In this document: positions 1-64,000 of the stretch, in pieces
Layout of the letters: every line of letters begins with the position of its first letter
How positions within the stretch are numbered: position 1 is the stretch's first letter
Assembly (NCBI RefSeq): GCF_002886185.1
Contig: NZ_KZ614147.1
Coordinates: forward strand, 1,089,187 to 1,153,186
DNA: 64,000 bases
Direction: 5' to 3'
Source of the DNA: Salipaludibacillus neizhouensis
GTDB lineage: Bacteria; Bacillota; Bacilli; Bacillales; Salisediminibacteriaceae
Position numbers and translations under genes: made by a program
The notes under the pieces: generated by a model
Databases searched by the model: none
The model's input: only the letters and a program-made list of their open reading frames with translations
Told to the model about the DNA's origin: nothing

Positions 1-1038
1 CCCGGGCTGGTATAGAAGCAATGCTTTGCAGTATTATTGAAGAAAAAGATAAAGTTCTTATTCCGGGATTTGGACGATTCGGCTTTTTACTAGCAGAAAT
101 AGCAGAGAGATGTGGAGCTGAGGTCTATTTTATGGAATGTGAATGGGGCGAAGTATTTGATCCTGAAACGGTTATTGCGGAAATAAAAAAAGTCCGGCCA
201 AAGGTTGTGGCAATGGTTCATGGAGATACCTCAACTGGCCGAATGCAGCCATTAAAAAAGATAGGGCAAGCTTGTCGTGAAGCGGACGCACTTTTTGTCA
301 TTGATGCGGTGGCAACTGTAGCAGGAACAGAAGTGAAAACAGATGAGTGGATGATTGATGGTTTGATTACGGGTACACAAAAATGTATTTCGGTTCCGTC
401 AGGGATGGCACCTCTTACATACAATGACCGAATTGAAAAAGTTTTAGCACAACGAAAATCGATTGAAAAAGGTCTTGCTTCTTCACAAAAACTTTCGAAC
501 GATTTAGGCAGGCGTATTCGCAGTAATTATTTGATTTAAGTCAACTGCAGGATTACTGGAGCCCAGCCCGGCTTAACCATCATACGGAAGCTACATCGAT
601 GCTTTATGGATTATATGAAGGCTTAAGAGTCATTTTGGCGGAAGGATTGGAAGAACGGTTTAACCGTCACCGATTAAATGAAAAGGCACTAATGGCTGGA
701 ATTGAAGCAATGGGGCTCTCGTTATTTGGAGATCCGGACTGCAAGCTGCCAACTGTAACATTGTGGTGATTCCAGAAGGGGTGGACGGAGATTCCGTCAG
801 ATCGATGTTACTAGGGGAGTTTGGGATTGAAATTGCGAGTTCGTTTGGTCCGTTACACGGAAAAATTTGGCGAATCGGTACGATGGGCTATAGCTGTCAA
901 AAGAGAAATATTCTTTTAACTTTAGCAGCGTTTGAAGCAGTGCTCATTCGGCATGACGTGAAGGTGAATACTGGTATGGGGGTGCAGGCAGCACTTAATG
1001 TGTATCAGCTAAAAGAAACTGTTGTAAATAACAGCTAG
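1..1038 (+). pseudogene. pucG: (S)-ureidoglycine--glyoxylate aminotransferase (PucG-like), 5' partial, two frameshifts
   Basis: A PLP-dependent class V aminotransferase of the ureide/purine catabolic pathway. The 5' end lies outside the window. The reading frame is open from base 3 to the stop at 537-539 and includes RAGIEAM and the PLP-lysine region GTQKCISVPSG. It continues in a second frame (527-769) with DYWSPARLNHHTEATSM and LYGLYEGLR, then in a third frame (763-1038) with VVIPEGVDG and the C-terminus. Each switch is explained by one missing base, near 532 (within TTT before GAT) and near 761 (ACATTGTGG). All PucG landmarks remain in order, so the gene is broken rather than chimeric. Sequencing error at short T runs is the alternative. 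pucH, pucA and pucB remnants 7-9 kb away support the pathway assignment. Confidence 0.85.
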
Positions 1039-1051
1039 TTATAAGAGTGAC

Positions 1052-1085
1052 CCCACGTGAGAGAATTCTCACGTGGGCTATTTTT
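1052..1085 (+). terminator. Rho-independent terminator after pucG
   Basis: An 11-bp perfect inverted repeat (CCCACGTGAGA / TCTCACGTGGG) with a 4-base loop is followed by CTATTTTT. It lies 13 bases after the pucG stop and just before the convergent gene that ends at 1088. Confidence 0.85.
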
Positions 1086-1087
1086 AG

Positions 1088-2008
1088 TCACCTTTTCCTG
1101 CTCGTTTGTTCCAATATGGTTTCACCTTCATTGATCTCTCTATTAAATTCTCCAGGAAAAGTGTCTTCCATTGCATCCTTTATCGTGACTTTAATATACG
1201 TTCTGTCGTCATATGAAATACGCTCTTTACTTAAGCCTCTGATTGCACTATTCTCCTTGATGCATAAAGGATCAATTGTCAGTATCTTTTCTAAGTACTG
1301 TTCCGTTTCAGACAAAGAATCAAAAAGCCTCGGGTATCCATCGGAGCCCATTGAAAAAGACGTCACATGCGCAGGGACATCGACAGCTTTAATACTTTCT
1401 GTATACATCGGAAAACCGTTAATCACTTCGTAGCTAAAGCGTTCGTTGGGTGGTCGATTCTGAAACTGATATTGGCGCTGCAGGAGCGGGACAATCTGGT
1501 CAAAACTCGTGTCATTATCCATGATCTCCTGGACCGTTTTTCCTTGGGCGAGTTGAGACTCTATCAGCATGGCCCGAGCTTGACTGGTAATGAGGTCCAC
1601 TTCTTTTAAATGTTGATGGTTTACTCCGTCTACGTAACATTGGCAATCACCAATCATCCAAATTTTTCGGTGGTAGTGACTATAAAGTGACATCACAGCA
1701 GATGGTCTGATAAAGGGTTTCTTTAAGACTTCTTCAACCATGGAATGTTCGTGGTAAAAAATCTGGAACTTTGCATTAATTGCAGTAATGATTTCCTCAA
1801 TAGACTCCGGGCCGTTTAATTCAACTATGGCCTCCTTAGTTAAAACTGCTGCATGCTGTCCGGGAGTTTTGCCGGCAATGAGTTGATTAGAAACGTTGGA
1901 TGCCCCATCGATAACAGCTGCGAAGTCAGGGGTAACAAGAAAGGTATCTTCGACGTTATCCAGTGTTCCGGTTTTGGATTCACAATGGCTCTCCTGTATG
2001 TTTAGCAT
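1088..2008 (-). CDS. PP2C-family (PPM-type) protein phosphatase-like protein
   Basis: A 306-residue cytosolic protein with no signal peptide or membrane segment. The PP2C acidic motifs appear in the usual order: an ED pair in NVEDTFLVT, FAAVIDGAS, IGDCQCYVDG (compare VGDSRxY), SMGSDGY (compare SDG) and YDDRTYIKV (compare DNxT). All the metal-binding aspartates can be found, so it may be an active Mn/Mg-dependent Ser/Thr phosphatase. No sensor or kinase domain is attached, and the substrate is unknown. The start has GGAGG six bases upstream. It follows a MarR gene (2496-2047) by 38 bp on the same strand, so the two are probably co-transcribed. I recognise the fold signature, not a named orthologue. 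Confidence 0.65.
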   Translation of the reverse strand: MLNIQESHCESKTGTLDNVEDTFLVTPDFAAVIDGASNVSNQLIAGKTPGQHAAVLTKEAIVELNGPESIEEIITAINAKFQIFYHEHSMVEEVLKKPFIRPSAVMSLYSHYHRKIWMIGDCQCYVDGVNHQHLKEVDLITSQARAMLIESQLAQGKTVQEIMDNDTSFDQIVPLLQRQYQFQNRPPNERFSYEVINGFPMYTESIKAVDVPAHVTSFSMGSDGYPRLFDSLSETEQYLEKILTIDPLCIKENSAIRGLSKERISYDDRTYIKVTIKDAMEDTFPGEFNREINEGETILEQTSRKR

Positions 2009-2046
2009 GATTATTCCTCCATTTCTCTAACTAGTGCTATTCGATT

Positions 2047-2496
2047 TTAGTCTAAATTAAGTTTCTTTAGAACCCCTTCTAATTGGGCAACTGCTTCGAA
2101 CAGCTTATCGGCTTCGCTGTCCTGAAGTCGAGTTAACCTCCGTTTAATTTCTTCTTTCAGTACCTCTTCTCTATTAGCTAAAAACTCTCCTCCTTTTGAT
2201 GTGAGCTTTATAAAAATTACTCGGCGGTCTTCTGCTGCCTTTTCCCTAGTTACAAGTTCTTTTACGATCAACTTGTTTATTAAAGGGGTGAGATTTGATT
2301 TTTTTATTGCTAACTTTTTCCCCAGATCAGACGTACGGATTTGTCCGAATTCTTCAACGATTTTTAATAGGAAAAAATGGGTATGGTTTAATTCATTATC
2401 ATGAAAAACTTGAACTGGTGGAAAGAGTTTTTTATTCATCAATGGAAAAATCGAAAGCAGGTTAGCGACAAGCTTATCTGTATTTTTCTGATCCAT
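2047..2496 (-). CDS. MarR-family transcriptional regulator
   Basis: A 149-residue winged-helix regulator. The central segment IRTSDLGKKLAIKKSNLTPL is the helix-turn-helix. It is followed by the MarR wing signature with EDRRVIFIKLTSKG, and helical N- and C-terminal ends form the dimer interface. A clear GGAGG ribosome binding site precedes the ATG. The gene lies upstream of the PP2C-like gene on the same strand. It is also about 0.8 kb from the divergent ABC exporter, whose promoter carries a 20-bp palindrome (3276-3295) that could be a MarR-type operator. Ligand and targets cannot be read from the sequence. Confidence 0.85.
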   Translation of the reverse strand: MDQKNTDKLVANLLSIFPLMNKKLFPPVQVFHDNELNHTHFFLLKIVEEFGQIRTSDLGKKLAIKKSNLTPLINKLIVKELVTREKAAEDRRVIFIKLTSKGGEFLANREEVLKEEIKRRLTRLQDSEADKLFEAVAQLEGVLKKLNLD

Positions 2497-2620
2497 GTTA
2501 TAACCTCCGAATGATTCATTTCTAGTGTACTGAATTGAGTAATTATGTAGACCGGTATCCTTAAGCTTAATAATTTAAGGGGAAAACCTTTTATTGCAAG
2601 AATTTATAAAGTTCTTCATT

Positions 2621-3065
2621 TTTAGAGATTGTTGTTTTCTGCGAAAAGAGGGCTCGAATCTGCTCTAGGCGGACGCTTTCCGTGGGCAATGCTTCAGCCT
2701 CCTCGGACAATAACCGTCCTTCGGGGTCTTCAGCTATTGCTTTTCCCGCAGGAGTCGCCGCCTTCGCTACTTCAAGCTTTCAGAAACAATAACAGTTTCG
2801 TAAATAGCCTTTCTAAAAGTTTGTTGTTTGGAAGAATCCGCGAGACTCCTGTGGAAGAATGATAAAGGTACTGAAAAAGTCGATTTTACTTTTTCAGTGC
2901 CCTTGATGAAATGAGCGAAGCTTCCGCAGTATTTTAAAGCCTATTAGGAGCGTTTTTCTCCTAATAGGCGGGCGGAAAGCTTCGCCATTGCAGGGTAGGA
3001 GGCTCGCGGATCATCCACGGAAAGGGAGCGGTAATTCTTCCAAACAACCTTCCCTGATAATAAAG
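2621..3065. repeat. Family A repeat, inverted pair, interrupted by a family B element
   Basis: The left unit (about 2621-2775) contains GGACGCTTTCCGTGGGC, CAGCCTCCTCGG, CGGGGTCTTCAG and CCGCAGGAGTCGCCG in that order. The right unit (2824-3048) carries the same blocks in inverse complement: GCGAGACTCCTGTGG, GGAGGCTCGCGG and CCACGGAAAG. It is bounded by the terminal inverted repeat TTGTTTGGAAGAAT / ATTCTTCCAAACAA. A nearly identical arrangement lies at 62976-63310. Here the middle of the right unit is replaced by a family B double hairpin. No protein is credible in this stretch. Confidence 0.8.
2862..2996. repeat. Family B double-hairpin repeat, copy 1
   Basis: The first hairpin has arms AAGGTACTGAAAAAGT (2865-2880) and ACTTTTTCAGTGCCCTT (2888-2904). 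The second has nested arms: GCGAAGCTTCCGC (2915-2927) with GCGGAAAGCTTCGC (2972-2985), and GCCTATTAGGAG (2939-2950) with CTCCTAATAGGC (2958-2969), the last a perfect 12-bp match. A second copy lies at 15750-15875 and the first hairpin alone at 35665-35704. Confidence 0.8.
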
Positions 3066-3130
3066 GAACATAATAGAAAAAGACACTAAGTTTGTTTTGT
3101 GAAGACTGCTATACAGTTTTCTTACAAGAA

Positions 3131-3244
3131 TGTAAAGTTGACAGCTATCTTTACGCCACGCGTGTCAAAGGAACCCTTGCACTTAAATGATGGTGGCTAA
3201 AAGATCACGCTGTAATTAATAAAAGACGCTACGCGTTTTTCTTA
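3131..3244. repeat. Family C repeat, copy 1
   Basis: About 115 bp resembling the copies at 11271-11396 and 39188-39365. It begins near GACAGCTATCTTTACGCC and ends with the small hairpin AAAAGACGCTACGCGTTTTT. This copy has lost part of the inner stem. Confidence 0.7.
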
Positions 3245-3245
3245 G

Positions 3246-3295
3246 TTGACATTAATTTAAGTTAAGGGAATAATATAGTTATTATATCATAACTA
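3246..3295 (+). promoter_or_regulatory. SigA-type promoter with overlapping palindromic operator
   Basis: TTGACA (3246-3251) and AATAAT (3269-3274) are separated by 17 bp. Directly downstream, over the expected transcription start, lies the perfect inverted repeat TAGTTAT-N6-ATAACTA (3276-3295). It precedes the ABC exporter genes. A repressor of MarR or TetR type is the natural candidate, and the MarR protein encoded at 2047-2496 is the nearest. Confidence 0.6.
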
Positions 3296-3321
3296 ATTTA
3301 GCTTGGAAGCAGGTGACTTTT

Positions 3322-4263
3322 ATGGATAACATGATCGAGGTAAAGAATTTAACTAAAACGTATAAAAAGGTTGATGCTGTAAAGGGAATAAATTTTGATG
3401 TAAAAGAAGGGGAAATTTTTGGTTTCCTTGGTCCGAACGGTGCCGGGAAAAGTACAACGATTAATATGATCTGTACCATGCTTGCCCCGAGTCAAGGCAG
3501 CATATCTATTAATGGATTTGATGTTCAAAAGGAAAAAAATAAGGTAAGAGAAAGTATCGGAATTATTTTTCAAGAAAATACCTTGGATGAAAAACTGACT
3601 GCAATGGAAAATCTGATGTTGCACTGCCGGTTTTACAAAGTGCCAAAGAATAAAAGAGTAGCAAGAATTCAGGAAGTTCTAGAAATTGTTGATCTCGTCG
3701 ATGAAAAAAAGCAACGTGTGGAAACATTTTCCGGAGGGATGAAACGGAGACTGGAAATCGCTCGAGGGTTGTTACACTATCCAAAAGTACTGTTCTTAGA
3801 TGAACCTACCGTTGGACTGGATCCACAAACGCGAGCTCATTTATGGGAATATATCTTGAAATTAAAGGAAAAAGAAGGCATTACGATGTTTTTGACGACA
3901 CATTATTTAGATGAAGCGGAAATCAGTGACCGAATCGCAATAATGGACAAAGGAGAAATTATTGCGATTGATACCCCGCTAAAACTTAAGGACGAGTTGG
4001 GGGGCGACATTATTGAGTTATCAACAGAAGATAATGTCAAAGCACTGCAGGAAATAGAAGAGAAAGTGAAAGATGCGGAAGTAACCGTGCATGAGGATAC
4101 AATCCATTTGAAAGTGGCAAGTAGTGATGCGTTTATTTCAAGCTTTATTAAAACGTTGGAAATCCCGATTACCAAATTAAATATTCGGAAGCCAACCTTA
4201 AACGATGTTTTTCTAGCATTTACAGGTAGAGATATTGGGCAAACTCAAACAAATAATAAATAA
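3322..4263 (+). CDS. ABC-2 type exporter, ATP-binding subunit
   Basis: A 313-residue nucleotide-binding subunit of the DrrA/CcmA type. It shows Walker A GPNGAGKST, the Q-loop in IGIIFQENTLDE, the ABC signature FSGGMKRR, Walker B VLFLDEPTVGLD and the H-loop TTHYLDEAE. The C-terminal extension of about 80 residues is typical of drug or lipid exporters. The ATG at 3322 is preferred over an in-frame GTG at 3313 because the AGCAGGTGA ribosome binding sequence overlaps that GTG. The permease gene follows after 27 bp, giving a two-gene exporter operon of unknown substrate. Confidence 0.9.
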   Translation: MDNMIEVKNLTKTYKKVDAVKGINFDVKEGEIFGFLGPNGAGKSTTINMICTMLAPSQGSISINGFDVQKEKNKVRESIGIIFQENTLDEKLTAMENLMLHCRFYKVPKNKRVARIQEVLEIVDLVDEKKQRVETFSGGMKRRLEIARGLLHYPKVLFLDEPTVGLDPQTRAHLWEYILKLKEKEGITMFLTTHYLDEAEISDRIAIMDKGEIIAIDTPLKLKDELGGDIIELSTEDNVKALQEIEEKVKDAEVTVHEDTIHLKVASSDAFISSFIKTLEIPITKLNIRKPTLNDVFLAFTGRDIGQTQTNNK

Positions 4264-4290
4264 CAGGATACGGCAGGAGGTAATCATCTT

Positions 4291-5118
4291 ATGGAAGGTA
4301 TTTATGCGATATGGCAACGCGATATAACGAAATTTTTCCGCGATCGAGCCAGGCTCATTGGCTCGTTTTCCATGCCTATATTATTTTTACTTATTTTCGG
4401 CGGAGGTATGAGTGGAACGATGGAAGGCCTGATTGGCATGGGCGGAGAAGGCATGGCCGATGACTTTAATTACGTTTCTTTCATTTTTCCGGGAATTGTG
4501 GCGATGACGCTTTTAATGACATCTGTATTTTCCTCTTTGTCTGTCATTGAGGACAAAAACTTTGGATATATGAAAGAAATACTCGTTTCACCTATTTCCC
4601 GTGTGAATATTGCGATTGGAAAGATGCTTGGAGCGGCTACAGTGGCGACGATTCAAGGGATCATGTTATTTTTATTAATCCCTTTAATTGGACTTAGCTA
4701 TCCATTCATTTCCCTCATTCAAGTGCTGCCGGTTATGTTTTTACTAGCGTGTGCACTATCATCATTTGGACTGCTCATTGCAAGTCTCTTAAAGTCGACG
4801 CAAGGATTTCAGCTTATTGTTCAGATTCTTGTTATGCCAATGATTTTCTTATCAGGTGCGTTATTCCCAGTCAATAATATGCCTGCTTGGATGGATGTGA
4901 TTGTCAAAATTAATCCCGTGACATACGGTGTAGATGTAATGAAGAAAATCATGGTTGATGTAGAAAGCCTGTCACCGATGGTTCAAGAAGCAATGGGACT
5001 AAATCTAAGTGTATTTGGTCGCACGGTTACCATTTTTGAAGAGATTTTATTTATAATCTTATTTACGGTCATTCTCATTTTACTCGCAACGGTCAGTTTT
5101 AGAAGAGCAAATGCATAA
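4291..5118 (+). CDS. ABC-2 type exporter, permease subunit
   Basis: A 275-residue membrane protein of the ABC-2/DrrB family. It has an N-terminal cytoplasmic start (WQRDITKFFRDRARL), about six membrane segments, the conserved loop VIEDKNFGYMKEILVSPISR and the late motif FLSGALFPVNNMPAWM. AGGAGGT lies ten bases upstream of the ATG. It pairs with the ATPase encoded just before it; the pair resembles daunorubicin-type and Na+ or drug exporters, and the cargo cannot be told. Confidence 0.9.
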   Translation: MEGIYAIWQRDITKFFRDRARLIGSFSMPILFLLIFGGGMSGTMEGLIGMGGEGMADDFNYVSFIFPGIVAMTLLMTSVFSSLSVIEDKNFGYMKEILVSPISRVNIAIGKMLGAATVATIQGIMLFLLIPLIGLSYPFISLIQVLPVMFLLACALSSFGLLIASLLKSTQGFQLIVQILVMPMIFLSGALFPVNNMPAWMDVIVKINPVTYGVDVMKKIMVDVESLSPMVQEAMGLNLSVFGRTVTIFEEILFIILFTVILILLATVSFRRANA

Positions 5119-5238
5119 TGTTTCGGAAATCCGATTAAGTACTGTATAATAATAATAAACTATCTTCCGTATTGTTTGTGCGGGAGGTTTTCTTTGGAAG
5201 GATAGTTAAGCGTTTGCAATTATAAGGAGGAGATTAAT

Positions 5239-6228
5239 ATGCCCTACATAGCTGATGATAAACGTTATGAAAAAATGAAGTATAATCGTACAGGCAATTC
5301 TGGTTTATTACTTCCCGCAATCTCGTTAGGACTGTGGCATAACTTCGGCGGAGTGGATTCTTTTGAAAATGGACGTGCCATGCTTCGTAAAGCGTTTGAC
5401 CTTGGTATCACGCATTTCGACCTTGCGAATAACTATGGTCCGCCACCTGGTTCTGCGGAAGAGATGTTCGGTAAAATCATGAAAACCGATTTTAAACCGT
5501 ATCGAGATGAAATGGTGATTTCCTCGAAAGCCGGCTACCATATGTGGGATGGCCCTTATGGAGATTGGGGATCCAAGAAATACATGATTTCCAGTTTAGA
5601 TCAAAGTTTAAAGCGGATGGGTCTCGATTACGTTGATATTTACTATTCTCATAGACCTGATCCGAACACACCGATGGAAGAAACGATGGGCGCTCTTGAT
5701 CAGATTGTGCGTCAAGGAAAAGCGTTATATGTTGGGATTTCTAGCTATAGTGCCGAGCAAACAGCGCAGGCAGTTAAAATTTTAGATGATTTAGGAACAC
5801 CTCTGCTGATTCATCAACCGAAATATTCGATGTTTGATCGATGGATGGAAGATGGTCTTCAGGATGTGTTGCAGCAAAATGGCGTAGGATCGATTGCTTT
5901 TTGTCCGCTTGCTCAAGGTTTATTGACGAACAAATACCTTACTGGGATTCCAGCTGAGTCCCGCGCAGCGCGTAGCGGGAGTTTTCTGCAAGAGGACCAA
6001 GTGACGGAACTAGTCGTTGAAAAGGTGCAAAAGCTCAATGCCATTGCGGGCAGACGTGGGCAATCCCTTGCGCAAATGGCACTCGCCTGGGTTCTCCGAG
6101 GTGGTCATGTAACGACAGCTTTAATTGGCGCAAGCCGAGTGAGTCAAATAGAAGAAAATGTAGCGATTTTAGATAATTTAGAGTTCAGTGATGAAGAGTT
6201 AAAGGAAATAGACAGTATTTTATCGTAG
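5239..6228 (+). CDS. gpr: Aldo/keto reductase, L-glyceraldehyde 3-phosphate reductase type (YghZ family)
   Basis: A 329-residue NADPH-dependent reductase closely resembling E. coli YghZ along its whole length. It has the start ADDKRYEKMKYNRTGNSG, then PAISLGLWHNFG and FDLANNYGPPPGSAEE (catalytic Asp and Tyr). These are followed by SSKAGYHMWDGPYGDWGS (catalytic Lys), YYSHRPDPNTPMEE (catalytic His) and the C-terminal cofactor loop LIGASRVSQIEE. YghZ detoxifies L-glyceraldehyde 3-phosphate and related aldehydes. AAGGAGGAG precedes the ATG. It is a monocistronic gene ending at a strong terminator. Function is by family; the local context adds nothing. Confidence 0.85.
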   Translation: MPYIADDKRYEKMKYNRTGNSGLLLPAISLGLWHNFGGVDSFENGRAMLRKAFDLGITHFDLANNYGPPPGSAEEMFGKIMKTDFKPYRDEMVISSKAGYHMWDGPYGDWGSKKYMISSLDQSLKRMGLDYVDIYYSHRPDPNTPMEETMGALDQIVRQGKALYVGISSYSAEQTAQAVKILDDLGTPLLIHQPKYSMFDRWMEDGLQDVLQQNGVGSIAFCPLAQGLLTNKYLTGIPAESRAARSGSFLQEDQVTELVVEKVQKLNAIAGRRGQSLAQMALAWVLRGGHVTTALIGASRVSQIEENVAILDNLEFSDEELKEIDSILS

Positions 6229-6231
6229 TAT

Positions 6232-6270
6232 AAAAGGATCGTGCTGGAAACTTCAGCACGATCCTTTTTA
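6232..6270. terminator. Bidirectional terminator between gpr and the amidase gene
   Basis: A perfect stem AAAAGGATCGTGCTG / CAGCACGATCCTTTT with a short loop and T/A runs on both sides serves the two convergent genes. The following bases (TTTTTAGAGATTGTTGTTT, then TTCAGCCTC) are a remnant of a family A repeat edge, and the amidase stop codon lies inside that remnant. Confidence 0.85.
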
Positions 6271-6292
6271 GAGATTGTTGTTTACCCCGTAT

Positions 6293-7489
6293 TCAGCCTC
6301 TTCCTTTTATAAATTTCTCAGACGCAACAAATTCATTCATCCATTCTAGCAGGCGAATATCTTGATTAGGTCCGGCTACAACAGATAGAGAAACAGGTGC
6401 GTTGCCGAGTTCAGATTCTATCGGAATTGTTACTTGCGGCAGACCGGCTAATCCGGCAATGCAGGATAGTTGAAGTGTTTGTTTTCGTCTCGCTTCGACT
6501 AACGCTCCAGATAAATTCAACATAGGAGCCTCCCCAGGAACCGTAGGAAGAATCAATAAAGCATCGTCTTTCAATAACTCAAATAGTTTTGTTCGAATTT
6601 GATCCTGCAGCTTTAATTGTGGATTGGCATCCATTGATGTAAGATGACTCGCCATTTCAAATCTCTCTTTAATTCCAGGTCCAAATTCAGGTTTGACAGC
6701 TTTCACCCAATCCCCATGTGCATCCCAGATTTCTTTTCCCTGAATAATGCGGAAAGCGTTAGCCCAAAAGGGTAATCCTTCTTTGGCAAGCTCCACCCAA
6801 GAAGGTTCGTCAGCAAGCTCTTCTAATAAAGAAAAAGAAGGAGATAATGCTTTTTGAGTATCACCGTCGGCTAGCTCCCACGTATCTTTACTAAAAAGGA
6901 TTCGTGAAAAAGCCCCAGAAATTTGTTGATTATCGAGGAGAACTTTTCCTACATCTTTTAACGTCTTGGCGTCCCTTGCCATCCAGCCAACGGTGTCAAA
7001 AGATGGGGCTAAAGGGATGACATGTTCGATGGGGACATTCCCATGAGTTGGTCGAAAGCCATAAATACCGCAATAAGCCGATGGGATCCGAACAGATCCT
7101 CCAGTATCGGTTCCTAACGAAAAGTCTGTGATATTGCCAGCAACCGCGACTGCTGATCCGCTGGAAGAACCTCCTGGGATGCGAGTAGGATCGCGGGGGT
7201 TAACCGGTGTTCCGTAGTGAAAGTTTTCCCCTTGCAAACTGTACATGATCTCGTCAGTAATCGTTGTTCCTTCTAGCTTAGCACCGTTTTCCAGTAAGCG
7301 TTTAATAGCTGGAGCAGTCTCCTTTGCAGCATCATGAGTGCGGAGCCAATCAGGATTACCTGCAGAGTTTTTCATTCCTTCTAGATGAAAAACATCTTTG
7401 ACAGCGAAGCTCAGCCCTGAGAGACTTCCTTCCTTAGCTGGTTGGATCACTTTGTTTTTATCGACAAAAGCTTGATAGGTATCTGTCAT
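6293..7489 (-). CDS. Amidase signature family amidase
   Basis: A 398-residue cytosolic amidase with the full catalytic triad of the family: Lys in FAVKDVFH, the cis-Ser in TGGSVRIPS, and the nucleophile Ser within the Gly/Ser-rich segment PGGSSSGSAVAVAG. The ATG at 7489 is chosen over an upstream in-frame start because AGGAGG sits six bases before it. The family hydrolyses amides as diverse as acetamide, indoleacetamide, allophanate and glutamyl-tRNA; this one lacks the GatA or AtzF extra regions, so the substrate is open. It lies 107 bp downstream of broken pucH on the same strand, so a link with ureide breakdown is possible but unproven. Confidence 0.8.
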   Translation of the reverse strand: MTDTYQAFVDKNKVIQPAKEGSLSGLSFAVKDVFHLEGMKNSAGNPDWLRTHDAAKETAPAIKRLLENGAKLEGTTITDEIMYSLQGENFHYGTPVNPRDPTRIPGGSSSGSAVAVAGNITDFSLGTDTGGSVRIPSAYCGIYGFRPTHGNVPIEHVIPLAPSFDTVGWMARDAKTLKDVGKVLLDNQQISGAFSRILFSKDTWELADGDTQKALSPSFSLLEELADEPSWVELAKEGLPFWANAFRIIQGKEIWDAHGDWVKAVKPEFGPGIKERFEMASHLTSMDANPQLKLQDQIRTKLFELLKDDALLILPTVPGEAPMLNLSGALVEARRKQTLQLSCIAGLAGLPQVTIPIESELGNAPVSLSVVAGPNQDIRLLEWMNEFVASEKFIKGRG

Positions 7490-7596
7490 GATATTCCTCC
7501 TTTTTAATTCTAGCAAATACATGTGTTTCCTCTAACTTACTAGGATTGACGGCAATTGTCACGGGCTGCGGAAATAGAAACGTTTCAGCTACGAAA

Positions 7597-8628
7597 CTAC
7601 ATCGCACAAATATCTTTACCAAATGGGTCAGATAGCATGCCTTTTTCACGATCAAAAACAAGATTCCCATTCACAATTGTAGCTTCAACGTTTCCCTGGA
7701 CTTCTTGACCGACATATGGTGAATATGGATGGCGAAAAAGAATGTCTTCTTTTTTGAAAACTGTTTTACTGTCGGAATGATAGATTGTTAGGTTCGCTTG
7801 ATTGCCGATTTTTATTTCACCTTGTTTTTCCAAGCTCGGAAAACGGGAGGCGACATTGGCAGTTAGCATAGGGAGGACCTCCTCTAGAGATAGACCCCGG
7901 CTCATTGCCTGACTTAAAAAGGCTGTTGTTCCAAACTGAACGCCTTGAATTCCTCCCCATGCTTCCCAAATATTTTCGTTGCCTGCTTGTTTCATCGAAA
8001 GAGGACAGGGGGAATGATCGGAACTGATACAATCAATCTGTTTATTTTTGACCTTCTCCCAGAGCCCATTGACACAATCAGAGTCTCGAAGTGGCGGTGC
8101 GCATTTTAGCAAGGGACCTTGTTGAATAAAATCTTCTTCGTTAAAAATTAAATAATGTGGACATGTTTCAAGGGAAACATCGACACCTGTTTTTTTGGCT
8201 GATTGGATTAATTCCACTACTTTCGGATGACTGACATGGACGATATGTACCTTTGTCCCGTACTTTGCTGCCTCTTCCATGGCTAGTTCTGCAGCTTTCA
8301 ATTCTGCGTCAACGGGCCTGCTGTCAAGAAAAGCACTAACATCCTTTCGATCGGTCTGACGGATGGGATGCGCGAATTGTTTGATCGTATCTTCCCATTC
8401 TGCGCGAAGGGCAAGAACGGCTCCTTTTTGACCGCAATACGCCATCGCACGTGATAAGGCTTGTCTATCGAGACGCTTAAAATCGTCAATCCCACTTTCC
8501 GATAAAAATCCTTTAAATCCAACAATTCCAGTATTGAACATAGCATCCAAGACAGTGTCATCGCTGGCCACGTCTGCTGTCATACCTGCCCAGAGGCCGT
8601 AATTGGTATGGGATCGATTCTCCCGCAT
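7597..8628 (-). pseudogene. pucH: Allantoinase (PucH-like), N-terminal third missing
   Basis: A 343-codon open frame matching allantoinase from about its residue 110 to the C-terminus, including NYGLWAGM, GIVGFKGF, KVHIVHVSHPK, ETCPHYL, CISSDHSPC and the final dihydroorotase-like strands. Family members have about 450 residues. The missing N-terminus holds the HxH metal ligands and the first barrel strands, so an active enzyme is unlikely. Reading upstream, homology stops a few codons before the ATG at 8628 and a TAA stop follows. At that exact point a pucA fragment begins on the other strand. This indicates a deletion through two divergent genes. Confidence 0.85.
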
Positions 8629-8889
8629 AGTTTTGAAAGGGATAAATTTATTTTACAGAATCTGTTGCCTTTTCAGAATGAGTTAGCGTACTTGGGTGTT
8701 TTAGGTCCGACGCGACGAACATCGAGATTACTGGATGGCAATCCTATCCCAGCATTTGTTTCTTCCCCCATTGGTGTCGATATTTATGCAGATGGTGCAG
8801 AGGAAATCAGTATAAGTGTCATCGCAGAACTGATCCAAGTTAGAAACCTGCGGGCACGACAGAACTTCGGAAACCTTGTCGTTTGTTAA
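8629..8889 (+). pseudogene. pucA: XdhC/PucA-like molybdoenzyme accessory protein, C-terminal fragment
   Basis: The frame reads SFERDKFILQ, AYLGVLGPTRRTSRLL, VSSPIGVDIYADGAEEISIS and VIAELIQVR. This is the conserved C-terminal part of XdhC/PucA proteins, which insert or sulfurate the molybdenum cofactor of xanthine dehydrogenase. The N-terminal two thirds are absent. The homology begins at the breakpoint with pucH. An open in-frame ATG exists at 8608, but it lies inside pucH sequence. The stop overlaps the TTG start of pucB by 7 bases, the usual pucA-pucB arrangement. Confidence 0.8.
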
Positions 8890-9521
8890 AGAAGAAAAAG
8901 TCATCTGTATGTGCGGTGATATTGGCGGCGGGCACAGGTTCTCGAATGGAAAATGCGACACCGAAGCAACTACTGCCATTAAAGGGACAATATATTCTTG
9001 AACGTGTGATTCATCAAGTCCAGAAACATCCATTTGAACAAATCATCTTAGTGGTAGGACATGAAGCGGATGCACTGAAAAGGAAAACTAAGATTGATTC
9101 TGCAAGGGTGCAGTGGCTGACTAATGAAGATTACCTGCGAGGGCAAAGTACATCGTTTCTTACAGGTCTCCGAAACGTGCGACCGTCTATTTCCTCAGCC
9201 ATGGTATTTCTAGGGGATCAGCCGTTTATTCTCGATACTACGATAGCTGCGATTTTCAAGCATGGAGCTTCAAAGTCTGAGCGAGAGGCAGCTGGATTTG
9301 TGATACAACCGTGCTTTAAAGAAGTTCCTGGACATCCAGTTTATTGGGGGAATATTCAAACGTTATCCTTGTCGGACATATCAGGTGACAGGGGAGGACT
9401 GCAACAGATGAAAACAGTGAGGAAAGAAGCCATGGAAGTGAAGGATCCTTTTATCTCCTTTGATATAGATACACCGGAGGACTTCACTTCTGCAAAAAAA
9501 ATGGCTCATTATCTTACGTAG
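8883..9521 (+). CDS. pucB: Molybdenum cofactor cytidylyltransferase-like protein (PucB/MocA type)
   Basis: A 212-residue MobA-like nucleotidyltransferase. The signature LAAGTGSRM binds the nucleotide; FLGDQPF supplies the metal-binding Asp, and SGDRGGLQQM and DIDTPEDF are family motifs. It would attach CMP to molybdopterin for xanthine dehydrogenase. The start is TTG, overlapping the pucA stop. The gene is intact, but the xanthine dehydrogenase subunits pucC, pucD and pucE do not follow and its own promoter was probably removed with the 5' half of pucA. It may be a relic without a client enzyme nearby. Confidence 0.8.
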   Translation: MLKKKKSSVCAVILAAGTGSRMENATPKQLLPLKGQYILERVIHQVQKHPFEQIILVVGHEADALKRKTKIDSARVQWLTNEDYLRGQSTSFLTGLRNVRPSISSAMVFLGDQPFILDTTIAAIFKHGASKSEREAAGFVIQPCFKEVPGHPVYWGNIQTLSLSDISGDRGGLQQMKTVRKEAMEVKDPFISFDIDTPEDFTSAKKMAHYLT

Positions 9522-9590
9522 TCGTTGTTCTATACCTAGGATGTCGCTTAGTATAAAAAATAACTAGTATAAAAATAACAAATAAAAAGT

Positions 9591-9660
9591 CAACTTCGTA
9601 TAACCTCAAAAATATGGCTTGAGGGTTTCTAATAGGAGCCGTGATTTCCTAACTACGAAG
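9591..9660 (+). ncRNA. Purine riboswitch aptamer, guanine class
   Basis: P1 is CTTCGTA (9594-9600) with TACGAAG (9654-9660). P2 is formed by CCTCAA and TTGAGG and encloses the L2 loop AATATGG. J2/3 reads GTTTCTA. P3 (TAGGAG / TTTCCTA) encloses the L3 loop CCGTGAT, whose CC pairs with GG of L2. Aligned with the B. subtilis xpt aptamer there is no gap; the specificity base 74 is C (9653) and base 51 is U, the guanine/hypoxanthine type rather than adenine. All six P3 pairs form. Confidence 0.88.
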
Positions 9661-9697
9661 AAGGTGCGTAACAAGCATCTTCTTCGTAGTTTTTTTA
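9651..9697 (+). terminator. Riboswitch expression platform: terminator that overlaps P1
   Basis: The arms AACTACGAAGAAG (9651-9663) and CTTCTTCGTAGTT (9679-9691) are extended by GTGC/GCAT and followed by a run of T. The 5' arm contains A72-A73-C74 and the whole 3' strand of P1. Ligand-bound aptamer and terminator therefore exclude each other, and ligand binding should permit read-through. This is the pbuE-like ON layout. Confidence 0.85.
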
Positions 9698-9838
9698 TAC
9701 TTATTAGTTATAGAGATTGTTCTAGCTTTTGAACAGAGCTATTTTGATCTTTTCAAAATAGTTAAGGTTTAGAAAGCATTTTAAATAAAAGAGGCTGTAC
9801 GATTTTCTGCTAAAAACATTACTATAGGAGGAACATTT

Positions 9839-11182
9839 ATGACGACAATATGGATAAAAAATGCTGAAATTATTACGATGAACGCCTACGATGAGCAATT
9901 TATCGGTGATGTTTTTATAGAAAACGATACGATTAGGGAGATTGGAAAAAACCTGCACTATCCTGAAGCCGATAAGGTGATCGATGCAACAAACCGTGTC
10001 ATTACACCTGGTTTTATTCAAACGCACATTCATCTCTGTCAAACAATTTTTCGCGGAAAAGGAGATGACTTAGAACTGATGGATTGGCTAAAGAAGCGGA
10101 TCTGGCCACTTGAAGCTGCCCATGACGAGGAGTCGATCTATTACTCCGCATTACTGGGGATCGGCGAATTAATCCAAAGTGGCACAACGTCGATTGTAGA
10201 TATGGAGACGGTTCATCACACTGATTTTGCATTTCAGGCGATTGAGCGTACGGGAATTCGTGCATTGTCAGGTAAAGTTATGATGGACAAAGGTAATGAG
10301 GTCCCGCTAGCATTACAGGAAAAAACGGGTGAATCGATTCAACAAAGTGTTGATCTTATGGAGAAATGGCATAAGAAGGATGCCGGAAGAATTAATTATG
10401 CTTTTTCCCCAAGATTTGTTGTTTCGTGTACGGAGGAACTATTAAAAGAAGTGAGTGATCTTTCGAAAAAGCATCACGTTTATGTTCACACTCATGCGTC
10501 TGAAAATAAAGGAGAAATTGAGATTGTAGAATCCGAAACAGGAATGAGAAATGTTGTTTACCTGGATCATCTTGGACTTGCGAATGAGCGATTAATTTTA
10601 GCTCACTGTGTTTGGTTAAGTGAGGAAGAGAAACAAATCATTCAAAGGAAAAGAGTGAATGTCACTCACTGCCCAGGATCTAACTTAAAGTTGGCTTCCG
10701 GGGTTGCGGAAATTCCGGATCTATTAAATGCCCATATATGTGTCAGCCTTGGAGCAGACGGCGCCCCTTGTAACAATAATTTAGATATGTTTAATGAAAT
10801 GAGGTTGGCCGCTCTCATTCAAAAACCGGTTCATGGCCCCACGGCTATGGATGCAAAAACAGTGTTTAAAATGGCGACAATCGATGGAGCTAAGGCAATG
10901 GGCATGGAAAATGATATCGGCAGTTTAGAGGTTGGAAAAAAAGCTGATTTGAATATTATGAATCTGAATGATTTTCACATGTATCCGTCCTATGATGTTG
11001 ATACGATCTCCCGAATTGTATACTCTACGACGAGGGCAGATGTGGAAACAACCATTATTAACGGGAAAGTAGTAATGGAAAACCGTATCATGAAAACACT
11101 TGATAAAGAGATCGTTTTACACGAAGCTAATAAATCAATCAGCCGACTCATTAAAAGAGTCCCGGAAATACCGTCTCCTTAA
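9839..11182 (+). CDS. Amidohydrolase of the purine/adenosine-type deaminase group
   Basis: A 447-residue metal-dependent deaminase (ATZ/TRZ-like subgroup). Metal ligands are visible: HIH in FIQTHIHLCQ, His in VHTHASENKGE, His in LAHCVWLS and Asp in SLGADGAPCNN. Relatives include 5'-deoxyadenosine, SAH and MTA deaminases, 8-oxoguanine deaminase and some guanine deaminases. The segment GKGDDLELMDWLKKRIWPLE is shared by this group. AGGAGG precedes the ATG. The guanine-class riboswitch upstream, wired as an ON switch, favours guanine or a close analogue as substrate; that is inference from regulation. A strong terminator follows. Confidence 0.8.
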   Translation: MTTIWIKNAEIITMNAYDEQFIGDVFIENDTIREIGKNLHYPEADKVIDATNRVITPGFIQTHIHLCQTIFRGKGDDLELMDWLKKRIWPLEAAHDEESIYYSALLGIGELIQSGTTSIVDMETVHHTDFAFQAIERTGIRALSGKVMMDKGNEVPLALQEKTGESIQQSVDLMEKWHKKDAGRINYAFSPRFVVSCTEELLKEVSDLSKKHHVYVHTHASENKGEIEIVESETGMRNVVYLDHLGLANERLILAHCVWLSEEEKQIIQRKRVNVTHCPGSNLKLASGVAEIPDLLNAHICVSLGADGAPCNNNLDMFNEMRLAALIQKPVHGPTAMDAKTVFKMATIDGAKAMGMENDIGSLEVGKKADLNIMNLNDFHMYPSYDVDTISRIVYSTTRADVETTIINGKVVMENRIMKTLDKEIVLHEANKSISRLIKRVPEIPSP

Positions 11183-11223
11183 TTAAAAGGGGTCTGCCCC
11201 CCCATATATTTCCTGTTCAAAAC

Positions 11224-11260
11224 AAAAAAGCTATCAACGTCTTTCGTTGATAGCTTTTTT
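11224..11260 (+). terminator. Rho-independent terminator after the amidohydrolase gene
   Basis: A perfect 16-bp stem, AAAAAAGCTATCAACG / CGTTGATAGCTTTTTT, with a five-base loop. The T run is part of the stem, so it can act in both directions. It lies 41 bases after the stop codon. Confidence 0.85.
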
Positions 11261-11270
11261 AAGAGATAAG

Positions 11271-11396
11271 AATTTATAAAATTAGCAGCTAGCTTCACAC
11301 CGCGCGTATCAAGGGAAACCCACCCTTGATACTTAAAAGATGGCGGTGGAAGCTGACGCTGTATTTAATAAAAGACGGCTATGCCGTTTTTCTTAT
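11271..11396. repeat. Family C repeat, copy 2 (best preserved)
   Basis: The outer stem is AGCTTCACACCGC (11291-11303) with GCGGTGGAAGCT (11343-11354). The inner perfect 10-bp stem is GTATCAAGGG (11306-11315) with CCCTTGATAC (11323-11332). A terminal hairpin, AAAAGACGGCTATGCCGTTTTT, is followed by CTTAT. Related copies lie at 3131-3244 and 39188-39365. The T-rich end points to terminator activity toward the + strand. Confidence 0.8.
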
Positions 11397-11414
11397 AGTA
11401 TTCAACATAGAAGC

Positions 11415-12041
11415 TTAAAAAGTTAGTGCTAATTTTTCTGCTTCTTTAATACCATTATTTGTAATTTCTTCTGCACGGTCAGGGAACTGATTGTGACCTT
11501 CAACAATAACGGTTGAAATGTCCTTAACGCCCCAGAAGCCTAACATTGTTTTTACATAGTTTACAGCCATCTCAGAGGACTGTGCTGGACCTTCAGAATA
11601 GACGCCGCCACGTGCATTTAAGAGAACGACTTTCTTGTCAGGAAGTAATCCTACAGGACCTTCTGCTGTGTAACGGAACACTTTTCCGGCTTGCGCTAAG
11701 TAGTCAAAGTACGTGTGTAACACAGCTGGTACAGTGAAATTCCAAAGTGGGAAAGCAAAAACAACTTTATCAGCTTCAAGGAACTGGTTTAAATATTTAG
11801 AGACGTTATCTGATGCTGCTTTTTCAGATGGCGTTAACTCCATACCGTTAGCTAGTTTAAACATACCGTTAATTTTATCTGTATCATAATAAGGAAGATT
11901 TTCCTCAAATAAATCAAGTTCAGTAATTGTATCTTCCGGGTTAGCCTTCTTAAAGTTATCTAGGAATGTGTGATACAATTTCACACTTACTGATTGTTCA
12001 ATTGGTCGTGAATTTGCTTTAATAAATAAAACCTTTGCCAT
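11415..12041 (-). CDS. azoR: FMN-dependent NADH-azoreductase
   Basis: A 208-residue flavodoxin-fold quinone/azo reductase. It begins MAKVLFIKANSRP and shows FAFPLWNFTVPAVLHTYFDY, the flavin-binding segment of AzoR, and NARGGVYSEGP. It reduces quinones and azo compounds with two electrons and is commonly induced by thiol-reactive electrophiles. GGAGG precedes the ATG. A MarR gene (12648-12214) lies 172 bp upstream on the same strand, matching the common MarR/azoreductase or MhqR/azoreductase pairing of bacilli. Confidence 0.9.
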   Translation of the reverse strand: MAKVLFIKANSRPIEQSVSVKLYHTFLDNFKKANPEDTITELDLFEENLPYYDTDKINGMFKLANGMELTPSEKAASDNVSKYLNQFLEADKVVFAFPLWNFTVPAVLHTYFDYLAQAGKVFRYTAEGPVGLLPDKKVVLLNARGGVYSEGPAQSSEMAVNYVKTMLGFWGVKDISTVIVEGHNQFPDRAEEITNNGIKEAEKLALTF

Positions 12042-12094
12042 GAATAAAAACCTCCGATTAATTTTTGGATCTATTAAATTTTATGATTGATTTG

Positions 12095-12170
12095 AGGGAA
12101 ATCCGCAAGACTCCCGAAGGACGCCGGCGATACTATTTCAAAATCCCACGAAACAATAACAGAGCCCATT
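12095..12170. repeat. Degenerate family A fragment
   Basis: GAAATCCGCAAGACTCCCGAAGG (split here as AATCCGCAAGACTCC and GAAGG) followed by GAAACAATAACAG resembles the right-hand unit of family A. The end blocks are lost. It fills the gap between the MarR gene and azoR. Confidence 0.5.
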
Positions 12171-12213
12171 TTAAAAAAGTTGTTATAGCAACTAAAAAAG
12201 ATCAAATCTTTGA

Positions 12214-12648
12214 TCAAATTATTGTCGAGACGTTATGATTCATTAAATGAAGTAATCTTTCCATCTCTTTAAGTTCTTCTTTTGAAATACCTTTACACAC
12301 CACTTTATTAAAGTTTTCTAAAATTGGAATGACTTGATTCCCTAATTCTTTTCCACAGGAAGTAAGATATATTTCCATCGAACGTTGATCGTTCGGACAC
12401 TTACTTCTGTTTAGAAAACCTTTACCCTCAAGGTTAGAAATCATTCTCGCAATATTAGTTTTGTCTTTATTGAGTGCTTTGGCTAATTGATTTTGGGTTA
12501 AACCGTCTTTTTCCCAAAGTAACATCATGACTAAATTTTGCTCTGGTGCCAGGTTATAAGGTTCTAATTTTGACTTAATATAACTTGTCAGGTCCAAATC
12601 TGTCTGATGTATCTTTATACTAATATAGTCTTGAAAAGATAATTTCAA
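12214..12648 (-). CDS. MarR-family regulator, probable regulator of azoR
   Basis: A 144-residue winged-helix protein. The HTH is LTQNQLAKALNKDKTNIARM, followed by the wing with NDQRSMEIYLTSCGKELG. There is a cysteine in the wing (RSKCPNDQR) and one in CGKEL, and another in VVCKGIS; redox control as in YodB/OhrR-like proteins is possible but not shown. The gene lies directly upstream of azoR. Its own promoter region carries two palindromes (12664-12675 and 12710-12732), suggesting autoregulation. Confidence 0.85.
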   Translation of the reverse strand: MKLSFQDYISIKIHQTDLDLTSYIKSKLEPYNLAPEQNLVMMLLWEKDGLTQNQLAKALNKDKTNIARMISNLEGKGFLNRSKCPNDQRSMEIYLTSCGKELGNQVIPILENFNKVVCKGISKEELKEMERLLHLMNHNVSTII

Positions 12649-12663
12649 AGGAATCCCCCATTA

Positions 12664-12732
12664 AACTAATTAGTTGCTATACATACTATTTCTATGGTTC
12701 AGTATAATGTATTGACAGATAGGATGTCAATA
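12664..12732 (-). promoter_or_regulatory. marR-azoR promoter with two palindromes
   Basis: On the minus strand TTGACA is followed, after about 18 bp, by TATACT, a SigA-type promoter. The -35 region is embedded in the inverted repeat TATTGACA-N7-TGTCAATA (12710-12732). A second perfect 12-bp palindrome, AACTAATTAGTT (12664-12675), lies between the promoter and the MarR start codon. Both are good operator candidates for the MarR protein. Confidence 0.6.
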
Positions 12733-12819
12733 TACTAGTTCGACTTCCAGTTAATACAAAATATTAACATTGGGTTCCTGTATATTCATCAATGGTGTTT
12801 TCTGAAAGATTAAATCATT

Positions 12820-12870
12820 ACCTAGAATAAAGGTTCTCGAATCCTCTCAAGGAGGACGCTTTCGCTAGTC
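12820..12870. repeat. Degenerate family A fragment
   Basis: TTCTCGAATCCTCTCAAGG followed by AGGACGCTTTCGC matches the left edge of family A (CTCGAATCCGCTCTAGGCGGACGCTTTCC). The hairpin AACCAGGCCC...GGACCTGGTTTTT at about 12880-12908 then forms the terminator of the lyase gene. Confidence 0.5.
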
Positions 12871-12923
12871 CAATGAAAAAACCAGGCCCTTAATTGGACC
12901 TGGTTTTTAGTGATTCACGATTT

Positions 12924-15374
12924 TTAGCCCTGCGTTTTTCCTGGATAGTGGGCGTTAGGAACAGGTACGTATTCCCAATCTGTATCTGATGCAAAGTAGA
13001 AGCTGGGGTAAGACGGCTGATTGTACGTGACATTTTGCCAGGCAATTCCAGTGCGGTACTGTGCATCGTGCATTAAGGTGTAAAGCTTCCGGTCGGTTTC
13101 TTCGGTGTTTAAATAGATACGAATCGCCGAACTATCTGTTTTACGTACGAGAAGTTCTTCTCGCCAATCACCAAAAATATCTGCAACTAATGATGGATTC
13201 CCCTTCGTGCCGTTATTGGCCCGTGTATTTTCTGTGGTAAGTACAGTTCCATTCTGCCAATCATCAATGGTGGGTGTTTCCTCTTTTGAACCATTCACGA
13301 TTTGTGTCGTCATATTTGGGGACCATTTGATATTCATATTTGTACCAGGCATAGCATCGCTTATAAATTTGCCATCTGCTGTCCACAAACCTTCGCCCCA
13401 TGTTTCAAGACCGCGGTTATTAGGATCCACATCTCCGATCATTCCGCGTCCTGTGTCTTCTCCGGTGTATCCACCATAAAGAACGTCCCCGGATTCGGCA
13501 TCTCTTAAGGCATATCCGTAAGGAGCCCACGATCCACCTTCAAAGACCATGAAAATCTCAAGCCCGGGTCTATCTGGAATAATATCGGCTACGTGCAGTG
13601 CGTCACCATGACCAAGTTTTGCAGTTGTACCAGGAGCCGCACTTTCCTCGGGCATGATATCCCGTGAACTGTACAGTAATGAACCATCATGATCAATAGT
13701 TGCACCGCCATAGATGATTTCATGTTTTCCGTCCCCATCTACGTCTGCGATACTTAATGAGTGTGCCCCTTGCGTAGTAATACTCTTATACAATTCATCG
13801 GTTCCATCAACACCATGCGGATTAGCATGAAATGGATTATCCATTGGAGTCCAGCCACTATCCACATACCATTTCTCATGTAACGATTCACCATCCCAGT
13901 CATAGGATACGAGAGTTGTACGAGTATAATAGCCTCGCGCAAAAATGGCAGATGGATGCTCTCCATCAAGGTAAGCAACTCCGGCAAGGAAACGATCTAC
14001 TCTGTTACCGGGCTCAATCCGTGTCAATGCATAATCTCCCCACATGAGTCCGTCATCGTGACGGCCAGGTTTATAATGAATAGTGTCTAATTCTTCAGCA
14101 GTTGCCCCATCGAATACAGTTAAATACTCCGGTCCCTCAACAATAAATCCTTCAAAACTGCGAAGGTGGTTATTTTCACTTCTACTTGGTGCATACTCAT
14201 CTATGAAGTATTTTACTAGAGTCTGAGCATCTTCTCGAGATAAAGGGTACTCATATTTTTCCGCTATTCCAAAACAGTTTTCTAGTTTTTCAGGCCATTG
14301 GCCGCGAACAACTTCCTCGTGTTTATGCCACCCCATAAACAAGGTCGTCAAATACTCGAGATAGTCATCATTACTCATCCGATAATCATCGTCATGACTG
14401 TAACCGGCTTCTTTATCTATTTCCGGGATGGTAATATACTTTTCGGTACTAATCTCGCCACTTTTATCGAAGTGGATAATCTTTGTTCCGGGAGCGGTCT
14501 TGAATATTAGCTCTGCTCGACCATCCCCATCAAAGTCATAAACAAGAAATTGAGTATAATGTGCACCTGACCGGATGTTCACACCTAAATCAATTCTGTA
14601 TAAAAGTGTTCCATCCAAAGTGTATGTATCAATATAGGTGTTACCGGTGTATCCAACCTGGGAGACATCTTTTGAATTAGAAGGATCCCACTTTACAATG
14701 AACTCGTATTGACCATCACCATTAACATCTCCAACACTCATATCATTTGCATGGTACGTATATTTTTCTCCGGCTGGAGTGATTCCGTCAGCTGGTTTTT
14801 GCAGGGGAAGATCAAAGTATTCCTCTTCCCAAGGAGTAACGGAATCAGATACGTCAAGCTCCTCACCATCTACAACAGCAGCTACAGAGTACTCTGCTGC
14901 TGAGGAACCATCCACGTCTAAAAAGTTTGTACTCTTCTTGATGAAAGCAATCTTTTTACCATCCCGGTATACGTTGAAATCAGCCCCTGTCATCCCATTC
15001 TCGGAAAATCCTGTAACTTCATGGCCCAGCAGCCTCCAGCTCAGAAAAGTCCCCTGCGATTGAGGAATGGCAACCAATCCACGATCCAAATTCTCAAGTT
15101 GGATGTTGAATTCGTTCTTCGTATCAGAAACAACTGTTTCAGAGATCTCTGCCTCTTTCTCATTTATGACCGCAGCAACTTTAAAGTAATGCTTTTTATG
15201 TGTGGATCGTTTAAAGGTATGGGAAGTACCAGTGGTTGTTTCTATATGCTTATACCTCATCTTTTCCGTGTCCTTGTCTGCCCAATAGATACGGTATACA
15301 TCTGCTTCCTCGTGAGCTGACCAACTCAATGATACAGAGTCCTTCGTTAAATTAGTTATTTCTAAGTCTATCAA
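12924..15374 (-). CDS. Rhamnogalacturonan lyase, polysaccharide lyase family 11 (YesW/YesX-like)
   Basis: An 816-residue protein. Residues 1-90 form a fibronectin type III-like module (LEITNLTKDSVSLSWSAHEE). After FNIQLENLDRGLVAIPQSQG comes the eight-bladed propeller of PL11, with repeated calcium-binding DxNGDG/DxDGDG loops (GDVNGDGQYEF, YDFDGDGRAEL, ADVDGDGKHEI). PL11 enzymes cleave the rhamnose-galacturonate backbone of pectin by beta-elimination. The TTG start is set by GAGGAGG upstream. No signal peptide is present, as in the cytosolic exo-enzyme YesX. No other pectin genes flank it. Confidence 0.88.
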   Translation of the reverse strand: MIDLEITNLTKDSVSLSWSAHEEADVYRIYWADKDTEKMRYKHIETTTGTSHTFKRSTHKKHYFKVAAVINEKEAEISETVVSDTKNEFNIQLENLDRGLVAIPQSQGTFLSWRLLGHEVTGFSENGMTGADFNVYRDGKKIAFIKKSTNFLDVDGSSAAEYSVAAVVDGEELDVSDSVTPWEEEYFDLPLQKPADGITPAGEKYTYHANDMSVGDVNGDGQYEFIVKWDPSNSKDVSQVGYTGNTYIDTYTLDGTLLYRIDLGVNIRSGAHYTQFLVYDFDGDGRAELIFKTAPGTKIIHFDKSGEISTEKYITIPEIDKEAGYSHDDDYRMSNDDYLEYLTTLFMGWHKHEEVVRGQWPEKLENCFGIAEKYEYPLSREDAQTLVKYFIDEYAPSRSENNHLRSFEGFIVEGPEYLTVFDGATAEELDTIHYKPGRHDDGLMWGDYALTRIEPGNRVDRFLAGVAYLDGEHPSAIFARGYYTRTTLVSYDWDGESLHEKWYVDSGWTPMDNPFHANPHGVDGTDELYKSITTQGAHSLSIADVDGDGKHEIIYGGATIDHDGSLLYSSRDIMPEESAAPGTTAKLGHGDALHVADIIPDRPGLEIFMVFEGGSWAPYGYALRDAESGDVLYGGYTGEDTGRGMIGDVDPNNRGLETWGEGLWTADGKFISDAMPGTNMNIKWSPNMTTQIVNGSKEETPTIDDWQNGTVLTTENTRANNGTKGNPSLVADIFGDWREELLVRKTDSSAIRIYLNTEETDRKLYTLMHDAQYRTGIAWQNVTYNQPSYPSFYFASDTDWEYVPVPNAHYPGKTQG

Positions 15375-15483
15375 TTGTGTATCCTCCTCTGTTCTAGTTT
15401 GTTATTTTGGAACTAATAAAGAATTTATATAGAACGCTTACATAATTTAAAAAACCAGTTGTTTTACTTCAAAGGATAAGTAC

Positions 15484-15525
15484 TGCAAATCGCTCCAGGC
15501 TGACGCTTTCCGCGGTATTCTTCGA
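15484..15525. repeat. Degenerate family A fragment
   Basis: AAATCGCTCCAGGCTGACGC followed by TTTCCGCGG corresponds to the core left block of family A. It lies in the 1.07-kb gene-free stretch between the divergent lyase and amylopullulanase genes. Confidence 0.5.
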
Positions 15526-15749
15526 GTATTTTGATAAAAGTTCACATAAACATGAATATAGGATAAAACCCTCTAACATATATTTTGACATAGAATAAAC
15601 TTTGAGAATGTTAAAAAAGTATCAATAAGTAACTTAAACTGCAAATCAATACCATAGGAATAAGACTTTCAATTCACTGAATTAGATGATAAGAGGGGAA
15701 TTAAATGATTAGAATATGGGAATTTATGGCGGGTCTGACCCCTAATAGA

Positions 15750-15875
15750 AAAGGACATTGAAAAAGTCAATGTTTACTTTTTCAGTGTCCTTTGATGCAA
15801 TGAACGAAGCTTCCGTAGTTTTTTAAGCCCATTAGGAGCACTTTTTTCCTAATGGGCGGGCGGAAAGTGAAGCCA
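15750..15875. repeat. Family B double-hairpin repeat, copy 2
   Basis: The first hairpin is AAAGGACATTGAAAAAGT (15750-15767) with ACTTTTTCAGTGTCCTTT (15776-15793). The second has GCCCATTAGGAG (15827-15838) with TTCCTAATGGGC (15845-15856), flanked by GAAGCTTCCG and GCGGAAAGTGAAGC. It matches 2862-2996 throughout, with compensating changes in the stems. Confidence 0.8.
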
Positions 15876-15950
15876 CTACCAGGTTATTTTATTGTATCAA
15901 AATTTATATGTTTTCCTATTTTAACAGGTAAGAATTCACAAATTTCTTGA

Positions 15951-16115
15951 TTTTAAATTGTTGGTTTTCATCGAACAGAGAGGCTCGAATCGACTCTGGG
16001 CGGACGCTTTCCACGGGCAACTTCTTCAGCCTCCTAGGACAAAGACCGTCCTGTGGATTCTTCAGCAGTTGCTTGCCAGAAGGAGTCACCACCTTCGCTT
16101 CTTAGAGTTGTTATT
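15951..16115. repeat. Family A repeat, left unit only
   Basis: It holds AATTGTTGGTTTTC, GAGGCTCGAATCGACTCTGG, GGACGCTTTCCACGGGC, CAGCCTCCTAGGAC, a diverged GTGGATTCTTCAG and AGAAGGAGTCACC, in the order seen at 2621-2775 and 62976-63115. The inverted right unit is missing. Confidence 0.75.
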
Positions 16116-16231
16116 TAAAACTAGAACAAGGTAAAGGGAAGATAGTCTTTTTATATTTTGGAAGGTCCTTAGTAGATAAAAAATCCAAAAACTATTGATC
16201 TTTTTGGAATTTCAATGTACTATATGGACAG

Positions 16232-16312
16232 AGAAAGCGTTTGCACAAGGGTTCAGAATTTTTTGGAGAAACAAACGGTGTTTATTTTTAGCTATTTGTG
16301 CAAACGGTTTCA
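16232..16312 (+). promoter_or_regulatory. Two cre/LacI-type operators upstream of the amylopullulanase gene
   Basis: AGAAAGCGTTTGCA (16232-16245) and, on the other strand, TGAAACCGTTTGCA (16299-16312) both fit the WGNAANCGNWNNCA pattern of CcpA cre sites and of maltose-type LacI operators. They lie 67 bp apart, 136-216 bp before the start codon. Carbon catabolite or maltodextrin-responsive control is expected. Confidence 0.7.
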
Positions 16313-16447
16313 CAAAGTACTAGGATAGGATTATAAAGGGGGGATACATGTAGTTGTTAGCGTAGTTTACTAGCTTTAGCTGCTAGTTGAAGAGTCATAA
16401 TTGATAAGTTATTTATGAATCTATTTTAAGGAGTGGAAGGATCATTG

Positions 16448-19400
16448 ATGAAGCATAAAACGAAGCGTTATACGGCCATGTTTATGATAGTTATCATGCT
16501 CATGAGCTTGCTGCCGACATTTTTGGTGAGGCAGACCGTAAAGGCCGAAGAAAATGAGGGACAAGCTTCTGCAACGGAAGAGATTCCAGAAAATACGTTA
16601 AGAGTGCATTATGAAACTGGAGACAATGATTTTACAGGATTGGGTGTATGGTTTTGGGGAGATGTTGTCACAAAATCTGAAGATGCGGGCGTGTGGCCGG
16701 ATGCAGCAACAGCTTTCTCAGAAGGCGGTACAACGGATTATGGGGCTTTTGTTGATATCGACTTAGTGGAAGGGGCATCGAACGTTGGTATGCTCGTGAA
16801 CAACAGTGCAGGTGATGACCTGACAGGCGAGGTTGCGGTGGAGCTTCTTTCAGAAGACATGACGGAAGTTTGGCTTTCTGAAGAAGGAGAGGTTTCTCTC
16901 GTTGAACCTGCAGAAATACCGGAAAATACGGTTCGGATTCATTATGATCGTGAAGATAAGAGCTACGAGCCATGGGGAATTTGGGCTTGGGGAGCAGCAG
17001 CAGGAACATTTACTGAGTGGCCTCAGGATGCGCAGCCGTTTTCCAATGAGCAAACAGGGAAATATGGCGCATACGTAGATCTTGATCTCGTGGAAGCGGC
17101 GCAGGAAATTGGTTTCCTTGTTGTTAATCGCGAAGATGGTACGGATCAGTCAGACGATATGAGTTTCGATGGCTTAGAGAATCACGACCAGATTTTTATA
17201 AGAGATGGCGATGCTGAGGTGTATACGAACCCTTACTTCGTCGCGACGGTAGAAGAAGTGGAATATAAGGATGGTGAGTTTGACCTTTCAGTGACTGGTG
17301 ATGTGGGCTCGTCCCTTCATTACAACGAGAATGCAGTACTCTCGGTTCAGATTGAAAACAATGATAATGTCGGTATTGAGGCAATTTATGCTGACTTAAG
17401 TGAGCTGGGCGGGACGAGCAAGAGAGAAATTAAAACAGATTCAAAGGAAGTGTCCATTTCCGTTCGTCATGATATGGCACCTGGCGAAAAAGAGATTGCG
17501 ATCACCGTTGTGGATGAAGATTTCGGTACATATACCGGGACCGCAATGGTCAATGTGGAAGCTCGCGGAGATAAAAATGGCGATTTTGACTGGGATGAAG
17601 CGATGATTTACTTTATGTTGACCGACCGTTTCGCGGATGGAAACCCGGACAACAATGATCCTTATGGAATTGGCTATGAGAACTATGAAAACGATCGAGG
17701 AACGTATCAAGGCGGAGACTTTGCCGGAATTACCCAAAACCTTGATTACCTCGAAGATTTAGGGATTAACACGATTTGGATTAACCCGATTGTGGAGAAT
17801 GTCGGACATGACGTGTCGTTCGATAGTGAGGACGATGCTTATTTTTCCTATCACGGCTACTGGGCAAGTGATTTTGAGAAACTGAATCCTCATTTAGGAA
17901 CATTGGCAGAATTTCATGAACTGATTGATGAAGCAGCGGACCGTAACATGAAAATTATGGTTGACGTCGTTTTGAATCACCCGGGTTATGGGGTAAACGT
18001 TCTTCCTGAAGGAGAGGAGCCTGTTGGCTATCCGACGGCAGAAGATCGCGACCGATTTGAAGGGATGATCCGTCAAGAGTCTGGTTCGAATGACTTAACG
18101 ATGGAGTTATCCGGGTTACCGGACTTTTTAACAGAAGATCCTAGTGTTCGTGACACGCTTATCGATTGGCAAACGAGTTGGTTAGAGCGATCAACAACAC
18201 CGGCTGGTAACTCGATTGACTACTTCCGTGTCGACACGGTGAAGCACGTCGATGATACAACTTGGCAGCAGTTTAAAAATGAGTTAACGAAAGAAATGCC
18301 TTCCTTCAAAATGATTGGGGAGTCTTGGGGAGCGGATCAAAATGATGATCAAGGCTACCTGAACAGTGGAACAATGGATTCCTTGCTTGATTTCGGCTTT
18401 AAAACAAGTGCAAAAGATTTTGTGCAAGGGCAGCTTGAAAGTGTGAACGCAGATCTGGAAGAAAGAAATGCCGGATTAGATAATACAGCGACACTGGGGC
18501 AATTCCTCGGTAGTCATGATGAACCAGGTTTCCTTTCCCACGAAGTGGATGGAAATGAGGGGATGCTGAAAGTGGCGGCTGCTCTTCAAATCACGGCGAA
18601 AGGACAACCGGTGATTTATTACGGAGAAGAACTCGGTCATTCTGGAGCGAACAATTGGCCTTACTATGACAATCGGTATGACCTTGATTGGGAGAACGTG
18701 GAAGGGAATGAAATTTTAGCGCATTACCAGAAGGTTCTCGCTTTTCGTGGCGAACACTCCGAAACTTTTGCTCGAGGCGAACGAAGTCATATTAGTGGAT
18801 CAGATGAGGAAAAATTCCTCTTATTCGACCGCACATATAAGTATGACAGTGTGTATGTTGGTTTGAACGTATCAGAAGCCGAACAACAGGTGACGGTGAA
18901 CGTCGATGCAGAGGGCGTGATTGTCACCAACCATTATGATGGTCAAACATATGAAACGAACAGCGAAAGAGAAGTGAAGATTCCGATGCCAGCGATGGCA
19001 GATGGTGGAACAGTTCTTTTAACAGCAGCTGGTGGCAATATTTTAGGTGCTGGTGAAGAAGGCGCTGGAGACGAAGAAGATGAAGTAGTGGGTGATGACT
19101 CACTAAGAGTTCACTATGAAACAGAAAGCAATGATTTTTCAGATCTTGGGTTATGGATTTGGGGAGATGTGCAACAACCGTCAAATAGCGAAAACTGGCC
19201 GCTTGATTCCATGCCGTTTTCTGAAGGTGGCACAACGGATTATGGTGCGTATGTTGACGTGGAACTCATCGAGGACGCGACAAGAATGAACTTGCTCGTG
19301 AATAATCCAGCAGGCGATAATCTTACTGGAGATGTGAGTCTAAAGCTGCTTTCTCCGGACATGGATGAAATTTGGCTTTCTGAGGAAGGCGATGTGTCAT

Positions 19401-22400
19401 TCATTGAGCCAGTTGACCTACCTGACAATACCGTAAGAGTTCATTATGAAAAAGAAGATCAGGCCTACGAGCCATGGAGAGTTTGGACGTGGGGAGATGT
19501 CTTGGAAGCGACTACGGATTGGCCTACAGGAGCGCATCCTTTCTCCGATGACCAAGTTGGGAAACACGGTGCTTTCATCGACTTGGAGCTGATCGAAAAT
19601 GCGGAGGAAATTAATTTTCTTTTCTTGAATCCTGATACTGGTGATCAAACGGATGACATGACTTTTTCAGGATTGCAGGAAACGGATCACATATTCGTCC
19701 GTGAAGGAGATCTCACCGTGTATTCGAATCCTTACTATGTTTTGGAAGAAGGACTTGAAAGTGGAGAACTTCTCTCGAAGGAACAGATGGAACTGCGTTT
19801 TTCATCGACGGAAAAATTTTCACAGGAAGAGTTAACCGACAGAGTGCAGATCCAAGACAAGGATGGGGCCGATGTCGCCTTTGATAGCTTGGTGAAAAAC
19901 GACGACCAAAAGACAGTCACGATAAAAGGAAGCTTTGACGTCGAGGCGACTCCATATGACGTGACATTCATCGATAACAGTATATCCGTGAAAGAAGGAT
20001 GGCGCTTCAAAGATGACTTGTACGCGTATGAAGGAGATTTAGGCGTGGAACTTCACGAAGATGATTCGGCGACGTTAAAAGTGTGGTCACCGAGTGCAGA
20101 CAGTGTTTCGATTGTTCTGTATGACCGGGATGACCAGTACGAAGTTGTTCAAGACGATGTGCAGATGACGCGTGGTGATCGCGGAGTTTGGGAAGTCACA
20201 CTTGACGAAGCAAACACAGGTGTTGCAGATCTTACAGGCTACTACTACCACTACAACATTGAACGTGATGGAGAATCGGTGCTGGCATTAGATCCTTACG
20301 CTTCTTCGATGGCAACGTGGGATAGTGCCGACGTTGATAATGTCCCAATTGGTAAAGCAGCGATTGTCGATCCATCTGAGATTGGTCCAGAACTTGAATT
20401 TGCCGAGATCGATGGCTTTGAAAAACGGGAAGATGCGATCATTTATGAAATTCACGTACGAGATTTCACCTCGGATCCCGATATTGATGAGGAATTAGAA
20501 GCCCAGTTTGGTACCTTTGCTTCCTTTGTTGAAAAACTCGATTACATCGAAGACTTGGGCGTGACACACGTACAAATGCTTCCGGTGATGAGCTATTTCT
20601 TCGCCGATGAATTCAACAACGGGGAAAGAATGCTCGACTATGATTCCACGGATAACAATTATAACTGGGGCTATGATCCACACAGTTATTTCTCTTTAAC
20701 AGGCATGTATTCGGAAGATCCGGACGATGCTAAAAAAAGGATTGAAGAATTCAAAATGCTCGTGGATGAAATTCATGCTCGCGGCATGGGTGTTGTACTA
20801 GATGTCGTATATAATCACACGGCTCAAGAAGCGATTTTTGAAAACCTTGAACCGGAATACTATCATTTCATGAATGCTGACGGGACGTCCCGCACAAGTT
20901 TTGGGGGTGGACGACTCGGAACAACCCATGACATGTCTCGACGAATTCTTGTTGATTCGATCATGCATTGGGTGGAGGAATATAAAGTGGACGGCTTCCG
21001 TTTTGATATGATGGGGGACCATGATGCAGAAAGCATTCAAATCGCCTATGATAAAGCGAAAGAAGCGAACCCGAATATCGTCATGATCGGGGAAGGCTGG
21101 AGAACGTTTGCCGGTGATGAAAACGGTGGGGATGTCGTGCCTGCTGACCAGGACTGGATGGCACAGACAGAATCCGTTGGTTCGTTTTCCGATGAATTCA
21201 GAAATGAGCTGAAGTCTGGTTTCGGCAGCGAAGGTCAGCCTAGATTTTTAACTGGCGGCGCTCGAAGCATTCAGCAAATTTTTGATAATGTTACGGCTAA
21301 TCCGCACAATTTTACAGCGACGAATCCAGGTGATGTTGTCCCTTACATTGCGGCTCATGACAACTTGACATTGCATGATGTGATTGCCCAGTCAATCAAG
21401 AAGGATCCTGCGCATCACGAGGAAGAAATTCACCAACGGATCCGTTTAGGAAACGTGATGCTGTTAACATCACAAGGAACACCATTCATTCATGCCGGTC
21501 AGGAATTTGGACGTACGAAACAGTTCCGTGCTGATACAATTGAAGCACCTTATAAGTCAACGTATATGGAAAGTGAAGACGGGACACCGTTTGAATACCC
21601 GTATTTCATTCATGATTCCTACGACTCGACAGATGCAATCAACATGTTCGATTGGGACAAGGCGACGGATGAAGAAGCGTTCCCAATATCTAATCAAACT
21701 CGTGAATATACAACAGGATTGATTGAATTGCGACGCTCTACTGATGCATTCCGATTAGGAACGATAGATGAGATTGAAGACAACGTCTCCCTCATTGACG
21801 CACCAGAAATGAAAGAGGAAGACTTGATTCTCGGATTTAAAGCTGTTTCATCTGATGACTCAGAAACCTACTTTGTTTTTGTGAACACCGATAATCAGGA
21901 ACGAACGTTGACTTTGGAAGATGATCTAACTCAAGGAACAGTCCTCGTCGATGGGAATGAATCAGGTCTGAAAAAAGTGAAAGATCCAAGTGGATTTGAG
22001 CTTTCATCGGATCAAATTAAGATAGATCCATTAACTGCCGTTGTGGTGAAAAAAGAAGCGAAGAAAACTTCTCCACCACAAGCAGATGATCAAGGTAAAA
22101 TTGAGGTATCAATTGGTCAAGCGGACAAAAAAGTAATGATTCCTGCTCATGCTGCAGCGATCAATGGCAAGAATCGCGTCGTCATTGAGCGGGATGATTT
22201 CTCGATGGAAGTGCCAGGTTCGGTGTTAGAATCACTGCGAGCTTTGAACGAAACAGATAAAAACGCGCAAATTTCAATAGACTTTGCGCAGAAGTCTACA
22301 GAGTCAATCTCATCTATTCTAGATGAACAGAGTGCATCACAGCATGCGAAGATTCGATCGGCAGGCGATGTGTTTGATTTTAGCTTATCGATCATAGGTA

Positions 22401-22549
22401 GTGACGGAAACACGAAAACACTCGATCGTTTCGAAGAACCAATTCGAATCAAACTAAAAGTAAACACTAAGACAAATAGTGATCTTAGTGGGATTTATAA
22501 GGTTCATGAGGACGGAGAGCTAAAGTATGTAGGTGGGGATGTCGATTGA
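16448..22549 (+). CDS. Secreted bifunctional amylopullulanase with four CBM41 modules
   Basis: 2033 residues from the ATG at 16448 (GGAAGG seven bases upstream; an earlier GTG lacks spacing). Residues 1-34 are a signal peptide. Then come CBM41 (about 49-152), CBM41 (158-261), an all-beta linker, and an alpha-amylase-type GH13 domain (about 381-860; nucleophile Asp in FRVDTVKHV near 600, acid Glu in MIGESWG near 629, SHDE near 695). CBM41 twice more follow (883-983 and 992-1097), then CBM48-like modules. A type I pullulanase GH13_14 domain follows (about 1327-1770; YNWGYDP near 1410, RFDMMGDHD near 1524, IGEGW near 1553, AAHDN near 1641). The tail resembles pre-SLH domains. It should cut alpha-1,4 and alpha-1,6 bonds of starch outside the cell. 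The protein is very acidic. The stop at 22547-22549 is premature relative to the SLH region. Confidence 0.92.
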   Translation: MKHKTKRYTAMFMIVIMLMSLLPTFLVRQTVKAEENEGQASATEEIPENTLRVHYETGDNDFTGLGVWFWGDVVTKSEDAGVWPDAATAFSEGGTTDYGAFVDIDLVEGASNVGMLVNNSAGDDLTGEVAVELLSEDMTEVWLSEEGEVSLVEPAEIPENTVRIHYDREDKSYEPWGIWAWGAAAGTFTEWPQDAQPFSNEQTGKYGAYVDLDLVEAAQEIGFLVVNREDGTDQSDDMSFDGLENHDQIFIRDGDAEVYTNPYFVATVEEVEYKDGEFDLSVTGDVGSSLHYNENAVLSVQIENNDNVGIEAIYADLSELGGTSKREIKTDSKEVSISVRHDMAPGEKEIAITVVDEDFGTYTGTAMVNVEARGDKNGDFDWDEAMIYFMLTDRFADGNPDNNDPYGIGYENYENDRGTYQGGDFAGITQNLDYLEDLGINTIWINPIVENVGHDVSFDSEDDAYFSYHGYWASDFEKLNPHLGTLAEFHELIDEAADRNMKIMVDVVLNHPGYGVNVLPEGEEPVGYPTAEDRDRFEGMIRQESGSNDLTMELSGLPDFLTEDPSVRDTLIDWQTSWLERSTTPAGNSIDYFRVDTVKHVDDTTWQQFKNELTKEMPSFKMIGESWGADQNDDQGYLNSGTMDSLLDFGFKTSAKDFVQGQLESVNADLEERNAGLDNTATLGQFLGSHDEPGFLSHEVDGNEGMLKVAAALQITAKGQPVIYYGEELGHSGANNWPYYDNRYDLDWENVEGNEILAHYQKVLAFRGEHSETFARGERSHISGSDEEKFLLFDRTYKYDSVYVGLNVSEAEQQVTVNVDAEGVIVTNHYDGQTYETNSEREVKIPMPAMADGGTVLLTAAGGNILGAGEEGAGDEEDEVVGDDSLRVHYETESNDFSDLGLWIWGDVQQPSNSENWPLDSMPFSEGGTTDYGAYVDVELIEDATRMNLLVNNPAGDNLTGDVSLKLLSPDMDEIWLSEEGDVSFIEPVDLPDNTVRVHYEKEDQAYEPWRVWTWGDVLEATTDWPTGAHPFSDDQVGKHGAFIDLELIENAEEINFLFLNPDTGDQTDDMTFSGLQETDHIFVREGDLTVYSNPYYVLEEGLESGELLSKEQMELRFSSTEKFSQEELTDRVQIQDKDGADVAFDSLVKNDDQKTVTIKGSFDVEATPYDVTFIDNSISVKEGWRFKDDLYAYEGDLGVELHEDDSATLKVWSPSADSVSIVLYDRDDQYEVVQDDVQMTRGDRGVWEVTLDEANTGVADLTGYYYHYNIERDGESVLALDPYASSMATWDSADVDNVPIGKAAIVDPSEIGPELEFAEIDGFEKREDAIIYEIHVRDFTSDPDIDEELEAQFGTFASFVEKLDYIEDLGVTHVQMLPVMSYFFADEFNNGERMLDYDSTDNNYNWGYDPHSYFSLTGMYSEDPDDAKKRIEEFKMLVDEIHARGMGVVLDVVYNHTAQEAIFENLEPEYYHFMNADGTSRTSFGGGRLGTTHDMSRRILVDSIMHWVEEYKVDGFRFDMMGDHDAESIQIAYDKAKEANPNIVMIGEGWRTFAGDENGGDVVPADQDWMAQTESVGSFSDEFRNELKSGFGSEGQPRFLTGGARSIQQIFDNVTANPHNFTATNPGDVVPYIAAHDNLTLHDVIAQSIKKDPAHHEEEIHQRIRLGNVMLLTSQGTPFIHAGQEFGRTKQFRADTIEAPYKSTYMESEDGTPFEYPYFIHDSYDSTDAINMFDWDKATDEEAFPISNQTREYTTGLIELRRSTDAFRLGTIDEIEDNVSLIDAPEMKEEDLILGFKAVSSDDSETYFVFVNTDNQERTLTLEDDLTQGTVLVDGNESGLKKVKDPSGFELSSDQIKIDPLTAVVVKKEAKKTSPPQADDQGKIEVSIGQADKKVMIPAHAAAINGKNRVVIERDDFSMEVPGSVLESLRALNETDKNAQISIDFAQKSTESISSILDEQSASQHAKIRSAGDVFDFSLSIIGSDGNTKTLDRFEEPIRIKLKVNTKTNSDLSGIYKVHEDGELKYVGGDVD

Positions 22550-22965
22550 AACACGATCTCAACGACACTGAACAGCTTCAGCATCTATATGCTGTCCTTG
22601 AATGCGACAAGATCTGTGATGATGTCCCTGAAGCTTTTTGGGCATTTGACACAATCAAGAAATTATCGGCACGTCACGTGACGAATGGGGATGGAAATGG
22701 TGGGTTTGAACCATTGACCGAGGTCACACGGGCAGAATTTGCAGCGATGATCGTTCGAGCGTATGAGTTGGTGAATGTATCGATTGGCGAAGCGGGCGAT
22801 ATGAGGTTTGCTGATCATGATTCTCTTAGTGTATGGGCACAGGAATATGTTCGTCAAGCTGCGTACCTTGAACTTGTTCAAGGTCGGGGCAATGATCGTT
22901 TTGTGCCTCAAGGTGAAGCTAACCGAGCGGAAAGTGCTCAAATTATTTTTAATTTATTATTCTAA
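22550..22965 (+). pseudogene. SLH-domain C-terminus of the amylopullulanase, cut off by a stop and a frameshift
   Basis: Immediately after the TGA at 22547-22549 the amylopullulanase frame continues with NTISTTLNSFSIY, the usual run-up to SLH domains. At TATAT (22586-22590) two extra bases shift the frame, and the homology goes on as YAVLECDK, CDDVPEAFWAFDTIKKL, FEPLTEVTRAEFAAM and WAQEYVRQAAYLELVQGRG to the stop at 22965. This is one complete and one partial S-layer homology domain. A TTG at 22546 could open the second frame as an unanchored 139-residue product, but it has no ribosome binding site of its own. Confidence 0.85.
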
Positions 22966-22982
22966 AAAACTGGACGAACGAG

Positions 22983-23021
22983 CCCCTGATGTGGTGATTT
23001 TTAGAAATCAGGGGTTTTTTT
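22983..23021 (+). terminator. Terminator after the amylopullulanase/SLH region
   Basis: CCCCTGAT (22983-22990) pairs with ATCAGGGG (23007-23014), followed by seven T. It lies after the SLH stop, which supports the SLH part having been the true end of the gene. Confidence 0.8.
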
Positions 23022-23183
23022 ATGGTTAAAAGGTGTAGGAAGTCGGCGTTTTTGCTACTTCGAGTTATTTGTTCAAAAAAAATAAATCAACACTGCCTTT
23101 CTACATGGTTGATGTTTATTTGCTCTTTCATTCATCTTATCAGAAACAACAACGATTACGTAAACTGACTTTATAAAAAATTC

Positions 23184-23300
23184 TTGTTTGGAAGAATCCA
23201 CGAGACCCCGCAAAACTTAGTTTGCTCGAGGAGGCTCGCGGATTCTCCATGGAAAGGGAGAGATAATTCTTTCAAACAACCTTTCATGATAACAAAGCAA
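23184..23300. repeat. Family A repeat, right unit only
   Basis: CTTGTTTGGAAGAATCCACG, GAGACCCCGC, CTCGAGGAGGCTCGCGG, CCATGGAAAGGGAG and AATTCTTTCAAACAACC occur in order, bounded by the imperfect terminal inverted repeat. The flank CATGATAACAAAGCAACAAAAT matches the one after 63280. The rest of the 23022-23479 gap is AT-rich with nothing recognisable. Confidence 0.75.
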
Positions 23301-23479
23301 CAAAATAAATATATTAAATGCAAAGTTTATCAAAACAGTTTTTCTTATTAATTCTTCAGTGCCTTATTAGTTAGATCCTGTGTGGTGTTCTTTTATTCAA
23401 TGTATTTTATTTGTCATCCAGTGACTCCCAACGCGATTTTTGCGTATCGGGACATTTTATCTTTGCTCCAAACCGGGCT

Positions 23480-23728
23480 CTAGACAACCTCAACCTCCAC
23501 ATGATCAATCACATCGACAGAATTTAACACTACTGCTTTCATTGTACTGATAATTTGTCCAGCCATTGGGCATCCCATGGAAGTAAGTGTCATTTTAATG
23601 TGAGCCTCATTCTTATCCTTAATTTTCACATCGTAAATTAAGCCTAAATTCACAACATCCATCTGTATTTCTGGATCTAGTACTTCTCCCAACGCTTCAT
23701 ACACTTTATCTTCTATAGTTTGTGCCAT
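23480..23728 (-). CDS. DUF59/MIP18-family protein (iron-sulfur assembly type)
   Basis: An 82-residue single-domain protein of the SufT/PaaD/YitW family. It shows the LDPEIQMDVVNLGLIYDV core and MTLTSMGCPMAGQI with the conserved cysteine. Relatives help to insert or mature iron-sulfur clusters. GGAGG precedes the ATG. It is the last gene of a minus-strand operon after the DUF438 gene (66-bp gap) and the DUF1858 gene, all downstream of an Fnr-type site, suggesting a role for Fe-S or di-iron chemistry under low oxygen. Confidence 0.85.
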   Translation of the reverse strand: MAQTIEDKVYEALGEVLDPEIQMDVVNLGLIYDVKIKDKNEAHIKMTLTSMGCPMAGQIISTMKAVVLNSVDVIDHVEVEVV

Positions 23729-23794
23729 ACCAAATTCCTCCTAGAATATAGTTTTAATCATAAAGAAACTCATCAATTCCCCTCGAAATGTTAG

Positions 23795-25027
23795 TTAAGA
23801 CATTAACCGTTTTTGCCCAGTAATCTCTTGAATTGGCTTGATGTTTTGAGTGAATTCCACAGTACCCTTGTATTCACCTTGCTCATTACGAATGGCGAAA
23901 TAACGAATCAAAACAAATTTATCTTTTAATGGAATCCAAAAGTCTTCGAAATCTTTTTTGCCTGATTTAAAATCATCGAGAAGTGCATTTACTATATGAG
24001 CACTCTGCGGAGGGTGACAATTTTGAACAGTTCGACCAATGACTGATTTAGTGCGATGAAAAACGCGTTCCTTCCCGTGTGAAAAATAACGGACGACATC
24101 ATTTTCATCAATCATTGTAATATCAACCGGAAGATGATTCATCATCAATTCGAGTTGTTCCACGGATAAGATCCCGGTTTCCAACTGAATGACACCTTCC
24201 TTCATAAAGGCATCAGCGGTTAAATCGGCTCGTTCAGGCTGCCAAGGAGCAGGAGATTCAATGAATGTATACCCAATCACATCACCTTCTTTTTCAATCT
24301 TTAGCCACTCGTCCTCGGTAAGTTTTTCGACAGCCATCGGTAGAAGGATATTTTCCTCTTTGTAAATCATTTCAGATACTTCGTGGATGATTTCATCCAG
24401 CAATGGGAGTACCTCAGATGTATTCAAAGGATCTTCGATTAACTGAGTTTTCGCTGTCTTTATCGTGGCACGAATTCGGTCATCTACTCCCCACATTACT
24501 TTTGTAGGACCAAATATCCCGTACCGTTCCAAGTAAGGAAATAGGAGATTTTCTTTTCGGCTATAATGGTTATCTATCTCTAGAAGTTCGGTCAAATCAG
24601 TAAGTAGTTTAGAAATAACCTCTTCTTCTTGTCTTTTCTCATATTGATCCCGATGTAACTTTAGTCTGAAATTAACGTGTCGATCAATTTCTTTATTCTC
24701 TTGGAAAAAAGTGTGAACAGGATGTCCTTTCTGAAGTTGAGGCTCATTTGCTGCGTGAATCTCTTCAATTGATCCTTTAAATACAGCGGTATGCACGGAA
24801 CACAAGCGTTGAACTTCTTCCACGGAAATGCCTTCTTCTTCCATTAAAGACTGTTCCATTTGTGAAATTTCACTGACACTTATATGATCAGTAGCCTTCT
24901 CAAACCTTGCTCTTACCTCTTCGATATTTTTTCCATCATGCAGCTCTTTGATAATATCTTTCAATAACGCTTGTCGCTCCGTTTTTTCCAGCGAATCCAT
25001 TTCACGGTTGTTGATTATTTCACTCAT
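23795..25027 (-). CDS. DUF438 / hemerythrin HHE / PAS protein
   Basis: 410 residues. The N-terminal 80 are DUF438 (LLKDIIKELHDGKNIEEVR, CSVHTAVF). A hemerythrin-like four-helix region follows with His/Glu ligands (GHPVHTFF, IDRHVNFR, NHYSRKENLLFPYLERYG, IYKEENILLPMAVEKL). The C-terminal 120 residues form a PAS-type domain (DITMIDENDVVRYFSHGKE, GRTVQNCHPPQS). The family is suspected to bind iron and oxygen or nitric oxide in anaerobes and facultative anaerobes, but its function is not established. GGAGG precedes the ATG. It is the middle gene of a three-gene operon behind an Fnr-type box. Confidence 0.85.
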   Translation of the reverse strand: MSEIINNREMDSLEKTERQALLKDIIKELHDGKNIEEVRARFEKATDHISVSEISQMEQSLMEEEGISVEEVQRLCSVHTAVFKGSIEEIHAANEPQLQKGHPVHTFFQENKEIDRHVNFRLKLHRDQYEKRQEEEVISKLLTDLTELLEIDNHYSRKENLLFPYLERYGIFGPTKVMWGVDDRIRATIKTAKTQLIEDPLNTSEVLPLLDEIIHEVSEMIYKEENILLPMAVEKLTEDEWLKIEKEGDVIGYTFIESPAPWQPERADLTADAFMKEGVIQLETGILSVEQLELMMNHLPVDITMIDENDVVRYFSHGKERVFHRTKSVIGRTVQNCHPPQSAHIVNALLDDFKSGKKDFEDFWIPLKDKFVLIRYFAIRNEQGEYKGTVEFTQNIKPIQEITGQKRLMS

Positions 25028-25040
25028 GATTTCTCCTCCT

Positions 25041-25265
25041 TTAATCCGTCAATTTAAATCCTTGTTGCTCTAACTGTTTACTAACCTTTTCCACCGAAAA
25101 CCCCATTGCTCGGCATCCTTTGGAGATAGTCATAATTCTTCCGGCTGATTGAATCATTCCGGGCTTGGTAATGTTGACAAAACCTATGTCTCTCATAATA
25201 TTTATCAAATCAGGATGAGCTGTACATAATTCTAAAATGGATGTTTTCAATGAAATTTCCTTCAT
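25041..25265 (-). CDS. DUF1858 domain protein
   Basis: A 74-residue protein that is essentially one DUF1858 domain (ELCTAHPDLINIMRDIGF, AGRIMTISKGCRAMGF, VSKQLEQQGF). In many genomes this domain is a separate gene next to DUF438 or fused to it, as here. The ATG at 25265 is chosen because GAGGTG lies nine bases upstream; a GTG at 25277 overlaps that site. It is the first gene of the operon and is 13 bases from the DUF438 gene. Confidence 0.85.
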   Translation of the reverse strand: MKEISLKTSILELCTAHPDLINIMRDIGFVNITKPGMIQSAGRIMTISKGCRAMGFSVEKVSKQLEQQGFKLTD

Positions 25266-25350
25266 AGGAACAGTCACCTCGTATTTAGATGTTATTTTCT
25301 AATTGATAACTGTTTTCAATAAAATAGTATCACGTGTATATCACCCAAGG

Positions 25351-25368
25351 TTGTGATTTTAATCACAA
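25351..25368 (-). promoter_or_regulatory. Fnr/CRP-type operator
   Basis: TTGTGATTTTAATCACAA is a perfect palindrome matching TGTGA-N6-TCACA, the Fnr box of bacilli. Its centre is about 95 bp upstream of the DUF1858 start, a fitting position for activation of that operon under oxygen limitation. The divergent M42 peptidase gene starts 170 bp away on the other side. Confidence 0.75.
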
Positions 25369-25403
25369 ATAAAATTAAAAGGAATTAAAAAAACGGATCA
25401 AAA

Positions 25404-25428
25404 AAGGGGTCAGACCCCCCATATATTG
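25404..25428. repeat. Short GGGGTCAGACCCC motif
   Basis: AAGGGGTCAGACCCCCCATA continuing with TATT occurs here and, with small changes, at 11187-11209 (GGGGTCTGCCCCCCCATATA). The core returns at 15730-15742 as GCGGGTCTGACCCC. It is a short self-complementary intergenic motif of unknown role. Confidence 0.55.
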
Positions 25429-25537
25429 GAAGGAGATGACGCTTCGGATGATTCAACCTTAATGCCTGCAGTGAACCTTAGCTTCAGGTTTGATATAATA
25501 GAAGGAACTAGAACATCAATCGATTGGAGAAGGTACA

Positions 25538-26587
25538 ATGAATTATCCGAACATAATGAAGACAATGGAGTTAATCAAGGAATTGGTGGAAATTCCGAGT
25601 CCTTCTGGACATACAAATGAAGTTATTACATATGTTGAAAATTTCTTGCAAGATTTGCAAGTCACAACAACACGCAATCGAAAGGGAGGACTAATTGCAA
25701 CGATTCCAGGGAAGGAAACCGCAGAAAAACGTATGCTGACGGCTCATGTTGATACACTTGGAGCGATCGTAAAAGAAATTAAACCTAGTGGCAGACTAAA
25801 GCTCGATTTGATCGGTGGTTTTAAATTCAATGCGATCGAAGGGGAGTACTGTCAGATTGAAACGTCTTCCGGTAAAAGGTATACGGGTACAATTTTAATG
25901 CATCAAACTTCTGTACATGTATATAAAGATGCCGGTGAAGCTAAACGAAATCAAGCAAATATGGAAGTAAGAATCGATGAAATAGTTCACAATGAAGAGG
26001 ATGTTCACGCACTGGGTATTGAGATCGGTGACTTTGTTTCTTTTGATCCGCGTGCGCAAATCTTACCAAGCGGATTTATTAAATCAAGACATTTGGATGA
26101 CAAAGCGAGTGTCGGAATTTTACTACAATTAATCAAACAAATTAAAACAGATCAGACAGAATTACCTTATACGACCCAGTTCCTGATTTCAAATAACGAA
26201 GAAATAGGTTATGGAGGTAATTCAAATATCCCCCCAGAAACGGTCGAATATTTAGCAGTCGATATGGGTGCGATGGGCGATGGTCAAACCACAGACGAAT
26301 ACACCGTCTCTATTTGTGCAAAAGATGCGAGCGGACCTTATCACTTTGAGTTGCGGAAACGTTTGGTAGCCTTAGCGAAAGAAAACGGTATTGGATATAA
26401 GGTCGACATTTATCCGTATTACGGTTCCGATGCATCAGCAGCGATTCGGGCAGGAAACGATATTGTTCACGGACTTATTGGACCTGGAATTGATTCCTCT
26501 CATGCGTATGAGCGAACACATCAGTCATCGATTGAAGAGACAACGAAACTATTGTGGCACTATTTACAATCTAAAATGGTTAACTAA
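25538..26587 (+). CDS. M42-family metallo-aminopeptidase (YtoP-like)
   Basis: A 349-residue cytosolic di-metal aminopeptidase of the glutamyl/deblocking aminopeptidase or endoglucanase-M family. The ligands and catalytic acids are in place: His-Asp in TAHVDTLG, Asp in SRHLDDKAS, the Glu pair in SNNEEIGYGG, Asp in LAVDMGAMG and His in DSSHAYERTH. GGAGAAGG precedes the ATG. It would release N-terminal residues from short peptides. It is transcribed alone, divergently from the DUF1858 operon. Confidence 0.88.
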   Translation: MNYPNIMKTMELIKELVEIPSPSGHTNEVITYVENFLQDLQVTTTRNRKGGLIATIPGKETAEKRMLTAHVDTLGAIVKEIKPSGRLKLDLIGGFKFNAIEGEYCQIETSSGKRYTGTILMHQTSVHVYKDAGEAKRNQANMEVRIDEIVHNEEDVHALGIEIGDFVSFDPRAQILPSGFIKSRHLDDKASVGILLQLIKQIKTDQTELPYTTQFLISNNEEIGYGGNSNIPPETVEYLAVDMGAMGDGQTTDEYTVSICAKDASGPYHFELRKRLVALAKENGIGYKVDIYPYYGSDASAAIRAGNDIVHGLIGPGIDSSHAYERTHQSSIEETTKLLWHYLQSKMVN

Positions 26588-26604
26588 AAAAAACGGATTT
26601 TATT

Positions 26605-26700
26605 TGAACTAGAGGTACTCGAATCCACTCTAGGTGGCTAGTTTCCGTGGGACTGCTCAATTTAGTAGTAGTGCTGCCTCGGGTAAATCCATTAAAACAA
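26605..26700. repeat. Degenerate family A left unit
   Basis: TACTCGAATCCACTCTAGG, AGTTTCCGTGGGAC and GCTGCCTCGGG occur in the right order but with losses. This occupies the gap between the peptidase gene and aroD. Confidence 0.6.
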
Positions 26701-26839
26701 CAATTTGATATAATTTTTAACATTGTAATGTCATATTGCCTTTTTACGTGTGATAAGGTAAACTTTAATGCATAAAAGCAGGAAAGTGAAATCAGGACTT
26801 ACTATACAAGGTTGATTTGTTATATAAAGGATGATAAGA

Positions 26840-27607
26840 ATGAATCTAAGTAAAAATATGTTGAATAATGAAGAGATAAATAAAGAATTACCTAGTATCT
26901 GTGTCCCTTTAATCGGTAAAAATCTTCATGAGATTAAAGATGAAATTGAATTTATTAAGTCAAAAAAGCCAGATATGATTGAATGGCGAGCTGACTTTTT
27001 TACAGACCTAAATCAAGAAAAAAAGGTAAACGAGGTTTTAGCTGCAATTAAGCAAGGAATTCCCGAAACCCCTGTTCTGTTAACGATTCGCTCAGAAAAA
27101 GAAGGTGGACAAAAAATTTCATTATCAGAGGATGAAAAACTTCTGCTATTTGAAAAAGTGTCCGTAAATAAGAAGATAGATATCCTCGATTACGAGTTAG
27201 TAAATGGCGAAAAAAATATCGGGGAAGTTAGAGAAATCACGAAACAGAGCGGGATTCAATTAATGCTGTCTTATCATAATTTCGAAAGAACACCTGATCA
27301 AGAGGTACTTATGACTAAATGTAAAGTAGCCGAATCATTTAAAGCAGATCTCGTAAAAATTTCTGTTATGTCACAAAGCAAAGATGATGTTTTACTCGTA
27401 TTAAACGTAACAAATGAAGCTTCAAAAACTATTAAGATTCCACTCGTCACTATTTCAATGGGAGAGAGCGGGGCCATTACTAGATTACTAGGATGGGCAT
27501 TCGGATCAACGATTACTTATGCGATTGGAGCAAAAAGCTCTGCACCGGGCCAAATGCCGATTGAAACGTTGAGATCGGCAATTAATACGATGAAGAAATC
27601 TTTGTGA
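26840..27607 (+). CDS. aroD: 3-dehydroquinate dehydratase, type I
   Basis: A 255-residue class I dehydroquinase. DMIEWRADFF and LLTIRSEKEGG open the barrel. The catalytic His is in MLSYHNFERTP, the Schiff-base Lys in ADLVKISVM and the C-terminal substrate loop in GAKSSAPGQMPI. It converts 3-dehydroquinate to 3-dehydroshikimate. Two in-frame ATGs compete; the one at 26840 has AAAGG nine bases before it, whereas the one at 26831 touches it. The shikimate kinase gene follows after 45 bp. Confidence 0.92.
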   Translation: MNLSKNMLNNEEINKELPSICVPLIGKNLHEIKDEIEFIKSKKPDMIEWRADFFTDLNQEKKVNEVLAAIKQGIPETPVLLTIRSEKEGGQKISLSEDEKLLLFEKVSVNKKIDILDYELVNGEKNIGEVREITKQSGIQLMLSYHNFERTPDQEVLMTKCKVAESFKADLVKISVMSQSKDDVLLVLNVTNEASKTIKIPLVTISMGESGAITRLLGWAFGSTITYAIGAKSSAPGQMPIETLRSAINTMKKSL

Positions 27608-27652
27608 AATTAAAATAAGCACTAAAACTTAATGCTGAAACGAGGGAAATAC

Positions 27653-28216
27653 ATGGGGGAACAGACTTTATCTGCTCGAGAAAAAAATGTTGTTTTTATC
27701 GGATTTATGGGAGTCGGTAAAACGACAATTGGAGAGTTGGTTGCAGAGAAGCTATCGAGAAGTTTTACAGATATTGATGAAGAAATAGTGAAAGAATTTA
27801 ATATGACAATACCGGAAATTTTCGAGAAACATGGAGAGAAAGCATTCCGTGAAAAAGAAAAGGAATTGACCCTTGGTATTTGCAAAGAAAAACGTAAAAT
27901 TATTTCCATTGGGGGCGGTGCATTTACCCAGAAAGAAATTCGGGACATTTGTTTATCAACTACGATTGTTTACTTCCTGGAGATGTCCTGGGAATCTTGG
28001 AAAAAAAGAATCGATATACTCTTAGAAAGTCGCCCGATTCTTCAGGGGAAATCAGAAGATGACATCGAGAAATTATTTTATGACAGACAAATCAATTACA
28101 ACCAGCATCATCTTAAGTATAATGCAGATGAACAAACAGAAGAAGAGATTGCAGAGAAAGTCATTGAATCATTAAAAATCGCTTGGGAACAAGATGAGGA
28201 AGCCAACAATAAATAA
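27653..28216 (+). CDS. aroK: Shikimate kinase
   Basis: A 187-residue P-loop kinase. GFMGVGKTTIGE is Walker A, DIDEEIVKE carries the metal/shikimate-binding acids, the FREKEKEL arginine and SIGGGAFT bind shikimate, and SRPILQG is the lid. It phosphorylates shikimate with ATP. The ATG at 27653 follows GAGGGA at proper distance; an upstream ATG at 27632 has no such site. The gene is paired with aroD without other shikimate genes, a small two-gene unit ending at the terminator at 28273-28308. Confidence 0.9.
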   Translation: MGEQTLSAREKNVVFIGFMGVGKTTIGELVAEKLSRSFTDIDEEIVKEFNMTIPEIFEKHGEKAFREKEKELTLGICKEKRKIISIGGGAFTQKEIRDICLSTTIVYFLEMSWESWKKRIDILLESRPILQGKSEDDIEKLFYDRQINYNQHHLKYNADEQTEEEIAEKVIESLKIAWEQDEEANNK

Positions 28217-28272
28217 CGTGCTGTGACGTACATATTTATCCAGGAATCAATTGATTAAATTGGGATGATTAG

Positions 28273-28308
28273 AAAGTAACTGGAAAAGTCTGATCCAGTT
28301 ACTTTTTT
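28273..28308 (+). terminator. Terminator after aroK
   Basis: AAAGTAACTGG pairs with CCAGTTACTTT across an 11-base loop and is followed by TTT. It is placed 57 bases after the aroK stop. Confidence 0.75.
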
Positions 28309-28393
28309 AATGGCCTTTTTTCTATATAGGGAATGTTTTTTTACAATAATATATAGAAAAGAAAAGCTGAAGTATGCAACGACGAGCTTAGAT

Positions 28394-28404
28394 ATTGTCG
28401 AAAA
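28394..28404 (+). promoter_or_regulatory. Possible Spo0A box upstream of the Med-like gene
   Basis: TATTGTCGAAAAA contains TTGTCGAA, which matches the core of the Spo0A box. It lies 160 bp before the start codon of the Med-like/kinase operon. A single 7-8 bp match is weak evidence on its own. Confidence 0.35.
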
Positions 28405-28562
28405 AAAGCGTTTAAAAAGGTTCTAGAGATTTACTCGTGCCATGAAAAATAGAAGAGACTAATCCTTATCATATCTAGGAAATTCAATGAATTAGATGAG
28501 TGACAGACACGACGATAACGAGTAAACTAAAGGAGTGTAATCTGATAAAGGAGGACTATTGT

Positions 28563-29570
28563 ATGCATCCATCAAAGCAACCTCGAAGAATATTGTCGAT
28601 TTCTGTCATTGTGACATTTATCCTCGTTGTTATCATGGTCTATCAAGCTAGCAAAATATTCTTGATGGATGGTGCAGAGGCTCAAAGCAAAGCAAATGGG
28701 GAACAAACAAAAGTATCGATACTTACCTCTGATAAAATTGTCGATCAAAGCTGGGGAAGCCTGGCGTACACTGGTCAAATGAAAATAGAAGAGAATTTCC
28801 CTGTCGATACCAGGCTCTATAGTGAACTGAAGAACCCCAAAGATAAAGAAAATGCAGTGAAACTAGCTTTGGACGAGGGGTCACAACTTATTATAGGCCA
28901 TGGACGGGAGTTTTCGGATGTATTTAATAGATTTGCTGAAAATGAACCTGAATCGACATTTGTTACGATTCATGGAAGTTCAAAACATTCGAACCAAGCC
29001 GTATACACATTTGATCAAGGAGAAATAGAGTACTTTGCGGCATTAGCTGCCGGAATGAAAACGAAAACAAATAAAATTGGAGTCATAGATTCGATAGATG
29101 AACATTATAACCCTCAGTTTGAAAAAGGTATTTCCTATTATAAACCAGAGGCTGAACTCTATTACTATGAGGCAGGTAGCAGGGATGATGGAAATGAAGC
29201 TGTAGAAGTTATGGATCAATTGTTGGAAAAGGATGTAGACGTTATTTATTCTAAAGGAAATGCATTCAATCAAAATGTTATCGAACACGCTAAAAAACAT
29301 GGTGTGTTCGTGATCGGATATGTGGAAGACCAATCCTATATGGCTAAGGATCTTGTATTGACTAGTGTGATTAATGATGTGCCCCAAGTATATATGGTAA
29401 TCATGAGGGATTATTTTTCAGTAGAAGGAATACAGCCTGGAGTTAACATTTTGGATGAAGGCGACGAAATTTTTAAATTAGCCCCATTCGGTCCGATGTT
29501 CTCTGAGCAGGAGTTAAACTATATTGATATGCAAAAGACGAAGTTTTATTCTGGTGAAATTAGGTTTTAA
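28563..29570 (+). CDS. Med-like extracytoplasmic protein (BMP-family fold), membrane anchored
   Basis: 335 residues from the ATG at 28563, which follows AAAGGAGG. A single membrane segment near residues 10-33 (ILSISVIVTFILVVIMVY) is followed by a periplasmic-binding-type domain. It resembles B. subtilis Med over GHGREFSDVFNRFAE, TNKIGVIDS, DVIYSKGNAFNQNVIEHAKK and VIGYVEDQSYMAKDLVLTS. Med itself is a lipoprotein; here the lipobox is replaced by an uncleaved anchor. Med is known to be required for the kinase KinD to phosphorylate Spo0A, and here a sensor kinase gene follows after 20 bp. The ligand, perhaps a nucleoside as in other BMP proteins, is unknown. Confidence 0.78.
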   Translation: MHPSKQPRRILSISVIVTFILVVIMVYQASKIFLMDGAEAQSKANGEQTKVSILTSDKIVDQSWGSLAYTGQMKIEENFPVDTRLYSELKNPKDKENAVKLALDEGSQLIIGHGREFSDVFNRFAENEPESTFVTIHGSSKHSNQAVYTFDQGEIEYFAALAAGMKTKTNKIGVIDSIDEHYNPQFEKGISYYKPEAELYYYEAGSRDDGNEAVEVMDQLLEKDVDVIYSKGNAFNQNVIEHAKKHGVFVIGYVEDQSYMAKDLVLTSVINDVPQVYMVIMRDYFSVEGIQPGVNILDEGDEIFKLAPFGPMFSEQELNYIDMQKTKFYSGEIRF

Positions 29571-29590
29571 AGAAAGTGTGGAATAGGATA

Positions 29591-31459
29591 ATGAAAAGTA
29601 TTTTGAAAAAAATGACGTTACGCAGTAAAATTTTGTCTATCCTTCTTATAATCATTATTTTACTAAGTAGCTTTTCATTCATTCTCATTCAATCGATTAA
29701 CGAAATGAATCAAGTTAGTGGTAACATAAGCCAGGAGACGATTCCGGAACTTGTTTGGATTGCTCACTGGGAAGAACAGCTGAGTGTAAAAGAATACATG
29801 GTTAACGATGCGTTAGAAAATAAATTTTGTTGTGATTTTGTTGACACCTATATGGATTACCACCAACAATCCAGTGAAAGTTTTGCAAAAGAGCGGGGAT
29901 CACCACCCAATGGTATCGAACATTTCCAACGTGACATGGATTTATTAGACTTTATGATTGAGAACAATAGCCAGGGTCTGCTTGAATATAGCGATACGGA
30001 AGCTGCTAAAGAATACGTGGAATCAGAATACCTCGTAATGCATCAAAATATGACGATAGAACTCGAAGCCGCAAAGGAGAGAGTTCTTTCAACGATGGAT
30101 TCTTATACAGACCGATTCTCTGGCATAATTAACAAATCACTAAGCCTGTTATTAGCAATTATGATACCAATGATTATTCTGGCAATTGCAGCTGCTTATC
30201 GAATCAGTGGTAATTTAACTCGCCCTCTTGAAAAAATGGTAGTAAGAATGCAGCAGATAGCCAAGGGGGAATATGGCTTAAAACTTGATGTCACGGATCA
30301 AGTAGAGTTACAGTCTTTAACAAATTCAATAAATCATATGTCACGAGAGCTTCATGAGTCTTTTGAAACAATTATGAATGATAAAACGTATCACGAACAA
30401 ATATTAAATTCATTACCGGTTGGGATCGTCACTTCCGATGGTGAAAATAAAAACTTTTCTTTAAATTCAACTGCAAAAGAGTTGTTAGATAAAGATAATG
30501 GTGAATTTATTAATATCTTACAGGAACCTAGCAATCGGAACACAGCTTTTTGGGATAAAATGTTGTCAATGAGCATTTTTCAGAATGTAAAAGTACCATT
30601 TCACATGAATGGTAAGGAACATTCTTTTCTCATATCCCAAACGCATCTTTGGAATCGAGACAGACATGTTATTGGCAAGATCTTTTACTTTTTAGACATC
30701 ACGGAAACCGAAAAAATGGAAAAAAAGATGCACCAAACAGAAAAACTAGCTTTAGTCGGGGAATTGTCGGCGGGAGCTGCACATGAAATTCGTAATCCTT
30801 TAGCGGTAATCGATGGATTTCTAACTTTGATGATCCAATCTTTACCGAAAGAGGACAATGAGAGATTTCATCTTCCACTGCTGAAAAAAGAACTTGAACG
30901 TATTAATTCGATTATTGAAGAGATGTTGATGTTAACGAAACCAAGTGCTCCAGAGTTACAGGCAGTTTATTTAGAGGACATTATACAAGACATTCTTCCA
31001 TTAATTAAAGGCTCCTCTACCAACAATAATATTGATTTCCTTGTGAATCTGGATAAAACGAAGCTGCTGGTAGATGCGAAACAAATCAAACAAGTACTGC
31101 ATAATTTAATTCGCAACAGTATCGAGGCAATGGATGGAAACGGAACAATTTCGATAAAATCCTCGATCGATAAAAACGACTATGTTGTACTTTTGCAAGA
31201 TGATGGTCCTGGTATCGCGGAAAAAGTTCAGAATACCCTCTTCGATCCATTCCAAACCTCTAAAGAGCAGGGGACTGGATTAGGCTTAACGATTGCACAG
31301 CGAATCTTGGATAATCATAAAGGAAAACTGGAACTTAAATCTACCTCAAATAAAGGAACAAGTTTTTTATTGAAGTTTCCGCTAAACGAGGAGAGAATCA
31401 ACATGATAAAGAGCAGAAAAGGTAACGATAGTAGAATCGAGCTTTCTCAAGACAAATAA
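29591..31459 (+). CDS. Orphan sensor histidine kinase (HAMP-PAS-HisKA-HATPase)
   Basis: 622 residues. The first membrane segment is near residues 12-34, then an all-helical external region of about 150 residues with a Cys-Cys pair (NKFCCDF), then a second segment near 186-208. A HAMP domain, a PAS domain (HEQILNSLPVGIVTSDG) and HisKA follow, with phosphoacceptor His near 398 in AGAAHEIRNPLAV. Next is the ATPase domain with N-box HNLIRNSIEAM, G1 DDGPGI and G2 GTGLGLTIAQRI. No response regulator is adjacent, as for the Spo0A phosphorelay kinases KinA-KinE. It is co-transcribed with the Med-like gene upstream and the VanZ-like gene downstream (18 bp). Confidence 0.88.
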   Translation: MKSILKKMTLRSKILSILLIIIILLSSFSFILIQSINEMNQVSGNISQETIPELVWIAHWEEQLSVKEYMVNDALENKFCCDFVDTYMDYHQQSSESFAKERGSPPNGIEHFQRDMDLLDFMIENNSQGLLEYSDTEAAKEYVESEYLVMHQNMTIELEAAKERVLSTMDSYTDRFSGIINKSLSLLLAIMIPMIILAIAAAYRISGNLTRPLEKMVVRMQQIAKGEYGLKLDVTDQVELQSLTNSINHMSRELHESFETIMNDKTYHEQILNSLPVGIVTSDGENKNFSLNSTAKELLDKDNGEFINILQEPSNRNTAFWDKMLSMSIFQNVKVPFHMNGKEHSFLISQTHLWNRDRHVIGKIFYFLDITETEKMEKKMHQTEKLALVGELSAGAAHEIRNPLAVIDGFLTLMIQSLPKEDNERFHLPLLKKELERINSIIEEMLMLTKPSAPELQAVYLEDIIQDILPLIKGSSTNNNIDFLVNLDKTKLLVDAKQIKQVLHNLIRNSIEAMDGNGTISIKSSIDKNDYVVLLQDDGPGIAEKVQNTLFDPFQTSKEQGTGLGLTIAQRILDNHKGKLELKSTSNKGTSFLLKFPLNEERINMIKSRKGNDSRIELSQDK

Positions 31460-31477
31460 GGGAAGTGACTTGCAGTC

Positions 31478-32260
31478 ATGTTTAATATTTTTGCAGTGTT
31501 GGTTATTGTATTAACAATTTTTATTGCATCTTCTATGGGATCGGAACAACAGGATATAAGTCCGATACTTGAAGAAATTAGTGACAGGAACAGTTTAACT
31601 AACACACTTTCCTCTTTAAAAAATATTGTCCAAGGCATCATAGAACATGGTGTTACTTTTATCACAGGAAATCCATTGCTTGGTTTTTTGGTTTTTTCAT
31701 GTCTGGGCTTATGTGTGTTTCTAGTTTTCTATCGATTAGCACCAAAAAAGGAACAAGGAAGTAAAAAAACTATCAAATCATTTCTTCTAACAATGTTCTT
31801 ATTTTTTTTCCTGTTATTTTTCCTTATAGCAGTGAGGAGTGAAACTAGCAGCGAATTAATCAGGGCATTTGTTTCTTTTGACAAGCTAAGAACATTACTT
31901 TTATATATTGAATTTAGTTACGCAGGCATAACTATTAGTGTACATACCCTAGGTGTAGAAAATTTTTTACAGTTTGTCATTAGGAAATGTGCTCACTTCT
32001 TTCTATTTAGTTTATTAGGTTTTTTTCTTTATTTAATTATTTACAAGTATTGTAGACAGAGAATTTTATCCATTGTTTTAACGGTATTATTTGTGACAGG
32101 ATACGCAGCTCTGGATGAATTCCGTCAGTCTTTACTTCCAACGAGAACCCCTTTGAAAGAGGACGTAATGCTGGATACTGCTGGAGGGATTTTTGGTGTT
32201 AGTATGGCGATATTAAAAAGTACAATCTCAGAGTGGTTTTCAAAGAGAAGAAAATTGTGA
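31478..32260 (+). CDS. VanZ-like membrane protein
   Basis: 260 residues with about five membrane segments. The C-terminal half has the VanZ signature residues: RKCAHFFLFSLLGFF, ALDEFRQSLLPTRTP and EDVMLDTAGGIFGV. The N-terminal SSMGSEQQDISPIL also resembles the first loop of VanZ proteins, but about 80 extra residues with a further membrane segment separate it from the rest. VanZ gives low-level teicoplanin resistance by an unknown mechanism. It lies 18 bp after the kinase gene with a weak ribosome binding site, so it is likely in the same operon. Confidence 0.8.
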   Translation: MFNIFAVLVIVLTIFIASSMGSEQQDISPILEEISDRNSLTNTLSSLKNIVQGIIEHGVTFITGNPLLGFLVFSCLGLCVFLVFYRLAPKKEQGSKKTIKSFLLTMFLFFFLLFFLIAVRSETSSELIRAFVSFDKLRTLLLYIEFSYAGITISVHTLGVENFLQFVIRKCAHFFLFSLLGFFLYLIIYKYCRQRILSIVLTVLFVTGYAALDEFRQSLLPTRTPLKEDVMLDTAGGIFGVSMAILKSTISEWFSKRRKL

Positions 32261-32357
32261 GACTATTAAAAGCAGTATATTCTCTGTATACGTAGTATGA
32301 AGAAATTAGTATAATAGTTGTAGATTAATACAAGATTTGTCGAAGGAGTGTAAGCTT

Positions 32358-33260
32358 TTGAAAAAAATAATTTTTATTTCTGTTATTGTTTTATCTCTTA
32401 GTGCAATTATTTTTGGAAGATTATATTATAGCAATAAATTAGAAGACATATCTGCTTCCGCACATGAGCAGATAGGGGATAGCGGAGGTGAACTATCTGA
32501 ATCGGACGATACAGATAATCCCAATGCTGACACGGATGTATCGGCGAGGAGTGATGGCAACGCTACAGAAGAGTCCAATATTGATAATGTTCGTATGATG
32601 GACCTGGAAAAACTTACAAAAGGACTTTTGCCTTCCGTAAAATCCATAATTATTGAAAAAGGATTAGAGAATGATGAAATAGAGCTTGTGATTTTTGGTT
32701 CTAAAGCTAATAAAGATTCATTAAATCAAGGTGTCGATCCCTGGCCAGAGTTATTGGAGTCTCATTTAAACTCGGTTTATGGTCAAGACTTGTTTGCTGT
32801 GAATAATCAAGCTTTTGATGAGTTGACTAGTAACGAAATTATTGAGGCGGGATACCATACTGATGTTGCTGAGTTAGATGCGGATGTAGTTATCCTTGAA
32901 TCTTTTAATTGGAGTGACAATAACGGGAGTCCAATTGTTCCAGTCGAGGATACCGTTTCCAATTTACAAACGATGGTAAATGTTTTAAAAGAAGAAAATT
33001 CTGAGGTAATAGTATTTGTTCAACCACCGCAACCTGCACATGAAACGATCTATTATCCAACACATGTAGAGACTGTTTCAGAGTTCGCTGAGGAGAATGA
33101 AATTCAATATATTGATCATTGGGAAGCGTGGCCTAGTATTGATGATGATAACTTACTTGGTTATATGGAAGATGGGGAAAGGATGCCTAATCAACAAGGG
33201 CATGATCTATGGATGGAGTATATAGCAAGTTATTTTATCAATGAAGTACAAGAAAATTAA
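32358..33260 (+). CDS. Membrane-anchored or secreted SGNH-hydrolase-like protein
   Basis: 300 residues from the TTG at 32358, which has GAAGGAG nine bases upstream. An N-terminal hydrophobic segment (residues 3-20) is followed by a disordered acidic, Ser/Asp-rich linker to about residue 75. Then comes an SGNH-like fold: LVIFGSKANKDSL in the position of the GDSL block, ADVVILESFNWSDNNG, VIVFVQPPQP and a late His in NQQGHDLWMEYI. Such proteins deacylate or acylate surface polymers, as in polysaccharide O-acetyl esterases. The block I Asp is replaced by Gly, so activity is uncertain. It may form one group with the kinase operon (97-bp gap). Confidence 0.65.
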   Translation: MKKIIFISVIVLSLSAIIFGRLYYSNKLEDISASAHEQIGDSGGELSESDDTDNPNADTDVSARSDGNATEESNIDNVRMMDLEKLTKGLLPSVKSIIIEKGLENDEIELVIFGSKANKDSLNQGVDPWPELLESHLNSVYGQDLFAVNNQAFDELTSNEIIEAGYHTDVAELDADVVILESFNWSDNNGSPIVPVEDTVSNLQTMVNVLKEENSEVIVFVQPPQPAHETIYYPTHVETVSEFAEENEIQYIDHWEAWPSIDDDNLLGYMEDGERMPNQQGHDLWMEYIASYFINEVQEN

Positions 33261-33319
33261 GTATTTATATTTTATCTATTCCACACACCTTTTCGTGGGT
33301 GTATATTGTATGTAATAAT

Positions 33320-33365
33320 AAGCGCAGGCGCTGAAAGAAATGATTTTCTTTCCGTTCCTGCGCTT
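33320..33365 (+). terminator. Hairpin after the SGNH gene
   Basis: AAGCGCAGG pairs with CCTGCGCTT and the inner AAAGAAA pairs with TTTCTTT, giving a long interrupted stem. Only a weak T stretch follows, so termination strength is uncertain. Confidence 0.55.
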
Positions 33366-33512
33366 ACATGTCTCTCTAATATAATATAAGATCTATCTTT
33401 AAAAGCTAAACGATAATAGTAAAGATGGTTTTGTAAAAGTATATGGAGGAATGTTATAATAATCTTCTAATTTCTATAGTTTAGCCTTTCCATACAAAGG
33501 AGTTTTTGAAGA

Positions 33513-33812
33513 ATGATTGAAACATTGCAGGATGTTTTCACTGTCTGTGTTCAGCATAATCCAAATGGGACATATACCTTAGCAGGCTTAGTAAATACTA
33601 ATGATATACAAGATGACTTAACTATATGCGTTTATGTACGAGGTTCAAGTGGAGGGCTGGAGTTGGTAGCTGAAATCGATACGGATGAGTTTCGATACTT
33701 TGAAGTTAGAGAGTTGAATATTACGATGGGGAAGTATGAACGAACGCCCTTCTTTTTAAGTATTGCTAATAGCAATATTTTAAGAGAAGTGGTATTGGAT
33801 GAGAATACTTAA
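33513..33812 (+). CDS. Small protein of unknown function
   Basis: 99 residues, soluble, predicted largely beta (FTVCVQHNPNGTYTLAGL, TICVYVRGSSGG, YFEVRELNITMG). An AAAGGAG ribosome binding site eleven bases before the ATG supports expression. I do not recognise the family. It is monocistronic between the SGNH gene and a convergent zinc-ribbon gene. Confidence 0.6.
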   Translation: MIETLQDVFTVCVQHNPNGTYTLAGLVNTNDIQDDLTICVYVRGSSGGLELVAEIDTDEFRYFEVRELNITMGKYERTPFFLSIANSNILREVVLDENT

Positions 33813-34012
33813 GGTTAAAAAGAATCACTTTAACAAGGATTAAATATGCTTTAATGACGATAAATAGTTTTAAGGGTAGTGGAAGTTCGTGAACTCCTCC
33901 ACTTATTTTTTGCTAACCACTCATTTGCACTATTCCAAAAACGCTAACATTTGTAATGTAGATAACGCCTGAAATGACCAGGAATATTTAAATAGACACT
34001 TTTTAAGTTAAA

Positions 34013-34369
34013 TTAAGACGATGTAAATTCCTGGGTTTCAAAGGAGCCATTCTCATTAGATTTACTGAATTTAATACGATGTGCAGAAAAACCTTTAAAA
34101 CATGTGGGACACTGGTATGGAAAAGTATTCTTCTTATTCAAAGCTGCTGTCCTAATGTCTGGAGAATGATCTCCGTATGTATCACATACTAACTGATTCC
34201 AAAGACTAACTTCATTTGCTTCGTTGCATATAGGGCATTCGGCCAGTGTGGCTTCCAAAACTTTCTTTTTTCTTGTTGATGTCCAAAACATATGATATTC
34301 TCCATTTCTATAATAAGGTTCATAAAAGCACCCGAAAAGCCTTTTGATGGTTTCACTTTTGTGATTCAT
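34013..34369 (-). CDS. Small protein with two CPxC knuckles, unknown function
   Basis: 118 residues. AECPICNEANEVS and YQCPTCFKGFSAH form two Cys-x2-Cys knuckles about 45 residues apart, the layout of a zinc ribbon. The N-terminus FGCFYEPYYRNGEYHMFW is aromatic-rich. No ribosome binding site of normal strength is seen before the ATG. The protein may bind nucleic acid or a protein partner. I cannot name a family. Confidence 0.55.
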   Translation of the reverse strand: MNHKSETIKRLFGCFYEPYYRNGEYHMFWTSTRKKKVLEATLAECPICNEANEVSLWNQLVCDTYGDHSPDIRTAALNKKNTFPYQCPTCFKGFSAHRIKFSKSNENGSFETQEFTSS

Positions 34370-34941
34370 TTATTTCTCAGAAATTTATAGCTTTCTTAAT
34401 ATATCTTATTATCTCAGTTAGGTTAGAAAAAATGAATCAATTATACTGAGTTCAGAATAAAGACCTATATAGTATTTTATATAATAGGCCTTTAGTGCTT
34501 AAAAGTAGGTTTTTTATCAAATAATAATAACTATAAAACTAGTAGGAATGAATTTTACATTTTTTAGCAACCTAATTTAGTAAAGAGGAGTGAGGTTTAA
34601 TTCGTGCGTCTTTTGACTTATTTAAAATGTTTGAAAAACTGACTCTAGTGAAGTATTAGTTTGGATTAGTTTTCATTGTATCGTAAAATATGATAAAGAT
34701 CGACAAAAATTCGGTTTTTATATTCGAGAAACTTGTCGAATATTGAAAAAATACCCTTTAAAATGTAAAAAAACCAGGTATTATAGAGTGGCTATTATAT
34801 AGAGAAAATAGTTCTATATTCAAAATAGTTTTATACTAAAACTTTATATGTATTCCATCTACTAATTCATATATACTATATTTAATCTAATTATATGTAA
34901 ATTATTTATATATAATTCGATAAATACGGAGGTGTGATGGG
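34370..34941. other. AT-rich gene-free stretch with two Spo0A-box-like sites
   Basis: No credible coding sequence lies in these 572 bases. TCGACAAA (34700-34707, a TTTGTCGA site on the minus strand) and TTGTCGAA (34733-34740) are two box-like sequences in opposite orientation, about 200-240 bp upstream of the LuxR-type gene. Several TATA-rich runs follow. Transition-state control of that gene is possible. Confidence 0.4.
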
Positions 34942-35634
34942 TTGAATAATGTAAAAACAGTAAAAAAACATTTAAAAGTCATACTTTTTGATAGTCAAAA
35001 GATACTTACCGAAGAAAAAATCTTTCAGCATAATAAGGATTTAATAGATGTAACAATCATGTATACAACAAATAAATTGGATTGTGAAGAACCGTATGAC
35101 TACCTTTTATATTTAGTGGAAGACTGTACATACTTTCATGACGAAAATTTAGCTTACTTCAAAAAAGAGCTTCAAGGTAAGAAAAAAATAATTATTGTTA
35201 CTAAAACGAAAGTAAGAGAAGAATTTGTATCATTGTTGGCGTTACCGGTATATGGGATGATTTCCTATGAGTTTTTACTACAAAACGAGAACAATGTGAT
35301 TGAACTCCTAAGAAATGAGCGTTTATTAGTAGACCCGGCCATTCAAAAAAAGCTAGCATTTGAGATTGACAGAAAAAAACAATCAAAAACTCCTTTGAAA
35401 AGCTTTGTTCTAAATAGAGAAAAAGTTGCTCACATTTTAAAAGTTAATGAGCAAAACGTTCTGCAATTATTATTAGACGGTAAAAGTACAAAACAAATTG
35501 CAACGGAACTTCATTTTTCACCTTCCACTATAAGTACAATTATCTGTAAATTATTAAAGAATTTAGGCGTAAATGACAGAACGGAAGCAGTTGTCTATGC
35601 TATTCGTAATGAATGGGCAGTTGGGGAAAGATAA
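34942..35634 (+). CDS. LuxR/GerE-type regulator with a degenerate receiver-like domain
   Basis: 230 residues. The last 65 form a LuxR-type HTH (VLQLLLDGKSTKQIATELHF, then SPSTISTIICKLLKNLGV and RTEAVVYAIRN). The first 130 resemble a response-regulator fold (KVILFDSQKILTEEKIF, IIIVTKTK) but lack the usual acidic pocket, and there is no obvious phospho-Asp. It therefore probably works without phosphorylation. The start is TTG with GGAGGTG eight bases upstream. It stands alone; the long AT-rich upstream region suggests complex control. Confidence 0.75.
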   Translation: MNNVKTVKKHLKVILFDSQKILTEEKIFQHNKDLIDVTIMYTTNKLDCEEPYDYLLYLVEDCTYFHDENLAYFKKELQGKKKIIIVTKTKVREEFVSLLALPVYGMISYEFLLQNENNVIELLRNERLLVDPAIQKKLAFEIDRKKQSKTPLKSFVLNREKVAHILKVNEQNVLQLLLDGKSTKQIATELHFSPSTISTIICKLLKNLGVNDRTEAVVYAIRNEWAVGER

Positions 35635-35637
35635 GAA

Positions 35638-35705
35638 TCCGCGAGACTCCTATGGAAGAATGATAAGGGCGCTGAAAAGTAAAAATCGACTTTTCAGCGC
35701 CCTTG
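35638..35705. repeat. Family A edge fused to family B first hairpin
   Basis: AATCCGCGAGACTCCTATGG is the family A right-unit edge. After GAAGAATGAT the family B hairpin follows directly, AAGGGCGCTGAAAAGT (35665-35680) / ACTTTTCAGCGCCCTT (35689-35704). The junction is the same as at 2855-2865, so A and B joined once and spread together, or B targets this site. It may also end transcription of the LuxR gene. Confidence 0.75.
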
Positions 35706-35744
35706 GCATTTAATAAATGAAGCGATTTTGTTCATTGCATTTTA

Positions 35745-36206
35745 CTATCCTTTGAAAACAAACATCGGTAAATCAGTGTGTCCCATTTCTCTCACGTAGA
35801 TAAATAAATTTCCTTTGTGATTAATTTCATGGTCGATAGCTGCATGGATAACAGCTTTAGCAGGTATTTTCATTCCCATAGTATCCGAAAGATCAATGAT
35901 TTCTGAAAAGCCTTCATCAGATATTGAATCTAAAAGTGTCAAAGTCTCCTCGGTATAGGTTTTAGCGAGCTCAGATAAATTTAGGTCGGTTTCAGTCGCA
36001 TCATGAAGCTGTTTTGGTTGTTGCTTTGCTGCAGCTGATGTAATGGAATAGAAAGATGTTAGCATATGAAGAACCAATTTTTGAGCAGACATAGACGTTT
36101 CGGTTGGCTGGTAATTATAGTGTTCTTTGTCTATTTTATTAATTAATTCGTTCGTGATCGTACGGTGTGATAAAAAGTACCCTCTTAATTCTTTAGCTAT
36201 AGTCAT
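35745..36206 (-). CDS. DinB-family protein
   Basis: 153 residues from the ATG at 36206 (GAGGAGG upstream; an earlier in-frame ATG lacks one). It is a four-helix DinB/YfiT-like protein with His ligands in KLVLHMLTSF and AAIDHEINHKGNLFIYVREM. The family holds a divalent metal; some members are thiol transferases (bacillithiol), and others are only known as DNA-damage induced. No LexA (DinR) box was found nearby, so stress function is by family only. Confidence 0.82.
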   Translation of the reverse strand: MTIAKELRGYFLSHRTITNELINKIDKEHYNYQPTETSMSAQKLVLHMLTSFYSITSAAAKQQPKQLHDATETDLNLSELAKTYTEETLTLLDSISDEGFSEIIDLSDTMGMKIPAKAVIHAAIDHEINHKGNLFIYVREMGHTDLPMFVFKG

Positions 36207-36354
36207 AGTATTATTCCTCCTCTTTGCTTCCATGATAACTCAATTTTTCGTTGTCGTCATTTATGTGACTTGCAAATAATATAAAGATAGATCAAAAAAG
36301 GGACTGTTCATTTCGTATGCCGAAGTTTTTCGTGTATGATGTAATTTGGTTCGA

Positions 36355-36383
36355 ATAATAAAGACGGCTATGCCGTTTTTATT
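36355..36383 (+). repeat. Terminal hairpin of family C, solo
   Basis: AATAAAGACGGCTATGCCGT followed by TTTTATT equals the last part of family C (compare 11367-11395). It lies just before the TauE/SafE gene. It could terminate incoming transcripts. Confidence 0.6.
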
Positions 36384-36416
36384 AGTACATATCGGTTTTT
36401 GAGAGGATTGCATTCC

Positions 36417-37154
36417 ATGCTTACAGAACTTTTTCTAATTTTTATCATTTTATTTATCGGCAGCTTCATTCAAGGTGTAAGCGGATTTGGTTTCGGGATT
36501 ATCGCTATGAGTTTTCTTCCCTTTATTTTTACGATTAAGGAGAGCACATTGTTGGTAGTATCTTTAGCACTGATTACCGCTCTAAGCATCGTGGCGCAAA
36601 TGTATAAACATATACAATGGAAAAAAATAAGAATTTTGTTAGTAGCGGCTTTAACAGGCAGATTATGTGGTTTTTTTGTTCTTGATAGATTTGGAGAAAT
36701 GGACTTCTTGAAAAATCTACTGGGAATCTTTCTTATCGGAGTAGTTATCTATTTGTTTACTAGTAAAGCTCCAAAAGATACAAAAGTGACCAATGAGACT
36801 TGGTTACCAGTGGTCCTTGGTTTTTTTGGAGGATTAGTAGGCGGTGTCTTTGCTGTAGGAGGACCTTTTTTTGTTTTCTTTATGATGCTTATTTTTAGTA
36901 AGGATAAATATGCATACAGTGCTAATTTACAAGCAACTTTCGTTTTGACAAGTCTTTTCACTATCGGTTCTCACGCATTAAACGGAGACTTTACCGGGAA
37001 TTTCCTTGTGTACTTTTTTGTAGGGGTTGTTACCGTTATTATAGGTTCACGCATTGGAATTTATTGTTTCACGTTTGTTTCACAAGAGGATGTTAAGAAA
37101 ATAGCTGCTGTATTTGTTGCTGTAGCAGCTGTGAACCTTATTTTGTTCGCTTAG
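36417..37154 (+). CDS. TauE/SafE-family membrane permease
   Basis: 245 residues with about eight membrane segments. GSFIQGVSGFGFGIIAMSFLP is the first family motif, and GGLVGGVFAVGGPFFVFFM the second, at the start of the symmetrical second half. The family moves sulfite, sulfoacetate and related organic anions. The ATG at 36417 follows GAGAGGA; the TTG at 36399 is less likely. No sulfur genes flank it, so the substrate is unassigned. Confidence 0.85.
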   Translation: MLTELFLIFIILFIGSFIQGVSGFGFGIIAMSFLPFIFTIKESTLLVVSLALITALSIVAQMYKHIQWKKIRILLVAALTGRLCGFFVLDRFGEMDFLKNLLGIFLIGVVIYLFTSKAPKDTKVTNETWLPVVLGFFGGLVGGVFAVGGPFFVFFMMLIFSKDKYAYSANLQATFVLTSLFTIGSHALNGDFTGNFLVYFFVGVVTVIIGSRIGIYCFTFVSQEDVKKIAAVFVAVAAVNLILFA

Positions 37155-37235
37155 ATACATAAACATAAAATAGAAGAGAGGAACACAATGGATGAGTGGT
37201 AACTAAACTGCTTGATGATGTTCCCACTCTTTCTA

Positions 37236-38936
37236 TTAGAATGAAGTACTGGCGAATACTGCGACTTTATTTCGCCCTTGTTCCTTCGCACCTGTATACA
37301 TAGCCCGGTCTGCGTTGCGAAGCACTGACAAAGGGGACTGGCTTGGTTCTTCCTTGGTGGCGACCCCAATACTTGCAGTGATGCAGATATCAGCATCTTT
37401 TCCATCAGATAAATCTTCTGTTACATAAAAAATATGATTTTCCAGTTTTTCTCTTATCGTATTTGCAAGACCGGTGGAATTTAGAGAGTTCTGTCCATCT
37501 AACAAAATAACAAATTCTTCGCCACCATACCTCGCCAGGACACCCTTGTTTCCTACTAAATCTCGTAAAATGGAAGCGACTTCTTTCAATACTTTATTTC
37601 CACTATAATGCCCGTATGCATCATTGATTCGTTTAAAATGATCTAAGTCAATTAAAATCATCGAATACATTAAAGAGTCTTGATTGTATTGTTCCTTTAA
37701 AAGTGTTTCAAAGTAGCGGAAATTATAAATCTTAGTTAAAGAACACATAATGCTTTCCTGTTTCGTTTGTTCTAACTGACGAATATTTTGTAATGCAACG
37801 ACAGTATAATTCCCCATTATCTCTAATAAGCGTAAGTCTACTTTTCCAAACACTCTTGGTTTAGAAGAGGTTAAGGTGACAATTCCAGCCACCTGCTTGC
37901 GATATACGGGGACAGATAATATAGATTGGGTATCTGTTAATTCTTTCAAAGGGTCTAAATGTTTCCAAGCGTTTTTTGAGTGAAACAAAAGCGACTTTCT
38001 TGTATTAAAAACTTCGAGAGTGACTCCATCTTGAAAAGTAATCGATGTCATCTCTTCGGGCAATTTAGACGGAACATTGATTCTGTGAAGTTTTCCATTC
38101 TTTTGTCTTTCGTATAGAAGTATATTTTCCGAAGAGAAAATAGAACGGCAGCTTTGGGAGAATAATAACAAAATATCATTAATTGTAGATGTATCATTAA
38201 TATTGTGACCAAACTGACTGACTTTTTCAAGGAGCCGAGCATCATGTCTACTTCGATTGTATAGCTGTAAAATAATAAAGAAAGCAATAATTGGAATACC
38301 GACTAGTATAATGGCTAGGTACCCTGACCAATGGTAAGAAACGGTTAGTGTTATTCCGACAGGAACGACTAAAAGAGTGGTTAAAGCTTGCAATAATAAT
38401 GCCCGGTTAAAAAATTTAGGTATTTTTAGAGTTGATAATGTATTTTTAAGAATGTAAATAAGGTAGTTATTTAATAAAAAGTAGCTACTAACATACACAA
38501 TGATGGGAAGAATCATACTGTAAATGGAATTGGTTTCGTTTATCGGAACTGTACCACCGGTGAGGTAAAATAATGATCCTGCCCCAAAAGAAGTCCCAAT
38601 GAATATGAGGGAATTGAGAGGAAAGCGGTAAGCATCCTCTTTCGGAACACGGACTCTTAATAACATACTGAAAATAGCTATTTGAATGACCAGTGCTTCG
38701 ATGACCATGCCAAAGAATAAGAATAATGTTAAGGATACACCTTGAATAGGCATGAAAGGTGTATTGAAAAATTTAATAGGAAATAAGGAAGCTATGAGCA
38801 TTAGAATAAGGAACACGAGAATGTCCGGCCAATTGTTCACTAATACCTCACTCTTTGAAGAAAAGGAATATATAAGAAAAGGTGTAAAAATTGTAAACCA
38901 AATTACCCAAACAAGTCTTTGATTTTTTATTGGCAT
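37236..38936 (-). CDS. Diguanylate cyclase with membrane, GAF and GGDEF domains
   Basis: 566 residues. Residues 1-225 hold about seven membrane segments (a MASE-like sensor, unnamed). Residues 240-390 form a GAF domain (SQSCRSIFSSENILLYERQ, SVPVYRKQVAGIVTL). The C-terminal 170 residues are GGDEF (LTKIYNFRYFETLL, LIDLDHFKRINDAYGH, RYGGEEFVILL, ADRAMYTGAKEQGRN). The GGEEF active site is intact, so it should make c-di-GMP. The RxxD inhibitory site nine residues before it is missing (GNKG there), suggesting no product feedback. It is monocistronic. Confidence 0.9.
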   Translation of the reverse strand: MPIKNQRLVWVIWFTIFTPFLIYSFSSKSEVLVNNWPDILVFLILMLIASLFPIKFFNTPFMPIQGVSLTLFLFFGMVIEALVIQIAIFSMLLRVRVPKEDAYRFPLNSLIFIGTSFGAGSLFYLTGGTVPINETNSIYSMILPIIVYVSSYFLLNNYLIYILKNTLSTLKIPKFFNRALLLQALTTLLVVPVGITLTVSYHWSGYLAIILVGIPIIAFFIILQLYNRSRHDARLLEKVSQFGHNINDTSTINDILLLFSQSCRSIFSSENILLYERQKNGKLHRINVPSKLPEEMTSITFQDGVTLEVFNTRKSLLFHSKNAWKHLDPLKELTDTQSILSVPVYRKQVAGIVTLTSSKPRVFGKVDLRLLEIMGNYTVVALQNIRQLEQTKQESIMCSLTKIYNFRYFETLLKEQYNQDSLMYSMILIDLDHFKRINDAYGHYSGNKVLKEVASILRDLVGNKGVLARYGGEEFVILLDGQNSLNSTGLANTIREKLENHIFYVTEDLSDGKDADICITASIGVATKEEPSQSPLSVLRNADRAMYTGAKEQGRNKVAVFASTSF

Positions 38937-39129
38937 GGACGTTCCTCCCTAACGTAAATAATTCTTAAATAACTGTATAATGGAATATTCTGACTATTAT
39001 AAATGGTAACTTATTTATTATACATCGTTAGACCTAGAATGTCAGTGAATTTTCTGGCTATTTTTCAAAAAAATGTATTTTATTTACCGTACGTTATAAG
39101 GGGAAGGACTATTGCTAGTCGCACACAGC

Positions 39130-39176
39130 AAAAAGAGGGAATCAATTGCTAAATAAGCTAGTTGATTCCCTCTTTT
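39130..39176. terminator. Bidirectional terminator between the cyclase gene and mtnU
   Basis: AAAAAGAGGGAATCAA pairs with TTGATTCCCTCTTTTT over a 16-bp perfect stem. It most likely ends mtnU transcripts, which would carry the family C repeat at 39188-39365 in their 3' end. Confidence 0.75.
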
Positions 39177-39187
39177 TCGCAAGGTAG

Positions 39188-39365
39188 GAATTTATAAAAT
39201 TGGCAGCTACCTTCACGCCGAAAGTATCAAGGTAAACCCACCCTTCATTCGAGTAGCACCTACAAAAGTAGCACGTCGAAAACGAGAGCATAGGCGAGAA
39301 AATCCGACAGACTCCTGCGAAAGATAACCCTTTATTTAATAAAAGACGCTTTGCGTTTTTCTTAT
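39188..39365. repeat. Family C repeat, copy 3, with foreign middle
   Basis: The left end (AATTTATAAAATTGGCAGCT to AAACCCACCCTT) and right end (TTTATTTAATAAAAGACGCT and TTGCGTTTTTCTTAT) match copy 2. The inner right arm is replaced by 39246-39328, which ends in a family A-like piece (AATCCGACAGACTCCTGCG). Confidence 0.7.
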
Positions 39366-39366
39366 A

Positions 39367-40164
39367 TTAAACACGATACAAGGCTGGTCGTCGATCTTCA
39401 AAAACGGGAATTTCTTCACGTACTATATCTACCGCCTTCAGGTCGATTTCTTTGTATAAAATGGTCTCTTCTTCTTGTGCTTCAGAAATGACTTCACCCC
39501 ATGGACCGATGACCATGGAATGTCCTCCGAATTCATTATTGGGGTCTGACCCCACTCGGTTGCAAGCAATCACATAGCATTGATTTTCAATGGCTCTACT
39601 GATTAGCAAGGCACGCCAATGATCGATCCGTTTCTTAGGCCACTCTGCAACGACATAAAGCACTTTTGGCTGAAGACCAGTACCGACCATATGTGTGCGA
39701 ATCCAGTCAGGAAATCGGATGTCATAGCAAATAACTCCGGCACATGGTTCTCCTTCTAATTCGAACAGTCCATCCTCTTCGCCTTGGACCAAGTATTTTT
39801 CTTCATTCATTAAACGAAACAAGTGTGCTTTACTATATTCTTTCACAAGCCTACCATCTCTATTGAACATAAGCATAGTATTTGTTGTGCCTTTTTCAGT
39901 TTGTTTAGCAACTGAACCGGCGACGATATTCGTATGATGTGTCTTCGCCAGTGTCGAAAGGAAATGAATCGCTTTTTTCGCACCTGGATCAGCAATTTCA
40001 GCTAATCGGCTTAAGTCATATCCAGTTGTCCAGAGCTCTGGTAATACGATCACATCGACTTTCTCTTTCACTGCTTCTGTGACTCTTTTTTCTACCGTCC
40101 GGTAATTTATATTTGGTTGACCGAAAGCAATATTCATTTGGATCAATGCTAGTTTTAATCCCAT
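39367..40164 (-). CDS. mtnU: Carbon-nitrogen hydrolase, MtnU-type omega-amidase
   Basis: 265 residues. The nitrilase triad is Glu in VLPELWTTGYD, Lys in KEYSKAHLF and Cys in GVICYDIRFPDW, with NQCYVIACNRVGSDPNNEF typical of MtnU. It would hydrolyse the 2-oxoacid amide left when glutamine is the amino donor in methionine salvage. The ATG at 40164 follows GAGGAG; a longer frame to 40245 is unlikely. It is divergent from mtnE, the same pairing as in B. subtilis, but other mtn genes are not here. Confidence 0.85.
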   Translation of the reverse strand: MGLKLALIQMNIAFGQPNINYRTVEKRVTEAVKEKVDVIVLPELWTTGYDLSRLAEIADPGAKKAIHFLSTLAKTHHTNIVAGSVAKQTEKGTTNTMLMFNRDGRLVKEYSKAHLFRLMNEEKYLVQGEEDGLFELEGEPCAGVICYDIRFPDWIRTHMVGTGLQPKVLYVVAEWPKKRIDHWRALLISRAIENQCYVIACNRVGSDPNNEFGGHSMVIGPWGEVISEAQEEETILYKEIDLKAVDIVREEIPVFEDRRPALYRV

Positions 40165-40414
40165 CTTATCTACTCCTCTTCTCGACAATTCTTGTATAAC
40201 ATCTTCTTCCCTCATACTACGCTTTTTAGACATGTAAATCGACACGAGCAGCTTATACGCCAGAAAAATTAGTTTAGACCTCGTTAGATGATTTTATATG
40301 ATATTGTATGTTTAGGTAATAGACGGTTGTTCCTTAAACTCTTTTAAAAGCAACACTATTTCAAAAACACCTTTAGGCAAATACGTAATAATGAATGGAG
40401 GCACTCCAATAAAT

Positions 40415-41590
40415 ATGACACGAAACTTTGAAACCTCGGAAGCATTGAAAAGATTACCTGAACAATTTTTTGCGAAGTTAGTGAAAAAGGTTCAGAGTCT
40501 TGCAAATGAAGGGCACGACATTATTAATCTTGGACAAGGTAATCCTGATCAACCAACACCCCAACATATCGTGGATAAGCTTAAACAAGCAGCAGATAAT
40601 CCAAATTACCATAAGTATTCCCCGTTTCGAGGACAATCCTTTTTAAAAGAGGCTGTATGTGACTTTTATAAACGAGAATATAATGTAGATCTAGATCCTG
40701 AAACAGAAGTTACTATTTTATTTGGGGCAAAAACAGGCTTAGTAGAGATTAGCCAATGTTTATTAAATAACGGGGATGTCGCGTTACTTCCTGATCCGGG
40801 ATATCCGGATTACCTTTCCGGAATGGCTATGTCTCATGCAAAAATTGAGACGATGCCCTTAACTCAGGAACATGATTTTTTACCTGATTACGGAGATATA
40901 GATGCAGCAACGCTTGATAAAGCAAAGCTGATGTTTCTAAATTATCCAAATAACCCGACTGCTGGAGTTGCAACTTCTTCATTTTTTGATGAGACGGTTG
41001 AAATCGCGAAGAAACATCATATTTGTGTGGTCCACGATTTCGCTTATGGCGCACTTGGATTCGATGGCGAAAAACCGCCAAGTTTTCTTGCGTCGGAAGG
41101 GGCCAAAGATATCGGTGTTGAAATGTATACGCTGTCGAAAACGTTTAACATGGCTGGCTGGAGAATTGCTTTTGCAGTAGGCAATCCATCGGTAATTGAA
41201 AGTTTGAATCTCATTCAAGATCACATGTACGTCAGCATATTCGGTGCCATACAAGAGGCAGCTGCTCATGCTTTGCAGGAACCCGAAGAAGCTATAGAGA
41301 CAATTAGGGAAACGTACGAAAAGAGACGGGATGCGTTTATGACGGCAATTTATGCTATTGGATGGAAAGCAGAAGCGCCGAAAGGTAGTTTTTTTGCTTG
41401 GCTCCCGATTCCGAATGGATTCACATCAGAAGAGTTTGCTGACCTTCTCCTGGAAAAAGCTCATGTCGTAGTGGCACCGGGTAATGGATTTGGTGAGTAT
41501 GGAGAAGGATATATCCGAGTGGGTCTTTTGACAGAAGAAAGCCGACTTTTAGAAGCTGTGAAGCGAATTGAAAAACTAGCATTGTTTTAA
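40415..41590 (+). CDS. mtnE: Aminotransferase MtnE (methionine salvage)
   Basis: 391 residues, PLP fold-type I. NLGQGNPDQPTPQHI, YHKYSPFRGQSFLKEA, FLNYPNNPTAG, VVHDFAYGALGFDG and the lysine motif YTLSKTFNMAGWRI are seen in order. It matches B. subtilis MtnE/YkrV, which forms methionine from 4-methylthio-2-oxobutanoate. The ATG at 40415 has GGAGG about 13 bases upstream; the ATG at 40391 has no site. No S-box riboswitch is present in the 250-bp leader shared with mtnU. A GTTGAA...TTCAAC hairpin with a T run follows. Confidence 0.85.
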   Translation: MTRNFETSEALKRLPEQFFAKLVKKVQSLANEGHDIINLGQGNPDQPTPQHIVDKLKQAADNPNYHKYSPFRGQSFLKEAVCDFYKREYNVDLDPETEVTILFGAKTGLVEISQCLLNNGDVALLPDPGYPDYLSGMAMSHAKIETMPLTQEHDFLPDYGDIDAATLDKAKLMFLNYPNNPTAGVATSSFFDETVEIAKKHHICVVHDFAYGALGFDGEKPPSFLASEGAKDIGVEMYTLSKTFNMAGWRIAFAVGNPSVIESLNLIQDHMYVSIFGAIQEAAAHALQEPEEAIETIRETYEKRRDAFMTAIYAIGWKAEAPKGSFFAWLPIPNGFTSEEFADLLLEKAHVVVAPGNGFGEYGEGYIRVGLLTEESRLLEAVKRIEKLALF

Positions 41591-41645
41591 GTCGCTTTCG
41601 TAAACGGAGAAATTCGAAAAAGCAAAGGCGGTGATTCATGCTGAA

Positions 41646-41686
41646 GGTTGAAATGAGGGGTTCTCCTTCATTCAACTTTTTTTGCT
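41646..41686 (+). terminator. Terminator after mtnE
   Basis: GTTGAAATGAGGGG and CCTTCATTCAAC form an imperfect stem followed by seven T. The short frame that starts at 41638 runs through it and is judged non-coding. Confidence 0.65.
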
Positions 41687-41820
41687 GTGCGAAGTATCAA
41701 ATTAAATATTCAACAAATCCACCTAAGATTCATGGAAATGACCTCTTAAACGTGATAAAATTGTATTACTTAAATATGGTAATTATGGCGGAGGAATCCA
41801 GATAAATGTGGGGGGAATCA

Positions 41821-43878
41821 ATGAATAGATTAGGCATACTTATCGTTTTTTCAGTAATGGGAGCTATGTTATTCGGATGTGCAAATGAAGAAGAAATGCA
41901 TCCGGAAGAACCGTTGGAAGACTACCTTACGGCTTGGAAAAGTGAATCTTTTACAGGAATGTTAGACGTCGTTGAGGAAGAGTCGAAGCAAGTAATAGCA
42001 AATGAAGAATGGAGTTTTGAGGAAAGATACGAAAAAATGTACGCTGACATGGGTATTGAAAATATTGAATTGAATTTTGAAGCAAGAAATTTTGAAGAGG
42101 AAGAGATTGACCTGGAGGAAGAAGAACAAATAACGTATCCTGTTCAGGTGTCGATGGACTCGATCATTGGCGAACTCAACTCTAATATAGAAGTCGATGT
42201 AAACAGAGTAACGCGAGTCACTGAAGACGACGAAGAAATAAAGGAGTGGAAAGTTGCTTGGGATCCAAGTCATATGATGATTGGGATTCAAGAAATATCA
42301 GATGTAGTCAATATTGATATTCTAGATCCGATAAGAGGAGAGATCTTCGATAGGAATGGGGAAGGATTGGCAATAAATGGCGAGGTTTATTCGGGAGAGA
42401 TTGTGCCGGAAATATCTGATGATGCAGAGGAATCTGCCATTACCTTTGCTGAAATTATGGATTTGGATGAGGAAAAAACGATTGATCTTGCAAATCGGTT
42501 TCCGGATCACCCGGATTGGCCAGCACCTATTCAACGATTGGCAATGACAGATGAGCGATCGAAAGAACTTCTTGCGGAAGTTGATGGAATACTTCTGGAT
42601 AAAGTGGAGGGGCGTGTCTATCCACACGGTGATATTACGGGACACATAATTGGATATACAGGTCCAATTACCGCAGAAGAATTAAAGGAACATGAAGGAG
42701 AAGGATATACAACCACTTCTTATTTAGGTAAAGATGGATTAGAAGATATTTATGAAGAACGATTAAGAGGAACAGGTGGGGTCAGTGTAACGATTGAGAC
42801 GGAAGACGGTGAGACAAGAGAATTTATTGGAGATCAACCTGAAGAAGATGGAGAGGATATCCACCTGACTTTGGATGTGGTGTTACAGCGGAAAATGGCC
42901 GAGACACTCGGGGAAGATACTGGGGCAGGCGTAGTCATGCACCCGAAAACAGGAGAAGTATTGGCAATGGTCAGTGAACCTTCGTTTGACTCAAATCTTC
43001 GTTATCTGCAATTGTCAGACCCGAGAGCCGAAAATCTCGAAGACTCAGCTGTCCTATTTGAAAAACGTTTTCAGCATACCTATTCGCCCGGCTCCATTTT
43101 CAAACCATTCACAGCCATTGCCGGAATAGAAGAAGGACAACTGGACCCAACGGAAAAATTAACGATTGAGGGACTTCAGTGGCAACCCGGGGACAGCGAA
43201 TGGGGCGGCTATAAAGTCACTCGCGTTAATGACAGAGAGACAAATATTGACTTAACCACAGCTATGACTCTGTCGGACAATATTTATTTTGCCCAACAAG
43301 CATTAAGGCTGGGGGAAGATTCATTTGAAGCATGGGGAGAACGATATGGATTTGGAGAAGAGTTTCCATTTGACTTCCCACTCTACCATTCGACGTTAAC
43401 GAATGAAGGATTCGATACAGAAATCCTACTTGCAGATACAGGCTATGGTCAAGGCCAGGTTCAAACGTCACCCATTCATATGGCAGCATTGTATACTGTT
43501 TTTCTTAATGACGGGGCCATCGTTCAGCCAAAGCTGTTCCAGGAAACAGAGGAGAAGCTATTCCAAGAAGCAATTGCTTCCTCTGAGACGATTTCTACCG
43601 TTAGAGATACGTTAGTAGAGGTGGTCCAAAATAGTAATGGCACAGCAAACCGTGCAAATCCTGGACATGACAGGTCTCTTGCAGGAAAAACAGGGACTGC
43701 TGAACTTAAAATGGATCAATCAGATGAAGAAGGGGGACAAATCGGTTGGTTCGTCAGCTTTGATACAGAAGAGGAAGATCTGTTAACAACAATCATGGTA
43801 AAAGATGTGCAAGACAAAGGTGGAAGTGGTTATGTCGTTGATTTAACGAATAAATTTTATAGTAAGCTTGCTGAGTAA
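41821..43878 (+). CDS. pbpC: Class B penicillin-binding protein, lipoprotein (PBP3/PbpC-like)
   Basis: 685 residues. The signal peptide ends at the lipobox MLFGCANEE. It is followed by a MecA-type NTF2-like domain (to about residue 150) and the PBP dimerisation region (DPIRGEIFDRNGEGLA). A transpeptidase domain follows with SxxK in SPGSIFKPF, SDN in LSDNIYFAQ and KTGT in LAGKTGTAE. It cross-links peptidoglycan outside the membrane. The first domains are extremely rich in Asp and Glu, fitting an alkaliphile or halophile. The ATG at 41821 is preferred to 41806 because GGGGGAA lies just before it. It is monocistronic. Confidence 0.9.
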   Translation: MNRLGILIVFSVMGAMLFGCANEEEMHPEEPLEDYLTAWKSESFTGMLDVVEEESKQVIANEEWSFEERYEKMYADMGIENIELNFEARNFEEEEIDLEEEEQITYPVQVSMDSIIGELNSNIEVDVNRVTRVTEDDEEIKEWKVAWDPSHMMIGIQEISDVVNIDILDPIRGEIFDRNGEGLAINGEVYSGEIVPEISDDAEESAITFAEIMDLDEEKTIDLANRFPDHPDWPAPIQRLAMTDERSKELLAEVDGILLDKVEGRVYPHGDITGHIIGYTGPITAEELKEHEGEGYTTTSYLGKDGLEDIYEERLRGTGGVSVTIETEDGETREFIGDQPEEDGEDIHLTLDVVLQRKMAETLGEDTGAGVVMHPKTGEVLAMVSEPSFDSNLRYLQLSDPRAENLEDSAVLFEKRFQHTYSPGSIFKPFTAIAGIEEGQLDPTEKLTIEGLQWQPGDSEWGGYKVTRVNDRETNIDLTTAMTLSDNIYFAQQALRLGEDSFEAWGERYGFGEEFPFDFPLYHSTLTNEGFDTEILLADTGYGQGQVQTSPIHMAALYTVFLNDGAIVQPKLFQETEEKLFQEAIASSETISTVRDTLVEVVQNSNGTANRANPGHDRSLAGKTGTAELKMDQSDEEGGQIGWFVSFDTEEEDLLTTIMVKDVQDKGGSGYVVDLTNKFYSKLAE

Positions 43879-43917
43879 AATCTGGAATAAAGAGTAACAA
43901 AAACTAGAGAATTGTGT

Positions 43918-43956
43918 TAGATGTTCACTACATTTGAGTGGGGGACGTCTTTTTTT
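43918..43956 (+). terminator. Probable terminator after pbpC
   Basis: AGATGTTCACT and AGTGGGGGACGTCT form a bulged stem followed by eight T, 40 bases after the stop codon. Confidence 0.6.
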
Positions 43957-44129
43957 TATGATTTTACCTTGTTCAGGAGATTAAACCGTCATAATTCTTA
44001 AGTTGTAATCTCATAAGGATCATCTTCCCGTTTATATGATCGATTAATGGGGGAATTTATATGTTATAATCATAACTTAAAGTGATCGCAACGACACAAT
44101 AATTTATAATGTGAGAGGGCAGTATAACG

Positions 44130-45245
44130 ATGAATAAAAAACGGATTTTATTTTTTATATATGAGATGGGAGCTGGAGGGGCAGCCAGGACTCTGTTAAA
44201 CATTATTAATAATCTTGATAGAAATAAATTTGCTCCTGTTTTAGTGACATTAAATTACAATGGATCTTATGTTGATGAATTAAAAGAAGATGTTGTATTT
44301 ATAAAATTAGATACGAAGAGACTTAGCAGATCTATATTTAAACTTGCTAAAATTATTCGCCAAGAGAGGATAGACGTTGTATTCAGTACTATTCCGAGAG
44401 TGAATACGATTGCTATTTTCTCCAGGATACTTTCTTTATCTTCAGCTAAAAGTGTCATAAGGGAAGCTGATAATCTAGGTGGGGATTTCAAAACAAATCT
44501 TCAACTTTTAGCATTTGGGACTATTTACAAAATGGCTCATCAAATTGTATCTTTGTCTCAAGGTGTGAAAGACAACCTTGTTACGAGATATAAAATTAAA
44601 GAAAATAGTATTAAGGTGATATATAATCCTATTGATTTAGAGCATATTCAGAGTAAAATATATCAAGGAGAAATCCAAAATGAATGGCAAAGTGTTTTTA
44701 AAACGGACGATAAAGTGATAGTTACAGCGGGACGCTTAGTCAAACAAAAAGATCAGGTTACGTTACTTCACGCTTTTGCTAAAGTAAATAGTGAAATCGA
44801 TTCCCAGTTGGTAATTCTTGGCGAGGGACCATTAAAAGAGGAACTCATTGTAAAATCGGAAGAGTTAAATATTAGAGAAAGAGTACATTTTATTGGCTTT
44901 CAAAAAAATCCTTATTCTTATTTGAATAAAGCGGATTTATTTGTTTTGTCATCTATCCATGAAGGTTTTAGCCATGTTATTGCAGAATCGCTCGCTGCTG
45001 GAACACCTGTTGTTTCAACCGACTGTAAGTCGGGTCCATCGGAAGTTCTTGCAGGTGGGAAGTACGGTTCTCTCTGTGAAGTTGGAAATGCAGAAGATAT
45101 AGCCGATAATATTCTTCGAGTGCTAACGTTGCCTGAATCAGAAAGGCTTGCGCTGATCGAAAAAGGTTTCGAAAGAGCAAGACACTTTGATGCTAAAGAA
45201 ATTGTAAAGCAATACGAAACCACTTTTTTGGAAACTTTATCGTAA
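44130..45245 (+). CDS. Glycosyltransferase, GT4 family
   Basis: 371 residues of GT-B fold. The acceptor-side start is EMGAGGAARTLLNII. The donor site shows VTAGRLVKQKDQVTLL, ILGEGPLKEEL and SSIHEGFSHVIAESLAAGTPVVS, the last carrying the EX7E acids. It resembles hexose and N-acetylhexosamine transferases of capsule or exopolysaccharide clusters. GAGAGGG precedes the ATG. It begins a + strand run of four surface-polysaccharide genes; the next lies 15 bp on. Confidence 0.88.
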   Translation: MNKKRILFFIYEMGAGGAARTLLNIINNLDRNKFAPVLVTLNYNGSYVDELKEDVVFIKLDTKRLSRSIFKLAKIIRQERIDVVFSTIPRVNTIAIFSRILSLSSAKSVIREADNLGGDFKTNLQLLAFGTIYKMAHQIVSLSQGVKDNLVTRYKIKENSIKVIYNPIDLEHIQSKIYQGEIQNEWQSVFKTDDKVIVTAGRLVKQKDQVTLLHAFAKVNSEIDSQLVILGEGPLKEELIVKSEELNIRERVHFIGFQKNPYSYLNKADLFVLSSIHEGFSHVIAESLAAGTPVVSTDCKSGPSEVLAGGKYGSLCEVGNAEDIADNILRVLTLPESERLALIEKGFERARHFDAKEIVKQYETTFLETLS

Positions 45246-45260
45246 GGTGTGAGGTGTGAA

Positions 45261-46400
45261 ATGGGAAAAGTAAGGAAAGTCGTTCATCTTACGACAGTAC
45301 ATCATCCATTAGATCCAAGAATATTTTATAAGGAATGCTCTTCGCTGGATAAAGCAGGCTACGATGTGACGTTGATAGCACCGGAGTCTCCAGATCTGCA
45401 GTTAGAAAGGCAGAACGAAATATCGATTCTTCCTCTTAAAAAGTATAAAAATAGATTTGTTAGCATGGTTTTTTCAACCATTGAAGCATATAAAAAAGCT
45501 AAAAAACTAAACGCTGACTTTTATCATTTTCATGATCCGGAACTTTTGCCAGTGGCATGGTTATTAAAGAAAAAGTCGAATGTTGTGGTTTACGACATAC
45601 ACGAGGACTATGAAACAGGGATTGTAACTAGATCCTATTTAAACAGACCTTTAAGGGTATTTATAAGTAAATGTTACAAGCTGATTGAAAAGCTCCTATC
45701 AGGTAATATGGAATTATGTTTAGCAGAAAAATATTATCAGGAAAAGTATCCGAGAGGGAAATGTATCTTGAATTATCCTTTATTAAATCCGGAACTGCTA
45801 AAAAATGATGAGCTGAATGAAGACTTTGAAAATAAACTCCTTTATACAGGGAACCTTACAAAAGATAGAGGAGCATTGTTACATGCATCTTTGCCAAAGG
45901 TAGATGAGAAAGTCTCTGTTTTTCTTTTTGGCAGATGTTCAAAGGGACTTGCTGAGGAAATGTTTCAAGTAGCTGGAGAAAAACAAACTCAGCTTTTTGT
46001 GGAGGGCGTTGATCGATATGTGCCAAAACAAGAATTGGATAAAAGCTATGTGAGTCAAAGGTGGCTAGCGGGCTTAGCATTATTCCCACCCTCAGATCAC
46101 TATAAAAAGAAAGAACTTACGAAGTTCTTTGAGTATATGACTGCGGGTATTCCAGTTCTGTGCTCCGATTTTCCAGTGTGGAAAGAATTTATTAATAAAT
46201 ATCAATGTGGCCTTACAGTAAATCCTCAAAATGAAAGTGACATAAAGGAAGCGATCGATTTTCTCAGGAGAAATCCAATGAAAGCAAAAGAATTTGGTAA
46301 TAACGGACGAAAAGCAGTTTTAGAAGAATTGAATTGGGAGAAGGAAGAAAAGAAGCTTTTAGATTGGTACAGTCAGATTGGAAGTAAAAATAATGTATGA
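45261..46400 (+). CDS. Glycosyltransferase, GT4-like
   Basis: 379 residues of GT-B fold. VVHLTTVHHPLDPRIFYKEC opens the N-domain, DFYHFHDPELLPVAWLL and VYDIHEDYE follow, and the C-domain has LLYTGNLTKDRG and KFFEYMTAGIPVLCSDFPVW. The HFHDPELLP motif is typical of a GT4 branch found in exopolysaccharide loci. The ATG at 45261 is chosen over a GTG at 45249 because GAGGTG precedes it. Sugar and acceptor are unknown. Confidence 0.85.
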   Translation: MGKVRKVVHLTTVHHPLDPRIFYKECSSLDKAGYDVTLIAPESPDLQLERQNEISILPLKKYKNRFVSMVFSTIEAYKKAKKLNADFYHFHDPELLPVAWLLKKKSNVVVYDIHEDYETGIVTRSYLNRPLRVFISKCYKLIEKLLSGNMELCLAEKYYQEKYPRGKCILNYPLLNPELLKNDELNEDFENKLLYTGNLTKDRGALLHASLPKVDEKVSVFLFGRCSKGLAEEMFQVAGEKQTQLFVEGVDRYVPKQELDKSYVSQRWLAGLALFPPSDHYKKKELTKFFEYMTAGIPVLCSDFPVWKEFINKYQCGLTVNPQNESDIKEAIDFLRRNPMKAKEFGNNGRKAVLEELNWEKEEKKLLDWYSQIGSKNNV

Positions 46401-46435
46401 TGAATATCGTAGAGTAATTTCTGGTGGTGAGAGGG

Positions 46436-47215
46436 ATGGAAAGTATAAATATACAAAGTGAACCGTTGATTTCTGTGATTACGCCTTCTTACAATGCCAG
46501 TAAGTATTTAGAAGCAACTATCAAGTCGGTTTTAGCACAGAAATATTCAAACTGGGAAATGATTATTGTTGATGATTGTTCGTCGGATAATTCGGTTGAT
46601 ATCATAAAGAAATATGCTAATGAGGACGAGCGAATACGTTACGTTGTTCTTTCGACTAATAGTGGTGCTGCTGTGGCAAGAAACACTGCAATAAATGAGA
46701 GTAAGGGTAACTATATTGCTTTTCTGGACAGTGATGACCAGTGGTTTCCTGAAAAACTACATGAACAATTAATGTTTATGCAGAAAAATAACCTTGCTTT
46801 TTCTTATACATCCTATATAAATATTGATGAAAAAGGAGAGAAGGAAGGTTCTATTGTAGAGGTTCCTTCAGAAGTGAATTATAAGCAACTCTTAAAACAA
46901 AACGTTATCGGTTGTTTAACGGTAATGTTAAATAAAGATATGATTGGACAAGTTGAAATGGTGAATATACGTACTCGACAAGATTATGTGCTGTGGCTGG
47001 ATTTGTGCAAAAGGGGATTTCGAGCTGTTGGTATACAAAAACCTTTATCAAAGTATAGGATTGTAGAAAATTCTGTCTCTAGTAACAAACTAAATATGGC
47101 AAAACAAAATTGGAAAGTATACCGTGACATTGAGAAATTAGGTTTAGTTAAAAGTGTTTATTATTTTATACAATATGCTTTGCTTAAAATTATTAAATAT
47201 ACCAAATCTAGATAA
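46436..47215 (+). CDS. Glycosyltransferase, GT2 family (TuaG-like)
   Basis: 259 residues of GT-A fold. ISVITPSYNASKYLEATIKS, MIIVDDCSSDNSVDII, NSGAAVARNTAINESKG and AFLDSDDQWFPEKL (the DxD metal site) are followed by the acceptor part FSYTSYINIDEKGEKEG. The match to the teichuronic-acid transferase TuaG of B. subtilis is strong along the first 150 residues. The start at 46436 is the best of several GTG/ATG choices but not certain. It follows the previous GT gene by 35 bp. Confidence 0.85.
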   Translation: MESINIQSEPLISVITPSYNASKYLEATIKSVLAQKYSNWEMIIVDDCSSDNSVDIIKKYANEDERIRYVVLSTNSGAAVARNTAINESKGNYIAFLDSDDQWFPEKLHEQLMFMQKNNLAFSYTSYINIDEKGEKEGSIVEVPSEVNYKQLLKQNVIGCLTVMLNKDMIGQVEMVNIRTRQDYVLWLDLCKRGFRAVGIQKPLSKYRIVENSVSSNKLNMAKQNWKVYRDIEKLGLVKSVYYFIQYALLKIIKYTKSR

Positions 47216-47410
47216 AAGAATCTGACTCGTGTGATTTATATCTTTACACTAAGCTGATTTGTAACTTATTTATTTTAAAAGCGACTACTACTACTAAAAA
47301 CTGTCATTCATAAGCAGTATAATTGAGTACCGATAGCAAAAGAATATACTTAATGAAAGACTACTTTTTAGGAGAGTGAGAGTGTTTTTTATTAAAGGGA
47401 GAGGAAGATT

Positions 47411-48838
47411 ATGCCTAACATAAGTCAGTCAAGAAATCACAAGTTTTTAATTATAACAGGTGACCTTTTGTGTATACTTTTTGCATATATTTCGGCATTC
47501 TATATTAGATATTCAGGTTTTCCTACCCGGAACTGGGAATCCTTTTTATCTCTTTTGCCCTGGATTTTATTAATAGGTCTGTTTTTTATTTCTATTTATG
47601 AGCTGTACGCTCTTGACCGTAAAAATACACTTTGGGATATTTCAGTGAAAATAGTTATTGCTGTCATATTCATGGCATTTTTAACAATGTCAGCTTCTTA
47701 TTTATTCAGAGAGTTTGCCATGCCTCGATCAGTTATTCTTATCGCTAGTATATTTACAATAATTTTATTGATGATTTTCAAGACAGCCTACTTAAAACTC
47801 ACAAGGGGTAATACAGTAGGAAGAGTTTTGCTTATTGGGGATGAAGAAACTACACAACGAATGGTTAATAAAATCAAACATCCTATGCTTAAGGATACAA
47901 ACGTTAAGTGCATGAAACCAAATACAACTATTTCGAAAATCGATCATCATTTACAAAACTGTGATTATGTTGTTCTCTGCGACAATGTGATAAAAGAAGA
48001 TAAATCGCAAATTATTTACCATGCTATGAACCATGATAAGCTGGTTTATGTTATTCCGACTTTATACGAATTGTTAATGCAAAGAGCGCATGTATCTCCA
48101 TTAGACGATACACTCGTTATGTCGGTGAAACCCTTTGGCTTAACCTGGGACCAGACGATGATAAAAAGAATTTTTGATTTTGTAAGTGCAAGCGTGATTC
48201 TGATTTTGATATCTCCAGTACTTTTAATTACGGCACTAATCGTAAAGTTAGAAGATTCAAAAGCAAGTATTATTTATAAGCAGGAGAGATATGGGAAGAA
48301 AAATAAACCTTTCACGATTTATAAATTCCGCTCCATGGTAGAAGGAGCCGAGAATGGAACTGGACCCGTACTAGCAAAGGATAATGATGATAGAATTACT
48401 AAAGTGGGTAAATTTATGCGTTCTACGAGACTTGATGAGTTACCGCAACTGTTTAATGTTATTAAAGGGGATATGTCCTTAGTAGGTCCTAGACCAGAAC
48501 GCGGATTTTTTATTAAGCAGCTTTCGAAAGAATACTATCACTATGGATATAGAAATACTGTACAACCAGGAATCACAGGTTATGCTCAAATTATGGGGAA
48601 ATACAGTACAAAAGTTGATGATAAGTTACGTTTTGATTTGTATTATATCCGCAATTATACTTTTTGGTTAGATATTGTCATACTTCTAAAAACAATTATA
48701 GTCATATTTGATAAATCAAAAGCCGAAGGTACAGGGACCGATGAAAATGTCCAATCAAAACATTCTGCAAACTCAACAAACGCAGAAAAGTCAGCTTCTA
48801 AAACCAAAGATAAAAAGAAAGAATCGGTTAAAGCATAA
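47411..48838 (+). CDS. Polyprenyl-phosphate sugar phosphotransferase (priming glycosyltransferase)
   Basis: 475 residues. Four membrane segments lie in the first 130, then a CoA-binding-like domain (RVLLIGDEETTQRMV), then a membrane re-entry helix (KRIFDFVSASVILILISPVLL). The bacterial sugar transferase domain follows with YKQERYGKKNKPFTIYKFRS, TRLDELPQLFNVIKGDMS, LVGPRPERGFF and VQPGITGYAQI. It places the first sugar phosphate on undecaprenyl phosphate. The tail is Lys/Ser-rich and disordered. AGGGAGAGG precedes the ATG. No flippase or polymerase gene is near. Confidence 0.9.
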   Translation: MPNISQSRNHKFLIITGDLLCILFAYISAFYIRYSGFPTRNWESFLSLLPWILLIGLFFISIYELYALDRKNTLWDISVKIVIAVIFMAFLTMSASYLFREFAMPRSVILIASIFTIILLMIFKTAYLKLTRGNTVGRVLLIGDEETTQRMVNKIKHPMLKDTNVKCMKPNTTISKIDHHLQNCDYVVLCDNVIKEDKSQIIYHAMNHDKLVYVIPTLYELLMQRAHVSPLDDTLVMSVKPFGLTWDQTMIKRIFDFVSASVILILISPVLLITALIVKLEDSKASIIYKQERYGKKNKPFTIYKFRSMVEGAENGTGPVLAKDNDDRITKVGKFMRSTRLDELPQLFNVIKGDMSLVGPRPERGFFIKQLSKEYYHYGYRNTVQPGITGYAQIMGKYSTKVDDKLRFDLYYIRNYTFWLDIVILLKTIIVIFDKSKAEGTGTDENVQSKHSANSTNAEKSASKTKDKKKESVKA

Positions 48839-48924
48839 GTATTAATATTTGAGTATTAGCTGGACTCATCGCCTTCAGACTTTTTTTTCTGAAATAATAA
48901 AGTTTACGAAAACAGCCTTTAATC

Positions 48925-48960
48925 AAAAAATCTCCTCACATATTGTGAGGAGATTTTTTT
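48925..48960. terminator. Bidirectional terminator
   Basis: AAAAATCTCCTCAC pairs with GTGAGGAGATTTTT across a five-base loop. It serves the sugar transferase gene and the convergent LCP gene, whose stop codon touches its edge. Confidence 0.9.
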
Positions 48961-49955
48961 TATTGAATTGTAGTACTTTGATTTTCAACTGTTTCTTCTT
49001 GAAGCCCTAAATGAACTTTAAAAGAATCAGAAACTTCTTGTAATACCGCATCATCCAATTGGAAGTAATATATGCCGTTTTCAGTGATATCTTGACCAGT
49101 TAAGCTGTGGGATTCAATATTAGCTAATTCATTAGCATAAGAATGCATTCCTAACATGCTGCTAAAGCTAATATTTGTATTTAAATTGCCTTCAAAACTG
49201 TCTAATAAAGGACCAAAACGTGTGATCGAACTAAAACTTGCTGCTTTCTGAATAACGGAACCGATAACTTCTTTTTGACGATCACCACGGCCGAGATCAC
49301 CACGTGGATCTTGTTTGCGCATTCTAACGTAAGCGAGTGCTTCTTCACCATTTAGTGTTTGAAGACCTTCCTCAATGGAGATAGTACCGTATGTGGCATT
49401 ATCTGTATCAGTAATGGCCATCGGAGCATCAACTTCAATGCCATCAAGTGCATCGATGATTTCTATAAAAGCATCGAAGTTCAATGAAACAAAGTAGTCA
49501 ACAGGTATATCAAACATGTTTTCAACCGTGTCAAGTGTCATATCAAGACCACCAAACGCATGTGCATGGTTAATTTTATCAAATGTGCCCCTGCCAACAA
49601 TCTCTACGTATGAGTCACGAGGGATGTTTACCATTTCTATTGTTTCTTCTTCAGGGTTAAATGTCGCTAAAACCATTGCATCTGTTCTTCCCGATAAGTC
49701 ACCATCACGACTATCGAGTCCTAAAAATAAGATCGAGACTGGATCTTCAATAGGGTCTACGGCAGCATCCCTGTATTCTGACATATCCCCACGTTCAAGA
49801 TCAAGTTGTGCACTTGAGGTGACTCCTGAGATCTTATAGATACCGTAGGCAAGTGCTCCACCTACTAAAATAAATAGTGCTAGAAAAGTAATTAATGTAA
49901 CTCTTAAAAATTTATTTCTAGGCTTTTTTCTTTTATTTACTCTTGATTGTGCCAT
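48960..49955 (-). CDS. LytR-CpsA-Psr (LCP) wall polymer ligase
   Basis: 331 residues. A basic N-terminus and one membrane segment near residues 17-40 are followed by the LCP domain: ILFLGLDSRDGDLSGRTDAM, VNIPRDSYVEI, KINHAHAFGG, LNGEEALAYVRMRKQDPRGD and DRQKEVIGSV. The pyrophosphate-binding Arg and Asp residues are present. LCP enzymes move teichoic acid or capsule chains from the lipid carrier to peptidoglycan. GAGGAGTG precedes the ATG. Convergent with the glycosyltransferase run, it probably attaches its product. Confidence 0.9.
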   Translation of the reverse strand: MAQSRVNKRKKPRNKFLRVTLITFLALFILVGGALAYGIYKISGVTSSAQLDLERGDMSEYRDAAVDPIEDPVSILFLGLDSRDGDLSGRTDAMVLATFNPEEETIEMVNIPRDSYVEIVGRGTFDKINHAHAFGGLDMTLDTVENMFDIPVDYFVSLNFDAFIEIIDALDGIEVDAPMAITDTDNATYGTISIEEGLQTLNGEEALAYVRMRKQDPRGDLGRGDRQKEVIGSVIQKAASFSSITRFGPLLDSFEGNLNTNISFSSMLGMHSYANELANIESHSLTGQDITENGIYYFQLDDAVLQEVSDSFKVHLGLQEETVENQSTTIQ

Positions 49956-50241
49956 TTGAAGACACTCCTCTATTTAATATAGTAAGTAATATTTACGAAA
50001 ATACGACAAATTATTTCAAATCATAAAATTAGTCCATCACAACATTTTACCTTAGATCTATAAAACAGTAAAGCTATTATTTATGTCCAATGAAATTCCT
50101 TTTATTTCTTGTTTTATCGACTAATAGTCTCTTTAACAAAATGAATTTATGATAAATCTTGTAAAAAAGACTATGTATTTATGTAGAAATTTGTGGTAAT
50201 TTTAAAAGACTTATAGAAATATATTTGCTGGAGGATTATGT

Positions 50242-50355
50242 ATGAAGGAAATACGTTGGGGCTCGCCTGTAAGTTTTGCTTGTGTAGGTGTGTTTTTATT
50301 TGGTTTAGCTATGTTATTAGACACTATTTGGAAGCATTTTTTAAGTTTTGGTTGA
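50242..50355 (+). CDS. Small single-pass membrane protein (37 residues)
   Basis: The frame MKEIRWGSPVSFACVGVFLF continues to a TGA at 50353-50355. GGAGG lies seven bases before the ATG. It holds one hydrophobic segment (about residues 9-29) with a charged start. It ends 26 bp before the amidase gene, so the two may share a transcript. It has no recognised family. Confidence 0.5.
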   Translation: MKEIRWGSPVSFACVGVFLFGLAMLLDTIWKHFLSFG

Positions 50356-50381
50356 TTCTTAAAGTGAGAGGAGATTGATTA

Positions 50382-52193
50382 ATGAAGAAGTTACTTATGA
50401 TTGTTTTTTCTCTGATTATTATTTCTACATCGATATTATATAATCAGGATGGAAGCAATTATACATATGCCAATTCACACGATCAAGGTGAAGTCACAGC
50501 AAGTTCTCTTAACGTAAGAGAAAAAGCCAGTACCAGTTCAATAATTGTGGGTAGCCTTAAAAAGGGGAATAAGGTCACTATAGAGAACAATTCAGGAAAA
50601 TGGTATAAAATTTCCTACCATAACGTGAAAGGATTTGTTCATAGTTCTTATGTGAAAACAACAGCTTCAAGCGGAGGATCAAGTTCGAGTTCCGGAGGAG
50701 AGACATTAACCTCCACAACAGGAACAGGGGAAACTACCGCGAGTAATTTGAATGTGAGAGCATCGGCATCAACGAACAGTAAAATTGTCAGCAGCTTAAG
50801 CCGTGGAACAAAAGTGAATCTTTATGGGAAAAGTGGCTCATGGTACAAGGTTAAGATAGGGAACAATTTTGGATATGTTCATGGTTCCTATATGAAAACC
50901 ACGATGTCAAGCGGAGTATCGGGTTCGAGTTCCGGAGGAGAGACATCAGCTTCCGCAACAGGAACAGGGGAAATCACCGCGAGTAATTTGAATGTGAGAG
51001 CATCGGCCTCAACGAGCAGTAAAATTATTAGTAGCTTAAGCCGTGGTACGAAAGTGGATTTGTATAAGAAAAGCGGATCATGGTACAAAGTTAAGATAGG
51101 AAGCAATTATGGGTATGTTCACAGTTCCTACGTAAAAATAACGACATCAGGTGGGGGATCAAATTCGAGTTCCGGAGGCGAAACATCAACTTCTACATTT
51201 GGAACGGGAGAAATAACCGTGAATAATTTGAACGTGAGAGCATCGGCATCAACGAGCAGTAAAATTATTAGCAGCTTAAGCCGTGGTACGAAAGTGGATC
51301 TGTATAAGAAAAGCGGCTCATGGTACAAAGTTAAGATAGGAAGCAATTATGGGTATGTTCACAGTTCTTACGTAAAAATAACGACATCAACTGGGGGATC
51401 AAATTCGAGTTCCGGAGGCGAAACATCAACTTCTAGATTTGGAACGGGAGAAATCACCGCGAGTAATTTGAATGTGAGAGCATCGGCCTCAACGAGCAGT
51501 AAAATTATTAGTAGCTTAGGTCGTGGAACAAAAGTGGTTTTGTATGAGAAAAGCGGTGAATGGTTTAAAATCAAGCTAGGAAATAGTGATGCCTATATTC
51601 ATGGATCCTATGTGAAGACCTCCACTTCGTCAGCAGGAAATGGTAGCAATGGCAGTTTAAGTGGAAAAACGATCTTTTTAGATCCAGGTCACGGAGGGAA
51701 TGATCCAGGTGCTGTTGCAACTGGGAATATCTACGAAAAAACGATCGTACTCAGTGTTTCAAATAAGCTTAAAAATGCACTTGAGCAAGAAGGAGCAAAG
51801 GTTGTTACTAGTAGAACAAACGATACGTATATCTCACTTTCTAACCGAGTAAATCAAGCAAATCAATCTGGTGCAGATGCATTTATCAGTCTTCATGCAA
51901 ATTCATGGCATGATTCGGGACCTAATGGGATCGAAGTATTGTACAATCGTTCTTACGCTGGAGATGAAAGTGCGAGGCTTTCTCAAGTAATTCAAACACG
52001 ATTAGCTAATGGATTGAACCTCAGAAATCGTGGAGCGAGGGAAATGAGTCTGCAAGTGATTAGAAGTACTAGAATGCCTTCGGTGTTAGTAGAGTTAGGA
52101 TTTATGTCTAATTCTTCCGATCTTAATAAGCTTCGCAACAATCAGGATCAGTATGTAAATCAACTAGTAACTGCTTTAAAAGAATATTATTAA
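50382..52193 (+). CDS. N-acetylmuramoyl-L-alanine amidase with five SH3b repeats
   Basis: 603 residues. A signal peptide (1-31) is followed by five SH3b wall-binding domains of about 80 residues, each with LNVRxxAST, SxGTKV and SGxWYKV, joined by Ser/Gly-rich linkers. The C-terminal 180 residues are Amidase_3: zinc ligands His in FLDPGHGGNDPGA, Glu in IYEKTIVLSVSN and His in SLHANSWHD, and the catalytic Glu in VLVELGFMSN. It cuts the amide between muramic acid and the stem peptide. GAGGAG precedes the ATG. Repeats 2 to 5 are nearly identical at DNA level. Confidence 0.92.
   Translation: MKKLLMIVFSLIIISTSILYNQDGSNYTYANSHDQGEVTASSLNVREKASTSSIIVGSLKKGNKVTIENNSGKWYKISYHNVKGFVHSSYVKTTASSGGSSSSSGGETLTSTTGTGETTASNLNVRASASTNSKIVSSLSRGTKVNLYGKSGSWYKVKIGNNFGYVHGSYMKTTMSSGVSGSSSGGETSASATGTGEITASNLNVRASASTSSKIISSLSRGTKVDLYKKSGSWYKVKIGSNYGYVHSSYVKITTSGGGSNSSSGGETSTSTFGTGEITVNNLNVRASASTSSKIISSLSRGTKVDLYKKSGSWYKVKIGSNYGYVHSSYVKITTSTGGSNSSSGGETSTSRFGTGEITASNLNVRASASTSSKIISSLGRGTKVVLYEKSGEWFKIKLGNSDAYIHGSYVKTSTSSAGNGSNGSLSGKTIFLDPGHGGNDPGAVATGNIYEKTIVLSVSNKLKNALEQEGAKVVTSRTNDTYISLSNRVNQANQSGADAFISLHANSWHDSGPNGIEVLYNRSYAGDESARLSQVIQTRLANGLNLRNRGAREMSLQVIRSTRMPSVLVELGFMSNSSDLNKLRNNQDQYVNQLVTALKEYY
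50720..51640 (+). repeat. 240-bp tandem repeats encoding SH3b domains 2-5
   Basis: Blocks such as GAGAGCATCGGCNTCAACGA and AAAAGTGGCTCATGGTACAA recur every 240 bp (near 50755, 50995, 51235 and 51475) with few synonymous changes. The first SH3b (about 50485-50660) is clearly diverged. Low third-position divergence indicates recent duplication or ongoing gene conversion. Confidence 0.85.
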
Positions 52194-52198
52194 AGGAT

Positions 52199-52240
52199 GA
52201 GGATTGGGAAGGTTTGTAAACTTTTCCAATCCCTTTTTTT
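52199..52240 (+). terminator. Terminator after the amidase gene
   Basis: GGATTGGGAAGGTTT and AACTTTTCCAATCC form the stem, followed by CTTTTTTT, five bases after the stop codon. Confidence 0.85.
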
Positions 52241-52271
52241 GACAAGGTAAGTGAACTTATAAAATTATTGG

Positions 52272-52342
52272 TTATTTAGAGATTGTTGTTTTCTTTCAAA
52301 CAGAGGTGATCGAATCCGCTCTAGGAGGCCGATTTATATGGA
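52272..52342. repeat. Family A left edge, truncated
   Basis: TTTAGAGATTGTTGTTTTCT, then CGAATCCGCTCTAGGAGGCC, then unrelated sequence. The rest of the unit is lost. Confidence 0.65.
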
Positions 52343-52490
52343 AAATTACTCTCTCTTAAGGAAAAAACTTTTCTTTCTCTAAAAGAGGTTTACCAATCCC
52401 CATACGCTTGTCCTTTTAACCATTCATTATCTGACTTTTCATGATAAACTGATAATAAGTATAGGTACTAAAAAAGGGAGGTATGGAGCA

Positions 52491-53045
52491 ATGATTTTAA
52501 GCGGAAAGACCATTTCGGAAAAAATAAAAGAAGGGGCAGTGGTGATCGAACCAATGACCCCTGAGCAAATTCAGCCAGCCTCAGTTGATTTACGTTTAGG
52601 ACACCATTTCTTAGTCATTGACGATCATTTAAGTACGAAGCTTTCGTTGACGTCGGAAGCTGCATATCGTGAAATCGATGTAGGAGAAAGAGGCTCTATT
52701 GTCATACCACCACAATCTTTCCTTCTCGCTACAACAAAGGAATACATTGAAATTCCGCCTTCGTTAACTGCATTTGTAGAAGGAAGAAGCTCTATTGGTC
52801 GATTAGGATTGTTTATTCAAAATGCAGGTTGGGTAGATCCTGGTTTTCGCGGACGTATTACATTGGAACTTTTCAATGCGAACCGACTGCCGATTGAATT
52901 AGACGTAAATCGGCGAATTTGTCAGCTTGTGCTTGCAGAAGTTGACCAAGAAGCGACACCGTATCAAGGGAAATACTTAGATCAGAAACACGCTACAGCT
53001 AGTCGTGTCCAATTAGATTATGAAAACAAACAGCGATTAGACTAG
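52491..53045 (+). CDS. dcd: dCTP deaminase (possibly bifunctional dCTP deaminase/dUTPase)
   Basis: 184 residues of the dUTPase/Dcd fold. [41 protein letters not shown] and [19 protein letters not shown] (catalytic Glu) occur in order. The GWVDPGFRG form resembles bifunctional enzymes that take dCTP to dUMP; E. coli Dcd is different there. That is inference. AGGGAGG precedes the ATG. It is monocistronic with a strong terminator. Confidence 0.9.
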
Positions 53046-53091
53046 ATTAGCAAAATTAGGATATATATGGGAACCTTTCGTTAGGCGAGCC

Positions 53092-53131
53092 TAAAAAGAT
53101 CCGCAACGGAATTAAAGTTGCGGATCTTTTT
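53092..53131. terminator. Terminator after dcd
   Basis: AAAAAGATCCGCAAC pairs with GTTGCGGATCTTTTT. The T runs on both strands would also stop the convergent melA. Confidence 0.9.
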
Positions 53132-53212
53132 GTTTTTTGGTGTTGATAACCGTTGAGAATGAACTTGATGAGGTTAAATTTGACTTTTCCAATGCCTTTA
53201 GGTTCGGCTAAT

Positions 53213-54514
53213 TTACTTATATTCCGGTAACCAGTCGCCATGGGCTTCGATAAGTTCATCACACATGGCAATAATGTCATCCATCGACAGTTCTGCACTC
53301 GTATGAGGATCGAGCATCGCAGCCTGATAAATATGTGCTTTTTTCAAAGAGACTGCAGCTTCGATGGTTAACAGCTGTGTATTAATACTCGTTCGATTTA
53401 AAGCGGCGAGTTGTTCCGGCAGTTCCCCGATATAGCCAGGGATAATACCATTTCGATCGGCAACACAAGGAACTTCAACCACAGCTTTTCTAGAGAGATT
53501 TGAAATCAATCCTCCGTCGTTAAGGACGTTCCCGCCGAATTTAAACGGTTCATTTGTTTCCATTGCTTCAATAATACGAGAACCATATTCCAATGATCGT
53601 TCATGAGAAAGTTGCGTATCCTTGACCATGCTTTCTCGCATCTTTTCCCAATCATTAATTTGTTTGATACATCGGCGTGGGTACTCATCTAACGGAATAT
53701 TGAACCGGTCAATCAGTTCAGGATAGTTCTTTTTGATAAAATACGGATGGTATTCTGCATTATGTTCCGAAGACTCAGTGACGTAATAGCCGAATTTGTT
53801 CATGAGTTCAAAGCGGACCATATCCTCGTGCTTTTCAGCTTGTTTTTCCTTAGCACGCTGTTTGATTTCAGGATAAAGATCTTTTCCATCCTTTTTAACT
53901 TCCAGTAACCAAGCCATATGGTTAATTCCAGCAATTTTCTCGTCAATTCCCTCATGATCCAGATCGAGGGCCTTGTACAAATGGTCCGTACAAATCTGAA
54001 CACTATGGCAAAGTCCAATTGTTTTAATATTCGTGTAGCGAAGCATGAATCCTGTTAATGTAGCCATTGGATTCGTGTAATTTAAAAGCCAAGCCTCGGG
54101 ACAGACTTCCTCCATATCATTTGCAATGTCCAGCATAGCAGGAATGGTTCGCAGTGTTCGAAATATACCGCCAATTCCAATTGTATCCCCGATCGTTTGA
54201 CGAAGTCCGTATTTTTTGGGAATCTCAAAGTCAATGACGGTACTAGGTTCATACCCACCAACTTGAATCGCATTGATGACGTATTTTGCATTTGTCAGGG
54301 CTTCTTTTCTATCTAATGTTGCCGTGATCGTAATTGATGGATTATATTGTTTTGCTAAATTAAGTAACATTTGCTCAGATTCTTTGAGTCGTTTCTCGTT
54401 TATATCATGCAGTGCGAATTCGAAACCTTCGAGAGCTGAGACAAACATGCAATCTCCTAACACATTTTTTGCGAAAATGGTGCTCCCTGCTCCAATAAAA
54501 GTTATTTTTGACAT
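53213..54514 (-). CDS. melA: Alpha-galactosidase/6-phospho-type GH4 enzyme (MelA-like)
   Basis: 433 residues of the NAD+- and Mn2+-dependent family GH4. ITFIGAGSTIFAKNVLG is the nucleotide-binding loop; NPMATLT, GLCHSVQICTDHL (metal Cys) and AGINHMAWLLE (metal His) are as in MelA. It hydrolyses melibiose and raffinose-type alpha-galactosides by an elimination route. GGGGAG precedes the ATG. It is divergent from an AraC-type regulator gene (132-bp gap) at the start of the galactoside locus, which also has a GH36 alpha-galactosidase. Confidence 0.9.
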   Translation of the reverse strand: MSKITFIGAGSTIFAKNVLGDCMFVSALEGFEFALHDINEKRLKESEQMLLNLAKQYNPSITITATLDRKEALTNAKYVINAIQVGGYEPSTVIDFEIPKKYGLRQTIGDTIGIGGIFRTLRTIPAMLDIANDMEEVCPEAWLLNYTNPMATLTGFMLRYTNIKTIGLCHSVQICTDHLYKALDLDHEGIDEKIAGINHMAWLLEVKKDGKDLYPEIKQRAKEKQAEKHEDMVRFELMNKFGYYVTESSEHNAEYHPYFIKKNYPELIDRFNIPLDEYPRRCIKQINDWEKMRESMVKDTQLSHERSLEYGSRIIEAMETNEPFKFGGNVLNDGGLISNLSRKAVVEVPCVADRNGIIPGYIGELPEQLAALNRTSINTQLLTIEAAVSLKKAHIYQAAMLDPHTSAELSMDDIIAMCDELIEAHGDWLPEYK

Positions 54515-54646
54515 TCTAACATCTCCCCTTGGTAAATTATTGTTTTGAATTTCTCATTGAAAAATAAAGTGAATCCCTATATATTAAGAATAAACAGGAA
54601 AGGTAACACCTGCAATGGTAATATAATATGAGGGGATGGTAAGATA

Positions 54647-55537
54647 TTGTTTTTTGACACGTATGAAGGTTTACCTTACGAAAGTATTGGATTTCGCTCT
54701 AACGAAAATCTGGAAACAGCGGTGGATATTTCGGTAATTGGCATGGAAAAAACGAAATCTGAGGATTATAATTGGCATGGATTAGAGAGAAAGGAGAAGC
54801 GTAATTTTGTGTTTCAATATACTCTTTCTGGTGAAGGGGCGCTAACTATAAATGGCAAGACACATGAATTAAAGCGAGGGCAAGCTTTTATGGTGGAGAT
54901 ACCCAGCAATCATCGCTATTATCTTCCTTCGACAAGTGGGGAATGGGAGTTTCTCTATTTGACGCTAAAAGGAGATGTAGCTGCGGAATGCTGGGGCAAT
55001 ATTACAAGAAGACATGGTCATGTCCTGAACATTGCAAGAGACTCAGAATTAGTAGATAAATTTTTTGAGATCTACAAGCAAGCAATAGACAAAGACTTAG
55101 TAGATTCGTATTTTTCTTCCTCTCAAGCTTACTCTTTTCTTATGGAAGTTTATCGTTATTTTAAACAGGTAAAATCGCCGGAGCAAATTCCGGAAAACAT
55201 TACAGGTGCGATTAATTATATGAACAAAAATTATGCTCTTCCCTTATCCATGGAGGAAGTGGCAGATGCTGCAAATATGTCCAGGTATTATTTCATTAAG
55301 CGATTCAAAGAAGTGACTGATATGACACCAGGACAGTACTTGACGAAAAAACGGATGGAGAAATCATTGGAGTTATTAGTCCAAACAGAGTTAACAATGA
55401 AGGATATTGCAGTCAATGTTGGTTATGCAAATGATAATTATTTCAACAAAGCCTTTCGAAAAACTGTCGGAATACCTCCAGGAGAATTTCGCAAAAACAA
55501 GGGTCGGATACCATTTGATCGACTTGTTATTAGATAA
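54647..55537 (+). CDS. AraC-family regulator of the galactoside locus
   Basis: 296 residues. The N-terminal 150 form a cupin ligand domain (FVFQYTLSGEGALTING, RGQAFMVEIPSNHRYYLP). The C-terminal 100 hold two HTHs (MEEVADAANMSRYYFIKRFK and MKDIAVNVGYANDNYFNKAF, ending in PGEFRK). The start is TTG with GAGGGGA upstream. Placed between divergent melA and the ABC importer/galactosidase genes, it most likely activates both with an alpha-galactoside as inducer (compare MsmR/RafR). Direct repeats TTTACTAA at the importer promoter suit an AraC dimer. Confidence 0.88.
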   Translation: MFFDTYEGLPYESIGFRSNENLETAVDISVIGMEKTKSEDYNWHGLERKEKRNFVFQYTLSGEGALTINGKTHELKRGQAFMVEIPSNHRYYLPSTSGEWEFLYLTLKGDVAAECWGNITRRHGHVLNIARDSELVDKFFEIYKQAIDKDLVDSYFSSSQAYSFLMEVYRYFKQVKSPEQIPENITGAINYMNKNYALPLSMEEVADAANMSRYYFIKRFKEVTDMTPGQYLTKKRMEKSLELLVQTELTMKDIAVNVGYANDNYFNKAFRKTVGIPPGEFRKNKGRIPFDRLVIR

Positions 55538-55568
55538 GGTTAGAAATAGAAAAACTAGTTGCCAATAA

Positions 55569-55612
55569 GGAAGAGCACTGGATGTCATCATTGACCTTTT
55601 CAGTGCTCTTCC
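55569..55612 (+). terminator. Terminator after the AraC gene
   Basis: GGAAGAGCACTG (55569-55580) pairs with CAGTGCTCTTCC (55601-55612). No long T run follows. Confidence 0.65.
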
Positions 55613-55722
55613 TATTTAAATTTAGCATCTGTGGTTATACTATCTAAAGATATATTTGTGACAAGGTTATAACAATGCAAAAACCGTGTTTTTCTCTGAA
55701 GTCAAACTCTAGAAAAAGTATT

Positions 55723-55775
55723 TAGTAAACAATTTACTAAAATATATTGACTTGCTTTACTAACGAGTATATTAT
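55723..55775 (+). promoter_or_regulatory. Importer operon promoter with TTTACTAA repeats
   Basis: TTGACT (55747-55752) and TATTAT (55770-55775) are separated by 17 bp. TTTACTAA occurs at 55734-55741 and again at 55756-55763, exactly 22 bp apart in direct orientation. An inverted copy, TTAGTAAA, lies at 55723-55730. Two-turn direct repeats that reach the -35 box are the classic layout for AraC-type activators. Confidence 0.65.
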
Positions 55776-55826
55776 AAAGAAAGGGTTTACATTTACCCGT
55801 TAAATTTAGAAAGGGGCAATTAAAAA

Positions 55827-57125
55827 ATGAAGAAAATTGGTTTGTTTTTAGGTGTTACAGCACTTGCATTAGCAGGCTGTAGTGGAAATGATGGCGGCAA
55901 TAACGGAGATAATAATGCTGCAGGAGATAACGGTGGAGGGGAAGAAACTCAAACGTTAACAGCCTGGGCATGGAATATTAATATTCCCGTCCTAGAGGAA
56001 GCGGCGGAATTATTTGCAGAAGAAAATCCCGGATTCGAATTAGATATTGTTGAAACAGGTACACCTGATGTTTATCAGCAAATTACGACTGGATTACAAG
56101 CTAACGGAGAAGGATTACCAGATATCATGCTTGTGGAAGATGATCGCTTGCAAGGGTACTTGAATTCTTTCCCTGATTCATTTATGAATTTATCAGAGTA
56201 TGGTTTTGAGGAAGAGCACGGAGAAAAATTTCCGGAATTCAAAACAGAATTATTATCTTTAGATGGTGACATGTATGGTGTTCCATTCGATGCGGGCCCT
56301 GCTGGAGTATTCTACAGAGTTGATTTGTTTGAAGAAGCAGGGATTGATGTAGACAGCATTGAAACATGGGATGACTTCATCGAGGCAGGTCATACATTGC
56401 GTGACGAACTAGATGTTGCGATAACAGGTATTGATGTAAACAATGATGATGGAACATATCGTATTATGTTAAACCAGCAGGGAACTTTCTACTTTGATGA
56501 GGAAAACAATATCAATTTGAATTCCGAGGAATCAGTCAAGGCAATGGATGTTGTGGCGCGACTGGACGAAGAAGGACTAAATGAAAACCTTGTTGGATGG
56601 GATGCATGGCTTGGTGGATTAGCAAACGGAGACGTTGCAACTGCTCCTACAGGTGCGTGGCTTACTGGTTCATTAATAGCGCAAGCACCAGAGTTAGAAG
56701 GGAAATGGGGAGTTATGCCATTACCAGCAATGGAAGAAGGCGGTAATCGTGCTGCAAACTTAGGTGGAAGTAATTACATGATTTCAGCTAATACTGAAAA
56801 TCCGGATTTAGCGTATGAATTCATGGAATTCTTTTCTACTTCCGAAGAGGTACAGTTAGCTGCAATGGAAGGTGGATTATTCCCATCTCTAAATACGATC
56901 TATGAAAATGAAGTCTTCACGGAGCCTCATCCATACTTTGCGGATCAACCAATCTGGGAGATGTTTGCAGGTATGATGAATGATATTCCTTTTGCAAATT
57001 ACACTGGAGACTATGCGATTGCTCGAGATGAAGCAGAAACAGCTCAAGCAGAAGTTGTCGGTGGTATGGACGTTGAGGAAGCACTTCAAAGTGCCCAAGA
57101 GCGATTGGAAAACAGAATTAAATAG
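55827..57125 (+). CDS. Sugar ABC transporter, substrate-binding lipoprotein
   Basis: 432 residues. The lipobox is ALALAGCSG, followed by a Gly/Asn-rich linker and a cluster B/family 1 sugar-binding protein (LTAWAWNINIPVLEEAAELF, LPDIMLVEDDRLQGYL, GVPFDAGPAGVFYRVDLFEE, GVMPLPAMEEGG, AYEFMEFFSTSEE). It should bind raffinose-, melibiose- or galactan-derived oligosaccharides outside the membrane. AAAGGGG precedes the ATG. The first gene of the importer operon, it is separated from the permeases by a stable hairpin. Confidence 0.9.
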   Translation: MKKIGLFLGVTALALAGCSGNDGGNNGDNNAAGDNGGGEETQTLTAWAWNINIPVLEEAAELFAEENPGFELDIVETGTPDVYQQITTGLQANGEGLPDIMLVEDDRLQGYLNSFPDSFMNLSEYGFEEEHGEKFPEFKTELLSLDGDMYGVPFDAGPAGVFYRVDLFEEAGIDVDSIETWDDFIEAGHTLRDELDVAITGIDVNNDDGTYRIMLNQQGTFYFDEENNINLNSEESVKAMDVVARLDEEGLNENLVGWDAWLGGLANGDVATAPTGAWLTGSLIAQAPELEGKWGVMPLPAMEEGGNRAANLGGSNYMISANTENPDLAYEFMEFFSTSEEVQLAAMEGGLFPSLNTIYENEVFTEPHPYFADQPIWEMFAGMMNDIPFANYTGDYAIARDEAETAQAEVVGGMDVEEALQSAQERLENRIK

Positions 57126-57139
57126 AAATAGTGTTATTT

Positions 57140-57183
57140 AGGTGAGTCAGTGATCATGTATTGTGGTCACTTGACTCGCCTTT
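57140..57183 (+). terminator. Intercistronic hairpin between binding-protein and permease genes
   Basis: AGGTGAGTCAGTGATCA pairs with TGGTCACTTGACTCGCCTTT with one bulge. Weak T content suggests partial termination or 3' end protection, the usual way to make binding protein in excess over permeases. Confidence 0.7.
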
Positions 57184-57269
57184 CATAAAAAATACATGCA
57201 ATTTTGCAAGCTTAGGCATATTTTTTCTATTACTAACATCATTTGGTTGATGAGAAAGCTGGGTTAATA

Positions 57270-58124
57270 ATGGTGGATCAAACAAAACGCGTACCTTACT
57301 TCTTTATAGCTCCAGCAGTGATATTATTTGCGATTTTTACTTTATATCCAATACTTGCTTCTCTCTATTTAAGCTTTCAAACCTACGAGGGTGGTACGTA
57401 TACTTTTGCTGGACTTGATAACTATACTCGCCTGATGGGAGATTCAATCTTTTGGACGGCATTAAGTAATACTTTTTTTATTTTTATATTCCAAGTGCCA
57501 ATCATGCTTATCCTTGCTATGATTTTGGCATCCGTATTAAATAGTCAGTTGCTGCGCTTAAAAGGGTTTTTCAGAGTTTCTTTCTTTTTACCGGCAGTGA
57601 CATCGTTAGTAGCATACTCGTTACTATTTTCTATCATGCTTCAAAATAATGGTCTCTTTAATGAAATATTAAGCTATGTCGGTATTGATGCGATTCCATG
57701 GCTTTCCGATTCATTTTGGGCCAAGTTTTCGATTGTCATGGCGATGACTTGGAGATGGACAGGATACAATATGATCATTTTCCTCGCTGCGCTACAGAAC
57801 ATACCTGAGGAAATGTACGAAGCCGCATCGATTGATGGTGCAGGGAAAATTCGCCAGTTCTTTTCTATTACAGTTCCTAGTTTAAAACCAATTATTCTAT
57901 TCGCAGGTATTTTATCAACAATTGGAACTTTGCAATTGTTTGATGAACCGTTTAACTTAACAAGCGGTGGTCCAGGAAATGCGACAATGACACTAGGTTT
58001 GTATATTTATGAAAACGGATTTGAGTACTTTGATTTCAGTTATGGTAGTGCGATAGCATACGTAGTTGTTATGTTAGTTGCTATCTTATCCTACGTCCAA
58101 TTTAAATTTACGGGTGATAAATAA
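57270..58124 (+). CDS. Sugar ABC transporter permease (MsmF-like)
   Basis: 284 residues with six membrane segments and the permease loop EEMYEAASIDGAGKIRQFFS (EAA motif). VPYFFIAPAVILFAIFTLYP is a typical start. The ATG at 57270 is chosen; the upstream in-frame TTG at 57243 has no ribosome binding site, though the one here is also weak. The stop overlaps the next permease start by one base (TAATG), so the two are translationally coupled. No ATPase gene is in the locus; a shared MsmX-type ATPase elsewhere is expected. Confidence 0.9.
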   Translation: MVDQTKRVPYFFIAPAVILFAIFTLYPILASLYLSFQTYEGGTYTFAGLDNYTRLMGDSIFWTALSNTFFIFIFQVPIMLILAMILASVLNSQLLRLKGFFRVSFFLPAVTSLVAYSLLFSIMLQNNGLFNEILSYVGIDAIPWLSDSFWAKFSIVMAMTWRWTGYNMIIFLAALQNIPEEMYEAASIDGAGKIRQFFSITVPSLKPIILFAGILSTIGTLQLFDEPFNLTSGGPGNATMTLGLYIYENGFEYFDFSYGSAIAYVVVMLVAILSYVQFKFTGDK

Positions 58125-58960
58125 TGAGACAGTCCATAAAAACACAAAAGACATTTGGAAAAATTGGCATGTACCTTCTTCTTTCGATCTTTTTAGTGAT
58201 TTCTGTTTTTCCGTTCTATTGGATGCTCGTTGGCTCTACGAATAGTTCGGATAAAATGTTTACCAGTCCGCCAACATTAATACCTGGCGACCAATTCATG
58301 ACAAATTTAATGAATTTGGATGAGACAGTTGGCATAGGAAGAGTTTTATTCAATTCCTTATTCGTCTCAGGGCTTTATGTTGTTTTAGCGTTAATTGTCA
58401 GTGCTACAGCAGCGTATGCATTTGCTAAGTTTGAGTTCAAAGGCAGAAACGTAATTTTTACAATCTTTCTTCTTTCGATGATGATTCCATATCAGGCAAC
58501 ACTCATCCCTTTGTTTCAAATGATGGCGAATTATAATTTATTAAATACGTACTTTGCACTAATTGCACCACAGCTTTGTTATCCATTTGCAATCTTTTTA
58601 ATGAGACAGAATTTCTTAGCATTTCCATCAGAGTTATTGGAGTCAGCAAGATTAGATGGAGCTGGAGAGTTTAAAATTTTCATGAAAATTGTTCTTCCAT
58701 CGATGAAACCAGCCCTTGCTGCAACATCTATCTTTTTGTTCATGTACCAATGGAATAACTTTATGTGGCCGCTAGTTGCGATCAGAACAGCTGATATGTA
58801 CACGTTCCCTGTAGCACTTTCCACACTTAGTGGGGTTTCCTATACGGATTATGGGCAAATGATGATGGGTATTTCCATCGCAACAATTCCAATTATGATT
58901 TTCTTCTTAGTACTGCAAAAACATTTTATTTCTGGAATGCTTGGCAGTGCGGTGAAGTAG
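58124..58960 (+). CDS. Sugar ABC transporter permease (MsmG-like)
   Basis: 278 residues with six membrane segments and the EAA loop ELLESARLDGAGEFKIFMKI. VISVFPFYWMLVGSTNSSDKM and MIPYQATLIPLFQMM are family motifs. It pairs with the permease before it. The GH35 gene begins 17 bp downstream, so transport and breakdown are one operon. Confidence 0.92.
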   Translation: MRQSIKTQKTFGKIGMYLLLSIFLVISVFPFYWMLVGSTNSSDKMFTSPPTLIPGDQFMTNLMNLDETVGIGRVLFNSLFVSGLYVVLALIVSATAAYAFAKFEFKGRNVIFTIFLLSMMIPYQATLIPLFQMMANYNLLNTYFALIAPQLCYPFAIFLMRQNFLAFPSELLESARLDGAGEFKIFMKIVLPSMKPALAATSIFLFMYQWNNFMWPLVAIRTADMYTFPVALSTLSGVSYTDYGQMMMGISIATIPIMIFFLVLQKHFISGMLGSAVK

Positions 58961-58977
58961 AAAGGATGTATAACACG

Positions 58978-60705
58978 ATGTTAACAACAAAAGGCGAGCA
59001 ATTTATGCTCCATGGAGAGCCCTTCCGTATTTTATCAGGTAGTATTCATTACTTTCGAGTAGTACCTGAGTACTGGGAGGACCGGTTAGATAAATTGAAA
59101 CAATGTGGATTTAACACAGTAGAAACGTATATTCCATGGAACTTCCATGAGCCTAAAAAGGGGGACTTCCGTTTTGAAGGGATGGCGGACGTTGAACGAT
59201 TTATTCAATTAGCAGCTGAAAAAGGGTTGTATGTGATCGTAAGACCGTCGCCATACATTTGTGCAGAATGGGAGTTTGGTGGTTTGCCTGCCTGGCTCTT
59301 GAAGGATAAAAACATGGAAGTCCGTTGTGTCAATGAAGATTATATGAGACACCTCAAAGACTATTTTGATGTGCTGTTGCCGAAACTGGCACCTTTACAA
59401 ATTTCCAATGGTGGTCCCGTCATTGCGATGCAAATCGAAAATGAATATGGGGCATATGGGAACGACAAAGAATATCTTGAGGAAAATAAGCAGCTGTATC
59501 TTGAAAAAGGAATTGATGTCCTGTTATTTACGTCAGATGGACCGGATATGATTAAGGACGGATCCTTGCCTGATGTTTTAACGACATTAAATTTTGGATC
59601 AAAAGTAAAAGAAGCATATGGAATGCTGGACGAATTTAAGCCGGGAAGCCCGAAATTTTGTGCTGAATTTTGGATTGGTTGGTTCGATAGTTGGGGAAAC
59701 GATCATCACACGCGAACGGCCGATAACACGGCAGACGTCCTTCAGGAAATGTTGGATGCTGGTGGGTCCATGAATTTCTTTATGTTCCATGGAGGCACAA
59801 ACTTTCATTTTTACAATGGCGCCAATCGATACGAAACGTATGATCCAACAATTACTAGTTACGATTACGATTCATTGTTAACGGAGTCGGGTGAAATCAC
59901 CGATAAATACCGGGAAGTACAAAAGGTACTGCATGGCTTTAAGGGACAATCGGTACCTGCTGATAATTCAGCTTCTCCTGTTTTATTGGAGGAGTCAAGT
60001 ATTTCGATGAGTAAATCTGTGAGTCTGTTTGATACGTTATCGACTGTCGGTAGATACGTCAAACATAAAACGCCTCTTAGTATGGAGGGATTAGATCAGT
60101 CGTATGGTTATGTGCTTTATCGAACAATCATTTCTGGTAAGGGAACGTATACGATTGATTTAGAGCCGATGAGAGATCGGGGTTTTATTTACATTAACGG
60201 AGAATATGTAAAAACCTACTATCGTAACGACGTTGAAAAAGAGATAAGTTTTGATTTTCCACAAGAGACCAATACACTTGAGATATTTGTTGAAAACATG
60301 GGACGGGTTAACTACGGGAAACACTTGAAAGATCGAAAGGGAATTGTTGAGAACCTGTGGATTAATAATCAATTTATGTTTGATTGGGAAATGTACGCTA
60401 TCGAGTTAGAAGACTTTGAGCTTGATTTTTCTAAAAAAGAAGATCAGCGTTTCCCACAGTTTTTCGAAGGTGTATTACATGTGAGTGAACCTGGTGATAC
60501 CTTTGTAAAGCTCGAAGGCTGGAAAAAAGGCAATGTATTTGTGAATGGTTTTAATTTAGGAAGGTACTGGGAAATCGGACCACAAAAAACACTTTATTTA
60601 CCAGGTCCTTTATTGAAAAAAGGCGCAAATACGATTCAAATTTTAGAACTAGAAGGTTCTGTATCAAAAGACATATCGTTTGTTAAACAGGCTGATTTAG
60701 GTTAG
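58978..60705 (+). CDS. Beta-galactosidase, family GH35
   Basis: 575 residues without a signal peptide. FMLHGEPFRILSGSIHYFRV opens the barrel. The acid/base Glu is in MQIENEYGAYG (about residue 156) and the nucleophile Glu in FCAEFWIGWFDSWG (about 230). Two jelly-roll domains follow (GFIYINGEYVKTYYRND; GNVFVNGFNLGRYWEIGPQ). The ATG at 58978 is preferred because AAGG lies 12 bases before it and adjoins the ATG at 58966. GH35 cytosolic enzymes release beta-1,3- or beta-1,4-linked galactose from imported oligosaccharides. Confidence 0.92.
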   Translation: MLTTKGEQFMLHGEPFRILSGSIHYFRVVPEYWEDRLDKLKQCGFNTVETYIPWNFHEPKKGDFRFEGMADVERFIQLAAEKGLYVIVRPSPYICAEWEFGGLPAWLLKDKNMEVRCVNEDYMRHLKDYFDVLLPKLAPLQISNGGPVIAMQIENEYGAYGNDKEYLEENKQLYLEKGIDVLLFTSDGPDMIKDGSLPDVLTTLNFGSKVKEAYGMLDEFKPGSPKFCAEFWIGWFDSWGNDHHTRTADNTADVLQEMLDAGGSMNFFMFHGGTNFHFYNGANRYETYDPTITSYDYDSLLTESGEITDKYREVQKVLHGFKGQSVPADNSASPVLLEESSISMSKSVSLFDTLSTVGRYVKHKTPLSMEGLDQSYGYVLYRTIISGKGTYTIDLEPMRDRGFIYINGEYVKTYYRNDVEKEISFDFPQETNTLEIFVENMGRVNYGKHLKDRKGIVENLWINNQFMFDWEMYAIELEDFELDFSKKEDQRFPQFFEGVLHVSEPGDTFVKLEGWKKGNVFVNGFNLGRYWEIGPQKTLYLPGPLLKKGANTIQILELEGSVSKDISFVKQADLG

Positions 60706-60715
60706 GGGTGGCGTC

Positions 60716-62974
60716 ATGATTCAAGTCAACAACGACAGCAAAGAGTTTCATTTATCAAATGGACACGTGAGCTATATTTTTCACGTGATGAAAAATGGTC
60801 AACTTGGTCATTTGTATTATGGGAAATCATTGACACATAATAAAAGTTTTTCTCATATGCAGGCGTATCACGTGCCGACTCCTAATACTGCTCATCCGTT
60901 CGCAGATGATCCTGCTTTTAGTCTGGAAACGAGTAATCAGGAATATCCATCCTTTGGAACGACAGATTTCCGTGAGCCGGCAATAAGTTTGGAAAATAAA
61001 TATGGTTCGACCATCAGTGATTTTAACTATCAATCGTATGAGATTTATTCTGGTAAAAAGCCTTTACAAGGTTTGCCTTCTACGTACGTCACAACAGAGG
61101 AAGAGGCACAAACACTTGTTGTGACACTCTGGGATGAGAAGATACAAACGGAGTTAAGGCTTTCGTACACTATTTTTACAGGAAAACCAGTTATCACAAG
61201 GTCAACGGAGCTGGAGAATAAGGGGAAAGAGAAAGTAGACGTGAAGCGACTGATGAGCCTTAGTCTTGACCTGCCTGAAAGCAATTATGAAATGGTTCAG
61301 CTTTCAGGTGCATGGTCGAGAGAACGCCATGTGAAGAAGCGGAAGTTAGAAAGTGGGATCCAAGCTGTCTCTAGTTTACGCGGGGCTAGCTCTCATGCGC
61401 AAAATCCTTTTCTTGCTTTAACGGATCCATCGGCAACGGAAGTAAGCGGGGAAGTCATGGGGTTTAATCTTGTGTACAGTAGTAATTTTCTGGCACAGGT
61501 TGAGGTAGACCATTATGACGTCGCACGAGTGACGATGGGAATTCATCCATTTAACTTCAAATGGGAGTTGAAGCCTAAAAGTGTTTTCCAAACACCTGAA
61601 GTAGTGATGGTTTACTCTGATAGAGGATTAAATGGAATGAGCGCTGCCTTTCACGACTTGTATCGCAAGCATTTGATAAAAGGCTATTGGCAGGACCGTG
61701 ACAGACCAGTGATGTTAAACAATTGGGAAGCGACATACTTTGATTTTAATGAAACAAAACTATTAGATATTGCTCAAGAAGGTCAGACGTTAGGCATCGA
61801 ATTGTTTGTTTTAGATGATGGTTGGTTTGGTAGACGGGATGATGACACTAGTTCTCTCGGAGATTGGTTTGTAGACAAGCGGAAGCTGCCTAATGGGTTA
61901 CATTCATTAGCACTGAAAATCAGGGAAATGGGACTTGAATTTGGATTATGGTTTGAGCCGGAAATGGTGAGCAAGGAAAGTGAATTAATGAAAACTCACC
62001 CCGATTGGATTATACAGACACCGGAAAGAGTTCCATCATACGGCAGGAATCAGCTTATACTGGATTTTAGTCGGGAAGAAGTCGTTGACTATATTTTCGA
62101 GCGAATGGCTTCTATTATAGAAGATACTAAATTGACTTATATAAAGTGGGACATGAATCGAAATATCACCGAAGCATACTCTTCTTCGCTTGCTATTAGT
62201 CAACAAGGAGAGTTTTATCACCGTTATATTTTAGGGGTCTATAAATTGTATGACCGATTAACTAGTGCCTACCAGCATGTATTGTTTGAGTCTTGTGCAG
62301 GTGGCGGCGGCAGGTTCGATCCAGGCATGCTTTATTACGCGCCACAAGCTTGGACGAGTGATGATACAGATGCTGTCGAACGGTTGAAAATTCAGTATGG
62401 GACTTCTCTTGTGTACCCTATCAACAGTATGGGGTCTCACGTTTCCGCAGCTCCGAATCATCAAACGAGCAGATCGGCCTCATTAACTACTCGAGGAAAT
62501 GTTGCTTACTTTGGGACGTTCGGGTATGAATTGGATCCTCTGCAGCTAAGTGAGGAAGAGAAAAAGATTGTCAAAAACCAAATTAGATTTTTTAAAGAGT
62601 ATCGTCAATTAATTCGTAAGGGTGAGTTTATTCGTATTAAAAGTCCATTTGAGGGTAATGAGACAGCCTGGATGATTGTGAACGAAGATCGTTCGGAAGC
62701 ACTCGTTGGGTATTACAAAGTGCTTGCGATTCCTAATCCGCCGAAAAACCAGACGTTAAGGTTATCGCATTTGAAGGAATCAACGTCTTACGCTGTGACA
62801 GCTTTGAATGTTACTGAGGAAAAAACGGTTTCCGAAGAAAGTTATTTTGGGGATGAACTGATGAACCGGGGTGTGCCGTTGAAGACGGAGTTTAATGGTG
62901 CTAATCACGCGTTTGCGGAACGTCATGGCGATTTTCAGTCAGATGTGTTTTATTTAAAGGGTGAAAATAAGTAA
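60716..62974 (+). CDS. Alpha-galactosidase, family GH36
   Basis: 752 residues, the usual length of the tetrameric AgaN/RafA type. NNWEATYFDFNE, LFVLDDGWFGRRDDD, LEFGLWFEPEMVS, TYIKWDMNRNITE (nucleophile Asp near 479), FESCAGGGGRFDPGML and WTSDDTDAVERL (acid/base Asp near 549) are all present. It removes terminal alpha-galactose from raffinose, stachyose and melibiose in the cytosol. GGGGTGG precedes the ATG; the gap from the GH35 gene is 10 bp. It overlaps in function with the GH4 enzyme at the other end of the locus. Confidence 0.93.
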   Translation: MIQVNNDSKEFHLSNGHVSYIFHVMKNGQLGHLYYGKSLTHNKSFSHMQAYHVPTPNTAHPFADDPAFSLETSNQEYPSFGTTDFREPAISLENKYGSTISDFNYQSYEIYSGKKPLQGLPSTYVTTEEEAQTLVVTLWDEKIQTELRLSYTIFTGKPVITRSTELENKGKEKVDVKRLMSLSLDLPESNYEMVQLSGAWSRERHVKKRKLESGIQAVSSLRGASSHAQNPFLALTDPSATEVSGEVMGFNLVYSSNFLAQVEVDHYDVARVTMGIHPFNFKWELKPKSVFQTPEVVMVYSDRGLNGMSAAFHDLYRKHLIKGYWQDRDRPVMLNNWEATYFDFNETKLLDIAQEGQTLGIELFVLDDGWFGRRDDDTSSLGDWFVDKRKLPNGLHSLALKIREMGLEFGLWFEPEMVSKESELMKTHPDWIIQTPERVPSYGRNQLILDFSREEVVDYIFERMASIIEDTKLTYIKWDMNRNITEAYSSSLAISQQGEFYHRYILGVYKLYDRLTSAYQHVLFESCAGGGGRFDPGMLYYAPQAWTSDDTDAVERLKIQYGTSLVYPINSMGSHVSAAPNHQTSRSASLTTRGNVAYFGTFGYELDPLQLSEEEKKIVKNQIRFFKEYRQLIRKGEFIRIKSPFEGNETAWMIVNEDRSEALVGYYKVLAIPNPPKNQTLRLSHLKESTSYAVTALNVTEEKTVSEESYFGDELMNRGVPLKTEFNGANHAFAERHGDFQSDVFYLKGENK

Positions 62975-62975
62975 T

Positions 62976-63310
62976 AAGGAGGAGCTCGAATCCGCTCTAG
63001 GCGGACGTTTTCCGCGGGCAACGACTTCAGCCTCCTCGGGAAAGTTCGCCCTGCGGGGTCTTCAGTCGTTGCTATTCCGCAGGAGTCGCCGCCTTCGCTC
63101 CTTCGATTTATTTTTTGGGGAAAGTGAAAGTGTAAACTGCCTATCTAAAAAATTGTTGTTTGGAAGAATCCGCGAGACTCCTGTGGAAGAATGGTCCAAG
63201 CGAGACCCCGCAGAGCGTTTTTTGGCTCGAGGAGGCTCGCGGATCATCCACGGAAAGCGAGCGGTAATTCTTCCAAACAACCTTCCATGATAATAAAGTA
63301 ACAAAATAGA
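62976..63310. repeat. Family A repeat, complete inverted pair
   Basis: The left unit (62976-63110) has GCTCGAATCCGCTCTAGGCG, GTTTTCCGCGGGC, CAGCCTCCTCGGG, TGCGGGGTCTTCAG and TTCCGCAGGAGTCGCCG. The right unit (63155-63290) holds their inverse complements: GCGAGACTCCTGTGG, GCGAGACCCCGCAG, CTCGAGGAGGCTCGCGG and CCACGGAAAGCGAGC. It is framed by TTGTTTGGAAGAAT / ATTCTTCCAAACAA. It lies between the GH36 and GH42 genes of the same locus. Confidence 0.85.
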
Positions 63311-63335
63311 AAATAGACGCTACGCGTTTTTCTAA
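63303..63335 (+). repeat. Terminal hairpin of family C, solo
   Basis: AAAATAGACGCTACGCGTTT with TTCTAAA matches the right end of family C (3217-3244). A second hairpin, AGCCAGGGGGAAA / TTTCCTCTGGCT, follows at 63338-63364. Confidence 0.55.
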
Positions 63336-63428
63336 AGCCAGGGGGAAAGGTTTCCTCTGGCTAAAGTTAAATATCCATTTGTAATGGACCAATGGATTGT
63401 TGATCTGAAAGTGATGGAGGTTATAAGG

Positions 63429-64000
63429 ATGCATTTAGGAGTAGATTATTACCCGGAGCATTGGGATATCGAGATGATCGATGAGGATTTAACGAGAATG
63501 TTGAAAATGGGCGTGAATACTGTTCGAATTGGTGAGTTTGCCTGGGCTATGATGGAAAAGTCACCGGGAGCGTTCGATTTTTCATTTTTTGATCATGTGA
63601 TTAAGAAATGCAAAGAGTACGGGTTACAGGTGATGTTTGGAACGCCGACAGCAACTTTTCCTGCATGGTTAGCTAAAAGGGAACAAAGTATTTTTAATAT
63701 AACAAAAGAGGGCAACCGTTTGGCTTTCGGTGGTCGCAGACAATATTGCTATAACTCCGACGTATATATGAATTATTCGTTACGAATCGTTGAAAAGCTC
63801 GTGCAACATTATCAAAAAGAGGATCAAATTTTTTCGTGGCAAATTGATAATGAGCTTGGACATGAAGGAAGTGATGATTGCTATTGCGAAAACTGTTTAC
63901 ATGCGTTCCAACAATATTTGGCAGAGAAATATGCATCTATTGACGAGTTGAATCAGCAATGGGGAACGATATTTTGGGGGCAAACCTATAGTGAATTTGC
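63429..64000 (+). CDS. Beta-galactosidase, family GH42, 3' end beyond the window
   Basis: The first 190 residues of a GH42 enzyme: HLGVDYYPEHWDIEMIDEDL, VNTVRIGEFAWAMMEKSPG, FGTPTATFPAWLA, NRLAFGGRRQYCYNSDVY and WQIDNELGHEGSDDCYCENC, the last carrying the acid/base Glu and the first cysteines of the zinc site. It is cytosolic with no signal peptide. GGAGG lies seven bases before the ATG at 63429. It continues the galactoside locus after a family A repeat, and would cleave beta-galactosides such as those from type I galactan. Confidence 0.92.
   Translation, partial: MHLGVDYYPEHWDIEMIDEDLTRMLKMGVNTVRIGEFAWAMMEKSPGAFDFSFFDHVIKKCKEYGLQVMFGTPTATFPAWLAKREQSIFNITKEGNRLAFGGRRQYCYNSDVYMNYSLRIVEKLVQHYQKEDQIFSWQIDNELGHEGSDDCYCENCLHAFQQYLAEKYASIDELNQQWGTIFWGQTYSEF

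Follow-up and report, generated by a model that had tools for sequence, protein, structure and literature searches.

Does a guanine-class riboswitch that stands before a deaminase gene in Salipaludibacillus turn this gene on when its ligand is bound, and is guanine also the substrate of the enzyme? The question was raised by an earlier note, made from the sequence alone, on a 64 kb stretch of DNA (hereafter the window), in which a guanine-type ON switch was linked to a purine-type deaminase that would break guanine down. The underlying observation, a guanine-class aptamer with an overlapping terminator before a deaminase gene, is confirmed as real, and the proposed link is supported and has been strengthened by comparison with relatives. 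We consider it probable that the whole model holds, namely that a guanine-class aptamer on a pbuE-type platform precedes a guanine deaminase gene and renders it guanine-induced.

Aptamer and terminator in the window

An Rfam search of the 64 kb window identified the purine riboswitch family RF00167 (Purine) at 9576-9675 on the + strand (69.6 bits, E 3.3e-10, gathering score 37), and no other family reached its gathering score in the window. The leader and the gene comprise the following features:

9594-9660 (+): purine riboswitch aptamer of the guanine type, a P1-P2-P3 three-way junction, from the RF00167 match and the pairs listed below
9651-9691 (+): intrinsic terminator, arms 9651-9667 and 9675-9691, loop 9668-9674, T tail from 9692
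9661-9681 (+): upper part of the terminator, seven pairs (9661-9667/9675-9681), coexisting with the aptamer in the chain to 9682
9692-9838 (+): remaining leader with the Shine-Dalgarno sequence AGGAGG at 9826-9831, by direct reading of the sequence
9839-11182 (+): amidohydrolase of 447 aa, most likely a guanine deaminase (predicted), from the NF005557 match and active-site motifs

The aptamer consists of P1 (9594-9600/9654-9660), P2 (9604-9609/9619-9624, plus an A9610/C9618 mismatch) and P3 (9633-9638/9646-9651); relative to the Rfam consensus it has two one-base deletions, both in the seventh P3 pair. Positions within it are given in xpt numbering, which agrees with the residue names of PMC3764141. 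According to the available text of that paper, four residues contact the purine in known structures, and the window keeps all of them: U22 (9601), U47 (9626), U51 (9630) and C74 (9653), with A73 at 9652. Together with the RF00167 match, these residues bear out the guanine-class aptamer with U51 and with C74 at 9653 that the earlier note had described, and its two structural remarks were also correct, since the GG of L2 (9616-9617) faces the CC of L3 (9639-9640) and P3 is fully paired by six standard pairs, one of them G-U. Adenine is ruled out as the ligand by C74, which is found in the window and in all 69 deaminase-linked aptamers described below, an adenine riboswitch needing U74.

Three positions or pairs of the window aptamer, none of them mentioned in the earlier note, depart from the conserved sequence: position 53 (9632) has A in place of a conserved C, position 66 (9645) has U in place of a conserved A, and the pair 54-72 is U-A instead of C-G. 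Both C53 and A66 belong to base triples that are reported as fully conserved in the available text of PMC3764141, and with A53 and U66 the affinity could be lower or the specificity changed. Compared with class guanine-I, the window aptamer retains the purine contacts C74, U51, U47 and U22 and lacks the triple A23-G46-C53, having A at 53; it is filed here as an RF00167 aptamer of the guanine type, its sequence not firmly placing it in guanine-I.

The terminator has 17 pairs, seven of them G-C, is followed by TTTTT, and reaches -26.1 kcal/mol in the hairpin search; it is the longest of six terminator-like sites in 2.9 kb, compared with 2.1 +/- 1.5 such sites in shuffles. Its stem is four pairs longer than the arms 9651-9663/9679-9691 given in the earlier note, whose overlap with J3/1 and the P1 3' strand nevertheless stands. 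The shared bases, 9651-9660, are the last base of P3, J3/1 with C74, and the P1 3' strand, and they form the first ten bases of the terminator 5' arm; the P1 3' strand and J3/1 thus lie within that arm (9651-9667), which is the defining arrangement of a pbuE-type platform. Because the aptamer and the terminator share these bases and are mutually exclusive, the ligand should favour read-through, and from this anatomy the expected direction is ON, with ligand keeping transcription going.

Folding of the growing chain, calculated in 5-base steps and at chosen chain ends for ligand-free RNA and with kinetics left aside, gave the aptamer as the best fold for chain ends from 9660 to 9682 and the terminator from 9685. 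The terminator leads by 4.4 kcal/mol at 9686, by 12.0 kcal/mol at 9696 and by 13.6 kcal/mol at 9700. The hairpin 9661-9681 is, by analogy, a likely toehold comparable to P4 of pbuE. A logic-reversing antiterminator had been named in the earlier note as a finding that would overturn its reading, and apart from the terminator no competing hairpin was seen after 9660 in these folds.

Two further observations concern the flanks. The + strand from 9521 to 9594 shows no recognisable promoter, and the leader 3' of the terminator contains a hairpin at 9739-9761 (CTATTTTGA with TCAAAATAG) that is not followed by a T tail.

Layout and aptamer signature in relatives

The deaminase was traced by a genome scan of which the best 80 of 487 relatives were used, a sample that leans to close relatives, and an aptamer model (R1) built from 8 aptamers gave 76 matches in 95 sources. 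Merging of identical gene sequences (the gene of L010, for example, equals that of L007) reduced 94 deaminase loci to 89, of which 70 have an aptamer match, 69 of them upstream of the gene and one, in L058, after it. The aptamer-bearing loci are spread over Bacillaceae, Fictibacillaceae and Paenibacillaceae. The other 19 of the 89 orthologues lack an aptamer, which is therefore dispensable for the enzyme; on the deaminase protein tree 8 changes of aptamer presence or absence are needed, among relatives that are not independent. RF00167 was confirmed in 14/14 loci chosen among those with an R1 match (13 upstream and L058 after the gene; L093 lies exactly at the gathering score). Within the genus Salipaludibacillus the gene is present in four of the eight genomes searched, with an aptamer and an overlapping terminator upstream in 4/4, and RF00167 matches both the window and its three gene-bearing genus relatives. 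At the level of the family, the gene occurs in 14 of 35 genomes and an R1 match precedes it in all 14, two of these matches being weak (L093, 36.6 bits; L099, 39.7 bits).

The layout was scored as ON when the strongest hairpin before a T tail had -8 kcal/mol or less and its 5' arm contained at least 5 of the 8 P1 3' bases. By this rule 60 of the 69 deaminase-upstream aptamers are ON, compared with 1 of 34 control purine riboswitches of the same family, a control set that is biased to canonical aptamers, since it is made up of the top scorer in each of 30 family genomes, out of 35, and four riboswitches of the window's own genome. The 30 family controls were chosen by score and not by downstream gene, and none is at a deaminase site; the four own-genome controls precede an NCS2-type permease, guaA, an xpt-type gene with a permease and a purE-type operon (named from their frames). 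The single control scored as ON (L116) is doubtful. A census covering all 36 riboswitches counted in the genus gave ON in 4/4 deaminase-linked cases and in 0/32 others. The earlier reading of an ON layout is thus upheld by a terminator that holds the P1 3' strand and by the conservation of this layout in relatives.

The 60 ON hairpins represent 55 distinct ones (L098 included), and in 55/55 C74 pairs with a G of the terminator. Covariation is evident at stem positions 83-88, each of which shows four to six standard pair types, so that pairing in the stem persists although the bases vary.

Nine of the 69 deaminase-upstream loci do not follow the ON rule. In L097, one of the nine, and in L098, which passes the rule and has no convincing T tail, the complement of the P1 3' strand enters or abuts the ribosome-binding site, an arrangement that would also be ON, and L098 looks translational. 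This complement sits further upstream in L082, is found only inside the gene in L093, and at a length of at least 5 bases is absent in L037, L041, L061, L072 and L099. The outer arms in L051 (AGCTAC/GTAGCT) match around a long insert, beyond the 65-base limit of the hairpin search.

Some leaders have features of their own. Fictibacillus loci L041 and L072 (about 4886-5000) have an aptamer without a terminator, and a pyrimidine-rich stretch there can pair with the ribosome-binding site directly ahead of the gene. The leader of L007 between terminator and deaminase is filled by a tandem array (849-1488) of 12.6 copies of units of about 51 bases, which carry self-complementary GAACGTCG and CGACGTTC parts. 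Antisense control, considered on account of the strand of L008, was rejected, as this locus is given in contig orientation and aptamer and deaminase both lie on its minus strand.

The deaminase-linked aptamers differ from the controls in several bases. The pair 54-72 is C-G in only 9/69, compared with 33/34 controls; G73 replaces A73 in 52/69 versus 0/34; and C53 is present in 59/69 versus 34/34. Two of the purine contacts are kept almost throughout, U51 in 68/69 and C74 in 69/69. Position 53 within the genus is A in the window and U in L007-L009, so that C53 is found in 0/4 deaminase-linked members, compared with 32/32 of the other riboswitches, and U66 of the window is absent from the three deaminase-bearing relatives. 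An insertion in J2/3, which the window does not have, occurs in 33/69 deaminase-linked aptamers and is U in 31; extra bases in the J3/1 columns are found only in L058 and L072. In the distinct ON hairpins the terminator pairs position 72 in 50/55 and position 73 in 54/55. Since the terminator must open the pair 54-72, a weak pair would make strand exchange easier, and the simplest reading of the weak 54-72 pair and G73 is a tuning for strand exchange and terminator pairing.

A different reading of the same changes is that the aptamer has come to bind another ligand, be it xanthine, hypoxanthine, 8-oxoguanine or a nucleoside, and that a guanine analogue may be the preferred substrate of the enzyme as well. 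It would account for the changes near the pocket, at 53 and 66 in the window and at 73 in relatives, and for the skewed distribution of C53 and G73; according to the available texts, published variants with altered ligands are also located at degradation genes (PMC9295807), and GuaD-like enzymes with guanine-analogue substrates exist (PMC13054789). We give it a low probability, however, considering that all four purine contacts remain in the window and U51 and C74 in nearly all relatives, and that terminator pairing and easier strand exchange can explain the changes at 54, 72 and 73.

The deaminase and its gene neighbourhood

By score the enzyme is a member of NF005557, the NCBIfam family of 5'-deoxyadenosine deaminase (718.8 bits, cut-off 522), and not of the guanine deaminase family TIGR02967 (261 bits, cut-off 375.4); its match to PRK12393 (234 bits) is below the cut-off of 543. 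Although not a TIGR02967 member, it may work like a guanine deaminase, as judged from its motifs. Residues Q68, K146, D150, P191, R192 and F193, as well as H219, E222, H256 and D307, are invariant in 89/89 orthologues; position 87, which is R in 72/89 and K in 17/89, was given no weight. Q68 aligns with the glutamine of the E. coli (6ohb) and human (2uz9) guanine deaminases, with which the enzyme shares the HxH..Q, GKV-MD and PRF motifs, and it has both the glutamine after beta-strand 1 and the Asp-His-Glu machinery used here as a test for guanine deaminases. The nearest solved relatives depend on the part of the chain. For residues 58-262 the three best are the guanine deaminases 6ohb, 2uz9 and 6oh9, and for residues 100-260 the nearest are guanine deaminases as well, whereas MTA/SAH-type or unnamed amidohydrolases outrank them in the more N-terminal residues 40-125, and the whole chain is nearest to the MTA/SAH deaminase 4f0r, which has Met at the place of the Gln and no PRF.

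Adenine nucleosides lack the exocyclic oxygen of guanine. It is this oxygen that the GuaD glutamine binds, according to the available text of PMC12828455, which describes the residue as confined to the GuaD cluster, with a glutamine of CodA at another place. The glutamine is mostly kept in the AtzB cluster too, whose enzymes nevertheless act poorly on guanine and favour N2,N2-dimethylguanine or 8-oxoguanine (PMC13054789, available text), and for this reason the term guanine-type is firmer than guanine for the present enzyme.

The gene neighbours of the deaminase were tabulated for 83 loci numbered below L090 (with 1.5 kb flanks for L007-L009 and some loci cut by contig ends; the totals of 63 and 19 in this table both exclude L058), and members of neighbour clusters were assigned by similarity to the annotated member of the cluster. 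The neighbours include an OHCU decarboxylase-like gene at 13 loci, XdhC-like at 9, MocA-like at 7, HIU hydrolase-like at 7 and the xanthine dehydrogenase large-subunit cluster at 6, and none of these five xanthine/urate gene clusters was found in the flanks of the 30 Paenibacillus loci, as far as clustered frames are concerned. The order at L011 is pucD, pucE-like, XdhC-type, the riboswitch with the deaminase, OHCU decarboxylase, urate oxidase, HIU hydrolase and allantoate amidohydrolase, where pucD and the four genes after the deaminase score above their cut-offs, the pucE-like gene just below and the XdhC-type gene below. An adenine deaminase-like gene adjoins 12 loci, 9 of which have no aptamer.

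Two related aptamers were observed at other genes. At L135:2599-2677 (-) a C74 guanine-type aptamer with G53, ON by the rule, precedes an adenine deaminase gene (687.9 bits, cut-off 472.5), and at L058:6579-6658 (+) a guanine-type aptamer, whose P1 overlaps a terminator as read by eye, follows the deaminase and precedes a xanthine dehydrogenase-type operon, in which the matches to pucE and pucD do not reach their cut-offs.

These data bear on the possibility that the switch is a guanine-class ON switch and the enzyme a nucleoside deaminase, acting on 5'-deoxyadenosine or MTA/SAH, with guanine signalling purine plenty. The NF005557 score, the whole-chain relationship to 4f0r and the adjoining adenine deaminase-like genes favour it; the GuaD-type glutamine, which like the PRF and GKV-MD motifs never varies among the 89 orthologues, and the xanthine dehydrogenase and urate genes that adjoin the deaminase in some relatives make it unlikely. 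On this mixed evidence, in which we let the motifs decide, a guanine-type deaminase is the better guess than the NCBIfam name. Guanine as the likely substrate, as put forward in the earlier note, is favoured by the motifs and at odds with the family name, and the argument for it depends on the active-site evidence given above.

The window itself has a broken neighbourhood upstream of the riboswitch:

7597-8628 (-): allantoinase-like frame, about the first 113 profile positions missing (NF004839, 331 bits, cut-off 631, starting at 114 of 451)
8608-8889 (+): XdhC-type maturation gene (xanthine dehydrogenase), a C-terminal remnant (PF13478 XdhC_C, 40 bits, profile 49-125 of 125)
8883-9521 (+): MocA/PucB-like nucleotidyltransferase, molybdenum cofactor cytidylyltransferase type (TIGR03310, 122.9 bits, cut-off 186.45; PF12804, 91.8 bits)

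The first two frames, both N-terminally short, meet head to head at 8608-8628, and the XdhC remnant matches residues 119-199 of 208 of the open frame in L009. Neither the xanthine dehydrogenase large subunit (E <= 1e-100) nor uricase (E <= 1e-30) was found in the genome of the window, while the three deaminase-bearing genus relatives have both within about 6 kb of the deaminase. The truncated frames, which are what a deletion would leave, and these two absences suggest that a cluster for purine degradation was lost at 7597-8889. The surviving deaminase and switch would fit guanine-to-xanthine salvage, and an xpt-type gene and purine permeases (named from frames) are kept in the same genome.

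One could also suppose that the strain, having lost the rest of the pathway, is about to lose the switch and the gene, in line with the missing genes, the stumps of the XdhC and allantoinase-like frames and the U66 that only the window has in comparison with its three relatives. We regard such decay as very unlikely, given a deaminase frame open over 447 aa with its catalytic residues, an intact aptamer and terminator, and the use that the conversion of guanine to xanthine could still have in salvage.

Proposed mechanism and comparison with known riboswitches

An ordinary OFF guanine riboswitch with an overlooked antiterminator would follow the rule of its class, and 33/34 controls have their terminator away from P1, but it is so improbable here that we reject it, because with its 3' strand inside the terminator's own 5' arm P1 cannot promote termination, the growing-chain folds after 9660 have no other competing hairpin, and the layout recurs in 60/69 loci.

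The preferred model is therefore a guanine-induced ON switch, and the ligand, the direction of control in cells and the activity of the enzyme are the parts of it that we infer. The aptamer would fold first as RNA polymerase moves off, and the hairpin 9661-9681 would then serve as a toehold. In the absence of ligand, the terminator 3' arm would oust the P1 5' strand and halt transcription by capturing P1, J3/1 and the base of P3. Bound guanine, or perhaps hypoxanthine or xanthine, would lock C74 and P1 in the junction and block strand exchange, the polymerase would read into the deaminase gene, and excess guanine would thereby bring about its own conversion to xanthine.

More tentatively, it is possible, though we doubt it, that the aptamers at deaminase genes form an ON subclass of the purine riboswitch, distinct also in its ligands, that runs a purine-degradation regulon. 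Such a subclass would be marked by G73 in most members, a weak 54-72 pair and, in the genus, loss of C53; its regulon would include guanine deaminase, xanthine dehydrogenase (L058) and adenine deaminase (L135), and would be the degradative mirror of the OFF guanine regulon of synthesis and uptake within the same cells.

The RNA itself may be long listed: the first G-box survey, by Mandal in 2003, reportedly included an element from Bacillus halodurans upstream of what was at that time named ssnA, and L064 (Halalkalibacterium halodurans) carries a deaminase-linked guanine-type element. Searches of open-licence literature, which leaves out most subscription papers, yielded no report of a guanine-type ON switch with C74 and U51 linked to a deaminase, and the available texts on guanine riboswitches and guanine deaminase do not report this arrangement. 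The word deaminase is absent from the survey PMC3766115 and occurs once in PMC2258182, in a reference title on an adenosine deaminase A-riboswitch.

If the preferred model is right, one genome would use the same ligand-binding fold in opposite wiring, OFF for purine making and import and ON for guanine breakdown. The system allows one to test the re-tuning of an aptamer for strand exchange (positions 53, 54-72 and 73), whether or not the ligand has changed too; it provides an independent argument for re-naming the deaminase clade labelled 5'-deoxyadenosine deaminase by NCBIfam; and such natural guanine-induced ON switches, as predicted here, would be of use for biosensors.

With guanine-I riboswitches (xpt, guaA, permease and purE types) the window shares the RF00167 aptamer and U22, U47, U51 and C74; these riboswitches, however, are typically OFF, have their terminator elsewhere in 32/32 non-deaminase cases of the genus, and as controls show a C53 and a C54-G72 pair that are not kept in the window. 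The comparisons with guanine-II and xanthine-II rest on the available text of PMC9295807, which predicts ON wiring for guanine-II (at phosphoribosyltransferase genes), xanthine-II (at allB and others) and a guanosine/2'-deoxyguanosine variant, and thus contradicts the statement of the earlier note that the ON layout is known mainly from adenine pbuE. Guanine-II riboswitches, found in Paenibacillus, bind guanine and have U51 and the predicted ON layout in common with the window; by the definition in that text they are mostly at phosphoribosyltransferase genes and have a one-base J2-3 insertion and other xanthine-II-like changes, and membership was rejected, as the window lacks the insertion. 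Xanthine-II resembles the window in being predicted ON at purine degradation genes (allantoinase, xanthine dehydrogenase, dioxygenase); it is defined there by U51G and insertions in J2-3 and J3-1, and was rejected for a window that keeps U51 and has neither insertion. The xanthine-I (NMT1) riboswitches differ from the window in both fold and ligand (PMC7373994, available text).

The closest known system is the adenine riboswitch of Bacillus subtilis pbuE, an ON switch in which, according to the available text of PMC7707468, the terminator exchanges strands through P1, J3/1 and P3 unless ligand blocks it, with P4 as the toehold. The window has the same layout for strand exchange, a short hairpin as the likely toehold and the ON arrangement, with C74 of the guanine type in place of U74. 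The product of pbuE is an efflux pump, and in the window a deaminase gene stands in its place. Judged by its anatomy, the window system is a pbuE-type wiring joined to a guanine-type aptamer.
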